This document shows positions 1 through 53,986 of a stretch of 53,986 nt of DNA, one piece after another. The position numbers were made by a program, and so were the translations under genes. Source of the DNA: an uncultured Eubacteriales bacterium (GTDB lineage: Bacteria > Bacillota > Clostridia > Peptostreptococcales > Anaerovoracaceae); assembly GCA_900315485.1 (NCBI GenBank), contig OMZI01000015.1, forward strand, positions 1 to 53,986, read 5' to 3'. The notes under the pieces are model-generated. The model worked only from the letters and a program-made list of their open reading frames with translations, had not been told where the DNA came from and did no database searches. Numbering within the stretch: position 1 is the stretch's first letter; each line of letters begins with the position of its first letter.

Positions 1-116
1 CGGTGCTCTCGCGCACGCTTTGAGAGCCGCTGGCATACCCACATTCTTTTACAAACATTAGGAGTCAATTGAAAACTCCACAGAAAGTTGACACTATCCA
101 AAAGAAACTGCTGAGT

Positions 117-125
117 TGTGATAAT
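117..125 (+). promoter_or_regulatory. Possible extended -10 promoter upstream of deoC
   Basis: TG-T-GATAAT reads as an extended -10 element ahead of the deoC gene. A TTGACA lies at 88-93, but it is 26 nt from the -10 hexamer, too far to be its partner, and no good -35 sits at 17 nt. I see nothing else in bases 1-116. Tentative. Confidence 0.3.
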
Positions 126-241
126 CCCCTCATTGTGATATCGTAACTATGTATGGATACGCACTGACAGGCAGTGCATACAGGATAAAAAAACAGAAAG
201 GAGTGCATGACAATTTACGGAAAGTCATGCGATCACAGGGT

Positions 242-898
242 ATGGATGTAAAAGGAATACTCAGCCATGTTGACCACACACTGCTCAAGCAGACAGCAAC
301 ATGGGAGGACATAAAGCAGATAGTAGACGATGGTATCAAATATGAGACCGCATCGGTATGCATCCCGCCTTCATATGTAGGGCAGGCTGCTGAATATGCA
401 GCAGGCAGAGTAAAGATCTGCACAGTAATCGGATTCCCTAACGGATACAACACAACAGCAGTCAAGGCATTCGAGACAGGCGACGCTATAGACAACGGAG
501 CTGATGAGATCGACATGGTCATCAACCTCGGATGGGTCAAGGACGGCAAGTGGGATGAGCTCGAGCATGAGATCAGAACACTCAAGGAGATCTGCGGAGA
601 CCACATCCTCAAGGTCATCGTTGAGACATGCATGCTGACTGATGAAGAGAAGGCTAAGATGTGTGAGATCGTTACTTTCGCAGGAGCAGATTTCATCAAG
701 ACATCTACAGGCTTCGGAGGAGGCGGTGCTACATTTGAGGACATCGAACTCTTCTCAAAGAACATCGGAGAGGGTGTAAGGATGAAGGCTTCCGGCGGCA
801 TCGCAGGACTCGATGATGCAGAGAAGTTCCTCGAACTCGGAGCAGACAGACTCGGCACCAGCCGCATCGTCAAGGCTGTAAAAGAGCTCGAAAAATAA
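242..898 (+). CDS. deoC: Deoxyribose-phosphate aldolase
   Basis: This class I aldolase cleaves 2-deoxyribose-5-phosphate to glyceraldehyde-3-phosphate and acetaldehyde, the last step of deoxynucleoside catabolism in the cytoplasm. From this start the protein is 218 residues, the normal family length. The Schiff-base lysine sits in FIKTSTGF (Lys153), the second active-site lysine in MKASGG (Lys182), and the catalytic Asp in EIDMVINLG (about residue 91). The start is uncertain. The frame is open back to 149, but the first 31 codons look unlike the family. ATG 242 gives the best homology-based N-terminus although its SD is weak; ATG 227 is the main alternative. The best SD (AAAGGAG, 197-203) instead serves a 14-codon ORF, 207-251, that overlaps the deoC start. 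Udp and deoB follow, which supports the nucleoside catabolism role. Confidence 0.93.
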
Positions 899-1023
899 CT
901 GCCCGCGGTTATATCGTCAACCGGTGAAATGAGGCAAAATGACCGTTAATCTGGACGGTTTTGAAATAATATTATAAAAATCGTAACTAAACTACATAGT
1001 TTTACGAACGTAAGGAGCATATT

Positions 1024-1827
1024 ATGATCGATTATACAGAAGGCGCAGGCTATCAGTATCACGTCGGACTGAGGCCGGGAGACATCGGTGAGTACGTGAT
1101 TCTCCCGGGAGATCCGCACAGAGTACCTAAGATCGCGGCATATTTTGACAACCCGGTCAAGGTAGCTGACAGCCGTGAATTCGTAACTTACACAGGCACA
1201 CTCGACGGAGTCAAGGTCAGCTGCACCAGCACAGGTGTGGGCGGACCGTCGGCTTCGATCGCTCTCGAAGAGCTCTGCAATGTCGGAGGCAAAACCTTCA
1301 TCAGAGTAGGCACATGCGGCGGTATGGATATCAATGTAAAGGGCGGAGATATCGTTATTGCCACCGGTGCTGTAAGGCAGGATGGTACATCCAAGGAATA
1401 CGCTCCGATCGAATATCCGGCAGTACCGGATGTTACAGTAGCGGCATCACTTGTATTTGCAGCGCGCGATCTCGGATTTAAGTATCATACCGGTGTCGTT
1501 CAGTGCAAAGATGCTTTTTACGGACAGCACATGCCGGAAGCACTTCCTAACAGTCATGAACTCCTGAACAAGTGGGACGCATGGCTGCGTCTCGGATGCA
1601 AAGCTTCTGAGATGGAGTCCTCAACACTCTTCATTGTCGGCGCATACCGCAAAGTAAGAGTAGGTTCTGTTTTCCTTGTAGTTGCCAATCAGGAGAGAGA
1701 AAAGGCCGGACTGCCTAATAAGCAGGAGCATGATACAGATCGTGCTATCCGTGTTGCGATCGAAGCTATCAGAATGCTGATAGCAGATGATAAGGCAAGG
1801 GCTGAAAAAGAGAGCGATGCAGAATAG
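1024..1827 (+). CDS. udp: Uridine phosphorylase (nucleoside phosphorylase family)
   Basis: This enzyme catalyses phosphorolysis of uridine, and probably deoxyuridine, to the base and (deoxy)ribose-1-phosphate. The 267-residue protein has the PNP/UDP phosphorylase fold. It shows the phosphate-binding LPGDPHRV near residue 30, the RVGTCGG glycine-rich segment, and EMESS, which in this family contacts the sugar hydroxyls. The start is supported by AAGGAG about 8 nt upstream. It lies between deoC and deoB, so ribose-1-phosphate released here would be isomerised by DeoB and, if deoxy, cleaved by DeoC. The substrate (uridine rather than purine nucleosides) is inferred from overall similarity to Udp; a broader pyrimidine or purine range cannot be excluded. 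Confidence 0.88.
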
Positions 1828-1867
1828 CCGGCATCATTCAGTACCGGAGCAAGGGAGGACTGAGAAA

Positions 1868-3043
1868 ATGAGCAGAAGAGTTTTCTGGATAGTACTCGAC
1901 AGTGTCGGCTGCGGAGAAGCGCCTGATGCTGCGGCTTTCGGCGATGCCGGAAGTGATACGCTCGGAACTTGCGCGAGGAGCGGGCTTCTTGATGTGCCTA
2001 ATATGGCGAAGCTCGGGCTTTTCAATATCGACGGGACCTCTTTCAGGTCGGATGAACCTGTTAAGCCGGAGGATATAGAAGGAATATACGGCAGGGCACA
2101 GGAGCAGTCCGCCGGCAAGGATACAACAGTCGGTCACTGGGAGATGGCCGGCATGATATCCCACACTCCGCTTCCGACATATCCTGACGGATTCCCGCAG
2201 GATATCCTTGATACCCTGGAAAAGGCATGGGGCAGGAAGATAATCTGCAACAAGCCTTATTCCGGAACCGAAGTCATCAAGGACTACGGCGAAGAACACA
2301 TGAAGACCGGCGCGATGATCGTATACACCAGCGCTGATTCCGTAATGCAGATCGCTGCGCATGAGGACATCGTTCCTGTGGAGGAACTTTACCGCATGTG
2401 CCGCATCGCAAGAGAAGTAATGCACGGCGAGCACGGCTGCGGAAGGATCATAGCGAGACCTTTCGAAGGAGAGTGGCCTTTCAGGAGGACTGTAAGAAGA
2501 CACGACTTCAGTCTGCAGCCGCCTAGAGAAACAGTCCTGGATGCGTTGAAAAAAGCGGGGTTTGTAAACATCGGCGTCGGCAAGATCAAAGATATATTCG
2601 CAGGTAAAAGCGTGATGGTCAGCATTCCTAATATGGGAAACGATGCCAACATGGACCGCACCATAGACGTTGCGGACTGCGATTTCGAAGGACTCTGCTA
2701 TGTTAACCTTGTAGATACAGATATGATCTACGGACACAGGAGAGACATCCCGGCATATACCAAGGCGCTCAACGATTTTGACGTGCAGCTCGGTAAGCTG
2801 ATGGAGAAGATGGGAGATGAAGATATCATCCTCATCACAGCAGACCACGGCTGCGACCCGGGATACACCGGAACAGACCATACGAGAGAGTACGTTCCGG
2901 TACTTGCATGGGGACATGGCCTGAAGAGAGGCGTCAACCTCGGCACCCTTCACACATTCGCAGACATGGGGGCTACCATTGGCGAGTACTTCGGCATAGA
3001 TTACAGAGGCGAGGGAACATCATTCCTGCATGCAATAATATAA
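1868..3043 (+). CDS. deoB: Phosphopentomutase
   Basis: DeoB interconverts (deoxy)ribose-1-phosphate and -5-phosphate, linking nucleoside phosphorolysis to the pentose phosphate pathway. It is a binuclear-metal enzyme of the alkaline phosphatase superfamily. The N-terminal metal motif is VLDSVGCGEAPDA. The phosphorylated threonine lies in GKDTTVGHWEM, and the C-terminal metal ligands are in TADHGCDPG and TDHTREY. I chose ATG 1868 because it is preceded by GGGAGG with good spacing and gives the usual 391 residues. The reading frame extends to an ATG at 1787, but that would overlap udp and add 27 unconserved residues. It is the third gene of the deoC-udp-deoB group. A REP-like palindrome directly follows the stop codon. 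Confidence 0.96.
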   Translation: MSRRVFWIVLDSVGCGEAPDAAAFGDAGSDTLGTCARSGLLDVPNMAKLGLFNIDGTSFRSDEPVKPEDIEGIYGRAQEQSAGKDTTVGHWEMAGMISHTPLPTYPDGFPQDILDTLEKAWGRKIICNKPYSGTEVIKDYGEEHMKTGAMIVYTSADSVMQIAAHEDIVPVEELYRMCRIAREVMHGEHGCGRIIARPFEGEWPFRRTVRRHDFSLQPPRETVLDALKKAGFVNIGVGKIKDIFAGKSVMVSIPNMGNDANMDRTIDVADCDFEGLCYVNLVDTDMIYGHRRDIPAYTKALNDFDVQLGKLMEKMGDEDIILITADHGCDPGYTGTDHTREYVPVLAWGHGLKRGVNLGTLHTFADMGATIGEYFGIDYRGEGTSFLHAII

Positions 3044-3076
3044 ATGTGTCAGAAGGGACGGTCCTTTTTGACACAT
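3044..3076. repeat. REP-like palindrome between deoB and mnmE
   Basis: Arms ATGTGTCA (3044-3051) and TGACACAT (3069-3076) flank a second, inner complementary pair, AAGGGAC/GTCCTTT, so nearly the whole 33 bp folds on itself. This form (TGTCA, GGGACGGTCC, TGACA) resembles dispersed palindromes I recall from many Clostridia. A related, less perfect copy is at 25035-25062. It may also act as a weak terminator or spacer, but there is no T-run. Confidence 0.5.
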
Positions 3077-3104
3077 TCATTGACACACAGAGAGAAGGCA
3101 AGAT

Positions 3105-4517
3105 ATGAACGATACTATTACTGCAATTTCATCCGCTCCGGGCGAAGCCGGCATAGGCATCGTCAAGGTCAGCGGGCCGGGATGCAAGGACGTAATGAAG
3201 AGGCTCATGGTCAGATTTCCTGAGGAGATCGAGCCGAGACACGCGTATCTCAGCAGAGTCAGCAGAAATGCCGCTGATCCTGAGGCTGAGATCATCGATG
3301 AAGCTATATTCCTCTTCATGGAAGGCCCTCACTCGTATACAGGTGAGGATGTGCTCGAGATCCAGGCGCACGGCAGCAACACAGGACTTAAGAACATCCT
3401 GCAGGCTGTCCTCGACTCTGAGGTCGAAGGCGTCAGAATGGCTGAGCCGGGTGAATTCACCAAGCTTGCATTTCTCAACGGCAAGATGGACCTCTCACAG
3501 GCAGAGGCTGTCATAGATATCATCAAGGCCAGGACCGACCTGTCTCTGAGCATCGCAGAGAGCCAGAGCGCAGGAAGGCTCGGTGACAAGATCCGAGAGA
3601 TACGCGAGACCATGCTTGACGTGCTCGCACAGATGGCAGTAGACATCGACTATCCTGATGAAGACGAGGATTTTGCCGGAGACTACGACGGGACAGCGCT
3701 TGTCTCACAGCTGAGATGGGTCCTGAACGACATCGAGGATCTGCTGGACACTGCATCCATAGGCCGCATCGCGCGTGAAGGCGTCAGAGTCGTCATCGCG
3801 GGCAAGCCTAACGCGGGCAAAAGCTCTCTCATGAACGCTCTTCTCGGAGAGGGGCGCGTCATAGTCACGGATGTTCCGGGTACGACAAGGGATACGGTCG
3901 AGGAAAGCGTCTCCATCGGCGGCGTTCCGATCGTTCTTGTGGATACCGCAGGACTCAGGGATACTGAGGACAAAGTCGAGAAGATCGGTATCGAGCGTAC
4001 CGCACAGGCGATGGCGTCAGCTGACCTCATCATTCTCGTCCTTGACGGCAGCCACGATCTCGATGACAAGGACGACACCGTCCTTGAATACATAGAGAAG
4101 ATGAACAATGAGCATCTCCTCGTTGTCATCAACAAGAATGACCTCGGTGTAACTATCACAGAGGACGATGTGAAGGCAAAACTCCCGGGAGCTTCTGTTG
4201 TAAGTACGTCTCTTGTCGGAGGAGGTGTTCCTGAAGCAGTCAAAGCAGTTGCCGATGCAGTCACTGAAATGTATGATCTCGGCAGGCTGAATGCGAAGGA
4301 AATGAACATAGTCACCAACGAGAGACATGTCAGGATGCTCCGGAATGCTGAAATGAACATTAATGAGGCAATTACGATGATCCAGAACGGTGATCCTATG
4401 GAAGTTATTGAACTTTCGGCCCATTATGCGTATGATTCCCTCGGAAACATCATCGGCGAAGAGGTAGGAGACGAGGTGCTCGACAGAGTATTCAGCAAGT
4501 TCTGCCTCGGCAAGTAA
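3105..4517 (+). CDS. mnmE: tRNA modification GTPase MnmE
   Basis: With MnmG it installs the (carboxymethyl)aminomethyl group at U34 of tRNAs that read codons ending in A or G. The 470-residue protein has the N-terminal formyl-tetrahydrofolate-binding domain (about 1-120), a helical domain, and an inserted G domain from about residue 220. The G-domain motifs are GKPNAGKSS (Walker A), DVPGTTRDT, DTAGLRD and NKND. It ends in the diagnostic FSKFCLGK, whose cysteine is near-universal in MnmE. It begins the conserved mnmE-mnmG-rsmG order typical of origin-proximal DNA, although the usual yidC/jag/rnpA neighbours are replaced here by deo genes. Confidence 0.97.
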   Translation: MNDTITAISSAPGEAGIGIVKVSGPGCKDVMKRLMVRFPEEIEPRHAYLSRVSRNAADPEAEIIDEAIFLFMEGPHSYTGEDVLEIQAHGSNTGLKNILQAVLDSEVEGVRMAEPGEFTKLAFLNGKMDLSQAEAVIDIIKARTDLSLSIAESQSAGRLGDKIREIRETMLDVLAQMAVDIDYPDEDEDFAGDYDGTALVSQLRWVLNDIEDLLDTASIGRIAREGVRVVIAGKPNAGKSSLMNALLGEGRVIVTDVPGTTRDTVEESVSIGGVPIVLVDTAGLRDTEDKVEKIGIERTAQAMASADLIILVLDGSHDLDDKDDTVLEYIEKMNNEHLLVVINKNDLGVTITEDDVKAKLPGASVVSTSLVGGGVPEAVKAVADAVTEMYDLGRLNAKEMNIVTNERHVRMLRNAEMNINEAITMIQNGDPMEVIELSAHYAYDSLGNIIGEEVGDEVLDRVFSKFCLGK

Positions 4518-4543
4518 CTTAATAACAGGGAAGTTATATAGTT

Positions 4544-6544
4544 TTGAAAGATAGTATTTCACATAATTATGAAGTAATCGTAATAGGTGCCGGCCACGCT
4601 GGATGCGAGGCCGGTCTTGTTGCGGCCAGAATGGGCATGAAGACTGCGATGTTCTGCACGGATATCGAGTCTGTTGCCATGATGCCGTGCAATCCTTCGA
4701 TCGGAGGCACCGGCAAGGGCCATCTTGTAAGAGAGATAGATGCTCTCGGCGGAGAGATGGGCGTCAATACGGACAAGACATTCATCCAGTCCAAGATGCT
4801 CAACACATCCAAGGGCCCTGCAGTTCACTCGCTCAGAGCCCAGGCAGACAAGCACCGCTATCACGATGAGATGCTCAGGACGATAGAAGGGCAGGAGAGA
4901 CTGGACCTCATATGTGCTGAAGTATCTGAATTCATAGTCGATGACCCTGATACAGCTGCAATTGAGCAGAACTCAGCAGCTGAGACCGGTTCCGGCTATA
5001 AGAGGATCGGCAGGATTTCAGGCATCAGGACAGCTGACGGCACTGAATACTCAGCAGATGCAGTCGTTATCTGCACCGGCACATTCCTCGGGGGCAAAAT
5101 TTTTATCGGTGACGACGTCACTGTATCTGGTCCCGCAGGACTTCCTCCTGCGTGCGCTCTCGGTGAGAATCTCCGCGAGCTGGGGTTCCCGATCCGTCGA
5201 TTCAAGACAGGAACACCTGCCAGGATGCTGAGAGACTCGCTCGATTACAGCAAAATGAAGGAGCAGAAGGGTGATGACAAGATCGTACCGTTCAGCTTCC
5301 TCAATGAAGACAAGGAGTATGATATCGATCAGATTTCATGCTGGCTTTCATATACCAACGAGGAGACTCACAGGATAATCCTTGATAATATTGAAAAATC
5401 AGCGATGTACTCCGGCAACATCGTCGGAGTCGGTCCTAGATACTGTCCGTCTATCGAGGACAAAGTATCGCGTTTCAGAGACAGAAAGAGACACCAGCTG
5501 TTTGTTGAGCCGGAAGGGCTCGATACAGACTGGATGTACATACAGGGCATGAGCTCAAGCCTTCCTGAAGATGTGCAGCATGATTTCTATGCTACTATCC
5601 CGGGACTTGAACATGCTGAGATCGTCAGACCGGCATATGCCATCGAATATGACTGCGTTGATCCGCTCTCGCTCAAGCCCGGCCTTGAGAGCAAGATCCT
5701 TGAAGGTTTGTTCTGTGCAGGACAGTTCAACGGCAGCTCGGGTTATGAGGAAGCCGCTTCGCAGGGGCTTATTGCAGGCATCAATGCTGTAAGGAAGATA
5801 AGAGGCCTTGAGCCGCTCGTTCTCAGAAGGGATCAGGCGTACATAGGCGTGCTTATCGACGACCTTGTAACCAAGGGAACCAATGAACCTTACAGGATCA
5901 TGACATCCCGCGCCGAGTACAGACTTCTCCTCAGACAGGACAATGCGGACAGAAGACTGACGCAGATAGGATATGACTATGGGTCAGTTTCTGAAGAGAG
6001 ATACCAGAGATATCTGGAGAAGAGCAGGAAGGTGGATGAGGAAGTCGCAAGACTCAGGAACCGGAAGACAGATATTGACAGCTTCAGGGCATTTCTTATC
6101 AGGCATGAATGCGATCTCGCCCCTGCAGATACTGATCCTGAGCTTATAGAGAGAAAGCGCAGAGATATTGCAGAGACAGGCAATCAGACCTTTGCGGATA
6201 TTCTCAGAAGGCCTGCGATCACATACGATGACCTTGCAGAGATAGATGATGAGAGCAGACCGCAGCTCGGAAGCAATGAGAAGACCGAAGTAGAAGTAAT
6301 GCTCAAGTACGACGGATATATCCGCAAGCAGATCAGCGAAGTTGAAAAGCTCAGGAATCTTGAGAACAAGAAGCTCAGCGAATCATTGGACTACAATTCG
6401 ATAAGAGGCCTGAGACTTGAGGCAAGACAGAAGCTTTCAGATATACGTCCTCTTACAGTCGGACAGGCGAGCAGGATCTCCGGAGTATCTCCGGCGGATA
6501 TAAATGTCCTGCTTATCTATCTTGAGAAGGAAATGAGATCATAA
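4544..6544 (+). CDS. mnmG: tRNA uridine-5-carboxymethylaminomethyl synthesis enzyme MnmG
   Basis: This is the FAD-dependent partner of MnmE in U34 modification. The Rossmann FAD motif VIGAGHAGCEAG is at about residues 13-24, followed by MMPCNPSIGGTGKGHL, a signature of the family. GTFLGG and the later GQFNGSSGYEEAASQG segment (substrate and FAD region) are also intact. The C-terminal helical MnmE-binding domain ends at residue 666, slightly longer than the usual 620-640. Initiation is at TTG 4544, since no in-frame ATG lies before the FAD motif; AGGGA 13 nt upstream is the only SD candidate. The spacing to mnmE (26 nt) and rsmG (10 nt) indicates one operon. Confidence 0.96.
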   Translation: MKDSISHNYEVIVIGAGHAGCEAGLVAARMGMKTAMFCTDIESVAMMPCNPSIGGTGKGHLVREIDALGGEMGVNTDKTFIQSKMLNTSKGPAVHSLRAQADKHRYHDEMLRTIEGQERLDLICAEVSEFIVDDPDTAAIEQNSAAETGSGYKRIGRISGIRTADGTEYSADAVVICTGTFLGGKIFIGDDVTVSGPAGLPPACALGENLRELGFPIRRFKTGTPARMLRDSLDYSKMKEQKGDDKIVPFSFLNEDKEYDIDQISCWLSYTNEETHRIILDNIEKSAMYSGNIVGVGPRYCPSIEDKVSRFRDRKRHQLFVEPEGLDTDWMYIQGMSSSLPEDVQHDFYATIPGLEHAEIVRPAYAIEYDCVDPLSLKPGLESKILEGLFCAGQFNGSSGYEEAASQGLIAGINAVRKIRGLEPLVLRRDQAYIGVLIDDLVTKGTNEPYRIMTSRAEYRLLLRQDNADRRLTQIGYDYGSVSEERYQRYLEKSRKVDEEVARLRNRKTDIDSFRAFLIRHECDLAPADTDPELIERKRRDIAETGNQTFADILRRPAITYDDLAEIDDESRPQLGSNEKTEVEVMLKYDGYIRKQISEVEKLRNLENKKLSESLDYNSIRGLRLEARQKLSDIRPLTVGQASRISGVSPADINVLLIYLEKEMRS

Positions 6545-6554
6545 ATCCTAAACT

Positions 6555-7217
6555 ATGGCAGACAGAAAAGACACTGAATCTTTAATACAGAAGCTTACAT
6601 CAGAGTACGGGGAAGAGAAGACAGCCAAGCTTGTCTCATATATTGATATGGTCCTTGAAAGGAATGAACATATCAACCTCACAGCTGTAAGGGACAGAGA
6701 TGAAGCCATGCAGAAGCATCTTGCGGATTCTCTTCTTATTACCTCACTCCCTGAATACAGGGAGGCGAAGAAGGTTATAGATGTAGGAACGGGCGCAGGA
6801 TTTCCGGGCGCCTTGCTTGCTATAGCTGATCCGGACAAGGAATTCGTTCTTCTCGACTCCACTCTCAAGAGGCTCAGAGTAATTGATGAATTCGCTCAGA
6901 CTCTTGGAATAGAGAATCTCAGGACGGTACATGCAAGAGCGGAAGAGATATCCCGCAAGCCTGAATACAGTGGAGCATTTGATCTCTGCGTATCCAGGGC
7001 TGTAGCGAGTCTGGATAAGCTCTCCGGCTGGTGCCTTCCGTTTGTTAAGGCAGGCGGATACTTCGTGCCGTACAAAGGAGAGAACTACGAAGCCGAGACT
7101 GCAGATGCCGGAAAGGCTCTTAAGAAGTACAGAGGAAAGCTCGAAAGGGTGGAAGAGCCGGCAGGGGCTGCCGGGGAAATCTCCGGACATGTGCTCATGG
7201 TGATCAGGAAGTATTAG
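6555..7217 (+). CDS. rsmG: 16S rRNA (guanine527-N7)-methyltransferase
   Basis: RsmG uses S-adenosylmethionine to methylate G527 of 16S rRNA in the 530 loop. The 220-residue protein has the family's N-terminal helical segment with ERNEHINLTA (about 34-43), then the SAM motif VIDVGTGAGFPG (about residues 75-86) and CVSRAVASLDKL. It is the third gene of the mnmE-mnmG-rsmG set and starts only 10 nt after mnmG without a clear SD, so translation is probably coupled. A terminator between two parS sites follows. Confidence 0.95.
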   Translation: MADRKDTESLIQKLTSEYGEEKTAKLVSYIDMVLERNEHINLTAVRDRDEAMQKHLADSLLITSLPEYREAKKVIDVGTGAGFPGALLAIADPDKEFVLLDSTLKRLRVIDEFAQTLGIENLRTVHARAEEISRKPEYSGAFDLCVSRAVASLDKLSGWCLPFVKAGGYFVPYKGENYEAETADAGKALKKYRGKLERVEEPAGAAGEISGHVLMVIRKY

Positions 7218-7230
7218 GATACAAAGCAAA

Positions 7231-7246
7231 CGTTTCACGTGAAACA
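7231..7246. other. parS centromere site 1
   Basis: CGTTTCACGTGAAACA matches the ParB-binding consensus TGTTNCACGTGAAACA at all but the first base. It lies 14 nt after rsmG and 418 nt before parA. It should be a Spo0J/ParB loading site for chromosome segregation. Confidence 0.9.
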
Positions 7247-7277
7247 ATTATCTGTCAAATGACGGCAGGGAGAATAC

Positions 7278-7309
7278 AGCGGATGTGACGGACAGTCGCA
7301 TCCGCTTTT
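7278..7309 (+). terminator. Rho-independent terminator of the mnmE-mnmG-rsmG operon
   Basis: A 10-bp stem (7278-7287 with 7297-7306, one G-U pair) closes a 9-nt loop and is followed by TTTT. It sits exactly between the two parS sites. Confidence 0.75.
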
Positions 7310-7310
7310 A

Positions 7311-7326
7311 TGTTTCACGTGAAACA
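7311..7326. other. parS centromere site 2 (perfect)
   Basis: TGTTTCACGTGAAACA is a perfect 16-bp palindrome and a full match to the parS consensus, 80 bp from site 1. From here to 7532 I see no gene. The stretch is A/T-rich with no clear further motif. Confidence 0.95.
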
Positions 7327-7532
7327 TAAAACTGCCAGAAACCTCCGAAACCGACCGAAAACGCCATAATCAGCCCCAGATTACCTGAAAACGGTCAAAA
7401 GTAGAGATAAGCGCAGAATAACGAAACATACAATATCTTGTATGACAGGATATAAAAGACCACAATTTGTTTGATGTACGTTATTTAGGCCAGCGTTATC
7501 ACCCAATCTACACATACAACTGTTAAGAAAAG

Positions 7533-7562
7533 TGGAAATTTGAAATCAAAAAGAAGTATAAT
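7533..7562 (+). promoter_or_regulatory. Probable parA-parB promoter
   Basis: TGGAAA, an 18-nt spacer, then a perfect TATAAT (7557-7562) about 100 nt upstream of parA. The -35 is a 4/6 match. It would drive parA and parB independently of the mnm operon that terminates upstream. Confidence 0.5.
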
Positions 7563-7663
7563 ACAGGGAAGTATTTAATCGGGAAGTGCGTGAATTTACA
7601 GAGAAGACCCGTCAGGGGGCTTCCTTAAGTGCGTCCTGAATTAATAAACCTGGAGGTCAATCA

Positions 7664-8449
7664 ATGGGTAAAGCTATTGCAATTTTCAATCAGAAGGGCG
7701 GTGTCGGCAAGACAACTACCAACATCAACCTTGCTGCGTGCCTTGCCAACAGGGGCAAGAAGGTCCTCATGGTGGATATCGATCCGCAGGGCAATACGAC
7801 CAGCGGTATAGGCATCCGCAAGAGAACGCTCAAGGTCACTCTTTATGATGCTCTCATCGACAAGAACTTTGATGTCAAGAAAGCAATACTTCCGACCAAT
7901 ACAGAGAATCTGTTCATAATCCCTGCAAGCGTTGATCTTGCAGGCGCTGAAGTAGAGCTTGCCCAGATGGAAGGCCGTGAAGGAAGACTCAAGAGAGTCA
8001 TCGACGCAGTCAAGAACGACTACGACTTCATCCTCGTAGACTGCCCTCCTTCACTCGGAATCCTTACGATCAACTCCCTTACAGCTGTTGACAGCGTGCT
8101 TATCCCTATCCAGTGCGAGTTCTACGCGCTCGAGGGCGTAAGCCAGCTCCTCAGCACTATTGAGATGGTCAAGAAGAGAATGAACCCGAACCTGTATATA
8201 GACGGAGTCATCCTCAGCATGTTTGACGGCAGGACCAACCTCTCGCAGGCTGTAGTCCAGGATGTCAGAAGCTTCTTCGGAAATGCGATGTACGAGACCA
8301 TCATCCCGAGAAACGTAAGACTCGCAGAGGCTCCGAGCTACGGCGTGCCGATCATCAAGTATGATCCGTCGGCACCGGGAGCCAAGGCATATCAGGCATT
8401 CACCAAGGAATTCCTCGCCAGAGAGAGGGCAAGAAAGAAAGCGAAGTAA
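7664..8449 (+). CDS. parA: Chromosome partitioning ATPase ParA/Soj
   Basis: This deviant Walker ATPase works with ParB on parS to organise and segregate the origin region, and in Firmicutes it also controls DnaA activity. The 261-residue length is typical of chromosomal Soj. It has the KGGVGKTT deviant P-loop (residues 12-19), DIDPQGN (Walker A') and DCPPSLG (Walker B). GGAGG lies 9 nt before ATG. ParB follows after 5 nt. Confidence 0.96.
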   Translation: MGKAIAIFNQKGGVGKTTTNINLAACLANRGKKVLMVDIDPQGNTTSGIGIRKRTLKVTLYDALIDKNFDVKKAILPTNTENLFIIPASVDLAGAEVELAQMEGREGRLKRVIDAVKNDYDFILVDCPPSLGILTINSLTAVDSVLIPIQCEFYALEGVSQLLSTIEMVKKRMNPNLYIDGVILSMFDGRTNLSQAVVQDVRSFFGNAMYETIIPRNVRLAEAPSYGVPIIKYDPSAPGAKAYQAFTKEFLARERARKKAK

Positions 8450-8454
8450 CAGAC

Positions 8455-9429
8455 ATGGCCAGAAAAGCAGGACTTGGACGGGGTCTGGACGCTTTGTTCG
8501 CGGATGCAGCCCCTATAAACGAAGAAGAATATACTGCAGAGCAGCGCAGGGAGGAGAAGTCGCCGGCGAAGAAGACGCAGGCAAAATCCCCGAAGAGCAG
8601 GAAACCTGCAGCAGAAGAGGACAACAGAGACCGCGTCCTCTACATAGATATCAACGATATCAAGCCTAACAGCGCTCAGCCGAGGATCCATTTTGACAAG
8701 GAGAAGCTGAACGAACTGGCAGGCTCCATAAAGACCAACGGAGTCATCCAGCCTCTTATCGTCCGCGAAGGCGCGAACGGATATGAGCTGGTAGCCGGCG
8801 AAAGAAGATGGAGAGCATCGAGGATCGCAGGGCTCAAGACCGTTCCGTGTATCGTAAGGGATTTCGATGACAGGCAGAATGCTATTGTCGCCATCATCGA
8901 GAACATGCAGAGAGAGGACCTGAACCCTATTGAAGAAGCCAGAGGACTCAAGTCGATGACTGAGAAGTACGGTTTCACGCAGGAGCAGGTCTCCGCATCA
9001 CTCGGACGCAGCAGGACATACATAGCAAACAGCATAAGGCTGCTGAAACTGCCGGCCGAGATCCAGGAATACGTATCCAGCGGACAGATGTCCGCGGCAC
9101 ACGGACGAACCATCATAAATATACCGGACAAGGCAAAACAGAAAGAGATCGCAGACAAGATCATACGCAACGATCTCTCAGTAAGAGCAACGGAAAAACT
9201 GGCAGAAAGAGTCAAGGACGAGCTCAAGCCTGAAAGAAAACGCCGCAAGCCTAAGGCTGAGGCGCAGGGCAAGACAGAGGATGTACTCGCTGTCGAGCGC
9301 GAGCTTATGACACTTACCGGAACCAAAGTCAATATTACCGGCGACAGCAAAGGAAAGCTGGAGCTTGAGTATTACAGCATAGAGGAACTGAACAGACTTA
9401 TAGATATTATCAGAGAGGCATTCAGATAA
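8455..9429 (+). CDS. parB: Chromosome partitioning protein ParB/Spo0J
   Basis: ParB is a CTP-dependent clamp that loads at parS and spreads. The 324-residue protein begins with the ParA-stimulating basic segment (MARKAGLGRGLDALF). A low-complexity Lys/Ala linker follows, then the CTPase domain with ELVAGERRWRAS (the GERRxRA motif, about residue 115), a helix-turn-helix region (about 175-200, QEQVSASLGRSRTYIAN) and a C-terminal dimerisation domain. Two parS sites lie just upstream of parA. Confidence 0.96.
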   Translation: MARKAGLGRGLDALFADAAPINEEEYTAEQRREEKSPAKKTQAKSPKSRKPAAEEDNRDRVLYIDINDIKPNSAQPRIHFDKEKLNELAGSIKTNGVIQPLIVREGANGYELVAGERRWRASRIAGLKTVPCIVRDFDDRQNAIVAIIENMQREDLNPIEEARGLKSMTEKYGFTQEQVSASLGRSRTYIANSIRLLKLPAEIQEYVSSGQMSAAHGRTIINIPDKAKQKEIADKIIRNDLSVRATEKLAERVKDELKPERKRRKPKAEAQGKTEDVLAVERELMTLTGTKVNITGDSKGKLELEYYSIEELNRLIDIIREAFR

Positions 9430-9440
9430 CAGGTGGTGTC

Positions 9441-11198
9441 ATGAGAAAGAACTATATTAAACAGCTGCCGTTCCCGGTCTGTGTCGTCGGTGCTGACGGA
9501 ATAATCGTCAGTGCGAACAGCTTTATCAAGAACGTATTCGTATACGAGGACATTGTCGGATCGAACTTCTTTGCTCTCACCGGTGTCAGGAGAGAGTCTC
9601 TTCTGACTGCCAACACTGATGAGATAATAATCGAGAGGAATAAAAGGCTCTTCAAGCTCTGGACGAATGAAAATCCGAAAGAGAATGACGACATAATAGT
9701 ATTCTTCGATGAGGCAACGGCCAGAGAATCTTTCAGATCCAAGCTGGAGGAAGATAAGGCTGTCATCATATATATCAATATCGACAACTATGATGATCTT
9801 GTCGCAAGTTCAAGCGAGGACAGCAGACGTGTCATCCCTGCACAGATAGACGGAATAGTCCGTAAATGGGGCGCTTCATACGATTCACCTGTCATCAGCA
9901 CAGGTGAAGAAGGATACGTAATGTATTCCAGCTTCGGCAAGCTGGTCAAAATGGCAGATGATAACTTCAGCGTTCTCGATGAGGTGCGCAGGATAGAGTC
10001 CAAAATCGACTTCCCTGCATCGATCAGTATCGGTGCCGGAGTCTCGGATGTTTCACTCATGGAATCGACCGAGCTCGCTGAAGCTGCGCTGGAGCTTGCG
10101 ACCGGCCGCGGAGGCGACCAGGCAGTCGTCAAGACAGACGAAGGCACGAGGTATTTCGGCGGAACGCTTCAGGCTATCGAAAAGAGCAACCGCGGTAAGG
10201 CGAGAGTCATCGCGCATGCAATGAGAGCGATGATAAACGATGCGGACAAGGTCCTGATCATGGGACACCGCTGGCCGGACATGGATGCATTCGGAGCAGC
10301 CATCGGAGCGTACAGCATCTGCAGATTCCTCGGCAAGGATGCATTCATCGTAATGGACAGGCACAATGAAGCGCTGGATACCATCTACGATCAGGCTGCA
10401 GATCTCGAGGTGTATGAGGTCATCAAGCAGGAAAAAGCCCTGAAAATGGTCACGCCTAAGACGCTGCTTATAATCGTGGACACCAACAGGCCTATGCTGG
10501 TCGAGAGCTATGATCTCGTAAAGGCGTGCTCAGCGAGGGTCATCATAGACCACCACAGAATGACAGAGGATTCTTTCAAGAACGCATCTGTCGCATATAT
10601 AGAGTCCTACGCATCTTCAGCGAGTGAGCTGATGGCGGAACTCATACAGAATTTTGCACAGAAGAGGTTCATCACCAAGTTCGAGGCCGAGGCTCTCCTC
10701 GCCGGAATCATGGTGGATACCAACAACTTCTCGGGAAGGACGGGTGTGCGTACCTTCGAGGCGGCGGCATGGCTCAAGAGAGCGGGCGCCGATGCCACTG
10801 AGGTCAAGAGGTTCTTCCAGATGGAGCAGACAGACTTCAAGAGCAAAGCGAGCTCCATCGCGAGGGCGGACTTCACAGATTACGGAGTCGCATATGCTTC
10901 GACGCGCGGACACACAGGAAACACCCAGATCATCAATGCGCAGGTCGCTGATGAACTGCTGATGGTCAAGGGAGTCAAAGCATCATTCGCGCTCGGAATG
11001 AATGAGAAGGAACAGACTATCATAAGCGCGAGATCTCTCGGTGAGATCAACGTGCAGACGATCATGGAGAAGTTCGGCGGAGGCGGCCATCTCACATCGG
11101 CCGCTGCACAGGTAGACGAGTCGATGGGATTCGTAGAAGAACAGCTCCGCAAGTTCGTCAAGGCAAGTTTGGAAAAGGATAATCAGGAGAATCAGTAA
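9441..11198 (+). CDS. gdpP: Soluble GdpP-like cyclic-di-AMP phosphodiesterase (PAS-degenerate GGDEF-DHH-DHHA1)
   Basis: GdpP-family enzymes hydrolyse c-di-AMP to pApA and so tune osmotic and cell-wall homeostasis. In order: a PAS-like segment (about 5-75), a degenerate GGDEF domain without the GG[DE]EF motif (about 100-240), then a DHH phosphoesterase domain with HRWPDMDAFGAA, DTNRPM, IIDHHRM and GIMVDTNNFSG, and a DHHA1 domain with GGGGHLTSAAAQ. All metal-binding residues appear present, so catalysis is expected. Canonical GdpP is about 655 residues with two N-terminal membrane helices. This one is 585 residues and starts directly in PAS, so it should be cytoplasmic. The gene order gdpP-rplI-dnaB is the common Firmicutes order. 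Confidence 0.9.
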   Translation: MRKNYIKQLPFPVCVVGADGIIVSANSFIKNVFVYEDIVGSNFFALTGVRRESLLTANTDEIIIERNKRLFKLWTNENPKENDDIIVFFDEATARESFRSKLEEDKAVIIYINIDNYDDLVASSSEDSRRVIPAQIDGIVRKWGASYDSPVISTGEEGYVMYSSFGKLVKMADDNFSVLDEVRRIESKIDFPASISIGAGVSDVSLMESTELAEAALELATGRGGDQAVVKTDEGTRYFGGTLQAIEKSNRGKARVIAHAMRAMINDADKVLIMGHRWPDMDAFGAAIGAYSICRFLGKDAFIVMDRHNEALDTIYDQAADLEVYEVIKQEKALKMVTPKTLLIIVDTNRPMLVESYDLVKACSARVIIDHHRMTEDSFKNASVAYIESYASSASELMAELIQNFAQKRFITKFEAEALLAGIMVDTNNFSGRTGVRTFEAAAWLKRAGADATEVKRFFQMEQTDFKSKASSIARADFTDYGVAYASTRGHTGNTQIINAQVADELLMVKGVKASFALGMNEKEQTIISARSLGEINVQTIMEKFGGGGHLTSAAAQVDESMGFVEEQLRKFVKASLEKDNQENQ

Positions 11199-11200
11199 CA

Positions 11201-11650
11201 ATGGAAGTAATTCTTAAGAAAGACGTAAAGGGAACAGGCAAGGAAGGCGATGTAGTCAAGGTCAGCGACGGTTTTGCACGCAACAAGCTGATCCCGGGAG
11301 GCCTTGCAGTTGAAGCAACAGAGGCCAACAAGAGAGCCATCGCAAGAGAGAAGGCCAAGGCAGCAGAGAAGTACGCACAGGACAAGGAAGCTGCAGAGCA
11401 GCTCGCTGCAAAGCTCACAGCTGCACCGGTCATCGTAAAGACCAAGGTCGGAGACAACGGCAAGCTCTTCGGATCGATCACATCCATGGACATTGCCCAG
11501 GCAGTATCCGAGCAGCTCGGAACAGAAGTCGACAAGAAGAAGATCGTGCTCGACAAGCCGATCAAGGAAGTCGGAGAGACCGAAGTAACAGTCAAGCTCT
11601 TCCAGGATGTCGCAGCCAAGGTCAAAGTAGTTATCGAGGGAGCAAAATAG
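11201..11650 (+). CDS. rplI: 50S ribosomal protein L9
   Basis: L9 binds 23S rRNA near the L1 stalk and helps maintain the reading frame. The 149 residues have the N-terminal globular domain starting MEVILKKDVKGTGKEGDVV with the family segment GFARNKLIPGGLA (about 24-36), a long connecting helix rich in Lys/Ala, and a C-terminal domain. The start is 2 nt after the gdpP stop, so the two are translationally coupled. Confidence 0.97.
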   Translation: MEVILKKDVKGTGKEGDVVKVSDGFARNKLIPGGLAVEATEANKRAIAREKAKAAEKYAQDKEAAEQLAAKLTAAPVIVKTKVGDNGKLFGSITSMDIAQAVSEQLGTEVDKKKIVLDKPIKEVGETEVTVKLFQDVAAKVKVVIEGAK

Positions 11651-11692
11651 CATAACTTCCCGCATCATACATACGGTTTTCAGGTAAAACAA

Positions 11693-13078
11693 ATGGATGA
11701 AGAAAGAACCAACAACGTGCTGATACCGCCTAACGACATAGAGGCGGAAAAAGCAGTACTCGGAGCAATGCTCAAGAGCCAGGATGCAAGGGCCGACGTG
11801 GCAGGCATCCTGAGACCGGATGACTTCTATCTTAATGAGCATCAGGAAATATACCGCACGATGCTCGAGATGGAGCAGAAGGGAACCGGCGTTGACATCA
11901 CCACGGTATACTCCGCACTCAGGAAGAGAAAGACGGCGGAGCTCGTCGGCGGCATCACATATCTCAGCAAACTGATGGATGAAACCATCGTTGTTTCGAA
12001 TGCAAAATATTATGCCGAGACCGTGGGCAGCAAGTCCAAGATGAGACAGCTCATCACCGAGGCTGAGAAGATCAGGGAGGCCGCATATTCTGATGACCTG
12101 CCGCCTGAGGATATACTCGACAGCGCCGAGCAGAGGATCCTTGAGATAGCTCAGAAGTCGCAGAGATCCCAGTACGAGGATATCAATGACGTTATATTCG
12201 AGAACATCAAGGAGATCCAGGAACTCGAGAAGCAGGGCGGAGTCATCAAGGGAATCGAGACAGGATTCAGGGATGTAGACAGGATCCTCGGAGGATTCCA
12301 GAAGACAGACCTTATCATCCTCGCTGCGAGACCGGGCGTAGGAAAGACCGCATGGGCACTCAATATAGCAGAACATGCAGCATCCATAGGCAACAAGGTA
12401 ATGGTATTCAGCCTTGAGATGTCCAACCTCCAGCTCGGACAGAGACTTCTCTCCATGACATCCAGCGTACCTCTTGAGAACATCAGAAAGGGTGAGATCA
12501 GCCCTGAAGACTGGGACAGCCTGAGCGCAGCCCAGGACAGCTTCTACGGTACGGACATGGTGATCGATGAATCCTCGTCGATCACACCTATGGAGATGAA
12601 GAACAAGTGCCGCAGGTTCAAGCAGGAAAAGGGAGGCCTCGACCTTGTGATCATCGACTACCTCCAGCTCATGAGCATGGGCGGATACAGAATAGAACAG
12701 AGAGAAAAAGAGATCGGAGCCATCACAAGATCCATCAAGATCATGGCCAAGGAGCTGAACTGTGCTGTCATCCTTCTTTCACAGCTCTCAAGAGCTCCTG
12801 AACAGAGAGGCGGCGACCACATGCCTAAGCTTTCTGACCTGAGAGACTCCGGTTCCATCGAGCAGGACGCTGATATAGTCATCTTCCTCAAGAGAGACGA
12901 CTACTATCAGAGCGATGATGAGCGTGCGCAGACAGACAATAATGCCGGACTCACCTGCATCGTAAATATAGCAAAACACAGGAGCGGACCGGTCGGATCG
13001 GCTACGCTCGCATGGGTACCGAGATACGTCAAGTTCGGTAATCTCGCGCCTGAGGCAACTGCACAGGGACAGTTCTGA
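11693..13078 (+). CDS. dnaB: Replicative DNA helicase
   Basis: This is the hexameric 5'-3' helicase of the replication fork (named DnaC in Bacillus). The 461-residue protein has the N-terminal DnaB collar domain (about 1-110, PPNDIEAEKAVLGAML) and a RecA-like ATPase domain with Walker A ARPGVGKTAWAL (about 211-222), VIIDYLQLM (Walker B) and LSQLSR (H3 region). The downstream gene encodes the DnaD/loader-like partner. Confidence 0.97.
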   Translation: MDEERTNNVLIPPNDIEAEKAVLGAMLKSQDARADVAGILRPDDFYLNEHQEIYRTMLEMEQKGTGVDITTVYSALRKRKTAELVGGITYLSKLMDETIVVSNAKYYAETVGSKSKMRQLITEAEKIREAAYSDDLPPEDILDSAEQRILEIAQKSQRSQYEDINDVIFENIKEIQELEKQGGVIKGIETGFRDVDRILGGFQKTDLIILAARPGVGKTAWALNIAEHAASIGNKVMVFSLEMSNLQLGQRLLSMTSSVPLENIRKGEISPEDWDSLSAAQDSFYGTDMVIDESSSITPMEMKNKCRRFKQEKGGLDLVIIDYLQLMSMGGYRIEQREKEIGAITRSIKIMAKELNCAVILLSQLSRAPEQRGGDHMPKLSDLRDSGSIEQDADIVIFLKRDDYYQSDDERAQTDNNAGLTCIVNIAKHRSGPVGSATLAWVPRYVKFGNLAPEATAQGQF

Positions 13079-13087
13079 TAACTGAAA

Positions 13088-14509
13088 ATGGGAAAAGCAA
13101 GGCTGAAAACAGGTGAACGGAAGGACATCTTCCTGTATAAGACGAGGGTGGAGAACCTCTTCATCAACGAGTTTCTCCCGGATGCTCCGGGGGACTGTGT
13201 TAAGGTGTTCCTTTTCGGCCTGATGTATGCCCAGTATGAACAGCAGATCGATTTCAGGACAATGGCCCTGACACTCGGGATAACCGAGAAGGACGTGGAT
13301 AATGCCTGGAAATACTGGGAATCCAAGGGCCTTGTCAGACTGACTCCTGACAGCGAGGGCGGAATAGAGGAGATAGAGTTCATAAGACAGATAGACCTCT
13401 TCTACGGCAAGACTCTCGAAGAGTCATATCCTGTAAACGGAGTGGAAAAGGCCGGAGAAGAAACAGCTGCCGCTGAAGAACAGACAACGGAAGAGACCGG
13501 GGAGGCGCCGGATACTGAAGAGAGCGCCGCGTCGATCATTGAGAGGCTTATCAACAGGCAGCTCCGTGACATGTTCAGAAAATACGAGATGCTTACAGGC
13601 CGCACACTATCGACTCACGAAGCCGGCAAGCTGACCGACAGCATCAAGATATACAACATAGAGCCTGATGTCCTGGATTTTGCCATCGACTACTGCATAG
13701 GTATAGACAAGACAAGTATCGACTACATATGCAAAGTGGCTCTCCGCTGGACGGAGGAAGGCGCGAGGGACGTCGGTGCTGTCAAGCAGATGCTGGACAA
13801 GAGGAGCAAGCGGAACGATGCATACAGAAAAGTTTTCGCCGAGCTCGGATTCAGCAGACTGCCTAATCCGGCAGACCGCGAGATCATGGACCGCTGGTTC
13901 GATGAGATGGGATGCACTCTGAAGGATGTCCTCGATGCATGCAGGGCAGCAGGAGGAGTGAGAGATCCTAACCTGAGATACGTGAACAAGGTGCTGGAAA
14001 ACAAGATCCTCGAAAAGGGCGGGATCAACACCAGGGCCGAGCAGGTCCGTAAGACGGCAGCTGAGCCGTCCTTACAGACCGGACAGCCGGCGGCAGCGCA
14101 GGATAGCGCCAGGGTCAGCCGGAAGGTGCTGCGTGACTACTACGACTATATAAGAGACGAAGGTGAAAAGGACCGTAAGGCAAGGCTCACCGAAGTAACT
14201 AACAGGATCCCTGAAATGCGGGACATATTCTCTGCCGAGACTCAGATCAACAGCCTGGTGATCACTATGAAACCGGGACCTGATGCAAGAGACAAGAGGC
14301 AGAGGCTCAAGGACAGAAGGCAGGAGATAGAGGAGAAGAAGAAAGAACTCCTCACTCAGAACGGATATCCTGAGGATTATCTGGAAAGAAAGTACAGATG
14401 CGATATCTGCAAGGACACCGGATATACAGATGAAGGAAGGGTCTGCACATGCGCTAAGGAGCGTGCAGAAGAGGCATATGAATGGATCAGCAGAACAGGA
14501 AACCGCTGA
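13088..14509 (+). CDS. DnaD primosomal protein fused to a DnaI/DnaC-type N-terminal and zinc-finger region
   Basis: DnaD proteins remodel origin DNA and recruit the helicase with its loader. Residues 1-100 look like the DnaD winged-helix domain. About 155-315 contain two DnaD C-terminal (DDBH2) repeats. After an Ala/Gln-rich linker, about 350-473 resemble the N-terminal helicase-binding part of the AAA+ loader DnaI/DnaC, including ENGYPEDYL-like QNGYPEDYLERKYRC and a zinc-binding set of cysteines at 438, 441, 453 and 455 (CDIC...CTC). The AAA+ ATPase domain that should follow is absent: the protein ends 18 residues later and the next gene is an M23 peptidase. It lies 9 nt after dnaB. Domain assignment is from pattern recognition; the DnaD part is firm and the loader-like tail is likely. 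Confidence 0.85.
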   Translation: MGKARLKTGERKDIFLYKTRVENLFINEFLPDAPGDCVKVFLFGLMYAQYEQQIDFRTMALTLGITEKDVDNAWKYWESKGLVRLTPDSEGGIEEIEFIRQIDLFYGKTLEESYPVNGVEKAGEETAAAEEQTTEETGEAPDTEESAASIIERLINRQLRDMFRKYEMLTGRTLSTHEAGKLTDSIKIYNIEPDVLDFAIDYCIGIDKTSIDYICKVALRWTEEGARDVGAVKQMLDKRSKRNDAYRKVFAELGFSRLPNPADREIMDRWFDEMGCTLKDVLDACRAAGGVRDPNLRYVNKVLENKILEKGGINTRAEQVRKTAAEPSLQTGQPAAAQDSARVSRKVLRDYYDYIRDEGEKDRKARLTEVTNRIPEMRDIFSAETQINSLVITMKPGPDARDKRQRLKDRRQEIEEKKKELLTQNGYPEDYLERKYRCDICKDTGYTDEGRVCTCAKERAEEAYEWISRTGNR

Positions 14510-16473
14510 CAGAAGATATCAGAGAAGAACAGACGGATAATGTGAAAGACACGGCAGAGCAGGCGCAGCCTGTGCCGGTATATGCAGAGAGAGCCGAGAC
14601 AGTACTGCCAGAGGCAGACGGGGATGAGCTGAAGGCTCTGGCTTTGTCGTACGCAAGATATCTTGCTGCGCATGACATGCGGCCGGGCGATCCGACCTTC
14701 ACCGACTCTGAAGAGGGTATGGAACCGGCAGCAGAGGAACCGGAGCAGGAGAAGGCAGAAGAGACAGTTCAGCCGGAAGCGGCAGAAGAGCCTGAACCGC
14801 CTGCTGATACTGCAGAAGAAGAGGCCGAAGCACCTGCTGAAGAAACAGATGCTAAGAAACCGGCTGCAAAGAACAAGAAGAAAAAGAAGAGCTCCAAGAA
14901 GAAAGCCTCATCCGGCAGACATTCCATTTTCACGGCAACACAGGCGGAGCCGTCTGAAGCCGAGATCCGTAAGATAGAGGCTTCCCTGGCGAAGAATGAG
15001 AAGAAGTATGCCAAGGCCGGAGCTGTCATGGACCTTCATGACAGACTGCAGTCGGGCCTTGATGCAGCTGCAGCCGGAGCCGGAAGAGACTTCGTCGCGG
15101 CAAGCCACAGGATCGCTTCGACATACAGGCAGTCAAGAAGGATCATAGGGGTCGCAATGCTTGTCATCGGGATACTTGCGGCCATCGTGCTCGTAATATT
15201 CGACAGGTTTACGGTATATGAATACGCATATAACGGAAAGGTCCTCGGATATGTCAAGAATCAGGAGGACGTTACAGACGTACTCGACATCGCGGGAACT
15301 ATGCTGACCGAGAACTCATCCGGTACAAGCGAGATCAAATTTACGGCCAATCAGAACGTGACGTTCAAACAGGTCGACGCAAGAGGAAAGAGTACCGACG
15401 ATTCCGATACTGCAGTCAACAAGCTCGTATACATGACTGACATCGAGACGGAAGCATCAGGAGTCTATGACGGCAAGGAACTCGTTGCGATCGTAAAGAA
15501 CGATGAAGACGCTGAAAACCTGCTGCTCCAGACAAGGGAATACCTGAGTACTCCTGATGAAGGAATGGAGCTTGTATCTGCCGACTTCACCAATAACCTC
15601 GAGATCCGTCCGGTCAACGTACTGCTGACAAGTGTACAGAGCAACCATGATGCCATGACCAAAATGACTGAGGGCGGCACCATGGAGATCTTCCATATCG
15701 TTGAAGAAGGTGAGACGCTGGATGCTCTCTCAAAGACCTTCGGCGCAGATCCGGTCAATATTTTCAACGAAGATAACAGTGCGGTCGCAGAGGAGATACT
15801 CCCGGGCGACACTGTATGCATACATGAAGAGGTAGAGCCTGTAAGCGTTAAGATGGTCGAAGAAGGCAGAATGAAGGAGACCATCGAGTACGAGACGGTC
15901 AAGAAGGATTCGGATGACTACTACAAGGGCGATACATATACAAAACAGGAAGGCGTGAACGGAGTCCAGATCTTCGACGGAACAATCACCAAAGTCGCAG
16001 GAGAAGTAACGAAGAGAGACGGCGACACCGAGGTCATCAGAGAGAAGCAGGACAAGATAATCCTCGTAGGTACTGCAGAGAGACCTAAGACCGCTCCGAC
16101 CGGAACATTCGCGATGCCGATCCAGCATTACACTCTCACATCCAACTTCGGATACAGATGGGGACGTCTGCATGCCGGCATAGACATGGGAGCACCGACG
16201 GGAACACCTATCTATGCTTCCGACGGCGGAACAGTAACAAGAGCAGGCTGGTACTCCGGATACGGACTTTGCGTAGACATCTCACACGGAGACGGAAAGG
16301 AAACAAGGTACGGACACTGCAGTAAGCTGCTTGTTAATGTCGGAGACAAGGTATATCAGGGACAGGAGATCTGTCTTGTCGGTAATACAGGACACAGCTT
16401 CGGATCCCACCTGCACTTCGAGATACATCTCAACGGATCACCTGTCAACCCTAGACCGATACTCGGTATCTAG
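14482..16473 (+). CDS. Membrane-anchored LysM-G5-M23 family peptidoglycan metallopeptidase
   Basis: This is a probable cell-wall endopeptidase or morphogenesis factor. Residues 1-150 are acidic and Pro/Ala/Glu-rich, then strongly Lys-rich (about 125-145), and probably disordered in the cytoplasm. One membrane helix lies at about 221-240, so the rest is outside. A LysM domain is at about 401-452 (EEGETLDALSKTFG), a G5-like domain at about 455-535, and a C-terminal M23 domain at about 541-660. The zinc ligands are present as HAGIDMG (HxxxD) and HLHFEIH (HxH), so it should be active rather than a degenerate LytM factor. Its ATG overlaps the end of the DnaD-like gene by 28 nt, with GAAGAGG as SD. 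It is followed by divisome and rRNA-processing genes. Confidence 0.9.
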   Translation: MDQQNRKPLTEDIREEQTDNVKDTAEQAQPVPVYAERAETVLPEADGDELKALALSYARYLAAHDMRPGDPTFTDSEEGMEPAAEEPEQEKAEETVQPEAAEEPEPPADTAEEEAEAPAEETDAKKPAAKNKKKKKSSKKKASSGRHSIFTATQAEPSEAEIRKIEASLAKNEKKYAKAGAVMDLHDRLQSGLDAAAAGAGRDFVAASHRIASTYRQSRRIIGVAMLVIGILAAIVLVIFDRFTVYEYAYNGKVLGYVKNQEDVTDVLDIAGTMLTENSSGTSEIKFTANQNVTFKQVDARGKSTDDSDTAVNKLVYMTDIETEASGVYDGKELVAIVKNDEDAENLLLQTREYLSTPDEGMELVSADFTNNLEIRPVNVLLTSVQSNHDAMTKMTEGGTMEIFHIVEEGETLDALSKTFGADPVNIFNEDNSAVAEEILPGDTVCIHEEVEPVSVKMVEEGRMKETIEYETVKKDSDDYYKGDTYTKQEGVNGVQIFDGTITKVAGEVTKRDGDTEVIREKQDKIILVGTAERPKTAPTGTFAMPIQHYTLTSNFGYRWGRLHAGIDMGAPTGTPIYASDGGTVTRAGWYSGYGLCVDISHGDGKETRYGHCSKLLVNVGDKVYQGQEICLVGNTGHSFGSHLHFEIHLNGSPVNPRPILGI

Positions 16474-16500
16474 CGGGACAGGAACCGGAGGAATAATAAG

Positions 16501-17001
16501 TTGTCGAGATTAAGAAGAAATCACATAAGCAGAACTCAATACAGCGACCCGGTCGTTCAGCCGGATGAGATGCAGAATCTCTCCGCAGAGGACCGGGAGC
16601 TTGCTGCGCGAATAGAACAGAGGAAAAGCGCCAACAGAAGGAACCAGGTCCGCAAGAAACGGAGACGGGTCGTGATGCTTGTCCTCATTTTTGCCCTGCT
16701 TCTGACAATGTGCAGCCGTGAGATAGTAAGGCTCAAGGCAGAGAACAGAGCGCTTAAGAAGCAGCATGCACAGCTCGAGCAGGAGAGAGACAGACTCACC
16801 AAGGAGCTTGGCAGAGTCGGAGACAAGGACTATATCAAGGAGCAGGCAAGAAAGCAGCTGAGACTTCTTGACCCGGGAGAGAAGATGTTCATCTTCGAGG
16901 ACGGAGAAGTGACGTCAGATGAAGAAGCGGCAGCAGAAAAGTCCGGGGAATCATCTGAAGAGACTGAAGGATCAGAGGAGGAAAACACCTCCGATGAGTA
17001 A
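16501..17001 (+). CDS. DivIC/FtsB-like septum formation protein
   Basis: This is a bitopic membrane protein of the FtsB/DivIC/FtsL type, expected in the division complex. It has a basic cytoplasmic N-terminus of about 57 residues, one transmembrane helix (about 58-77, VVMLVLIFALLLTM), then a coiled coil (about 80-112, KAENRALKKQHAQLEQ). The short motif ARKQLRLLDPGEKMF matches the DivIC signature, and a long acidic tail follows. Start is TTG 16501 with GGAGG about 13 nt upstream; no in-frame ATG precedes the helix. The stop codon overlaps the rnmV start (ATGAGTAA). Confidence 0.82.
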   Translation: MSRLRRNHISRTQYSDPVVQPDEMQNLSAEDRELAARIEQRKSANRRNQVRKKRRRVVMLVLIFALLLTMCSREIVRLKAENRALKKQHAQLEQERDRLTKELGRVGDKDYIKEQARKQLRLLDPGEKMFIFEDGEVTSDEEAAAEKSGESSEETEGSEEENTSDE

Positions 17002-17608
17002 TATGCAGAGTCAGGACAGGATAAGGACCGGAATGGCCATCATTGTCGAGGGAAAAGACGATGTGGATGCAGTCTCAAGGGCTTCGGAGGACCTGATAAT
17101 CCCGACCCACGGATTCGGGATCAGGGAAACGACCTGGGAAGTAATGGAGAAAGCCTACAGAGAGATCGGCGTCATAATACTCACCGATCCCGACCATGCA
17201 GGTGAAGCAATAAGGCGCAGACTGACGGAGAGATTCCCGGATGCAGTCCAGTGCTACATGGCAAGGGAAGAGGCCGAAAAGGCTGATGACATAGGGATCG
17301 AAAACGCACGCCCTGAGGACATACGGGCGGCTCTTGAAAAAGCTCTGGAGCTGCACGGTACTGCTGCCGGCAGAGACAGCGGCAAAACGGCGGATACATA
17401 CAGGGAGGTAACGATGAGAGACCTCACAGAGCTCGGGCTGTCGGGAACTGACGGAGCTGCAGAACTCAGGAACGCTGTATGCCGTGAGCTCGGCATCGGA
17501 TACTGCAACGCGCGCATGCTCCTGACAAGGCTCAGGGGATTCCGCATCGGGTACGAGGCGCTCGCGGAAACTGCAGAAAAGAGCAGGAAACAGATAAGAA
17601 CTGAATGA
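16994..17608 (+). CDS. rnmV: Ribonuclease M5 (5S rRNA maturation)
   Basis: RNase M5 is a Toprim-domain nuclease that trims both ends of 5S rRNA precursor. The Toprim motifs are IIVEGKDDVDAV near the N-terminus and ILTDPDHAGEAIRRR about 50 residues later. The remainder corresponds to the DUF4093 C-terminal domain (LTELGLSG, and ELGIGYCNARMLLTRL). I start at ATG 16994, which gives 204 residues and overlaps the divIC-like stop. The frame is open to 16919 but the extra residues are basic and unconserved. The likely SD GGAGG (16977-16981) can pair with CCTCC (16988-16992), so translation may depend on upstream ribosomes. It precedes rsmA, as is usual in Firmicutes. Confidence 0.93.
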   Translation: MSNMQSQDRIRTGMAIIVEGKDDVDAVSRASEDLIIPTHGFGIRETTWEVMEKAYREIGVIILTDPDHAGEAIRRRLTERFPDAVQCYMAREEAEKADDIGIENARPEDIRAALEKALELHGTAAGRDSGKTADTYREVTMRDLTELGLSGTDGAAELRNAVCRELGIGYCNARMLLTRLRGFRIGYEALAETAEKSRKQIRTE

Positions 17609-18486
17609 AAAAAAGCAAAAACCACAAAAACAACAGAAATAATGTAAAAGGCAGAGCCCCTGCAGGAGTAGGCGTAAGGCCGTCGAAAAGCCTCGGTCAG
17701 AACTTCCTCATCGATGAAGAGGTCATAGAGGCGATCGTTGACGGCAGCGGTGTCACGGAAGAAACTCTGGTCATTGAGATCGGTCCCGGAACCGGCGCGC
17801 TGACGCTGCCTCTCGCAGAAAGAGCAGGAAGAGTCGTTGCTGTCGAGCTGGATGAGAGAGTCATCCCGGGACTCAGGGTCAAGACCTTCAGCCTCGGAAA
17901 TGTCGAGATCATACATGAGGACATCCTGAAGATAGATCTGAGGGAGCTCATAGACAGGGAACTCGGAGAGTACGGACTCAAAGAGGTCAGGATAGTGGGA
18001 AATCTGCCGTACTACATAACAACCCCGATCATCATGAAGCTGCTCGAGGCAGATACCGGAGCAGCGAGCATAACAGCAATGATGCAGAAGGAGGTCGGCG
18101 ACAGGATCGCTGCAGAGCCGGGGACCAAGCTCTCGGGTGCGATAACCTATTCCGTTCATTACTATGCCGATGTAACAAGCATAGTTTCGGTCGGAAGAGA
18201 GTGCTTCTACCCTGTGCCGAAGGTGGATTCAGTGGTTCTGAGAATGGACATCAGGGACGAGTGTCCGGTCCACCCTGCTGACGAGGACCTCTTCTTCCGC
18301 TGCATCAAGGCGGGTTTTTCACAGAGGCGCAAAACGCTTCTCAACTCACTCATGTCGCTGGGGGACTATGAAAAAACACAGATAGCAGATGCTCTTGACA
18401 GAGCCGGCATCGCTCACGAGCGCAGAGCCGAAAGTCTGACTATGGAGGAGTTTGCCGCACTGGCAGACGCCCTCAAGGAGGTATAA
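17605..18486 (+). CDS. rsmA: 16S rRNA (A1518/A1519-N6)-dimethyltransferase
   Basis: RsmA (KsgA) dimethylates two adjacent adenosines in helix 45 of 16S rRNA. The 293-residue protein has a basic N-terminus, SKSLGQNFLID (about residues 29-39), SAM motif EIGPGTGALTLPL, VELDERV, and the catalytic NLPYYITTP. The C-terminal helical domain with QRRKTLLNSL is complete. The start overlaps the rnmV stop (ATGA), indicating coupling. Confidence 0.97.
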   Translation: MKKSKNHKNNRNNVKGRAPAGVGVRPSKSLGQNFLIDEEVIEAIVDGSGVTEETLVIEIGPGTGALTLPLAERAGRVVAVELDERVIPGLRVKTFSLGNVEIIHEDILKIDLRELIDRELGEYGLKEVRIVGNLPYYITTPIIMKLLEADTGAASITAMMQKEVGDRIAAEPGTKLSGAITYSVHYYADVTSIVSVGRECFYPVPKVDSVVLRMDIRDECPVHPADEDLFFRCIKAGFSQRRKTLLNSLMSLGDYEKTQIADALDRAGIAHERRAESLTMEEFAALADALKEV

Positions 18487-20595
18487 TTGCAGGATAAATT
18501 TGAAATTCTGAAATGGGTCCTGGCTGTCCTTTCAGCGCCTTTCAAGAGGCTGGGAAGCTGGATCGGCAGAGTTTTTCTTAAAATATTCCCGAGGCGTGCA
18601 GCGAAATATTTCGACGCTGACCGCCATGAAGTCAAATATGTACTGTGGATGCTGCTGTATGCATTCGGCATCAACCTGTACATAGAATGTTTTGCGCGCC
18701 TTTCAACAGGCATATTTGAAGGATTCAGATGGACGGTGACGCATCCTGTCATCTTCCTCTACAACATGCTGATCATATTTGCGACGATGACATTCGCGCT
18801 TCTCTTCAAGAGAAGGAGATTCGCATGGTTCATCATATCGCTCGTATGGATCATCATCGGTTCTGTCAACGGAGCGATCCTGCTCTCGAGAATGACACCT
18901 TTCACACTGTACGATCTGCAGAATTTTGCAGACGGCCTCACGATCATGACCACATACTACAGCATGTGGCAGATCGTTCTCGGAGCTATCGTCATTGTTC
19001 TCGGAGTCATGGCCATAGTCATGATCTTCATCAGGAGCGAGAAGTGGAAGAACATCCGCTACGGCAAGAGCATCTCAGCGATACTCCTCACGGTCGCGGT
19101 CACATGCGGAGCAACGGTCGGTCTTATCAGGGCCAATGTGATCGGCACATTCTTCGGAAACCTCAACTACGCCTACAGAGACTACGGCATGCCGTACTGT
19201 TTCATCATGACTTCCGCCAATGCCGGAATATCAAGGCCGAGGGGATACTCTGAGGAAATGATGGCGTCCATTCTTGAGGAGAAGACGAAGCGGGGCACCG
19301 ACACTGTCCTTGAGAGCAAAGACGACAGTACTGAGCATCCGAATATCATCGTGCTCCAGATGGAGTCGTTCACCGTGGCACAGGACTATGCCAATATCAG
19401 CGTTGACAGGGACCCTACACCTGTCTTCAACAAACTGAGCAAGGAGTACTCCTCCGGCACATTCATGGTGCCTGCCTGCGGAGCTGGTACGGCGAATACC
19501 GAGTTTGAGGTGCTGACCGGAATCAGTGCAAAGTTCTTCGGACCGGGCGAGTATCCGTACAAGGGCAAGCTGCGCAAGAAGACCCTTGAGAACATGGCAT
19601 ATGTGACGAAGAGTCACGGTTACGAGACAAGCGCTCTTCACGACCACAGGGCACTTTTCTACAACAGAAACGAAGTATATGCCAACATGGGTTTTGACAC
19701 CTTCACTTCTGTCGAATACATGAACAACGTGACCTTCACACCGACCAACTGGTGCAAGGACACCGTACTGACAGACCAGATCATGGAGATCATGAAGGAC
19801 TCCGAGGCAAGAGATTTCCTGCATGTGATCTCTGTCGAGGGACACGGTGCATATCCGACGGAGCGTGTCTTCAAGAACCCATATACAACAGTCACCTGCG
19901 ATGACGAAGAGCTGAAGTGGAAATATGAGTACTACCTCAATGAATGCCATGAGATGGACACATTCATCGGGGATCTTATAGATGCTATCAACGAGGCTGA
20001 CGAGCCTACGGTCATGATAATATACGGCGACCACATCCCGGCTCTTGATGTCAAGGAAGAGAACTACAAGCTGGACACTCTGTACGAGACAAGATATGTC
20101 ATCTGGGACAACATCGGTCTTGAGAAGGAGGACAGAAATATCGCTTCCTATCAGAGCGGGGCGATCCTGCTTGATGATGCAGGCCTCTCACATGAAGGAA
20201 TACTCTTCGACTACCAGCAGACGGTATCTGAAGATGATCCTGCATACCTCGATGACATGGAGGCCATAGCATACGACATGCTATACGGCAAGAACTACGT
20301 CTTCGGCGGAAAATCTCCGTATCAGCCATCGGATATGAAGATGGGACACAAGGACATCTCCATCAAGGAAATCAAGAAGATCGGAGACAGGTACTACATA
20401 AGAGGCAGCAACTTCACAGAGAGATCGATAATAAGTCTCAACGGCAAGCAGCTGTCAACGGTATATCTGTCGCCTACACTGCTCGCTCTGAACGAGGCGG
20501 TCGACCCTGATGATATAGAGAAGCTTGAAGTCAGCCAGGTCGACAAGTCTGAGGAGGAGATCCTGACTACAGTAGGAGCAAATGAGGAGCTGTAA
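18487..20595 (+). CDS. LtaS-like sulfatase-family phosphoglycerol transferase
   Basis: LtaS-type enzymes transfer glycerol-phosphate from phosphatidylglycerol outside the membrane, building lipoteichoic acid or decorating envelope glycans. The 702-residue protein has a short cytoplasmic start, about five transmembrane helices within residues 50-225, and an extracellular sulfatase fold. Visible metal and catalytic motifs are LQMESFT (Glu ligand), GTANTEFEVLTG (Thr nucleophile), LHDHRALFYNR, SVEGHGAYP and IYGDHIPAL. A beta-rich tail of about 90 residues follows. It starts at TTG 18487 directly after the rsmA stop, with a perfect AAGGAGG 5 nt upstream. Whether it makes LTA or modifies another polymer cannot be told. 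Confidence 0.88.
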   Translation: MQDKFEILKWVLAVLSAPFKRLGSWIGRVFLKIFPRRAAKYFDADRHEVKYVLWMLLYAFGINLYIECFARLSTGIFEGFRWTVTHPVIFLYNMLIIFATMTFALLFKRRRFAWFIISLVWIIIGSVNGAILLSRMTPFTLYDLQNFADGLTIMTTYYSMWQIVLGAIVIVLGVMAIVMIFIRSEKWKNIRYGKSISAILLTVAVTCGATVGLIRANVIGTFFGNLNYAYRDYGMPYCFIMTSANAGISRPRGYSEEMMASILEEKTKRGTDTVLESKDDSTEHPNIIVLQMESFTVAQDYANISVDRDPTPVFNKLSKEYSSGTFMVPACGAGTANTEFEVLTGISAKFFGPGEYPYKGKLRKKTLENMAYVTKSHGYETSALHDHRALFYNRNEVYANMGFDTFTSVEYMNNVTFTPTNWCKDTVLTDQIMEIMKDSEARDFLHVISVEGHGAYPTERVFKNPYTTVTCDDEELKWKYEYYLNECHEMDTFIGDLIDAINEADEPTVMIIYGDHIPALDVKEENYKLDTLYETRYVIWDNIGLEKEDRNIASYQSGAILLDDAGLSHEGILFDYQQTVSEDDPAYLDDMEAIAYDMLYGKNYVFGGKSPYQPSDMKMGHKDISIKEIKKIGDRYYIRGSNFTERSIISLNGKQLSTVYLSPTLLALNEAVDPDDIEKLEVSQVDKSEEEILTTVGANEEL

Positions 20596-20678
20596 ACTGT
20601 AAAACAATACACAGCTGCATATCTATAGATTCAATCCATTCTTAAATGAACCCTGTCTAAAAGAGGAGGACGTGTTCT

Positions 20679-22037
20679 ATGTCTGAAGAAAAGAAAACTA
20701 TCGAAAAGAAGCCTGTAAGACGCAGGGCTGTGAAGAAGAATGCAGAGCCCGCCGAGCAGGAAGCCGCCAGCGCTGTAACTGCTGCTGCAGAAACGGCAAT
20801 GGAGGAGGCGCTTGCTGAAGATGTGACAGTTACAGATGCTGCTGTGTCTGAAATCACTGACGCAGAACCCGCTGAGGCTGCAGAAAGCGCTGAAGAAGAC
20901 ACTGCAAATGAAAATGAAGAGGAAAGACCTGAGGTCGAAGGTATTCTGGAGATCGCTGATGACGGATTCGGATTCCTGAGATTCGACAACTTCCTCACAT
21001 CGAACAAGGACATATATGTTTCAAACAGCCAGATCAGGAGATTCGGTCTCAGGACCGGAGACAAGATCCTCGGCATCACAAGAAAGCCGCGCGCAGGGGA
21101 GAGATTCGGTGCTCTCCTGTATGTCAAGGCTGTCAACGGGATGGACCCGGGCGCGTCGAAGAGACGTCCGCATTTTGACGACCTGACACCGGTTTTCCCT
21201 AACGAAAAGATCGTGCTTGAGAATTCAAGCATCGACCTCTCGACAAGAGTGATGGACCTCGTCGCTCCTATCGGCAGAGGTCAGAGAGGTCTCATAGTGG
21301 CTCAGCCTAAGGCAGGCAAAACGGTGCTGCTCAAGAAGATCGCGGCTTCGATCGAGGATAAGTATCCTGATATCGAGCTGATCGTGCTTCTTGTAGACGA
21401 GAGACCTGAGGAAGTAACCGACATGAAGAGGAGTCTGAAGCATTCCGAGGTCATCTACTCGACGTTCGACGAGGAGACGAGACACCATGTCAAGGTAGCT
21501 TCGATGGTAATAGAGAGAGCCAAGAGGCTTGCCGAGTCAGGCAGGGATGTAGTGATCCTGCTCGACTCGATCACAAGGCTCGCAAGAGCATACAACATGG
21601 AGGTGCCTTCTTCAGGAAGGACCCTGTCCGGCGGTCTTGATCCGGGTGCGCTGCATCCGCCTAAGAAGTTCTTCGGAACCGCAAGGAATATCGAGGAAGG
21701 CGGCAGCGTAACCATCCTCGCAACTGCACTTGTTGATACAGGCAGCAGGATGGACGATGTCATCTACGAGGAGTTCAAGGGAACCGGCAACATGGAGCTG
21801 CACCTTGACAGGCAGCTCAGCGAGCGCAGGATATTCCCTGCGATCGACCTCAACAAGTCCGGAACAAGAAGAGAGGACCTGCTGCTGTCGCAGGAGGAAT
21901 ATCAGGTGATGTTCATGCTGAGAAGAGCTATGGCATCCGGCAATGTCATGGATGTCACTGAGGAGATCATCGACAACCTCTCGAGCACCAGGAGCAATGC
22001 GGACTTTGTGAACTTCATGCTCAAGAAAATGAGATAG
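20679..22037 (+). CDS. rho: Transcription termination factor Rho
   Basis: Rho is a hexameric RNA helicase that terminates transcription. After an Ala/Glu-rich N-terminal extension of about 85 residues comes the cold-shock-like RNA-binding domain ([15 protein letters not shown]) and the ATPase core with Walker [16 protein letters not shown] (about 209-223), [13 protein letters not shown], and the Q/R-loop region [12 protein letters not shown]. It ends normally in FMLKKMR at 452 residues. GAGGAGG precedes the ATG. Bicyclomycin-contact residues look conserved. Confidence 0.97.
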
Positions 22038-22091
22038 ATATGTACAGAGGGACGGAGCATATCGTTCAAAAGGGGTATATATACAGAGGAA

Positions 22092-24194
22092 ATGGCAAAA
22101 CTGGACTACAGTAAAATTTTCATAAAGGAAACGTGTCCTACTTCGATAGGCGGACAGGCTGTAATGGACGGTGTCATGATGCAGGGCCCTGAGAGGACTG
22201 CGATCGCGATGCGCCTTCCTTCCGGTGAGCTTTACCTTAAGACAAAGCTCAAAAAGGAGCAGCCTAAGGCGATGAAGTATCCGTTCATCAGAGGCATCAT
22301 TGCTTTTGCGATGTCACTTGTCAACGGAATGTCCACACTGATGGAATCCGCAGACATACTCGAAAAGTATGCGCCTGAAGAGTACGCAGAGGAAGAGGGC
22401 AGATTCGAGAAGTGGGTCAACGGAAGATTCGGCGAGAGAGCCGCATGGAACATCCTGATGTCGGCATCTCTTATATTCGCCATAGTCATTTCGATAGCGC
22501 TCTTCGTAATATTCCCTACATGGGTCGTCAACTTCCTCGGGAAGTGGGTGGAAAACGCGATAGTGCTGAACCTTATAGAGGGAGTGCTCAGGATACTCAT
22601 ATTCATCGGATATATCCTGCTGATACGGAAGATGGAAGAGATCGAGACCCTGTTCAGATATCACGGGGCAGAGCACAAAACGATCCACTGTTACGAGAAC
22701 AATCTCGAGATGACGCCTGAGAACGCGCAGCAGTTTTACACACTGCATCCAAGGTGCGGAACGAGCTTTCTGATGTTCGTGCTGATCATCAGCCTCCTGC
22801 TCTTCAGCCTGCTCGGATGGCCGAATCTGGCACTCAGGATCATATCAAGACTCGTTCTGATCCCGGTCATCGCCGGAATCAGCTATGAACTGCTGAAATG
22901 GGCGGGACGCTCGGACGGCAGACTTGTAAGGATCCTCAGCTATCCGGGACTCATGCTGCAGAAGCTCACAACAGCTGAGCCGACGAATGAGCAGCTTGAA
23001 GTTGCGATCCTTTCACTCAAGGCTGTCCTGGTGGACAAGGACTTCCCGGTCATCGACGGATTCGTCGACAAGGACGGCAACATGATAGGAGATACATTCT
23101 GGAAGCCGGGCTCGGAAGTAATGAGCAAAAAGCTGCCGGAAGAGGATATCGAAGAGGAAGAGGAAAACGGAGAAGAGGGCATCAACAAGGCCATTGAATT
23201 CCTCAATGAGCTCGATTCCGAAGGATACACAATAGTGGAGACGGGTGATGAAGAGGGCGTTTCGCTTGCACAGGGGATCGCCGACCACTTCCAGGAGGAG
23301 GCCAAGCAGCGCTCCCTGAAGAAGAGATTCACCAACGACATTACGACGATCGAGAATGCCCTTCAGTGGGGACAGGCCGCTCTCAGCATGATAGAGAACG
23401 GCAAGAACGAAGCCCGCATCATCCTCTCGTATGCAACCGGTCTGACTCAGGCTGAGATCATTGCGCACAGCAAGGAACTCATGAAAGAGGATGACTTTGA
23501 AGAGTATGAGAGAAGGATCCAGGACCGCCTTACAGGCACTCCGCTTCAGTACATCACAGGAGTGCAGGACTTCATGGGCATCCCTATCAGGGTCAACAGG
23601 AACGTCCTGATCCCGAGGCTTGACACGGAAGTCGTTGTGGAAGAGGCGCTGAAGATAATAGAGCAGAAGGGCTGGGCACATCCTGACGTGCTCGACATGT
23701 GCACGGGCAGCGGAGCCATCGGAGTCAGCATTGCGGTCAGGTCGCCTGAGTCGATCGTGACAATGACAGATATCTCCGAAGAGGCGCTGAAGACGGCGAT
23801 GAACAATGCCGGGCTCAACGAAGTCAACCGCAAGTGCGTATTCCTCCTCGGAGACATGTTTGACGCACTGCCTCCTGACAGAGAGTATGACATGATCATA
23901 TGCAATCCGCCGTATATCGAATCCGGCGAGATCGACAGACTCAGCATTGAGGTCAGAGAGAACGAGCCGAGGCTTGCTCTTGACGGAGGCAAGGACGGAC
24001 TCGACTTCTACAGAAAGATTGCCATGGACGCAGGCGCTCACCTGAGAACAGGCGGCGTACTGGTCATGGAGATAGGGTATGATCAGGCCGGCTCGGTCAA
24101 GAGAATACTCGGCAAGGCGAAGACATTCACCGATATACACAAGATCAGGGACCTCGCAGGCCTTGACAGAGCGATCATCGCAGAAAGAATATAG
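22092..24194 (+). CDS. prmC: Fusion of YqhQ-like DUF1385 membrane protein and release factor methyltransferase PrmC
   Basis: Residues 1 to about 310 match the DUF1385/YqhQ family (SIGGQAVMDGVMMQGPER, four or so hydrophobic helices, and FRYHGAEHKTIHCYE). An acidic linker (about 345-415) leads to a complete PrmC domain (about 415-700) with the SAM motif DMCTGSGAIGVSIAV and the catalytic NPPYIESGEI. PrmC methylates the glutamine of the GGQ motif in RF1/RF2. In many Clostridia the DUF1385 gene and prmC are separate neighbours next to prfA. Here they are one 700-codon frame with no stop or internal SD that I can see, and prfA is 21 kb away. The membrane part would anchor the methyltransferase. A sequencing fusion is possible but the frame is clean throughout. 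Confidence 0.9.
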   Translation: MAKLDYSKIFIKETCPTSIGGQAVMDGVMMQGPERTAIAMRLPSGELYLKTKLKKEQPKAMKYPFIRGIIAFAMSLVNGMSTLMESADILEKYAPEEYAEEEGRFEKWVNGRFGERAAWNILMSASLIFAIVISIALFVIFPTWVVNFLGKWVENAIVLNLIEGVLRILIFIGYILLIRKMEEIETLFRYHGAEHKTIHCYENNLEMTPENAQQFYTLHPRCGTSFLMFVLIISLLLFSLLGWPNLALRIISRLVLIPVIAGISYELLKWAGRSDGRLVRILSYPGLMLQKLTTAEPTNEQLEVAILSLKAVLVDKDFPVIDGFVDKDGNMIGDTFWKPGSEVMSKKLPEEDIEEEEENGEEGINKAIEFLNELDSEGYTIVETGDEEGVSLAQGIADHFQEEAKQRSLKKRFTNDITTIENALQWGQAALSMIENGKNEARIILSYATGLTQAEIIAHSKELMKEDDFEEYERRIQDRLTGTPLQYITGVQDFMGIPIRVNRNVLIPRLDTEVVVEEALKIIEQKGWAHPDVLDMCTGSGAIGVSIAVRSPESIVTMTDISEEALKTAMNNAGLNEVNRKCVFLLGDMFDALPPDREYDMIICNPPYIESGEIDRLSIEVRENEPRLALDGGKDGLDFYRKIAMDAGAHLRTGGVLVMEIGYDQAGSVKRILGKAKTFTDIHKIRDLAGLDRAIIAERI

Positions 24195-24196
24195 GA

Positions 24197-24835
24197 ATGA
24201 CTGAAAGAGAAAGAATGGAAGCCGGTCTCATCTACGACTGCGGATCGGATGAAATCATGCCTGAGCAGATGCAGTATCAGGACGCCCTGTGGAGATTCAA
24301 CCATATGGGACCTTCTGAATTTGAAGAAAGACAGGAGCTGATGAAGGAGATCTTCGCTGAATGTGGTGAGAATACATTCCTTCAGGGACCGGTCAATTCG
24401 AACTGGGGCGGCAGACATGTGCACCTCGGATCGAATATATATGCCAACTTCAACCTGACGCTTGTTGACGACGGACACATCTATATAGGAGACTGGACTC
24501 AGTTCGGTCCTAACGTCACACTTACGACCGCAGGACATCCTGTTTTGCCTGAACTCCGCACCGGATACGGCACAGTGCTGCAGTTCAACAAGGACATCCA
24601 TATCGGTGAGAATGCCTGGCTGGGCGCAGGCGTGACAGTGCTCCCGGGCGTTACCATCGGAGAAGGGTCAGTTATCGGGGCAGGCAGCGTGGTGACCAGG
24701 GATATCCCGGCCAACGTTGTGGCGGTCGGCAACCCGTGCAGGGTGATGCGCGAGATCGGCGACCGCGACCGCGAATATTTCTATAAGAAGGACAGGGTCG
24801 ACTGGGAAGAGATCAGAAAGAGATACAGTAAGTAG
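24197..24835 (+). CDS. Sugar O-acetyltransferase (maltose/galactoside acetyltransferase, LbH fold)
   Basis: This left-handed beta-helix acetyltransferase of the LacA/Maa/NodL group moves acetyl from acetyl-CoA to a sugar hydroxyl. The 212-residue protein has the family's N-terminal helical region, then hexapeptide repeats (HIYIGDWTQFGPNVT, GVTIGEGSVIGAGSVV). The catalytic histidine is in TTAGHPV and the CoA-site motif is VAVGNPCRVMREI. It starts 2 nt after the prmC fusion gene, so is co-translated. The natural acceptor is unknown; these enzymes often act on spilled sugars. Confidence 0.88.
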   Translation: MTERERMEAGLIYDCGSDEIMPEQMQYQDALWRFNHMGPSEFEERQELMKEIFAECGENTFLQGPVNSNWGGRHVHLGSNIYANFNLTLVDDGHIYIGDWTQFGPNVTLTTAGHPVLPELRTGYGTVLQFNKDIHIGENAWLGAGVTVLPGVTIGEGSVIGAGSVVTRDIPANVVAVGNPCRVMREIGDRDREYFYKKDRVDWEEIRKRYSK

Positions 24836-24852
24836 CAGAAAGGAGAAAAGCC

Positions 24853-25035
24853 ATGTGCCTTTCAAATGTATACAGAAACAGTGTTGATGACAGCAATCTT
24901 CTTGCGAAGAATGTCGCAGACATCAAATTCACGGACGGAAAGATCGTGTTTACCGATATCATGGGCATCCGCACGACATTCGACGGGACCCTTGAGCAGA
25001 TCGATCTTACTGAGAACTTTATCATAGTGAAATAG
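24853..25035 (+). CDS. CooT-like small nickel-binding protein
   Basis: This 60-residue protein begins MCLSNVY, the hallmark of the CooT family, whose N-terminal Met-Cys pair binds nickel in a dimer with a small beta-fold. In Rhodospirillum CooT helps load nickel into CO dehydrogenase. Strong SD (AAAGGAG) 8 nt upstream. It sits between an acetyltransferase and an Fe-S reductase, with no CODH gene in the window. A CooC-like ATPase (38.3 kb) and an acetyl-CoA-synthase-like protein (43.5 kb) lie on the same strand, which makes a nickel role plausible. Confidence 0.8.
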   Translation: MCLSNVYRNSVDDSNLLAKNVADIKFTDGKIVFTDIMGIRTTFDGTLEQIDLTENFIIVK

Positions 25036-25062
25036 TGTCAAAGGGAACGTTCCGGATGCCAC
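25035..25062. repeat. Imperfect copy of the REP-like palindrome
   Basis: GTGTCA and TGCCAC flank the perfect palindrome GGAACGTTCC (25044-25053). The layout (TGTCA, GGGA-rich core, TGxCAC) is the same as at 3044-3076. It lies in the 42-nt gap between the CooT-like and aldo/keto reductase genes. Confidence 0.4.
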
Positions 25063-25077
25063 AAGAGGAGGAATGAG

Positions 25078-26217
25078 ATGTATTATAACGATTTTCAGGA
25101 TATCAGACTGTCGGGTCTCGGCATGGGCTGCATGAGGCTGCCGGTGATCGACGGTGATGATGCAAAACCGGATGCTGCGGCTGTGCAGGAGATGGTCGAC
25201 TATGCGATGGCAAACGGCATCAACTACTATGACACGGCGTGGGGATACCATGGAGGCAACAGTGAAACTGTGCTCGGACAGGCTCTGTCGAAGTATGACC
25301 ACAAGGACTTCTACATCGCATCCAAGTTCCCGGGTTATGACCTCTCGAACTTCGATCATATCGAGGAGATATTCGAGAAGCAGCTCGAGAAGTGCCAGGT
25401 GGAATATTTCGATTTCTACCTGTTCCACAATGTGTGCGAGATGAATATAGACAAGTATCTTGATGATGAGATCGGTCTGGCGGACTATCTCCTCAGGAAG
25501 AAGGAAGAGGGAAAAATCAAACACCTCGGATTCTCCTGCCACGGCTCCCTCGAGACGATGCACAGATTCATAAAGAAGTACTGGAGAATACTTGAGTTCT
25601 GCCAGATCCAGCTCAACTATCTCGACTTCGAATTCCAGGATGCCAGGAGCAAGGTCGAGGAACTCAACAACCTCGAAATGCCTATCTGGGTAATGGAAGG
25701 ACTCAGGGGAGGCAAGCTGGCAAAGTCCTGCCTCGGTGCTGAGAAGATACTCGCCAAGAGCAACCCTGACTACACACCGGCCAACTGGGCATTCGGATTC
25801 CTTGAATCCGTGCCGGGAGTAACGATGATACTCTCAGGAATGTCGAACTTCGAACAGCTGAAGCAGAACATAGAATTTTTCGATGAGAAGAAGCCGCTTA
25901 ACGATGATGACATCGCGACACTTCTGACTGCAGCTCACTTCGAGACTACAGGCAAGAATGCCGGAACAGTACCTTGCACAGCATGCAGATACTGCACGAC
26001 TCACTGCCCGCAGGGTCTTGACATCCCGAGGATACTGTCACTCTACAATGAGCACTCGTATTCAGGCGGCGGATTCATCGCACCTATGGCACTTGCGGCC
26101 TTCGAGAAGGACAAGCTGCCGTCGGCCTGCGTCGGATGCGGATCCTGTGCAAAGGTCTGCCCGCAGCAGATCGATATCCCGGGTATTATGAAGAAATTCA
26201 CTGAGATGATCGGATAG
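25078..26217 (+). CDS. Aldo/keto reductase with C-terminal 2x[4Fe-4S] ferredoxin domain
   Basis: The first about 280 residues form an AKR TIM barrel with GLGMGCMRLP, the catalytic Asp/Tyr region YYDTAWGYHGG, the lysine in IASKFPG and LFHNV. The C-terminal about 80 residues carry two Fe-S motifs, CTACRYCTTHCPQ and CVGCGSCAKVCPQ, each with four cysteines. Such proteins are common in anaerobes and may exchange electrons with ferredoxin rather than only NAD(P)H. The substrate is unknown. AGGAGG precedes ATG. A terminator follows, so it closes the operon that began with rho or the prmC fusion gene. Confidence 0.9.
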   Translation: MYYNDFQDIRLSGLGMGCMRLPVIDGDDAKPDAAAVQEMVDYAMANGINYYDTAWGYHGGNSETVLGQALSKYDHKDFYIASKFPGYDLSNFDHIEEIFEKQLEKCQVEYFDFYLFHNVCEMNIDKYLDDEIGLADYLLRKKEEGKIKHLGFSCHGSLETMHRFIKKYWRILEFCQIQLNYLDFEFQDARSKVEELNNLEMPIWVMEGLRGGKLAKSCLGAEKILAKSNPDYTPANWAFGFLESVPGVTMILSGMSNFEQLKQNIEFFDEKKPLNDDDIATLLTAAHFETTGKNAGTVPCTACRYCTTHCPQGLDIPRILSLYNEHSYSGGGFIAPMALAAFEKDKLPSACVGCGSCAKVCPQQIDIPGIMKKFTEMIG

Positions 26218-26237
26218 AAAATAAAGATTCAAAAGGC

Positions 26238-26269
26238 GGGTTTCAGCGTACGGAGTGAACCTCTTTTTT
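26238..26269 (+). terminator. Probable terminator after the aldo/keto reductase
   Basis: An imperfect stem (GGTTTCA with TGAACC, one bulged T) is followed by six T residues at 26264-26269. Confidence 0.55.
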
Positions 26270-26305
26270 ATGTTATAAAAACCTGAAGAGGTGTATCGTA
26301 AGTTC

Positions 26306-26334
26306 TTGAAAATGCATGTTATCAGAGTTACACT
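26306..26334 (+). promoter_or_regulatory. Probable promoter of dehydratase pair 1
   Basis: TTGAAA, exactly 17 nt, then TACACT, ending about 105 nt before the first dehydratase gene. Immediately downstream, the reverse strand reads TTGTTAAAAG, partly like the CCACTTGTTAAA element at 32814 and 42238. Confidence 0.5.
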
Positions 26335-26439
26335 TTTAACAAAGGTACCGGAAATGACCATGTCTCCGCATACTCACGCTTAAGCGGAGGCGGGGACTTT
26401 TCTGTTCTTAGGAGAGGGAAATAAGAAAGAGGTGTAGCT

Positions 26440-27642
26440 ATGAAAGATCTTAAGCATCTTTTGTACTTCGAAGACCTCCTGCAGACTGCGAACAACGAAC
26501 TGATCGAACAGGCCAAGGCCGACGGCAGGATCTGTGCAGCTTTCACGTGTGAAAACCTGCCTGAACCGCTGATGAACCTTGGCAATGCGTTCTCAGTTCG
26601 TCTTTTTGCGCCTAATTCCGGCTCACTTGACATAGCGACATACTATATGACCAATCTGCTGTGCGAGACGAGCCGTGCGCTGCTGGAGAGAGCTGTCGAG
26701 GGCGGCTTTAATTTTGCCGACTGCCTGATAGCCGCTGACGGATGTACAATGATGAACCGTGCAGCTGAGAACATGCATCTGCTGCATACCATGGACGAGG
26801 GAAAGAAGAACTTCTTCTATGAGTTCATGGAGATCCCGCTGAAGGCGGATGAGAACGGAGTCGAGCTTCTCGTTCTGCAGTGCAAGAATCACATCCTTAA
26901 ACCGCTGCATGAGAAGTACGGAATAGACATTTCCGATGAGGCCATTCTGAAGGCTGTTGAAGAGCACAATCATGTGTGCAGACTCATCAGAGAGCTCGGG
27001 GAATTCCGTAAGGAGGATGATCCGAGGATCACGGGATATGAGCTTGCTGTTCTGACGCTTGCGACATATGTTGCACCTAAATATCTGGTAATCGATAAAC
27101 TGGAAGAGACACTCGAAGAAGTAAAACACAGAGAGCCTGACGGGAAGAAGTGGAGAGCACGCGTCATGGTCGTAGGCTCGGAAGTTGACGATGTGGCATT
27201 CATCAAGCTCATCGAGGACTGCGGCACTTATGTATGTGCCGACAGATACTGCTTCGGCGGATTCCCGGGAAGGGAACCGATCGTGATCGATCCTGACTCA
27301 GACGAAGATGCACTGACGCAGGTCTGCCGCCACTACGTATACTGGGGCAACTGCCCTCGCATGATGAACATGGAAAAGGTATACGGCCGCAAGAAATACG
27401 TAGCAGATCTCGCAAAGGAGTACAAAGCAGACGGCATCATCTACGAGCAGGTCAAATTCTGTGACCCATGGGCGTACGAGCGCATGCTCGGCTCGCACAT
27501 GCTGAGAGAAGACTACGGCTTTCCTGTTCTGTCGGTAGACAGACCTTACAATATTGCCTCCGGCGCAGGGCAGATGCGCACAAGAGTGCAGGCCTTCGTT
27601 GAGAGCATCGAGATCAAGAAGCTTCGGGGAGGTGAAAAATAA
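26440..27642 (+). CDS. 2-hydroxyacyl-CoA dehydratase-like small subunit, pair 1
   Basis: It belongs to the HgdB/FldC/benzoyl-CoA reductase D-component family, whose members bind a [4Fe-4S] cluster and, after one-electron activation by an ASKHA ATPase, eliminate water from 2-hydroxyacyl-CoA through ketyl radicals. At 400 residues it matches one subunit of the heterodimer. Three cysteines at positions shared by all three paralogues here (37, 75 and 102) are the likely cluster ligands. The C-terminal half has the second Rossmann-like domain, with ARVMVVGSEVDD and the family-like end AGQMRTRVQAFVE. The stop overlaps the start of the large subunit by one base. It is about 400 residues like FldB/FldC, but no CoA transferase or acyl-CoA dehydrogenase gene accompanies it, so the substrate is open. 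Confidence 0.85.
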   Translation: MKDLKHLLYFEDLLQTANNELIEQAKADGRICAAFTCENLPEPLMNLGNAFSVRLFAPNSGSLDIATYYMTNLLCETSRALLERAVEGGFNFADCLIAADGCTMMNRAAENMHLLHTMDEGKKNFFYEFMEIPLKADENGVELLVLQCKNHILKPLHEKYGIDISDEAILKAVEEHNHVCRLIRELGEFRKEDDPRITGYELAVLTLATYVAPKYLVIDKLEETLEEVKHREPDGKKWRARVMVVGSEVDDVAFIKLIEDCGTYVCADRYCFGGFPGREPIVIDPDSDEDALTQVCRHYVYWGNCPRMMNMEKVYGRKKYVADLAKEYKADGIIYEQVKFCDPWAYERMLGSHMLREDYGFPVLSVDRPYNIASGAGQMRTRVQAFVESIEIKKLRGGEK

Positions 27643-29246
27643 TGGCATTCAAGAAAGTCAAAAAGATAGATAATCCGAAGAGGCGCAAGGGCGAGCAGAC
27701 TCTCGGCCACCTCTATCCTACCAACGGCAAGAGCAAGGTAATGAGACGCCGTGAGTGGAGAGGCGTTAAGGATACACTGTATGACTACAGCAGATGGCTG
27801 TACATCATGTCCATCTTAGCCAGATTCATCTCCAAGCCGAGGAACATCAAAGCGATGTTCCGCTACAGATGGATGGCCAACTACCTCGCTGTACCTCACA
27901 TGATGGACAAGTTCACGCTCGGACTCCGTGACGAGCCGCTCCGTATTACTCATACAGCGATGAACTTCGTCATCTACGATGTAGCCAAAACGATGGACAA
28001 CATCTTCAAAGGTGACCGCAGGACCGGCAATGATGAGGAGTTCTCGAAGCACTGCGTACTGACAGACGAGAACGCCATGACCGCGTTCATGATGGGCTTT
28101 GACGAGACCAAGGCTATCCTCAGAGAGGTTCCTACGATGTTCGTAGCCAACCTGCTGACACAGAACTCGACAACGCATTACCTCGACGTAGCTCAGGAAT
28201 TCGGACTGCCGGGCGATGTGTGCCCTATGCCTGAAGCTGAGGCCGGTATCTCGATCGATGATGACTTTGCCGTACTCGGATGCTGCGCTGTACAGGTCAA
28301 CACCACCTGCGACGGCTCGCTGATGGGCAACGGAGTCATAGCTCACAGACTTGAGAGAGAATACGGCATCCCTACATTCCAGCTGGCAGCGCCGATGCGC
28401 CACAGAGAGGATGACGTACAGAAGTATGCAGCAGAGGACATCAAGGCGGCGATAAAATTCGTAGAGGATCACGCAGGCGAGAAATGGAACTGGGACCGCT
28501 ACTTCGAATGCGCCAAGAGAGTCAACGATGCCACGAGAAAGAGACAGGAGTGGCTGGACATCAACAGCACCTACTATCCTCAGTTCGTAGGCTCGGTATT
28601 CTCCCTGTACAATGACACCAACTACATGGGCAACTGCGGCAGATCGCCTCTGTTCCCGCCGATCGACAAGAAGATCACCAAGCTGGTATACCAGGGATAC
28701 AAGAGAAAGACAATGATGGCGCCTGAATACAGGCACAGATGCATCATCTGGGGCGTTCAGCCGCAGTATAACATCCACATGCTTTACTGGATGATGAACT
28801 GCTGGGGCGTAGTTCCTCTGACAGACATGCTGTCGATGGTCAACACCAGAATGATCGCAGACGAGGATACTCCTGAGAACAGAGAGCAGGCATACTATGA
28901 CATGGCATGGCTCAATGAGAACATGATCATGCGTAACCGTACGCACGGCGGATACAAGGTCCTGGTCGATGAACTGTGGGAGTTCTGCGAGAAGATGAAC
29001 GCCGACATGGTCATGATGTGGGAGCATATGTCATGCAAAGCCCTCGACGGAATGCACGGAATGTTCGAGGAGCAGGGGCGTGAGAGAGGCATCCATGTAG
29101 TGTGGGTATGCCACGATCTCTGCGATCCGCGTGTATACACACGTCAGGCCATCCGCGATGAGTTCAGCCAGTACATGAGAACCGTAATGCGCGAGGAGCC
29201 TATCGACCCGACGATCGAGCATATTCCGGATGAGAACATGTGGTAA
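27642..29246 (+). CDS. 2-hydroxyacyl-CoA dehydratase-like large subunit, pair 1
   Basis: This 534-residue protein is longer than classical HgdA/FldB (about 380-480). It is distantly related to the small subunit and is conserved with the two other large subunits in the window. Shared motifs include REWRGVKDT (about 37-45), FGLPGDVCPMPEAEAG, TTCDGSLM, MNCWGV and, near the end, MSCKALDGMHGMFEE followed by HDLCDPR. Conserved cysteines (in GDxCP, CDGS, NCWG and the late xCK) are candidate cluster ligands. No signal peptide or membrane helix. It overlaps the small subunit gene by one base, so the two are made in step. A strong terminator follows. Function as a dehydratase is by family; reductase or other radical chemistry cannot be excluded. 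Confidence 0.82.
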   Translation: MAFKKVKKIDNPKRRKGEQTLGHLYPTNGKSKVMRRREWRGVKDTLYDYSRWLYIMSILARFISKPRNIKAMFRYRWMANYLAVPHMMDKFTLGLRDEPLRITHTAMNFVIYDVAKTMDNIFKGDRRTGNDEEFSKHCVLTDENAMTAFMMGFDETKAILREVPTMFVANLLTQNSTTHYLDVAQEFGLPGDVCPMPEAEAGISIDDDFAVLGCCAVQVNTTCDGSLMGNGVIAHRLEREYGIPTFQLAAPMRHREDDVQKYAAEDIKAAIKFVEDHAGEKWNWDRYFECAKRVNDATRKRQEWLDINSTYYPQFVGSVFSLYNDTNYMGNCGRSPLFPPIDKKITKLVYQGYKRKTMMAPEYRHRCIIWGVQPQYNIHMLYWMMNCWGVVPLTDMLSMVNTRMIADEDTPENREQAYYDMAWLNENMIMRNRTHGGYKVLVDELWEFCEKMNADMVMMWEHMSCKALDGMHGMFEEQGRERGIHVVWVCHDLCDPRVYTRQAIRDEFSQYMRTVMREEPIDPTIEHIPDENMW

Positions 29247-29264
29247 TGCCATTTCCGGAAAAAG

Positions 29265-29298
29265 TCCCGGCCCGCATGATGCGGAGCCGGGATTTTTT
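29265..29298 (+). terminator. Rho-independent terminator after dehydratase pair 1
   Basis: TCCCGGC (29265-29271) pairs with GCCGGGA (29286-29292), with an inner CGCA/TGCG stem, followed by six T residues. Confidence 0.9.
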
Positions 29299-29367
29299 AG
29301 TATTGCAGAGGCCGGGAAGGCAGGGACATACCTGCATCTGCACATGTTTCCGTGAATGAGAAATGAA

Positions 29368-29396
29368 TGGACAATGCGCATTCGAAAGGGTAAATT
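29368..29396 (+). promoter_or_regulatory. Possible promoter of the transporter gene
   Basis: TGGACA, 17 nt, TAAATT, about 40 nt before the start at 29438. The -35 is a 5/6 match and the -10 a 4/6 match. Confidence 0.35.
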
Positions 29397-29437
29397 ATAG
29401 AATATAAAAAACTAAGCACAGAGACCGGGACAGAACA

Positions 29438-31000
29438 ATGAAAAGCGTAGAGATAAGACCTTCAGCGGGCGAATATGAAAAGGGCAGACACTTCATACTG
29501 GACAGACTGAAAGAAAGCAGCATCCCGAAGACGATGATCGCGGAGACGATGCTTGTTTATGAAGCGCTCTATCACAATCTTACCGGGCTGACGGACAGCG
29601 GGGATACGGTGCTGAAGCTCAATGTTAGCAGCAGCTTCGGAGATGTAAGGATCTCAATAGGATTCGAAGGTCCTATGTTCGACCCTCTCGATGACAGAGG
29701 TGATGCGCTTTCACCGGAGAACCGCATCCTAAGTGCGTACGCGGACAAGATAGGGCACAGCTACCATTCCGGGTACAACAGGATAAGTATTTCCGTAAGG
29801 CGGAGCTACCGGCAGGTGATGATGAGCTGCTTCATAGCGATCCTGCTTGGCATTGCGGCATATGCTCTGCTGCATCTTGCTGCAGCGGAGAAGTACGATG
29901 AGTTCCTGCTGCATGAGATCGTCTTTCCGCTTGAAACGGTTTTCACCAACGCGATCCTTATGATAGGCGCGCCGGTCACGTTCATGTCGCTGATCAAGAA
30001 CCTTACTGACGTGTATATACTGTCAGAGCGCGACTCCGGGATAAGGCGGATCCAGTACAGCACTCTTTCGACATCAGTTATTGCGGTGCTGCTGGCCATA
30101 GTATCGTCAGAGATAATCAAGGCAATCTACACTGTAACAGGAATAGCAGAGGAGCTGACTGTCACGGGAAATGAAGAGGTTTCTTTTTCGGAATTCATTT
30201 CATCCCTTGTGCCGCCGAGCATTTTCGAGCCGTTCGTGACTTTCTCGCCGCTGCCGCTTATCATACTGGCAGCGCTGTTCACCTATGCGTTCTGCTCTGT
30301 CGGCAAGTTCTTTGACACGCTCAAAACAGCAGTCGATGCAGGCTACGTGCTGTGCTCGAGAGTACTGAGCGTCATAATGTCAACACTGCCGTTCTTCGTC
30401 TTTACAGCCATACTGGACCTGCTGCTTACATACGGATTCGATGGACTTATCAACCAGCTCGCGCTGTTCCTGATAGTATTCATCAGTCTGATAATAATGG
30501 CAGCCTTCTATGCTGTCAGGCTGAAAGCGGGAGGGGTAAAGGTTATCCCGTTCGTTAAGGACCTGCTCCCGCTCATATATGAGAACTTCAGGATCAACTC
30601 CGTTATCGATGCAGTCCCGTTCAATATAAGATACTGTGCGAGAACATATAAAATCGACAGAAAAAGACTCGAAAGCATCCTGCCGGTCCTTGCACAGATA
30701 AATCTCGACGGAAACTGCTATATGCTGACTCTCATCACGCTCACCCTTATATTCTGGAGCGGAACGGGAATCTCGATGCTCTGGGTCGCTGCTGTCGGGG
30801 CGCTGGTGCTGTTCCTGTCACTGGGTGCGCCTAACCAGCCCGGATCATGCATTATCGGCATGGTGATCATATTCAATTTTTTCCTTGCAACAGAGCTGCT
30901 GCCTCTGGCGATACTTGCGGAGGTGTTCTTCGGCGGTCTGCTCAATATTATCAATGTCGTCGGAGACATAGTGACGGTCGCCACAGTCAGGGAGCGCTGA
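29438..31000 (+). CDS. DAACS-family (dicarboxylate/amino acid:cation) transporter with N-terminal ATPase-like domain
   Basis: The C-terminal about 390 residues resemble sodium:dicarboxylate/amino-acid symporters: many hydrophobic helices from about residue 128, the re-entrant-like stretch AQINLDGNCYMLTL and a late LGAPNQPGS that matches the glycine/proline-rich transport loop. The first about 125 residues are soluble and look like a degenerate GHKL (anti-sigma kinase type) domain: TMLVYEALYHNLTG in place of the ELxxNAxxH helix, then beta strands. I cannot see an intact ATP-binding glycine box, so binding is doubtful. No clear SD; the start is taken from the ORF. It lies between dehydratase pairs 1 and 2, so uptake of a dicarboxylate or amino acid feeding that pathway is a reasonable guess only. 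Confidence 0.75.
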   Translation: MKSVEIRPSAGEYEKGRHFILDRLKESSIPKTMIAETMLVYEALYHNLTGLTDSGDTVLKLNVSSSFGDVRISIGFEGPMFDPLDDRGDALSPENRILSAYADKIGHSYHSGYNRISISVRRSYRQVMMSCFIAILLGIAAYALLHLAAAEKYDEFLLHEIVFPLETVFTNAILMIGAPVTFMSLIKNLTDVYILSERDSGIRRIQYSTLSTSVIAVLLAIVSSEIIKAIYTVTGIAEELTVTGNEEVSFSEFISSLVPPSIFEPFVTFSPLPLIILAALFTYAFCSVGKFFDTLKTAVDAGYVLCSRVLSVIMSTLPFFVFTAILDLLLTYGFDGLINQLALFLIVFISLIIMAAFYAVRLKAGGVKVIPFVKDLLPLIYENFRINSVIDAVPFNIRYCARTYKIDRKRLESILPVLAQINLDGNCYMLTLITLTLIFWSGTGISMLWVAAVGALVLFLSLGAPNQPGSCIIGMVIIFNFFLATELLPLAILAEVFFGGLLNIINVVGDIVTVATVRER

Positions 31001-31031
31001 GCGGAAGATAACAGCAATAATACACATGAAC

Positions 31032-31061
31032 AAAAATAGCCCGCGGCTTCTGCCGCGGGCT
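31032..31061 (-). terminator. Terminator of the lipoprotein gene, possibly bidirectional
   Basis: A perfect 9-bp stem (AGCCCGCGG/CCGCGGGCT, 31038-31061) with a 6-nt loop. On the minus strand it is followed by a run of five T. Converging transcripts from both sides could end here. A second small hairpin, CTGTTCT/AGAACAG, adjoins it. Confidence 0.85.
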
Positions 31062-31078
31062 TACTGTTCTGAGAACAG

Positions 31079-32122
31079 TTACTTCTTGGTCAGCGATGCT
31101 ACGAATGCATCGAATGCTGCAATGTCTTCATCGGTCAGAGCAACTGCGTCTGCCTTGAGTCCGTTTTCATCATAAGCATCTGTGCCCATATTGACTTCAT
31201 ACAAAACGCCATCAACCATGACGCTTGCCGTAACTGAGTAATACTTTCCGTTTTCATCCGGTGTTTTGTCAATGAAACCGTCGCTTCCGGCTATAGTGGC
31301 TGCCTCTGCCCATTCAGCGTTCTGCCTGAACATTTCTTCCACTGACTTAGGGGCATCATCACCTTCCCCTGACCGTTTTTCGAAATCCTCTTCAGTAGTT
31401 CTGTTGAAGTTCAGAGTTACTTCATCCTTCTCGAACGATACAAATCCGTCACTTACATTTGTAAGCTCGAAGCCTTCAGGTGCTGTGAACGAAAGAGCTC
31501 CGACGGAATCGGCGTTAAGGCTCTGCTTCTTCAGGGATTCTCCGTCTCCCGGCTTTACACTTGCCAGAACACCGTCAAGAAGAGCTTCTTCATCACTTGT
31601 CAGAGCAACGGCATCATCCTTAAGCTCGCCTTTATCATCATAGTTATCATAATTACTGAGGCCGATACTGTAGATGGTGTCCTCAAGCATCCAGGCTGCG
31701 CTCTTATATGCGTAACCGCCGGACACTTTACGGCTGACAAGAAAACCGTCTGTATCGCAGACTTTGATGTCTTTCTGCTCCAGATCATATTTCTTGATGT
31801 CCTCATCTGATGCCTTGTAGTTCTTGTCAAAATATTCCTGAACTGTCAGGCTGCTGTCCTCATCCTCAAAGCCGCTGATATCATCCTGATCCATGGCACT
31901 GACGTGCAGGGTCACCGGTGAATCTTTCGTTTTATACGAAACGAAATTCTCTCCGACGCCCTCGACTGCCCAGCCGTCAGGCACTGCGAATACGATACCT
32001 CTCAGTCCGGAATTAGGCTCAGCTGCTTCTGCTGCAGGTTCTGATGAGCCGCCTCCTCCGCATGCTGTCAGGCTTACTATCATTGCAAGCGACATAAATA
32101 CTGCCAGTAAAGATTTCTTCAT
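31079..32122 (-). CDS. Secreted lipoprotein with two tandem copies of one domain
   Basis: The N-terminus is a lipoprotein signal (MKKSLLAVFMSLAMIVSLTACGGG) with lipobox LTAC, cysteine 21 being the lipidated residue. The mature 327 residues contain two similar halves. GIVFAVPDGWAVEGV matches ALSFTAPEGFELTNV, and the ends DDAVALTSDEEALLDGVLASV and ADAVALTDEDIAAFDAFVASL also match. I do not recognise the family for certain; the repeated unit resembles the PsbP-like or DUF-type domains of Clostridial lipoproteins. AAGGAGG lies 5 nt upstream of the start. It is the second gene of a two-gene leftward group with the His-rich protein gene. Function unknown. Confidence 0.85.
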   Translation of the reverse strand: MKKSLLAVFMSLAMIVSLTACGGGGSSEPAAEAAEPNSGLRGIVFAVPDGWAVEGVGENFVSYKTKDSPVTLHVSAMDQDDISGFEDEDSSLTVQEYFDKNYKASDEDIKKYDLEQKDIKVCDTDGFLVSRKVSGGYAYKSAAWMLEDTIYSIGLSNYDNYDDKGELKDDAVALTSDEEALLDGVLASVKPGDGESLKKQSLNADSVGALSFTAPEGFELTNVSDGFVSFEKDEVTLNFNRTTEEDFEKRSGEGDDAPKSVEEMFRQNAEWAEAATIAGSDGFIDKTPDENGKYYSVTASVMVDGVLYEVNMGTDAYDENGLKADAVALTDEDIAAFDAFVASLTKK

Positions 32123-32224
32123 AGTTGCCTCCTTACAAAATCTTACATGACCCCCTTATTAACTATCTAATTCCATGCCCAGCTTTATCTGACAGCACAC
32201 ATTGAAAAATATGCGCAGCAGAAG

Positions 32225-32539
32225 CTAATCAGCTTTCGCGTTATTGATGAGCGAAAGAGCCTGCTCTATAAGGTCATTGCTCTCGCCGAGCTTATCTACA
32301 GCCTGATGGATCAGATCCTCGGCAACATCGTCAAAGCAGTGCGCAAGATCATGCAGTTCTTCTGCGTGATGACGGTTGTGACTGAGCATATATGTGAGCA
32401 GAGCAAGAGCCTCCTCCGGTGAGGATGCTGCTGCGTGTGAGTGAGTCGTTCCGTCTGCATGAGTATGCTCATGGACGTGTCCGCCGTGCTCGTGTGAGTG
32501 TGTCAGTGATGTGTTTTCCGGATGATTGTGATCGTGCAT
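32225..32539 (-). CDS. Small His-rich metal-binding protein
   Basis: The first about 45 of 104 residues are dominated by His with Glu/Asp (HDHNHPE, HSHEHGGHVHEHTHADG), followed by an amphipathic helical domain (SPEEALALLTYMLSHNRHHAEELHDLAHCF). No signal peptide or membrane segment, so it is probably cytoplasmic. Such proteins buffer or deliver Ni, Co or Zn. I start at the Met preceded by AGGAGGG (minus strand), which drops ten residues of a longer frame. It is divergent from dehydratase pair 2 across a region rich in dyad symmetry. A role in nickel handling alongside CooT- and CooC-like proteins is inference. Confidence 0.75.
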   Translation of the reverse strand: MHDHNHPENTSLTHSHEHGGHVHEHTHADGTTHSHAAASSPEEALALLTYMLSHNRHHAEELHDLAHCFDDVAEDLIHQAVDKLGESNDLIEQALSLINNAKAD

Positions 32540-32657
32540 TTTGCCCTCCTGTTTCTGTACAGAATACATAAGTGTCCGGCTTCCGGATACAGCGACATTC
32601 CGTTGTGGTTATTGTACAGATGGTCACTATAAATTGTGCTTTTTATCAATTTTCCAT

Positions 32658-32669
32658 CCCCATATGGGG
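32658..32669. promoter_or_regulatory. Perfect palindrome CCCCATATGGGG, candidate operator
   Basis: A 12-bp perfect palindrome in the divergent region between the His-rich gene and dehydratase pair 2, 8 bp from an inverted CCACTTGTT (32677-32685 on the minus strand). No known regulator is assigned. Confidence 0.35.
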
Positions 32670-32707
32670 GATTCTGAACAAGTGGAAAATCATGTTTCAA
32701 ATAAATA

Positions 32708-32739
32708 CATGAAAAGGCATGAAATCCGCTCTTTTCATG
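32708..32739. repeat. Inverted repeat upstream of the pair 2 promoter
   Basis: CATGAAAAG (32708-32716) and CTTTTCATG (32731-32739), 9-bp arms with a 14-nt gap, ending 11 bp before the -35 element. Candidate regulator site or cruciform. Confidence 0.4.
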
Positions 32740-32750
32740 AGTATATCCCA

Positions 32751-32780
32751 TTGACACAATTATCACAAGAGCCTTAAAAT
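32751..32780 (+). promoter_or_regulatory. Promoter of dehydratase pair 2 with operator-like dyad
   Basis: Perfect TTGACA, 18 nt, TAAAAT. Overlapping the start point is the dyad TTATAC-caata-GTATAA (32780-32796). Further down, at 32813-32825, lies ACCACTTGTTAAA, which recurs exactly at 42237-42249 upstream of the activator. Confidence 0.65.
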
Positions 32781-32893
32781 TATACCAATAGTATAAGGTG
32801 AGGAAGCATGTGACCACTTGTTAAATAAAAGATGAAAACATGCTCAATCAACCTGATTTTCAACTCAGAGAGGGAGAGGAAAGGTGACACACA

Positions 32894-34084
32894 ATGCGTG
32901 ACTTAAAGCATCTGATCTACTTTGAGGACCTTCTGCAGGAGGCCAACAATGACCTCGTGCGCAAGGGCAAGGAAGACGGCAATCTGTGCCTCGGCTACAC
33001 CTGCTACTTCATGCCTGAGGTTCTCCTCGATCTGCCTGGCTGCTTTTCGGTAAGACTGAGAGCACCTAAGTGCACATCTCCGGATATGGCTACTTACTAT
33101 ATGTCCGGAAGAACATGCCACTACGGCAGATCGCTTCTCGAGAGAGCTCTTGAGGGCGGATACAATTTCATTGACGCCCAGCTCGCTACAGAGACCTGCA
33201 CAGTTACATGCAGGTTCCAGGAGCATCTCGATTACATGGACGGCGTTATCAATAATGCTACGTTCAAGACATCTTTCACAGACGTTCCGTTCAAGAAGAA
33301 CGAGAACAGCATCGATCATTACAGGAAACAGCTCAAGATCAAAGTTCTTGACTTCCTGAAAGATGAGTACGGTGTAGACACATCCGACGAGGCTATCCTC
33401 AAGGCTATCGAGATCAACAACGAAGTTAACGACATCATCACTGAAATCGGCAACTTCCGCAAACTTGACAGACCGACTATCACAGGATACGAATTCAGTG
33501 TAATCACACTGGTATCAATGGTCTGCCCTAAGTATCTGATCGTGGACAAGCTGAGAGAGACACTTGAAGAACTCAAGACCAGAGAGCCTGATGACAAGCC
33601 TAACTACAAGATCAAGGTCCTGCTCGCAGGTTCTGAGAACGACGATCCGGACTTCATCAAGCTGATCGAGGGATGCGGAGCACTCGTAGTTGCTGACAGA
33701 TACTGCTACGGCTCACTCGAGGCAAGAAATCACATCAACATTGAGCCTGGTGATGATCCTCTGACTGCTGTTGCCAAGCACTATCTGCTGACAAGCCAGT
33801 GCGCAAGATTCATGGAGCAGAAGGAAATGAGACACCGCAAGAAGGTTCTCGCTGACTATGCGACAGAATACAAGGCAGACGGCATCATCGTAGCATCCAA
33901 CAAGTTCTGCGAATACTGGAGCTATGAGAGAATGATCGATACTATCGTTCTTCCTAGAGATTACGGATTCCCTGTATGCTCAATCGAGAAGGAGTACATC
34001 AACACTGCTTCAGGACAGCTCAGAACAAGATTCCAGGCGTTCGTTGAGAGCGTAGAACTCAAGAAGATACAGGAGGGCAAGTAG
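32894..34084 (+). CDS. 2-hydroxyacyl-CoA dehydratase-like small subunit, pair 2
   Basis: This 396-residue paralogue of the pair 1 and pair 3 small subunits begins MRDLKHLIYFEDLL. Cys37, Cys75 and Cys102 align with the presumed [4Fe-4S] ligands of the other two, and it has extra cysteines at 32, 50 and 60. The second half has KVLLAGSENDD and ends SGQLRTRFQAFVESVELKK. Codons are strongly biased (GCT, GTA, ACA, AAG), unlike the more mixed usage of pair 1, which suggests high expression. The large subunit follows after 2 nt. Family membership is firm; substrate unknown. Confidence 0.85.
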   Translation: MRDLKHLIYFEDLLQEANNDLVRKGKEDGNLCLGYTCYFMPEVLLDLPGCFSVRLRAPKCTSPDMATYYMSGRTCHYGRSLLERALEGGYNFIDAQLATETCTVTCRFQEHLDYMDGVINNATFKTSFTDVPFKKNENSIDHYRKQLKIKVLDFLKDEYGVDTSDEAILKAIEINNEVNDIITEIGNFRKLDRPTITGYEFSVITLVSMVCPKYLIVDKLRETLEELKTREPDDKPNYKIKVLLAGSENDDPDFIKLIEGCGALVVADRYCYGSLEARNHINIEPGDDPLTAVAKHYLLTSQCARFMEQKEMRHRKKVLADYATEYKADGIIVASNKFCEYWSYERMIDTIVLPRDYGFPVCSIEKEYINTASGQLRTRFQAFVESVELKKIQEGK

Positions 34085-34086
34085 AC

Positions 34087-35724
34087 ATGAAAAAACCTGA
34101 TCTGAAGAAACTCAAAGAAGTCAACTTCAAGAAGGCTGCTAAGGATTTTGTCTACGGCAAGCCTCACGGAGAGAGAAGACTCGGAGACCTGTATATTCCT
34201 AAGACAGGTCTGTATAAACACAGAGAATGGCGTGGTATCAAGGATACCATGTACTACTTCAACAATATATGGCTGTACAACTACGGCATGATCGTCCGTG
34301 ACCTGATGGTATACGGCGGCGGACCTAAGGGAGCTGTTCAGTTCCTCAAGGGAACATGGAGATACAGATGGATGGGTCAGACATATCTGACAGTACTCCA
34401 CTGGTTCGACAGATGTCTTGAGGGTATGAGAGGCGAAACACTCGCAGCTTCCGCATGGCACTTCAGAGGAATCGTAAGTGCCTGCCTTTATCAGATAACA
34501 GGCTTCTTCAACAGAGACGCAAACATCGGCGGAGACCTTGCTCTCAGAGCAAAGACTCTCGGTACCGACGAGACAGTCTGGGGAGGAATCATCTATCCGT
34601 ACATGGATCAGGGCGCAATGTACCTGCCTACACAGATGATCCCTTACTTCGTAACATGCCACTGCAACAACCATACAGTACTGAACTACATTGACGCAGC
34701 TCAGGCTTACGGACTCCCTGGAGACCCATGTCCGATGTGCCAGGCAGAGGCCGGCATCTTCATCGAGGATGACGTTCCGGATTCATACGTAGCTGTAGTT
34801 ACAACTAACGAAGCATGCGACGGATCTGTAGGAACATCAGTTATTCAGGACTGGATGATGAACAAGCCGCTCTTCGCTATGCCTCAGGTAATGCAGTTCG
34901 ACGACGATACAGTACTTGAGAACTGCGCTAAGGAAATCGAGATGGCATGGAGATTCACCGAGGAGCAGCTCGGAGTCGAGTTCCACTGGGATGAGCTGGT
35001 CAAGCACATCAAGCTGCAGAATCAGCAGAACCAGTTCGAGAGAGAGAAATGGGATGTAGCTGCAAATACACACAGCTATCCGATCAACGGAGTTGCCCAG
35101 GCTCTTTACAGAATCTTCTACTCACAGTACGGTGAGAGACCTTTCTGGCACGATGTTGACAAGAAAGTCAGAAAGATCATGGAGAAGTGCGTAAACGAAG
35201 ACATCAACACATTCCCTATGACAAGACACAGAGTCATCGCATGGTCATGCGCTCCTCTGTATTACTCAGCATGGTGCACATGGGCATATAACTGCTGGGG
35301 TCTCAACACAATCATCAACATGGACTCTCTGATGTTCGACCTGGATATCAGAACAGACACTTATGAGAACTGCCTGCTCGACATTGCAAAATATCATGAG
35401 TGGGCTCCGATGAGAAGAATGGCTGTAGGTGGACTGCAGCACATCTTCGAACTGTGGGAGAACATGGAAAAGTTCAACTGCGACATGGTCATGATGTATG
35501 ACCAGCTGCAGTGCAAGGGAATGCAGGGCGTTGTAGGACTCTTCGAGGATGAGTTCAGAGCACGCAACATCCACGCTATCTGGATGCCGCACGCACTGCC
35601 TGACAAGAGAACTGTTCCTAGATCACAGATCAGACAGATCATCAATGACTACATGTTCACAGTAATGGGCGAGGAACCTCTCGATCCGTCACTGCTTGAT
35701 TTTGACGACAGCGACAGCTGGTAG
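34087..35724 (+). CDS. 2-hydroxyacyl-CoA dehydratase-like large subunit, pair 2
   Basis: This 545-residue relative of the other large subunits has HREWRGIKDTMY near residue 42, FVTCHCNNHTVLNYI, AYGLPGDPCPMCQAEAG, NEACDGSVG, NCWGLNTI and QLQCKGMQGVVG. Where pairs 1 and 3 have HDLxDPR it has HALPDKR. The added cysteine in GDPCPMC and in the CHC segment may mean a different cluster environment. It is co-transcribed with the pair 2 small subunit and with a very small membrane protein gene 12 nt downstream. No acyl-CoA-processing gene is next to it. Confidence 0.83.
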   Translation: MKKPDLKKLKEVNFKKAAKDFVYGKPHGERRLGDLYIPKTGLYKHREWRGIKDTMYYFNNIWLYNYGMIVRDLMVYGGGPKGAVQFLKGTWRYRWMGQTYLTVLHWFDRCLEGMRGETLAASAWHFRGIVSACLYQITGFFNRDANIGGDLALRAKTLGTDETVWGGIIYPYMDQGAMYLPTQMIPYFVTCHCNNHTVLNYIDAAQAYGLPGDPCPMCQAEAGIFIEDDVPDSYVAVVTTNEACDGSVGTSVIQDWMMNKPLFAMPQVMQFDDDTVLENCAKEIEMAWRFTEEQLGVEFHWDELVKHIKLQNQQNQFEREKWDVAANTHSYPINGVAQALYRIFYSQYGERPFWHDVDKKVRKIMEKCVNEDINTFPMTRHRVIAWSCAPLYYSAWCTWAYNCWGLNTIINMDSLMFDLDIRTDTYENCLLDIAKYHEWAPMRRMAVGGLQHIFELWENMEKFNCDMVMMYDQLQCKGMQGVVGLFEDEFRARNIHAIWMPHALPDKRTVPRSQIRQIINDYMFTVMGEEPLDPSLLDFDDSDSW

Positions 35725-35736
35725 AAAGGAGCCGCC

Positions 35737-35967
35737 ATGTTTTTTGGTAAGAAGAAAAAGAAAAAGTCCCTCATCGGGAGGATCATCCGCGCTTTCCTTG
35801 GCATATATGCAGGCCTGTTTTGCGTATTCTTCTTCGATCTCGACGGCAAACTGCTCTATTACGTTGTTGAGCCGTTCATGAAGAACCACTTCGACAACAT
35901 GGAGAGAAGAGATCCGCATACAGTACCGTATGATCTGATCGATACTGAATACATGCAGAAAAAGTAA
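35737..35967 (+). CDS. Small one-helix membrane protein A, linked to dehydratase pair 2
   Basis: 76 residues: a Lys-rich start (GKKKKKKS), one hydrophobic helix (about 14-33), then FDLDGKLLYYVVEPF and a short charged tail. AAAGGAG 6 nt before ATG supports translation, and the gene starts 12 nt after the large subunit. It is clearly related to the 60-residue protein at 43140, which follows the activator: both have the Lys-rich start, one helix and (F/Y)xxLDxKLLxxA/V. I know of no described function. It may tether or stabilise the dehydratase or its activator at the membrane. Confidence 0.75.
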   Translation: MFFGKKKKKKSLIGRIIRAFLGIYAGLFCVFFFDLDGKLLYYVVEPFMKNHFDNMERRDPHTVPYDLIDTEYMQKK

Positions 35968-35995
35968 ATCAACATAGAAAGAAGTTATTGCAATT

Positions 35996-37906
35996 ATGAA
36001 GAAAAAGTTTAAGGCCGAATCCCAGCGTCTGCTGGACATGATGATCAACTCGATCTACACGCACAAGGAGATCTTCCTGCGTGAGATCATCTCCAATGCT
36101 TCAGATGCCATCGACAAGATGTGCTATATCGCTCTTACTGATAAGTCAGTCGGAATGAACCGCAGCGATTTTGAGATCATCCTGACACTCGACAAGGAGA
36201 ACCGTACACTTACGGTCAGCGACAACGGGATCGGCATGAACGAGGAAGACCTCGAGAAGAATCTCGGAACCATCGCTTTCTCAGGCAGCAAGAGATTTGC
36301 TGAAGAAGTTGAGAAGGCAGATAAGGAAAAGTCAGGTGCGGCAAGCCTTGCCGACCAGGTGGACATCATAGGACAGTTCGGCGTAGGTTTCTACTCTGCG
36401 TTCATGGTAGCCGACACAGTCGAAGTCGTTACTAAGAAGTACGGTGAAGACAAGGCTTACAGATGGGTGTCCGAAGGTGCCGGCGGATATACGATCGAAG
36501 AGGCTGAGAGAGACGGACATGGAACTGACGTCATCATGCACATCAGAGAGGACGGCGAAGACAAGGACGAGTACAGCCAGTACATGAGGGAGTACCCTAT
36601 ATACAAACTCGTGAAGAAGTACTCCGACTACATCCGCTTCCCGATCAAGATGCTGATGCCTCATCCTCAGATCAAGGAAGGCTCCGATCCTGAGAATCCT
36701 GAATTTGAAGAGGTCTTCGAATATGAAGTGTTCAACTCGATGGTGCCTCTGTGGCAGAGAAAGCGCGCAGACGTTACAAAGGAAGAGTATGAGGCTTTCT
36801 ACAAGTCCACATTCCAGGATGACACACCGCCGCTGGAAACCATCACGGTCTCTGTCGAGGGAATGGTCAGCTATGATGCTCTGATGTTCATTCCTGAGCT
36901 GGTGCCTAACAAGTACTACACGGATGAGTTCACCGGAGGCCTGCAGCTGTACAGCTCGGGCGTCCTGATCATGGACAAGTGCAAGGATCTGCTCCCTGAG
37001 TACTTCAATTTCGTAAGAGGTGTCGTTGACTCGCCGGATCTCTCCCTCAATATCTCGAGAGAGATGCTCCAGCATGACAGACAGCTCAGGCTGATATCCA
37101 GAAATCTCGAGAAAAAGATCCGCAGCAAGCTCGAAGAGCTTCGCGACAAGGACCGCGAGAAATATGAAAAGTTCTACAAGAGCTTTGGCAGACAGCTCAA
37201 GCTCTGCGCACTCGACGATTACGGCAAGTACAAGGATGAGCTCCAGGATTTCCTGATGTTCTACTCCTCAACTGAGAAGAAACCGGTCACACTGGCTGAG
37301 TACGTTGAGAGAATGAAAGAGGATCAGGAATACATCTACTACGCTGCAGGCGACAGCTTCGACGCAGTGGACAAGATGCCTCAGACTGAGATCCTCAAGG
37401 ACAAGGGCATCGAGATCCTGTATTTCACAGACAGTACGGACGAATTCATCCCTGACATGCTCAGGCAGTACAAGGAGAAGAAGTTCATGTCCGTCATAGA
37501 CGGAGACTTCGATCTCGGCGACGGCAAGACTGACGAGCAGATGACTGAGACATTCAAGGATACCTTTGATTTTGTCAAGGAGACACTCGGAGACAAGGTC
37601 GACGTCGTCAAGGCAACGACCAAGCTGAAGAGCCATCCGGTAGTCATCTCAAGCGGTGAGGGAATCACCTTCGAAATGGAGAAGTACTTCACTGCAGTCA
37701 ATCCGGAACTCGGAATGAAGGCCAAGAGAATTCTCGAACTCAACGTTGATCACAAGGCGTTCCTTGCTCTTGACAGAGCAAGGCTCGACGACCCGGAAAG
37801 GGCTAAGAAGATGTGTGAAGTACTGTTCAATCAGGCACTTCTGATAGCAGGCCTCCCAATCGACGACCCTTCGGGCTACACAGATGTAGTCTGCTCATTC
37901 TTCTAG
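35996..37906 (+). CDS. htpG: Chaperone HtpG (Hsp90)
   Basis: This is an ATP-dependent dimeric chaperone of the cytoplasm. The 636-residue protein has the GHKL ATPase motifs: SNASDAIDKM (about residue 33), SDNGIGMN, and GQFGVGFYSAFMVAD. The middle domain has the catalytic-loop arginine region LNISREMLQ. The C-terminal dimerisation domain is complete. It sits between dehydratase pair 2 with its small membrane protein and the hairpin array, which may just be chance or may reflect a need for folding help of oxygen-sensitive enzymes. A short hairpin (GGGAC/GTCCC, 37919-37932) follows without a T-run. Confidence 0.96.
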   Translation: MKKKFKAESQRLLDMMINSIYTHKEIFLREIISNASDAIDKMCYIALTDKSVGMNRSDFEIILTLDKENRTLTVSDNGIGMNEEDLEKNLGTIAFSGSKRFAEEVEKADKEKSGAASLADQVDIIGQFGVGFYSAFMVADTVEVVTKKYGEDKAYRWVSEGAGGYTIEEAERDGHGTDVIMHIREDGEDKDEYSQYMREYPIYKLVKKYSDYIRFPIKMLMPHPQIKEGSDPENPEFEEVFEYEVFNSMVPLWQRKRADVTKEEYEAFYKSTFQDDTPPLETITVSVEGMVSYDALMFIPELVPNKYYTDEFTGGLQLYSSGVLIMDKCKDLLPEYFNFVRGVVDSPDLSLNISREMLQHDRQLRLISRNLEKKIRSKLEELRDKDREKYEKFYKSFGRQLKLCALDDYGKYKDELQDFLMFYSSTEKKPVTLAEYVERMKEDQEYIYYAAGDSFDAVDKMPQTEILKDKGIEILYFTDSTDEFIPDMLRQYKEKKFMSVIDGDFDLGDGKTDEQMTETFKDTFDFVKETLGDKVDVVKATTKLKSHPVVISSGEGITFEMEKYFTAVNPELGMKAKRILELNVDHKAFLALDRARLDDPERAKKMCEVLFNQALLIAGLPIDDPSGYTDVVCSFF

Positions 37907-37945
37907 CTTCCGGCAGCCCGGGACAGCGTCCCGCAGATGCAGGTT

Positions 37946-38246
37946 GGCGTAAGCAAGGCAAAATCGCTTCAAAAACGTGAACAGAAAAGCAGCGACGTCA
38001 CGTAAATCAAGCAATTTTGCTTCAAAAACGTGAAGAGAGAAGCTGCGATGTCACGTAAATCAAGCAGTTTTGCTTCAAAAACGTGAATATGGCAACAGCG
38101 ACATCACGTAAATCAGGCAATTTTGCCTCAAAAACGTGAACACAGGAGAATCGAGTTGACGTAAAATAGGCAGAATCGTCTCAAAAACGTGAACTGAGAA
38201 AGTACGATGTCACGTAAATCAGGCGATTTTGCCACAAAAACGTGAA
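37946..38246. repeat. Six-unit hairpin repeat array with exact 53-bp period
   Basis: Units of 36 bp start at 37946, 37999, 38052, 38105, 38158 and 38211, each separated by 17 bp. The consensus is CACGTAAATCA-rGCAATTTTGCy-TCAAAAACGTGAA. Each unit is a dyad: the outer TCACGT pairs with ACGTGA, and an inner stem of 5-6 bp (AAGCAA/TTGCTT in unit 2, AGGCAA/TTGCCT in unit 4) closes on TT. The inner stem changes are compensatory. Units 1 and 5 are degenerate. The 17-bp spacers also share a 3' end like GCGAYGT. The array begins about 40 bp after htpG and ends 14 bp before the CooC-like gene. It is not CRISPR: spacers are too short and too alike. Confidence 0.95.
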
Positions 38247-38260
38247 ATAAGGAATCACTA

Positions 38261-39031
38261 ATGGAAAACAATAATCACGATACTAAAATTCTGACTGTTG
38301 CAGGGAAGGGCGGTGTCGGAAAGACATCGATCTCTTCCGCAATGGTAAGGATCCTGACTGAGGAATATCCTGATGCAAGGATCCTGGCTATCGACGCAGA
38401 CCCTGCAATCGGACTCACGACCGCTCTCGGAGTTGAGCCGACTGACACGCTGGACGGCATCCGCAAGAAGATCGTCAACAGCGTAGAGGACGGACATCCG
38501 AAGGAAGCGATCGAGATGCTCAACGAAGCCAGATACAGGATCTTCGACACAATGGTAGAGGAGAGCAAGTTCAGCTTCCTCGCCATCGGAAGACCTGAGG
38601 CTGCAGGCTGCTACTGCAAGGTCAACGCATATCTTAAGGAAGTCATCAGCCTTCTGGCTAATGACTTCGATTACGTAGTCATTGACGGCGAAGCGGGGAT
38701 CGAGCAGATCAACCGCCGTGTAATGGAGAAGGTCACACACCTCTTCCTGATTACCGATCCGAGCCGCAAGGGCTGCAAGGTAGTGGATACCATCAAGCAG
38801 GTTGCCGATGAACTCGTAATGTACGACAAGTGCGGAGTCATCGTCAACAGAGTCAAAGAGGAATCCATACCATACGTCAAAGTCGAATCGGCTGAGATAC
38901 TGACTTACATCCCTGAAGATAAGACACATGCCGAGAACGACATAATGGGAGTCAGCGTATTCGACCTGCCGGAGGATTCACCGGTAATGAAGGGCACACG
39001 CGAAGCGCTCCGCAAGATGGATCTTATATAA
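38261..39031 (+). CDS. CooC-like nickel/metallocluster maturation ATPase
   Basis: This 256-residue MinD/ParA-type ATPase has the deviant P-loop GKGGVGKTS (residues 15-23), DADPAIGL (Walker A'/switch) and VVIDGEAGIE (Walker B). The stretch GRPEAAGCYCKVN carries the CxC pair by which CooC/AcsF proteins bind nickel at the dimer interface. CooC inserts nickel into CO dehydrogenase and AcsF acts on CODH/ACS. Here the gene is followed after 37 nt by dehydratase pair 3 on the same strand, and no CODH is present. It could therefore mature the acetyl-CoA-synthase-like protein at 43.5 kb, or have been recruited for the dehydratases. Its 5' region is the hairpin array. Confidence 0.88.
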   Translation: MENNNHDTKILTVAGKGGVGKTSISSAMVRILTEEYPDARILAIDADPAIGLTTALGVEPTDTLDGIRKKIVNSVEDGHPKEAIEMLNEARYRIFDTMVEESKFSFLAIGRPEAAGCYCKVNAYLKEVISLLANDFDYVVIDGEAGIEQINRRVMEKVTHLFLITDPSRKGCKVVDTIKQVADELVMYDKCGVIVNRVKEESIPYVKVESAEILTYIPEDKTHAENDIMGVSVFDLPEDSPVMKGTREALRKMDLI

Positions 39032-39068
39032 CTGTAAATATAAGTAAGTAGAGAGGGAGGTTATTACA

Positions 39069-40265
39069 TTGAAAGACTTGAAGCATTTGATCTACTTCGA
39101 GAACCTTCTTGACAACGCAGACAACGAGCTGGTTGAACAGGCGAAAAAGGATGGCAAGCTCATCATGGGCTATACATGCTATCACATTCCGGAAGTTCTC
39201 CTGAACGTTGACAACTGCGTATCAGTAAGACTCCGTGCTCCGAGAACGGGTTCGGTCGACATTTCGACTTACTACATGTCGAACTACGTATGCGAGTACG
39301 CAAGAGCACTTCTGGAGAGGGCTATTGAAGGAGGATTCCAGTTCCTGGACGGACTTGCAGGAGTCGATGCATGCTCAATGATGAACAGATTCTATGAGCA
39401 TTTCAGCATCCTTAAATGCAACACCAAGGAAAACTTCTTCGTTACACACCTTGATGTACCTTACAAGACAGAGGAGTTCTCATACAACCATATGCAGAGA
39501 CAGCTGGAAGTAAGACTTCTTGAAGTAATGCATGACAAACTGGGCGTAGACGTATCCGATGCTGCTATCCGCAAGGCTGTTGCTGAGCACAATGAAGTCT
39601 GCAAGGTAATGCAGGAGATCAGCGAGATGCGTAAGGCTGACAACCCGGTCATCACAGGATATGAATTCCATGTCCTCAACCTGGTCACATACACTTGCCC
39701 GAAGTACCTCATCCTGCCTTATCTCAAGGAGACTCTTGAGGAACTCAAGAAGAGAAAACCGGATGAAAAGCTGCCGAGAGCAAGAGTCGGCATCGTAGGT
39801 TCCGAGATCGACGATCCTGAGTTCACCAAGATGATCGAGGATGCAGGCGCAAGAGTAGTATTCGACAGACACTGCTTCGGATCGATCCCTGGCAGAGAAG
39901 TCATCGAGCTTTCCGACAAGGAAGATGCTCTTCCGCAGATCGTACGCCACTACATGAACACTTCAGAGTGCGCACGCTACATCGCAGACAACAAGGTACA
40001 GCAGAGAAGAGACACAGCAGACAGACTTGCTAAGGAATTCAATGCTGACGGTATCATCTACGAACAGATGAAGTACTGCGACTTCTGGGGATTTGAAAGA
40101 GCTCTCGTCAGCCATATCATGGCAGAGGAGTACGGATGGCCGATCCTTTCGATCGACAGACTGTACAACGCAAAGGGCTCCGGTCAGCTCAGAACAAGAT
40201 TCCAGGCGTTCGTAGAATCGCTTGAGATCAAGAAGATCCAGAAGGGGAAAGGAGGCAAGAAGTAA
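39069..40265 (+). CDS. 2-hydroxyacyl-CoA dehydratase-like small subunit, pair 3
   Basis: This 398-residue paralogue starts at TTG with GGGAGG 8-9 nt upstream. Cys37 (GYTCYHIPE), Cys75 (YVCEYARALLE) and Cys102 (DACSMMNRF) align with the other two small subunits. The second domain has RVGIVGSEIDD and ends with SGQLRTRFQAFVES. It is closer to pair 1 in DACSMMNR and to pair 2 in RLRAP and the C-terminus. It sits in one operon with the CooC-like gene upstream and overlaps the large subunit by one base. The substrate is unknown. Confidence 0.86.
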   Translation: MKDLKHLIYFENLLDNADNELVEQAKKDGKLIMGYTCYHIPEVLLNVDNCVSVRLRAPRTGSVDISTYYMSNYVCEYARALLERAIEGGFQFLDGLAGVDACSMMNRFYEHFSILKCNTKENFFVTHLDVPYKTEEFSYNHMQRQLEVRLLEVMHDKLGVDVSDAAIRKAVAEHNEVCKVMQEISEMRKADNPVITGYEFHVLNLVTYTCPKYLILPYLKETLEELKKRKPDEKLPRARVGIVGSEIDDPEFTKMIEDAGARVVFDRHCFGSIPGREVIELSDKEDALPQIVRHYMNTSECARYIADNKVQQRRDTADRLAKEFNADGIIYEQMKYCDFWGFERALVSHIMAEEYGWPILSIDRLYNAKGSGQLRTRFQAFVESLEIKKIQKGKGGKK

Positions 40266-42130
40266 TGGTAATAAGCACAGAACTGCTCGGCATCAAGAAC
40301 TCTCTTGCCGAAAGAAGAGAACTTAAAGCAAAGAAAGCAGCCGCTAACGGCAAGGCAAAATATCCTAATCCTGCATTCTGGCGCGCCAAGGACAACATGG
40401 ACTTCAAGGCACAGGGCCAGAACCTCATGGAAGTCGGAAAGATCTGCGTTGACATGTTCAAGGAAGCAGATATCAAGGCTTTCTGCATGAAGCAGGTCGA
40501 GAGATGCAAGAACGATGCTGCCAGAGTAGCCCTCGAAGTCAAGCAGGGCCTCGAAATGAGCAACGAGGAGCGCAAGGAAGTATTCCTCTACGGAGAGAGA
40601 ACTCTCGGTAAGCTCTACCGCAAGGGTGACATGGTTCCTGTAAGAAGAGAGTGGAGAGGCGCTGCAGATACTGCATACGACTTCTACAGATGGGGAAAGA
40701 TGTGGCTCATGCTGCTGACAACCTTCTCAAGAGACCTCGTACCGGCGCTCAACTCAACATTCTACTACAGATGGATGATCTCATACTTCTGCTGCGTAGG
40801 CTTCATGGACAAGAATACATCAGGCCAGAAGGGCAGCGCACTGAAGATGTCACACCTGATGACATACGATATCTTCCGTTATGTAGCTGAGAACCTGGTA
40901 TTCCTCGCTAAGTGCGATAAGAAGAACGGTAACTCACATCAGCTGAACAAGAAGGTCGTACTCTTCGACGAGATGACAATGGGACAGATCATGGCAGGAT
41001 TCCCTGACCTCCTCGGTATCCCTTACCAGCTCATGCCGGTATTCCTCGTATCCGAGATCGACCAGCTGACATGCGTACCTTACATCGATGCAGTAGAGAG
41101 CTTCGGTCTCCCTGCTGATACATGCCCGGTACCTTCATCCGAGTGCGGAGCTCTCGTAATCGACGCTCTGCCGCACATGGGATCCTGCTTCATCTCAAGC
41201 TCGATGCCTTGCGACGGATCAACAATGGCTTCTTCATACATGTCAAGAAGATTCCCGGATCTGCCGGTATTCCACCTGACATTCCCTGTAAGATACGAGG
41301 ATGAAGAGACCACACGTTACGCAGTAGACGACATCAAGGCCTGCATCAAGTTCGTTGAGGACGTTACAGGCGCTAAGTGGAGCTGGGATGCTTACTTCAA
41401 GCAGATGAAGCGCTTCAATGAGGAGACTGCTTACGAGCTGCAGAAGTGGGAAGTAAACAAGACCGACTATCCGCAGATCATCGGACCATCATACGAGCTG
41501 TTCCGTAAGTGGAACTACGAGATGGACGGCGGTGCTGACCCTCGTGTAATCAAGACCTTCGAGAAAGTCAATGACATCATGATGAAGGCTTATGAGAAGC
41601 GCGAACAGGCATGGCGCAACAAGATGAGATACAGAGGAATCGTATGGTCATGCCCTGCTCACTACTATGCTAACTTCAGTAACTGGCTTGCTAACTGCTG
41701 GGGTATCGACATCCTGGTAGAGATGGAATCCCTGAACTTCACCAAGGTTCTCGAGACAGAGGACAAGGAAGAAGCTCTTATGGACCTCGCAAGACTGTAC
41801 GAGCGTATGGTAATGAGAAGACACACCAATGGCGGATACCAGAACGTAGTCGACGAGATGTGGAGACAGGTCGAAGACTGGAGAGCTGAGATCATCATCA
41901 TGTACCAGAACGTAGCATGCAAGAACATGGCTACACTCCAGGGTGTACTCGACGATACATGCAGAGACAGAAACGCTCACATGATCTGGATCGAGCACGA
42001 CCTGATGGATCCGAGAACAGTATCCAGAAAGACCATGAGAGACAAGGTCAACGAGTACATGAGAACAGTTATGCATGCAGAGCCTGTTGACCCGACACTC
42101 CTCGATTTCGACGATGAACTCGGTATGTAA
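40265..42130 (+). CDS. 2-hydroxyacyl-CoA dehydratase-like large subunit, pair 3, with N-terminal extension
   Basis: At 621 residues it is about 80 residues longer than the other two large subunits. The extra N-terminal part (about 1-100) is charged and helical with three cysteines (KICVD, AFCMK and ERCKN). The shared core begins at ERTLGKLYRKGD and RREWRGAADT. Then come FGLPADTCPVPSSECG, MPCDGSTM, NCWGIDI, VACKNMATLQG and HDLMDPR. The conserved Cys set is kept. It overlaps the small subunit by one base. Two hairpins separate it from the activator gene, which has its own promoter. Family membership is clear; substrate and role of the extension are not. Confidence 0.84.
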   Translation: MVISTELLGIKNSLAERRELKAKKAAANGKAKYPNPAFWRAKDNMDFKAQGQNLMEVGKICVDMFKEADIKAFCMKQVERCKNDAARVALEVKQGLEMSNEERKEVFLYGERTLGKLYRKGDMVPVRREWRGAADTAYDFYRWGKMWLMLLTTFSRDLVPALNSTFYYRWMISYFCCVGFMDKNTSGQKGSALKMSHLMTYDIFRYVAENLVFLAKCDKKNGNSHQLNKKVVLFDEMTMGQIMAGFPDLLGIPYQLMPVFLVSEIDQLTCVPYIDAVESFGLPADTCPVPSSECGALVIDALPHMGSCFISSSMPCDGSTMASSYMSRRFPDLPVFHLTFPVRYEDEETTRYAVDDIKACIKFVEDVTGAKWSWDAYFKQMKRFNEETAYELQKWEVNKTDYPQIIGPSYELFRKWNYEMDGGADPRVIKTFEKVNDIMMKAYEKREQAWRNKMRYRGIVWSCPAHYYANFSNWLANCWGIDILVEMESLNFTKVLETEDKEEALMDLARLYERMVMRRHTNGGYQNVVDEMWRQVEDWRAEIIIMYQNVACKNMATLQGVLDDTCRDRNAHMIWIEHDLMDPRTVSRKTMRDKVNEYMRTVMHAEPVDPTLLDFDDELGM

Positions 42131-42175
42131 GGTTTCCTTCGGAGCATACGGCGTTGCCGTATTGTAGGAAACCTT
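42129..42175. repeat. Strong hairpin directly after pair 3
   Basis: AAGGTTTCCT pairs with AGGAAACCTT, and inside it ATACGGC with GCCGTAT (3-nt loop). No T-run follows. The hairpin includes the stop codon region of the large subunit. It may protect the upstream mRNA end or partly terminate. Confidence 0.7.
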
Positions 42176-42176
42176 C

Positions 42177-42203
42177 TAATTCGCTCGACAAGCTCGCGAA
42201 TTA
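42177..42203. repeat. Second hairpin between pair 3 and the activator
   Basis: TAATTCGC (42177-42184) and GCGAATTA (42196-42203), 8-bp arms with an 11-nt loop, directly after the previous hairpin. Confidence 0.6.
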
Positions 42204-42255
42204 ACTGGATATTTTGTTCTAACTTGGTCTAAAATTACCACTTGTTAAAAAATAG

Positions 42256-42284
42256 TTTACTTTGTCCGGATTAGTTAATATAAT
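42256..42284 (+). promoter_or_regulatory. Promoter of the dehydratase activator
   Basis: TTTACT, 17 nt, perfect TATAAT. Just upstream (42237-42249) is ACCACTTGTTAAA, an exact 13-base match to 32813-32825 near the pair 2 promoter, suggesting a shared regulator. Confidence 0.6.
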
Positions 42285-42329
42285 GTGGGCAACATAGTAC
42301 TTTTGTTTAAAAGAAGGAGAGAAGATATT

Positions 42330-43121
42330 ATGAAATATTATGGCGGCTGTGATGTAGGTTCAACTTATACTAAGGCAGTTATCCTCGACGAGGATGGCAA
42401 GATGGTAGCTGATACCACTATCAAGAGCAAGATCAATTCCGAAGCATCAGCTAAGCTGGCTATGGACGAAGTACTCGGCAAGGTTGGCCTGAAGTCCTCC
42501 AAGGAGCTTGCTTACCTCATCGGAACAGGTTACGGACGTAACAAGGTTCCATTCGCTGACGAGAACATCTCCGAGATTTCCTGCCACGCTATGGGCGTTC
42601 ACGTAACAGACCCATCCGTAAAGGCTATCATCGATATCGGCGGACAGGACGTTAAGGGTATCGCAGTTGATACAGACGGCACAGTTAAGAACTTCGCTAT
42701 GAACGATAAGTGCGCTGCCGGAACAGGCAGATTCTACGAAGCAATGGCTAGATCCTTCGAGATGACTCTCCCTGAGTTCTCCAAGCTCTCACTGACAGCT
42801 AAGAACGTAATTCCTATCACAGCACAGTGCACAGTATTCGCTGAGTCCGAAGTAATCACACTCGTTGGTGAGAACAAGCCAATGGATGAGATCGCTGCAG
42901 GAATCCAGATGGCTGTTGCTAAGAGATGCTTCGTAATGGCTAAGAAGGCTGGTGCTACAGACTCCATCACACTGACAGGCGGATGCGCTAAGAACGATGG
43001 ACTTAAGGACGCTATCGAGCACGTACTCAAGCTCAAAGTCATCAACCTCAAGACTGACCCGCAGCTCATGGGAGCTCTCGGCGCTGCTGAATTCGCTCGT
43101 CAGAAGGGACAGGCAAAGTAA
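42330..43121 (+). CDS. ATP-dependent 2-hydroxyacyl-CoA dehydratase activator (HgdC/FldI family)
   Basis: This is component A of the dehydratase system: an ASKHA-fold homodimer with one bridging [4Fe-4S] cluster that uses ATP hydrolysis to push one low-potential electron into the dehydratase. The 263-residue protein has GCDVGSTYTKAVI (phosphate loop 1), IDIGGQDVKGI, NDKCAAGTGRF (cluster cysteine) and LTGGCAKNDG (second cluster cysteine). I start at ATG 42330, which has AAGGAG at proper spacing; the frame runs to 42285 but that part is promoter-proximal. Codon bias suggests high expression. It is the only activator gene seen for three dehydratase pairs, so it probably serves all of them. Confidence 0.93.
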   Translation: MKYYGGCDVGSTYTKAVILDEDGKMVADTTIKSKINSEASAKLAMDEVLGKVGLKSSKELAYLIGTGYGRNKVPFADENISEISCHAMGVHVTDPSVKAIIDIGGQDVKGIAVDTDGTVKNFAMNDKCAAGTGRFYEAMARSFEMTLPEFSKLSLTAKNVIPITAQCTVFAESEVITLVGENKPMDEIAAGIQMAVAKRCFVMAKKAGATDSITLTGGCAKNDGLKDAIEHVLKLKVINLKTDPQLMGALGAAEFARQKGQAK

Positions 43122-43139
43122 GTCGAAAGGAGCTGACTT

Positions 43140-43322
43140 ATGTTTAAGAAGAAGAAAAATCCTGTACTCGGACTCCTGGGTCTGATCCTCAAGATCATTT
43201 TCTTTGCTACAGGAGCACTCTTTGTGGTCTATTTCCTCAATCTCGACCAGAAGCTCCTCGCATGGGCTTATGCAAGAGTAAATGAGATATTCGACCGCAA
43301 GCCGGCAGACATCAAGTTCTAG
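43140..43322 (+). CDS. Small one-helix membrane protein B, linked to the activator
   Basis: 60 residues: MFKKKKNPVLG start, one hydrophobic helix (about 10-33), then FLNLDQKLLAWAYARV and a short tail. AAAGGAG 8 nt before ATG, and 18 nt after the activator gene. It resembles protein A at 35737 in the Lys-rich start, the helix and the LDxKLL stretch, so the two are a small family tied to the dehydratase locus. Function unknown. Confidence 0.75.
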   Translation: MFKKKKNPVLGLLGLILKIIFFATGALFVVYFLNLDQKLLAWAYARVNEIFDRKPADIKF

Positions 43323-43385
43323 GCGAACAGCAGACCGGCAGCCTGCATGAGGCGGGCATACAAGTTCAGATGAACATAACTTACA

Positions 43386-43426
43386 GGCGCAGGGCATCAA
43401 AGCGGTGCCTTGCGCCGCAGTTTTTT
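43386..43426 (+). terminator. Terminator after the activator operon
   Basis: An 11-bp stem (GGCGCAGGGCA with TGCCTTGCGCC, one G-U pair), 9-nt loop, and six T residues at 43421-43426. Confidence 0.88.
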
Positions 43427-43521
43427 ACACAAAAGGGTATTCCGGGGATCATACGATCAGAAACGACAATAAAATGCTGAAAACAGCACTTTAATATAGA
43501 TAAGGATGAAGAGGGAAAATT

Positions 43522-44259
43522 ATGGAACTGTATAATTCGATAATCGAAAAGGTAAACGGACATCTCGGAAGTACCGTGCCTAAGAAGTATGCATACAACC
43601 CTGACAAGACATGGGAGGATGTCGGCGGCAACCAGCTCATCATGATGAAGGAATCCGCATATGAGCTCGGCGGAGACAACAAGCCGGCAGTTAACTATGC
43701 ATGCATTTCTTCTGATGACTACGTCACAGAGGATGAGATATGGGTTTACGGAAAAGACCTCAATGAGATCAACGGAAGTGTTTCTTTTGCCAGAATAGTA
43801 CTTGTCAAGGTCGATTCGCTCAAGGGCGAGGGAGAAGAGGACACAGAGCCGCTGTTCAGAGCCATCCAGGATATCGACTTCGTCAAGTATCATGTATATC
43901 CTAAGGGCTACATGATCAGATCATCCTCTGACAGCTTCCGCGAACAGGTAAGAGTATCCAAAGACGCTGTAAAGAAGGGCATCTCTTTTGAGCAGGTCGG
44001 CAACTCATATATCAAGGAGTATAAAAAGAACCCTAACGTTCTTGCCGTCAGGGTCATCTTCGCAACTGTTGATGATGCAGATTACGCTGAGATGAGAAAA
44101 GATGCCAAGAAGGTAAGGGATATAACCAAAACTCTTTCCAAGATCCTCGAAGGAATGGCCACAGACTGCCACAGCTGCAGCCTCAAGGAGATCTGCGATG
44201 AGGTAGAGGGACTCAAGGAACTCCACTTCGGAAAAGAGAAGAAGGAATTCAAAGGCTGA
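43522..44259 (+). CDS. Small acetyl-CoA synthase (AcsB/CdhC) beta-subunit-like protein
   Basis: 245 residues. The segment DDYVTEDEIWVYGKDLNEI, then RIVLVKV, EPLFRAIQDI, RVSKDAVKKGISFEQVGNSYI and VRVIFATVDDADYAEMRKDAKKV follow the order of motifs I recall from the middle part of the CODH/ACS beta subunit (AcsB: DDVTEKDI.VYGPDIDEI, DFEPVFERQI, and so on). The end has CHSCSLKEIC (CX2CX5C), possibly the counterpart of the start of the A-cluster motif, but the rest of the A-cluster domain is missing. Full AcsB is about 700 residues, so this is a stand-alone fragment-like family, not a complete ACS. No corrinoid or CODH genes are nearby. A role in metal cofactor storage, transfer, or an undescribed Ni/Fe-S reaction is open. 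Confidence 0.7.
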   Translation: MELYNSIIEKVNGHLGSTVPKKYAYNPDKTWEDVGGNQLIMMKESAYELGGDNKPAVNYACISSDDYVTEDEIWVYGKDLNEINGSVSFARIVLVKVDSLKGEGEEDTEPLFRAIQDIDFVKYHVYPKGYMIRSSSDSFREQVRVSKDAVKKGISFEQVGNSYIKEYKKNPNVLAVRVIFATVDDADYAEMRKDAKKVRDITKTLSKILEGMATDCHSCSLKEICDEVEGLKELHFGKEKKEFKG

Positions 44260-44329
44260 TCCTGAGATAGCGAAGATGGCCAACAGGGTCGTAAAGCTCA
44301 GAAACGGCAAAAGTTTTTGCCCAAAACGC

Positions 44330-44358
44330 TTGCAATCACAAGGATGCGGTGATATACT
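44330..44358 (+). promoter_or_regulatory. Promoter of rpmE
   Basis: TTGCAA, 17 nt, TATACT, about 105 nt before rpmE. The leader then holds an inverted repeat CAGGTG/CACCTG (44378-44400), a possible autoregulatory hairpin for L31. Confidence 0.65.
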
Positions 44359-44464
44359 CATCAAGCTGTCGTGATCGCAGGTGACGGATTTCTGCACCTG
44401 ACGGCGTGAAAAGCAGCGGCGGCATGGAACGTTTCATAAATAATTTACAGAAAGAGGTACCAAC

Positions 44465-44662
44465 ATGAAGGAAGGAATCCATCCTGGTTATAAGGAATGT
44501 AAAGTAACTTGCGCATGTGGGAATACATTCATGACTCTCTCCAACAAGGACGAGATGAGAGTAGACATCTGCTCAGAATGCCACCCATTCTTCACAGGCC
44601 AGCAGAAGTTTGCTAACAGAGGCGGCCGTGTTGAGAAGTTCAAGAACAAGTACAACCTGTAA
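44465..44662 (+). CDS. rpmE: 50S ribosomal protein L31
   Basis: This 65-residue L31 is of the zinc-binding (C+) type: [20 protein letters not shown] contains the first cysteines and ICSECHPF the CxxC pair. It contacts 5S rRNA and the 30S head, bridging the subunits. It has its own promoter and terminator, and a normal AGAGG SD. rpmE next to prfA is a usual Firmicutes arrangement. Confidence 0.97.
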
Positions 44663-44680
44663 TCATACGGAACACAAGAG

Positions 44681-44706
44681 ACCGGAGTGTGACGCTCCGG
44701 TTTTTT
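44681..44706 (+). terminator. Terminator of rpmE
   Basis: ACCGGAGTG/CGCTCCGGT stem (one G-U pair), 3-nt loop, six T residues. Confidence 0.92.
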
Positions 44707-44733
44707 CATGAGATGAGGATTGGGTGAAATAGG

Positions 44734-44762
44734 CTGAAATACCAGTCCTTTTCTGATATAAT
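44734..44762 (+). promoter_or_regulatory. Promoter of the prfA operon (extended -10)
   Basis: CTGAAA, 17 nt, TATAAT preceded by TGA, which makes an extended -10. The transcript would have a leader of about 185 nt before prfA in which I see no gene or clear structure. Confidence 0.65.
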
Positions 44763-44952
44763 AAGACGGTTTATGAACAAAAGACTGTAAGCCGCAGGAA
44801 TCAGAGTAAAACTGAGGCATGAGATGAGAGACAGAAACGGAAACAGAATGCTTGAAGAGCGATAGCGAATATGTCTGACCGGAAAGCTGCGTATGATGCG
44901 CAGCCGATTGTATTTACAGGAAGAAGCAATGTAATAAGAAAGGCAGAAAGAC

Positions 44953-46020
44953 ATGTTTGATAAACTCGATTTTATAACAGAAAAATATCAGGAGCTGAGC
45001 GAGAAGGTCGCAGACCCTGCGATCATCTCCGACCAGAAGACCTGGCAGAAATACATGAAGGAAATGGCTGAGATCGAGCCGATCGTAAAGTCATACGAGT
45101 CCTACAGAAAGATGCAGAGCGACCTTGCCGACGCACGCGAGATCATCGACATGGAAGACGATGAGGAGATGAGAGAGCTTGCCAAGGAAGAGGCGAAGGA
45201 ACTCGAGGATCAGATGGAGAAGGCTCAGGAAGAGCTGAAGATCCTGCTCCTGCCTAAGGACCCTAACGATGACAAGAACGTAATCCTTGAGATCAGAGCC
45301 GGCACGGGCGGCGAAGAGGCAGCCCTGTTCGGAAACGACCTTCTGAGAATGTATCTGAGATACGCAGAGCGCCGCAGATGGAAGTCCGAGATCATCGAGA
45401 TCAACGACACCGGTATCGGCGGCATCAAGGAAGCTGTCGTGATGATCAAGGGTAAGGGCGCATACTCAAGACTCAAGTTCGAGTCGGGCGTACACAGAGT
45501 ACAGAGAGTCCCTGAGACAGAGTCGTCCGGAAGGATACACACTTCGGCTGCCACAGTAGCCGTACTGCCTGAGGTAGACGACGTAGAGGTCGAGATCAAT
45601 CCTAACGACGTAAAGGTCGATGTATACAGAGCATCCGGAAACGGCGGACAGTGCGTAAACACCACGGACTCCGCTGTAAGAATGACGCACCTTCCTACAG
45701 GTATCGTAGTAACCTGTCAGGATGAGAAGTCGCAGATCCAGAACAGAGAGAAGGCCATGAGAGTTCTCAAGGCAAGACTCTATGACAAGATGCTCCAGGA
45801 GCAGAACGACAAGATCTCTGCAGAGAGAAAGAGCCAGGTCGGATCGGGCGACAGATCAGAGAGAATCAGAACATACAACTTCCCGCAGGGAAGGATCACC
45901 GACCACAGGATCAACCTTACAATGTACAAGCTCGAGCAGTTCCTCGACGGAGACATTGATGAGGCGATCGACGGACTCATCGCAGCTGACCAGGCTGAAA
46001 AGATGAGAGATTTCGGCTAA
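44953..46020 (+). CDS. prfA: Peptide chain release factor 1
   Basis: RF1 recognises UAA and UAG and triggers peptide release. The 355-residue protein carries [16 protein letters not shown], the catalytic GGQ motif that PrmC methylates. The codon-recognition tripeptide region reads [14 protein letters not shown] (PxT, as in RF1 rather than the SPF of RF2). C-terminal [18 protein letters not shown] is also typical. The usual neighbour prmC is not here but at 22-24 kb, fused to a membrane domain. Confidence 0.96.
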
Positions 46021-46062
46021 TAAGCTGTAATAATATTCGGAAACATATAAACATATTGCAAA

Positions 46063-47094
46063 ATGACCACTGAAAGACTGACGACAGAGCTGGGAGATAT
46101 ACTGAGAGCAGGAGAGATCATCCGCGATGGCGGACTGGTCGCTTTTCCTACGGAAACAGTATACGGGCTCGGCGCCAATGCGCTTGATGCAGAGGCGGTC
46201 AGATCAGTCTACAGGGCCAAGGGAAGGCCTTCGGACAACCCGATGATAGTCCACATCGCAGACCTCAGAGGGCTGTACCCTCTTGTCAGGGGCGGAAAGG
46301 ACGGAGTGCCCGAGGCAGCGCTGAAGGCGGCCGGCAGGATATGGCCTGGCCCGCTTACGATGATTTTTCAGAAGTCCGATCTCGTGCCGTATGCAACCAC
46401 GGGCGGACTTGAGACAGTCGCCGTAAGGATGCCTTCCAATGAGACAGCGCGCAGGCTGATCGCAGCCGCAGACAGGCCGGTCGCAGCACCGAGCGCCAAT
46501 CTGTCGGGAAAGCCGAGCCCTACAACAGCAGAGGATGTCCTCGAGGACATGGACGGACGCATAGAGGCTGTCATCATGGGCGAGCAGTGCGAGGTCGGGA
46601 TCGAGTCCACGGTGCTCGATCTGACAGGGGAAGTTCCTACGATCCTGAGACCGGGAGTCATTACCGCAGAAGTCCTGGCAGAGGTTCTCGGATGCGAGGT
46701 CGTGTATTATCAGGCCCTGTTTGAAAAGCCGGAGGAGACAGCAGATCCGGAAGACGGCGTAGCCCATACTGAGTTCAGGCCAAAATCCCCGGGGATGAAA
46801 TATAAGCACTATTCTCCTAAGGCGAGGGTCATCCTGATCGAGGGGACAGATGAGGACTTCAACAAGAAGGCAAAGGTAGCAGGCATCGCAGCTATCCGCA
46901 GAGGGCTGAAGCCTGCGGTCATAGACTACGGAGAAGATGAGCGCAAGGCGGCGCATGATCTTTTTGCCGATCTGAGAGAGCTCGACCGGCAGGGGTATGA
47001 TATAATCTATATCAGAACGCTGGAGGAGTCAGGACTCGGATTCAGCGTCATGAACAGAATGCTTAAAAGCGCAGGGTATGATGTAGTAAAATAG
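46063..47094 (+). CDS. tsaC: Threonylcarbamoyl-AMP synthase (Sua5 type)
   Basis: The protein makes threonylcarbamoyl-AMP from threonine, bicarbonate and ATP, the first step of t6A37 tRNA modification. The YrdC/TsaC domain (about 1-215) has AFPTETVYGLGANA, KGRPSDNPMIVHI, PSANLSGKPSPT and GIESTVLDL. The last about 110 residues are the Sua5 domain, joined by the SPGMKYKHYSPKA linker that closes the active site. At 343 residues it is Sua5-length rather than the short TsaC. Between prfA and upp. Confidence 0.95.
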   Translation: MTTERLTTELGDILRAGEIIRDGGLVAFPTETVYGLGANALDAEAVRSVYRAKGRPSDNPMIVHIADLRGLYPLVRGGKDGVPEAALKAAGRIWPGPLTMIFQKSDLVPYATTGGLETVAVRMPSNETARRLIAAADRPVAAPSANLSGKPSPTTAEDVLEDMDGRIEAVIMGEQCEVGIESTVLDLTGEVPTILRPGVITAEVLAEVLGCEVVYYQALFEKPEETADPEDGVAHTEFRPKSPGMKYKHYSPKARVILIEGTDEDFNKKAKVAGIAAIRRGLKPAVIDYGEDERKAAHDLFADLRELDRQGYDIIYIRTLEESGLGFSVMNRMLKSAGYDVVK

Positions 47095-47157
47095 CCGGCG
47101 CAATATACGGGAATAGAGACGGAAACACGTTGTTCTATAAGATAATGGAGGAAAACT

Positions 47158-47787
47158 ATGGCAAAAGTAATGGTATTTGATCATCCTCTTATCCAGCACA
47201 AGGTCGCTATGATGAGAGACAAGAACACACCGAGCAAGGAATTCAGAGATCTCGCAAGAGAGGTCGCTATGCTGATGGCCTTCGAAGTAACAAGAGATCT
47301 TCCCACACAGGAGGTGGATATCGAGACACCTATCTGCCCTACCAAGGTCAGGATGCTTGGCGGACTTGATGTAGCTATAGTTCCTATCCTTAGAGCCGGC
47401 CTCGGATTCGTAGACGGAATGCTCGAGATCATCCCGAATGCAAAGGTCGGACACGTAGGCCTTTACAGAGACCCTGAGACACACGAGCCTGTTGAGTATT
47501 ACTGCAAGCTCCCTGAGGACATCGATAAGAGAAAGGTCATCATCGTAGATCCTATGCTCGCTACAGGCGGAAGCGCTATCGCAGCTGTTGACTTCGTCAA
47601 GAAGAGAGGAGCAAAGGACATCAGCCTCATGTTCCTTATCGCAGCACCTGAAGGCATCGAAGCTCTGACCAAGGCTCATCCTGACGTAGACATCTATATC
47701 GCAGCAAAGGATGATCATCTGAACGAGAACGCATACATCGTACCTGGTCTCGGAGACGCAGGAGACAGGATCTTCGGAACCAAGTAG
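47158..47787 (+). CDS. upp: Uracil phosphoribosyltransferase
   Basis: Upp salvages uracil with PRPP to UMP, complementing the deo/udp nucleoside catabolism at the start of the window. The 209-residue protein has the PRPP loop [17 protein letters not shown] (about 129-145), [11 protein letters not shown], and the uracil-binding [12 protein letters not shown] at the C-terminus. GGAGG lies 7 nt before ATG. The stop is TAG, and the same frame stays open for a further 51 codons (see the next feature). Confidence 0.97.
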
Positions 47788-47811
47788 TGCAAAACCGGCG
47801 CTTCCGGTCAT

Positions 47812-47943
47812 ATGATCCTCAGCGGCAAGTCGGACAAGCTCCTGGATACACATGTTCAGCTTTTCAACGTGATCAGGGAAAGAGACGACACTGATCTCAG
47901 CGAGAAGGTCAGAAGCAGCTACTTCGAAGATGAACTCGGATAA
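47812..47943 (+). CDS. Possible small ORF in frame after upp
   Basis: After the upp TAG the same frame runs on as coding-like sequence. From ATG 47812 it gives 43 residues (starting MILSGKSDKLLDTHVQLF and ending YFEDELG) and stops at TAA 47943, 30 nt before rpiB. Amino-acid composition and codon use look coding. No SD is visible before the ATG, so it may be an independent small protein, a translationally coupled one, a readthrough extension of Upp, or a relic. I do not recognise it. Confidence 0.35.
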   Translation: MILSGKSDKLLDTHVQLFNVIRERDDTDLSEKVRSSYFEDELG

Positions 47944-47972
47944 ACTTTTTATTAATAAGGAGAAGATATATT

Positions 47973-48410
47973 ATGAAAATAGTTATCGGATGCGACCATG
48001 CGGCATATGAACTCAAGGAAGCAGTAAAGGCAAAGCTCGAGGGAGAAGGCTACGAAATAATGGATGTAGGCTGCCACTCGACAGAGTCTGTAGACTATCC
48101 TAAGTATGGTCATGCAGTAGGCAAAGCTGTAGCTTCCGGGGAAGCAGACAGAGGAATCGCCATCTGCGGAACAGGTATCGGCATCAGCATCGCTGCCAAC
48201 AAGGTGCCGGGCGTCAGAGCCGGAGTAGTCCACAACGTCATGACAGCAGAGATGACCAAGGCTCACAACGATGCCAACGTACTTTGCTTTGGAGCAAGAG
48301 TAGTTGACCAGGATACAGCATTCGCAATGGTTGACACATGGCTCAGCACTGAGTTCATGGGAGACAAGCATCTCAGAAGAATAAACGAGATCGAAGACCT
48401 CGATTTCTAG
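47973..48410 (+). CDS. rpiB: Ribose-5-phosphate isomerase B
   Basis: RpiB interconverts ribose-5-phosphate and ribulose-5-phosphate. The 145-residue protein has IGCDHAAYELKE (Asp/His of the phosphate site), DVGCHSTESVDYP, and the catalytic CGTGIGISIAANK with its cysteine. TAAGGAGAA precedes ATG. A LacAB-type galactose-6-phosphate isomerase is less likely because it stands alone. It closes the prfA-tsaC-upp-rpiB group at a terminator. Confidence 0.95.
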   Translation: MKIVIGCDHAAYELKEAVKAKLEGEGYEIMDVGCHSTESVDYPKYGHAVGKAVASGEADRGIAICGTGIGISIAANKVPGVRAGVVHNVMTAEMTKAHNDANVLCFGARVVDQDTAFAMVDTWLSTEFMGDKHLRRINEIEDLDF

Positions 48411-48415
48411 CTATT

Positions 48416-48444
48416 AAAAAGCAGCCTGTTGAGCTGCTTTTTTT
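48416..48444 (+). terminator. Terminator after rpiB
   Basis: AGCAGC (48420-48425) pairs with GCTGCT (48433-48438), extended by A/T pairs, followed by a run of seven T. Confidence 0.92.
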
Positions 48445-48534
48445 GCGCAATCAATCACATCGCGCACAATGCGGGATGCGAATATTTTACATTAACTAAG
48501 GGTAAAGAGGGGCCACATATTAAGGAGAAGCACA

Positions 48535-49500
48535 ATGAAAATAGTAGTTTTGGACGGATATACAGAGAATCCGGGCGACATCAGCTGGGGACCGCTTGAG
48601 GAGCTCGGGGAAGTAACCGTATATGACCGCACAGCATATGAAGAATCACCACTGATTGCTGAGAGGATTGGCGATGCAGAGGTCGCTGTAATTAACAAGA
48701 CACCTATAAGCAAAGAGACAATGGACAAGTGTCCTAACCTCAAAGCGATCGCTGTTCTTGCTACGGGATATAACGTAGTTGACTACGAATATGCTAAAGA
48801 GAAGGGCATTCCTGTAATGAACGTTCCAGTATACGGAACAGACAATGTCAGCCAGTTTGCTGTCAGCCTCCTCATGGAGGTATGCTCGCATATCGGACAC
48901 CACAGTGACTCGGTTTTCGCCGGTGAGTGGGCAGCTAATCCTGACTGGTGCTACTGGCACTATCCAATGATCGAGGTATCGGGCAAAACAGCCGGCATCA
49001 TCGGTCTCGGAAGGATCGGAACAAACACTGCCAAGATCCTGAAGGCAATGAACATGAATGTCCTGGCATTCGATGCGCATCAGCACGATGCCGGCAGAGC
49101 AGTAGCTGAGTATGTTGAACTTGATGAGCTGCTTGCAAAGTCAGATTTCATCTTCCTGCACTGCCCGCTGTTCCCTGCAACAGAAGGCATCATCAACAAG
49201 GACAACATCGCGAAGATGAAGGACGGCGTAGTTCTTATCAACAACAGCCGCGGACCGCTTGTAGTTGAGCAGGATCTCTACGATGCACTCGAGAGCGGCA
49301 AAGTCGCAGCAGCAGCACTCGACGTCGTATCGACCGAGCCTATCAAGGCAGACAACGTTCTCCTGAAGGCTAAGAACTGCATAATCACACCACATATCTC
49401 ATGGGCGACCAGGGAAGCCAGAGAGAGGATCATGCAGACCACAGCCGACAACATCAAAGCCTATATGGACGGCACACCAGCCAACGTAGTAAACGCATAA
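48535..49500 (+). CDS. D-2-hydroxyacid dehydrogenase
   Basis: This NAD(P)-dependent dehydrogenase of the D-isomer 2-hydroxyacid family has 321 residues. The Rossmann motif is GLGRIGTNTAKIL (about residues 156-168). The catalytic Arg is in NNSRGPLV, the Glu in VSTEPI and the His in PHISW. It is closest in look to hydroxypyruvate/glycerate reductases. TAAGGAG precedes the ATG. It precedes the DUF1537 kinase and PdxA-family genes, so it may oxidise or reduce a sugar acid, or it could supply a 2-hydroxyacid for the dehydratase pathway. The sequence cannot decide. Confidence 0.9.
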   Translation: MKIVVLDGYTENPGDISWGPLEELGEVTVYDRTAYEESPLIAERIGDAEVAVINKTPISKETMDKCPNLKAIAVLATGYNVVDYEYAKEKGIPVMNVPVYGTDNVSQFAVSLLMEVCSHIGHHSDSVFAGEWAANPDWCYWHYPMIEVSGKTAGIIGLGRIGTNTAKILKAMNMNVLAFDAHQHDAGRAVAEYVELDELLAKSDFIFLHCPLFPATEGIINKDNIAKMKDGVVLINNSRGPLVVEQDLYDALESGKVAAAALDVVSTEPIKADNVLLKAKNCIITPHISWATREARERIMQTTADNIKAYMDGTPANVVNA

Positions 49501-49548
49501 TGTGTCACCGGGGGCAGGCATCTTTTAGAATGCTTTAGTTGTAATAAT

Positions 49549-49646
49549 GGGTACCCTGCAGTTTGTACTGTGAACATTCCGCAGAAACCGCATAAATGAT
49601 ATGCTGCGGTTCCGGGGACGTGAGCAGGATAAACTGCAGGGTATCC
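49549..49646 (+). promoter_or_regulatory. Strongly base-paired leader upstream of the DUF1537 kinase
   Basis: A 16-bp closing stem (49549-49564 with 49631-49646, one G-U pair) encloses a second stem (AACCGCA 49586-49592 with TGCGGTT 49605-49611) whose loop contains a further GCAT/ATGC option. No T-run follows, so it is not a simple terminator. It ends 69 nt before the gene. It does not match a riboswitch class I know. Candidate cis-regulatory RNA or a small inverted-repeat element. Confidence 0.6.
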
Positions 49647-49715
49647 GTTGCTGTACGCATATATAACGAATAAGCGGAACAGGAATATGTTTTCCATGAG
49701 ACAGGAGAATCAATA

Positions 49716-51140
49716 ATGAGAATCAGCGCTGAATTACTTAAGAGTTTCAAACCAATCGACGAGAAGAAAATCGACGAGCTGCTGCAGGCAGAGATCGATG
49801 CCAATGACAAGAAGATCGTCGTACTCGATGACGACCCGACAGGCATCCAGACTACTCATGATCTGATCGTCTATACAGACTGGAGCAAGGAAAGCGTACT
49901 CGATGGATTCCGCGGAGAGAACAAGCTTTTCTTCCTCATGACCAATTCCAGAGGATTTACCGAAGAGCATACGACCAGGGTCCACAGAGAGATCGCTGCA
50001 GTAGTCAATGAAGTCTCAAAGGAAACAGGCATCGACTACATCCTGATGTGCAGAAGCGACAGTACACTTCGCGGACATTTCCCTCTTGAGACCAGGATCC
50101 TCAGGGAAGAGATCGAGAAGAATACCGACAAGAAGATCGACGGAGAGATCCTCTGCTCCTTCTTCAAGGAGGGCGGCAGGTTCACGATGAACAACATCCA
50201 CTATGTCAAGTACGGTGATGAGCTCGTTCCTGCCAACGAGACAGAGTTCGCAAGAGACAAGACTTTCGGATACACTTCCCCGACACTCCCTGAGTATGTC
50301 GAGGAGAAGACCAAGGGCGAATTCAAGAAGGAAGACGTCATATGCATCTCCCTTGAGGACATCCACAACATGGATATTGACAAGATCACTGAGCAGCTCA
50401 TGGCTGTAAAGGACTTCAACAAGGTCATCGTCAATGCTGTCGACTATCCGGATGTAAAGGTGTTCTGCACTGCACTCTACCGCGCAATGAAAGCAGGCAA
50501 GAACTTCCTCTTCCGTACCGCAGCATCCACCATCAAGGTCATCTGCGGAAACCCTGACCAGCCTCTTCTGACAAGAGAGCAGATGGTAACACTCGAGTCA
50601 GACAACGGCGGAGTCATCGTAGTAGGTTCGCACACCGCAAAGACAACAGCTCAGGTCGAGAGACTCAAGACGATGAAGGACATCGAATTCGTAGAGCTCG
50701 ACGCTACACTGGTCAAGGACCCAGAGGCATTCGAGAAGGAAGTCGGGAGATGTCTCGCCCTCGAAGAGGAATATCTCCGTGCAGGCAAAACAGTATGCTG
50801 CTACACAACAAGAGCTCTCATCACTGCAGACACAGGAAACAAGGAAGACGACCTCAAGTTGTCTGTTAAGATCTCTGACGCTGTACAGTCTCTCGTAGGC
50901 AAGCTGTCTGTAACACCTGCATTCGTAATCGCCAAGGGAGGCATCACATCAAGTGATATAGGAACCAAGGCTCTTGCTGTCAAGAAGGCATACGCTCTCG
51001 GACAGATCCAGCCGGGCGTTCCTGTATGGCGCACAGGCGAGGAGAGCACATTCCCGGGCACACCTTATGTTATCTTCCCGGGCAACGTAGGCGACGAAGA
51101 GACACTTAAGGCAGCAGTTGAGGTACTTATGGCAAAATAG
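49716..51140 (+). CDS. Four-carbon acid sugar kinase family protein (DUF1537)
   Basis: DUF1537 proteins (DtnK, LtnK, OtnK types) phosphorylate threonate, erythronate or related acids with ATP. The 474-residue protein has the N-terminal VLDDDPTGIQTTHDL and CRSDSTLRGHFPLE, and the C-terminal nucleotide-binding domain with VVGSHTAKT and VIAKGGITSSDIGTKAL. SD AGGAG. The PdxA-family gene 77 nt downstream is the typical partner in D-threonate/D-erythronate breakdown to dihydroxyacetone phosphate. The exact acid is unknown. Confidence 0.92.
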   Translation: MRISAELLKSFKPIDEKKIDELLQAEIDANDKKIVVLDDDPTGIQTTHDLIVYTDWSKESVLDGFRGENKLFFLMTNSRGFTEEHTTRVHREIAAVVNEVSKETGIDYILMCRSDSTLRGHFPLETRILREEIEKNTDKKIDGEILCSFFKEGGRFTMNNIHYVKYGDELVPANETEFARDKTFGYTSPTLPEYVEEKTKGEFKKEDVICISLEDIHNMDIDKITEQLMAVKDFNKVIVNAVDYPDVKVFCTALYRAMKAGKNFLFRTAASTIKVICGNPDQPLLTREQMVTLESDNGGVIVVGSHTAKTTAQVERLKTMKDIEFVELDATLVKDPEAFEKEVGRCLALEEEYLRAGKTVCCYTTRALITADTGNKEDDLKLSVKISDAVQSLVGKLSVTPAFVIAKGGITSSDIGTKALAVKKAYALGQIQPGVPVWRTGEESTFPGTPYVIFPGNVGDEETLKAAVEVLMAK

Positions 51141-51217
51141 CCGGGACATCCGGAGTTTTGCATAAGACGGACTGCTGACACGGGACGTGAAAACGAGATA
51201 CATAAACGGAGGTAATA

Positions 51218-52219
51218 ATGATGAAGAAACCACTTATAGCGGTCACGCTCGGAGACCCTGCAGGCATCGGCCCTGAGATCGTCGTAAAGACCATCGCAGA
51301 CAAGGACCTCTTTGCCGAGGCAAACTGCATCGTTCTCGGTGATGCGAAGATCGTAAAGCAGGCGATCGGGGTGACAGGTGTTGATCTTAAGGTCAACTGC
51401 GTAGAGGAACCGGCTGACGGTGACTACAGCGAAGGCGTTCTCAACATGATCGACTTAGATAACATCGACATGGACAAGTTCGAATACGGCAAGGTCAGCG
51501 CAATGTGCGGTAAGGCTGCTTTCGAATATATCGAGAAGAGCATCCAGATTACAATGGACGGCAAGGCTGATGCAGTAGCGACAGCTCCTATCAACAAGGA
51601 AGCTCTCCGCGCTGCTGAGATCAACTTCATCGGACATACCGAGATTTTCGCTGAGCTCACAGGAACCAATGACCCGCTTACAATGTTCGAGACCAACGGA
51701 ATGAGAGTGTTCTTCCTGACAAGACACGTATCACTTCGCGACATGCTCGACATGATCACCAAGGACAGAGTCATCGACTATGTTGAGAGATGTACTGAGG
51801 CTCTCAGAAGACTGGGAGTGACCGAGGGCACTATGGCTGTTGCAGGACTCAATCCGCATTCAGGCGAGCACGGACTGTTCGGCTGGGAGGAGGTCAACGA
51901 GATCGCACCGGCTGTTGAAGAGCTGCAGGCAAGAGGATTCGACGTCAAGGGACCTGTTCCGGCTGACTCGGTATTCCACCAGGCTGCACTCGGCAGATAC
52001 AACTCGGTACTGTCGCTGTATCACGATCAGGGACACATCGCAACCAAGACACTTGATTTTGACCGCACCATCGCTATCACAAACAGCATGCCTATCCTGC
52101 GTACTTCCGTAGACCACGGAACAGCATTCGACATCGCAGGCAAGGGAATCGCGGGCGCAGTCAGCATGATCGAGTCAGTAAGACTCGCGGCCAGGTACGC
52201 GCCTTACTTCACCAGGTAG
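51218..52219 (+). CDS. pdxA: PdxA-family 4-phosphothreonate/4-phosphoerythronate dehydrogenase
   Basis: The family oxidises a 4-phospho-hydroxyacid with decarboxylation. True PdxA makes the pyridoxine precursor; PdxA2 works in threonate/erythronate catabolism. The 333 residues include [12 protein letters not shown] (N-terminus), [13 protein letters not shown] and SLYHDQGHI (metal-binding His), and [14 protein letters not shown] (final His ligand). The neighbour kinase argues for the catabolic PdxA2 role over pyridoxal phosphate synthesis. GGAGG precedes the ATG. Confidence 0.92.
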
Positions 52220-52270
52220 GCGGCGTACATCAGAAGCGTCTCCCGGGTATTCGGGGGTGCCTGTTTGCAA

Positions 52271-52299
52271 TTGACAGAAACCTGAACAGGTGGTATATT
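52271..52299 (+). promoter_or_regulatory. Promoter of the tyrS leader
   Basis: Perfect TTGACA, exactly 17 nt, TATATT. Transcription should start near 52306, giving a leader of about 195 nt before tyrS. Confidence 0.85.
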
Positions 52300-52329
52300 T
52301 TCAATGTATCGGTTCAAAGGAGAATCCTG

Positions 52330-52392
52330 ATGAATACACACAGACTCGTTGCAGCTATCTATTATTACGACGGAGCTTCTATTGAAGCATAG
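52330..52392 (+). CDS. tyrS leader peptide with three consecutive Tyr codons
   Basis: 20 residues, MNTHRLVAAIYYYDGASIEA, with AAAGGAG 8 nt before the ATG. Codons 11-13 (TAT TAT TAC, 52360-52368) are all Tyr, directly downstream of leader segment 1 (52348-52355). Followed by mutually exclusive hairpins and a terminator before tyrosyl-tRNA synthetase. It fits a control peptide whose ribosome stalls when charged tRNA-Tyr is short. I know of no described counterpart for this gene, but cannot check. Confidence 0.85.
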   Translation: MNTHRLVAAIYYYDGASIEA

Positions 52393-52466
52393 TTTTGCTG
52401 CGACCGCATAAGAATCGATCAGAGATGTTGATTCCGGCTCCGCAGCGCAGGCTGCGGGGCTGTTTT
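52348..52466 (+). promoter_or_regulatory. tyrS transcription attenuator
   Basis: Segment 1 (52348-52355, GTTGCAGC) pairs with segment 2 (52397-52404, GCTGCGAC). Segment 2 can instead pair with segment 3 (CGCAGC, 52441-52446). Segment 3 with segment 4 forms the terminator. A ribosome stalled on the Tyr codons covers segment 1, freeing segment 2 to hold segment 3 and let transcription into tyrS continue. No T-box motif is present in the leader. Confidence 0.8.
52435..52466 (+). terminator. Attenuator terminator upstream of tyrS
   Basis: A 12-bp GC-rich stem (52435-52446 with 52451-52462, two G-U pairs) with loop GCAG, followed by TTTT (52463-52466). It ends 34 nt before tyrS. Confidence 0.85.
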
Positions 52467-52500
52467 GATAAGAAAGCTAAAAGGAAAGGGAGAAGTACTG

Positions 52501-53835
52501 ATGAAGAATTTAATTCCTGACAATGTCAGTGAGCACACCAATGTATATGACGTCCTGATGGAAAGAGGACTGATCGAGCAGACCACCAATGGCGAAGCTC
52601 TGAGAGAGCTGCTCGGCAAGGAAAAGATCAAGTTCTATATCGGATTTGACCCGACTGCAGACTGCCTGCACGTTGGACACTTCATTCCGATGATCACCAT
52701 GATGTATATGCAGAAGTACGGCCACACTCCTGTTTTCCTGCTCGGCGGCGGAACCGGCGAGATCGGCGACCCTTCAGGCAGAAGCGACATGCGTCAGGTC
52801 ATGACAATAGACACGATCGATGAGAACTGCAGGCAGTTCAAGAAGCTCTTTGATAAGTTCATCGATTTTGACGACGAGTGGAAATACGAAGGCAATGAGG
52901 GTGTATACAAGCCTGGTCACCAGAACAGAGAGCCTAAGCCTGGATATGCTGTCAGCGTCAACAACGCTGAGTGGATCAGACCTTGCAAGTTCACCGAGTT
53001 CGCAAGAGAGATCGGCAGACACTTCAACGTCAACACCATGCTGAGAGCTGACTGCTTCAAGAGCAGAATGGACAGAGACACAGGACTCTCGTTCTTCGAG
53101 TTCTCGTACATGCTGCTGCAGGCATACGACTTCTACGTAATGGCCCGCGACTTTGACCTCAAGGCACAGTTCGGCGGCAACGACCAGTGGTCCAACATCA
53201 TCGCCGGAGTAGACCTGACAAGAAAGGCTTGCGGCAAGGAAGTATTCGGACTTACAGTATCGCTGCTGACAACCAGCGAAGGCAAGAAGATGGGCAAGAC
53301 CGCCAAGGGCGCACTTTGGCTCGATGAGAGAAAATGCCCGGTATACGATTTCTTCCAGTACTGGAGAAACGTTGCTGACGCAGACGTCAACAAGTGCCTG
53401 AGAATGCTGACATTCCTGCCAATGAGCGAAGTCAACAGACTCTCTGCGCTTGAGGGATCCGCTATCAACGAGGCTAAAGAGATCCTCGCTTACGAAGTAA
53501 CCAAGCTGGTTCACGGTGAGGAGAAGGCAAAACAGGCTCTCGAGACAAGCCGTCAGATCTTCGCAGGCGGCGGAGTATCCGAGGATATGCCGTCAGTTGA
53601 GATGGAAAAGGCTAAGTTCGAAGGCGAAGGCATGGGCCTTGCAGCACTCCTCAAGGAGGCAGGACTCGAGCCATCGACATCCGAGGCTTACAGAACCATC
53701 CAGGGCGGCGGAGCAAGGATCAACGGCGAGCAGATCACAGACAAGAAGTTTGCTGTAACACTTGACTGCTTCAAGGACGGAGAGCTCGTACTTCAGAAGG
53801 GCAAGAAGAAATTCAAGAAGATCGTACTTGCATAA
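52501..53835 (+). CDS. tyrS: Tyrosyl-tRNA synthetase
   Basis: This class I synthetase charges tRNA-Tyr. The HIGH-type motif is CLHVGHF (about residue 58), GGGTGEIGDPSGRSDM follows, and the KMSKS counterpart is KKMGKTAKG (about residue 263). The C-terminal about 90 residues hold the S4 RNA-binding domain (SEAYRTIQGGGARING). I start at ATG 52501, with GGGAG 8 nt upstream, giving 444 residues. The frame opens at 52465, inside the attenuator T-run, so that start is not used. Expression is likely controlled by the Tyr attenuator. Confidence 0.96.
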   Translation: MKNLIPDNVSEHTNVYDVLMERGLIEQTTNGEALRELLGKEKIKFYIGFDPTADCLHVGHFIPMITMMYMQKYGHTPVFLLGGGTGEIGDPSGRSDMRQVMTIDTIDENCRQFKKLFDKFIDFDDEWKYEGNEGVYKPGHQNREPKPGYAVSVNNAEWIRPCKFTEFAREIGRHFNVNTMLRADCFKSRMDRDTGLSFFEFSYMLLQAYDFYVMARDFDLKAQFGGNDQWSNIIAGVDLTRKACGKEVFGLTVSLLTTSEGKKMGKTAKGALWLDERKCPVYDFFQYWRNVADADVNKCLRMLTFLPMSEVNRLSALEGSAINEAKEILAYEVTKLVHGEEKAKQALETSRQIFAGGGVSEDMPSVEMEKAKFEGEGMGLAALLKEAGLEPSTSEAYRTIQGGGARINGEQITDKKFAVTLDCFKDGELVLQKGKKKFKKIVLA

Positions 53836-53888
53836 TCGCATAACCCGGACCGGTCTTACGGATACAATCCGGAGACGGACCGATTATA

Positions 53889-53926
53889 AAGGGGCTGTCG
53901 CACAATAAAAAGTGTGGCAGCCTCTT
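53889..53926 (+). repeat. Long hairpin downstream of tyrS
   Basis: A 15-bp stem (53889-53903 with 53912-53926, three G-U pairs), loop AATAAAAA. The form GGGGCTGTCGCAC...GTGTGGCAGCC resembles palindromes repeated in many Clostridia. It carries no T-run, so is either a processing or REP-like element. Confidence 0.65.
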
Positions 53927-53932
53927 AACTTA

Positions 53933-53956
53933 CCCGCCTGTCGGCGGGCTATTTTT
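53933..53956 (+). terminator. Terminator at the window end
   Basis: CCCGCC-TGTC-GGCGGG followed by CTA and TTTTT (53952-53956). It probably ends the tyrS transcript. Confidence 0.8.
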
Positions 53957-53986
53957 GCGCAAGCAGCGGAAAGCCTTGAAAATGCT

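Follow-up and report, generated by a model that had tools for sequence, protein, structure and literature searches.

A predicted tyrosine-codon transcription attenuator before tyrS and related leaders at aromatic amino acid genes in Clostridia

Transcription attenuators of the trp, his, and phe type in Proteobacteria are mediated by the ribosome and include the Phe-codon leader of pheST. The textbook setting of the T-box is the synthetase gene of Firmicutes. To our knowledge, lists of the amino acids read by leader peptide attenuators do not usually include tyrosine.

Several precedents come close to the leader described here. In bacilli, His leaders precede the hisS paralogue hisS* and hisZ (PMC2965389); these too are Firmicutes synthetase-family genes with a leader peptide, and there the paralogue uses a T-box, but the amino acid is His, the gene is duplicated, and the lineage is different (PMC2965389). 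Histidine attenuators have been predicted in Peptostreptococcaceae, the B. cereus group, and Erysipelotrichales, likewise acting through a leader peptide but at his operons and with His codons (PMC9413887). The S. aureus ilv operon has a Leu-rich leader peptide attenuator with genetic evidence, again in a Firmicute but for Leu and a biosynthetic operon (PMC5794164). Aromatic codons occur in the C. glutamicum aroF leader, which carries Phe-Tyr-Phe (PMC4046766), and in uORFC-13-1 at Acholeplasma aroF (PMC8632094); both belong to other lineages. Synthetase genes with a cognate-codon leader have also been predicted for trpS and leuS in Streptomyces (PMC1262725) and for cysS in Rhodobacterales (uORFC-8-2; PMC8632094), which differ in reading Trp, Leu, and Cys and in belonging to Actinobacteria and Alphaproteobacteria.

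The DNA analysed here, called the window, is a stretch of 53,986 nucleotides (contig C21). Its source is a gut bacterium that belongs to the Mogibacterium group (Clostridia, Peptostreptococcales, Anaerovoracaceae). The genome comprises 2.52 Mb in 59 contigs and is 86% complete; the close relatives that carry names are MAGs, several of them from sheep and goat guts, with the labels Mogibacterium sp. or Clostridiales. Its tyrS leader shares with the proteobacterial type an ORF with regulatory codons, a 1:2/2:3/3:4 exchange, and a stop near segment 2, and pheST likewise encodes a synthetase; it differs in its Tyr codons, its target tyrS, and its occurrence in Clostridia, and no Rfam leader family scores over threshold. 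A tyrS T-box (RF00230) would serve the same gene and the same signal, charging of tRNA-Tyr, but by direct tRNA binding, which is absent here. An earlier note, made from the letters of the window alone, had called a Tyr leader peptide for a synthetase uncommon in Firmicutes. The literature fits this in part: among open-licence papers, judged mostly by title and abstract, we found no Tyr-only attenuator, no tyrS leader peptide, and no Clostridia family retargeted in this way, PMC12125101 likewise yielding nothing, but the His and Leu leaders above are precedents. We put at roughly 90% the probability that the tyrS leader is a classical ribosome-mediated transcription attenuator sensing charged tRNA-Tyr, and our best reading is that it belongs to a retargeted family of aromatic leaders.

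Anatomy and predicted mechanism of the tyrS leader

The promoter, Shine-Dalgarno sequence, 20-codon ORF with Tyr at codons 11 to 13, and three helices that the earlier note had described are all in the sequence (Table 1). The inner hairpin of the 1:2 domain adds one element to those in the note. A promoter scan gave one promoter-like site, as against a mean of 0.4 in shuffles, and a promoter of the same pattern lies 5' of 17 of 18 leader rows; downstream of it, the short ORF with its Shine-Dalgarno sequence is predicted to be translated. Helix 1:2 in the window has 8 bp with one G-U, and helix 2:3 has 6 bp (GCTGCG/CGCAGC), or 7 with a U-G when folded. The fold of 52300-52500 beats 200/200 dinucleotide shuffles (z -2.9). 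Two terminator-like sites were found by scanning (mean in shuffles, 0.2), and an intrinsic terminator stands between the leader ORF and tyrS, which starts with ATG at 52501. The leader's stop, TAG, ends 4 bases 5' of GCTGCGAC, where a terminating ribosome would cover segment 2. Downstream of tyrS, at window positions 53890-53960, inspection by eye suggests a terminator region: there are two apparent hairpins, and a T-rich tail follows the second.

Table 1. Positions of the tyrS leader elements and neighbouring genes in the window
Feature	Position	Strand	Details	Basis
pdxA, upstream gene	51218-52219		3' end 51 bases before the -35 box	
Sigma-70-type promoter	52271..52299	+	TTGACA 52271-52276, 17-nt spacer, TATATT 52294-52299	11/12 consensus
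Shine-Dalgarno of leader ORF	52316..52322	+	AAAGGAG	sequence
Leader peptide ORF	52330..52392	+	MNTHRLVAAIYYYDGASIEA; 20 codons, ATG 52330, stop TAG 52390-52392	conserved in relatives
Segment 1	52348..52355	+	GTTGCAGC; pairs with segment 2	sequence, folding, covariation
Control codons	52360..52368	+	TAT TAT TAC, Tyr 11-13	sequence
Inner hairpin of 1:2 domain	52375..52388	+	GCTTC/GAAGC, 52375-52379/52384-52388	covaries in relatives
Segment 2	52397..52404	+	GCTGCGAC; partner of segment 1 or segment 3	folding, pairing in alignment
Intrinsic terminator	52435..52466	+	stem 52435-52446/52451-52462, 12 bp, loop GCAG, TTTT 52463-52466	folding, terminator scan, covariation
Segment 3 core	52441..52446	+	CGCAGC; in both antiterminator (2:3) and terminator (3:4)	folding
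tyrS, tyrosyl-tRNA synthetase, controlled gene	52501..53835	+	444 aa	TIGR00234 409.2 bits, cut-off 113.8

From this arrangement we infer that ribosomes stall on the leader, that transcription terminates in vivo, and that tyrosine limitation is the inducing condition. When Tyr-tRNA is ample, the ribosome would reach the stop codon a few bases before segment 2 and cover that segment, so that the 3:4 terminator would form and transcription would end before tyrS. When Tyr-tRNA is scarce, the ribosome would stall on the Tyr run and cover segment 1; segments 2 and 3 would then pair ahead of the synthesis of segment 4, letting RNA polymerase continue into tyrS. Without translation, 1:2 would form and the terminator would be free again.

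Two other roles for the same stems must be weighed. The window copy has only a short U run (TTTTGAT) and the terminator is predicted, which would suit a leader acting mainly on tyrS translation or mRNA stability rather than on termination; such a role is very unlikely, since the tyrS Shine-Dalgarno sequence lies outside the leader stems and, by eye, 5-7 T follow the stem in 8 of 12 other aligned leaders. The hairpin could also be an ordinary intergenic terminator of pdxA, the ORF being a matter of chance: pdxA stops at 52219, 51 bases 5' of the -35 box, and a terminator does lie between the genes. That terminator sits downstream of the tyrS promoter, however, the DNA 5' of the promoter differs among leaders (by eye), and the Tyr codons and stems are conserved; terminator position and conservation together rule out a plain intergenic terminator for practical purposes.

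Conservation among tyrS leaders and the T-box

Upstream regions were scanned at 109 of 110 tyrS loci, including many pairs in which one genome is represented once in each of two collections; the remaining region began too close to the gene. Thirteen distinct tyrS leaders, the window's included, have a Tyr run in a short ORF and covarying stems. The distinct leader peptides include MNTHRLVAAIYYYDGASIEA, MNARRLVAAIYYYDRASIEA, MKDHNIVAAIYYYNEASYYED, MKNIVPAIYYYDGASYCEG, MTGINIVYIYYYNGSSSIEE, and MKGIVAAIYYYDYYSDAE, and a further peptide, MNRTLLVNNNNYYYYSS, precedes a tyrS 71% identical. Three consecutive Tyr codons occur in 20/20 tyrS-type leaders (a few of them near-identical), with TAT and TAC in five combinations.

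The stems are conserved by pairing. In the alignment of the 13 leaders (A2), helices 1:2 and 3:4 and the inner hairpin pair in 89.5% of cells, and sliding the partner columns by 1-3 lowers pairing to 36-53%. Ten pairs have both sides changed, as against a shuffle mean of 4.0, and 0/500 shuffles reach 10; these shuffle tests, like the Fisher tests below, still include shared ancestry. The alignment of related leaders that the earlier note had proposed as a check thus turned out in its favor. Helix 2:3 pairs in 90% of cells, with weak covariation (28/500 shuffles reach it) that may be expected because segment 2 is constrained to match segment 1 as well as segment 3. When the transcript was folded from a ribosome on the Tyr run to segment 4, 2:3 was in the minimum-energy fold of 13/13 leaders, consistent with an antiterminator that a stalled ribosome would free. 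This stalled state has -14.7 to -32.0 kcal/mol, inner hairpin included; cut back to 12 bases after the stop codon begins, the same transcript has only -5.8 to -14.5 kcal/mol. In L101, where segment 2 begins 17 bases past the stop, the two states are nearly equal (-14.7 vs -13.3). Of 19 tyrS leaders, 16 have their stop 3-7 bases 5' of the segment 2 motif, and in the other 3 this distance is 15-18 bases.

A tyrS-type leader was present in 17/47 genomes of the window's genus, by a hand count of model matches. The leaders L007, L008, and L016 have promoter and terminator without peptide and antiterminator, and other members of the genus have only a promoter before tyrS or no leader. Reduced or absent in several relatives, the leader is therefore dispensable. 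Its loss from many close relatives, like its membership of a wider family, lay beyond what the earlier note could see. In L157 (G025, contig C129), a gene for an IS66-type transposase separates the tyrS leader from tyrS.

A T-box reading of the leader, which the earlier note had rejected, fared no better in our searches. Nothing in the window attains the gathering threshold of any Rfam family, a covariance search of 51800-52800 found no T-box even at E<=10, and neither a specifier loop nor a T-box bulge was found in the tyrS leader. A T-box too diverged for the model might be argued from two sister-family genomes in which a T-box lies directly upstream of tyrS (G051:C24 and G041:C27) and from a below-cut-off T-box match (76.2 bits) before thrS in the window's own genome (L134, contig C20). 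Set against this are the empty search, a conserved core that consists of ORF and attenuator, and 20 sister-genus tyrS loci at which no T-box exceeds the gathering cut-off; the covariance search rules this reading out as far as we can judge. At the same 20 loci, an ORF scan of the 400 bases upstream recognised no Tyr leader. T-box matches per genome number 0-3 in 27 genomes of the genus (1/27 over the cut-off), 7-26 in 18 sister-family genomes, and 0-11 across 119 genomes of the family. It is plausible that the leader peptide replaced a tyrS T-box. Judged by sequence comparison, the conserved ORF and stems and the missing T-box support the earlier note's proposal of Tyr-tRNA attenuation.

Related leaders at other aromatic genes

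A covariance model built from the 13 tyrS leaders only (R1) matched 54/349 genomes of the family (E<=0.01), and its weaker matches were mostly related leaders at other genes: a lyase-like gene, aroF, pheA, and an ABC binding protein. An enlarged model of 48 leaders (R2) added tyrA and matched 91/349 family genomes (E<=0.001), among them 32/47 genomes of the window's genus (hand count). In the R2 alignment, 175 cells are changed on both sides as against 56.9 in shuffles (0/500), on an alignment that leans to the structure; alignment A3 was fitted to the R1 structure and its pair counts therefore lean towards it. A second family member in the window's own genome, MSHRKSLAAEYYYYYRRPVAVLL, lies at a contig end (C2:5521-5656).

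Target genes were named from BLAST matches to reference proteins, themselves identified via Pfam and NCBIfam. The 114 tabulated matches precede aroF (60), tyrosine phenol-lyase/tryptophanase-like genes (23, one a broken remnant), tyrS (19), tyrA (3), pheA (1), a TrpX-like binding protein (1), and other sequences (7). In this last group are the tyrS leader that the transposase gene separates from tyrS, three leaders that sit at contig ends, two in G105 with odd targets, and a single false match. The gene kinds are thus six: tyrS, tyrosine phenol-lyase-like, aroF, tyrA, pheA, and TrpX-like binding protein. Seven R1 matches (L183, L186, L188, L192, L194, L199, and L200) had no leader with a Tyr/Phe run and were left out as false; L186, at a contig end, is followed by an aroF-type start but shows no such run. 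Also left out were weak R1 matches at tyrS remnants (G006:C18, G012:C62, and G024:C4) and a duplicate (G026:C42), and five further aroF matches in the family lie outside the table (G138, G344, G187, G100, and G098). In G105, leaders with Tyr runs and terminators (L242 and L168) precede genes without an evident tyrosine link: one stands before an AP-endonuclease-type gene with an sbcD-type gene behind it, the other before an HD-domain gene. A cobalamin riboswitch match lies near the aroF leader in L165 (1009-1233, opposite strand).

Wider searches matched 73/393 genomes of the order, all in Anaerovoracaceae except G492, a false match. Among 391 genomes of the class, 20 that lie outside the order matched; inspection of all 20 gave 13 aroF and 2 pheA leaders and 5 false matches (G717, G788, G654, G875, and G644), and for one aroF case, G687, a script found no clear codon run. 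A phylum sample of 194 genomes gave no true match besides the window's own genome (G927 and G955 were false). Members at aroF and pheA therefore occur in several Clostridia families, and members at tyrS, lyase, and tyrA genes were seen only in Anaerovoracaceae, a range that holds for sampled genomes and strict filters and so does not show absence beyond it.

The codon run follows the gene: Tyr at tyrS, lyase, and tyrA genes, Tyr and Phe at aroF, and Phe at pheA. A short ATG ORF, chosen by its Shine-Dalgarno sequence and blind to residues, was found in 112/114 matches, the two exceptions being L285, a false match, and L238, whose run is in a TTG-start ORF; counting the seven discarded R1 matches, the figure is 112/121. 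At least three Tyr or Phe residues stand in the control zone of 112/112 leader ORFs as against 8/1712 shifted windows (396 of the 1712 held such a short ORF), although the Tyr enrichment is partly built in because R1 and R2 also model the Tyr-codon letters. Gene identity and the Phe/Tyr split are not built into either model. Phe occurs in the control zone of 58/60 aroF leaders and 6/44 tyrS, lyase, and tyrA leaders (Fisher 1.3e-19), or 50/52 and 6/36 when only distinct zones are counted; by residues, the Tyr-gene leaders have 211 Tyr and 7 Phe and the aroF leaders 254 Tyr and 186 Phe (Fisher 1.1e-30), and these p-values overstate significance since related leaders are not independent. All three pheA leaders have a Phe run, one in Anaerovoracaceae and two in another Clostridia family. 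That related leaders carry runs matching the gene they precede also strengthens the earlier note's case for Tyr specificity at tyrS.

This exchange of codons bears on whether the signal might instead be free tyrosine or the nascent peptide, with the same RNA anatomy and a TnaC-like arrest. Lyase-type leaders precede an enzyme of a family that degrades Tyr or Trp, where induction by a plentiful amino acid would be more sensible. Outside the Tyr/Phe run, however, the peptides vary freely (MNTHRLV.., MKDHNIV.., MTENGIV.., MNRTLLVNNNN..), and the run itself has Phe in place of Tyr at pheA and a mixture of the two at aroF. The frequent Ala-Ala in the peptides arises because segment 1 reads GCAGCA, and inspection found no conserved residues beyond the run and these Ala codons, as an arrest peptide of the TnaC type would need; we consider such a signal improbable and retain tRNA charging.

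The release step may work differently at aroF, because the position of the stop varies widely there: in the 53/60 measurable leaders it ranges from 32 bases 5' to 38 bases 3' of the start of segment 2, often inside or past that segment, and it falls between 20 bases before and 12 after the start in 20/53. We favor, with some reserve, the view that in Clostridia one homologous attenuator RNA was copied before aromatic genes of six or more kinds and retuned by Tyr/Phe codon swaps with its stems kept, partly taking over the T-box role of sister families.

Tyrosine supply and significance of the family

The lyase members stand out, because a gene induced when Tyr runs short would be expected to supply the amino acid and not to break it down. 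The lyase-like protein passes the cut-off of an NCBIfam subfamily named tryptophanase (NF009709) but falls below both equivalog cut-offs, that for tyrosine phenol-lyase and that for tryptophanase; among proteins of solved structure, its best relatives are tyrosine phenol-lyases. The TrpX-like binding protein likewise scores below the TrpX cut-off. In L260 (G005, contig C14), a Tyr/Phe leader precedes a broken remnant of the lyase-like gene. A DAHP synthase match was found in 18/45 genomes of the genus and was strong in 16/45; counted by hand, strong matches (>250 bits) occurred in 6/24 genomes with a lyase-type leader and 10/21 without, which gives no firm footing to the idea that lyase leaders accompany the loss of aroF. 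Since many genomes of the genus have no DAHP synthase match, a supply role of the lyase-like enzyme would fit.

Collectively, these leaders place a predicted leader peptide switch on tyrS, where Firmicutes synthetase genes use the T-box by the textbook. Related RNAs with Tyr or Phe codons matching the downstream gene amount to a natural codon-swap experiment, which makes the replacement of one sensing system by another and the evolution of attenuator specificity testable, and the covariance model can help annotate the control of aroF, pheA, tyrA, and tyrS in Clostridia. If the proposed copying and retuning of one attenuator RNA is true, the enzyme encoded by the lyase copies would serve tyrosine supply.
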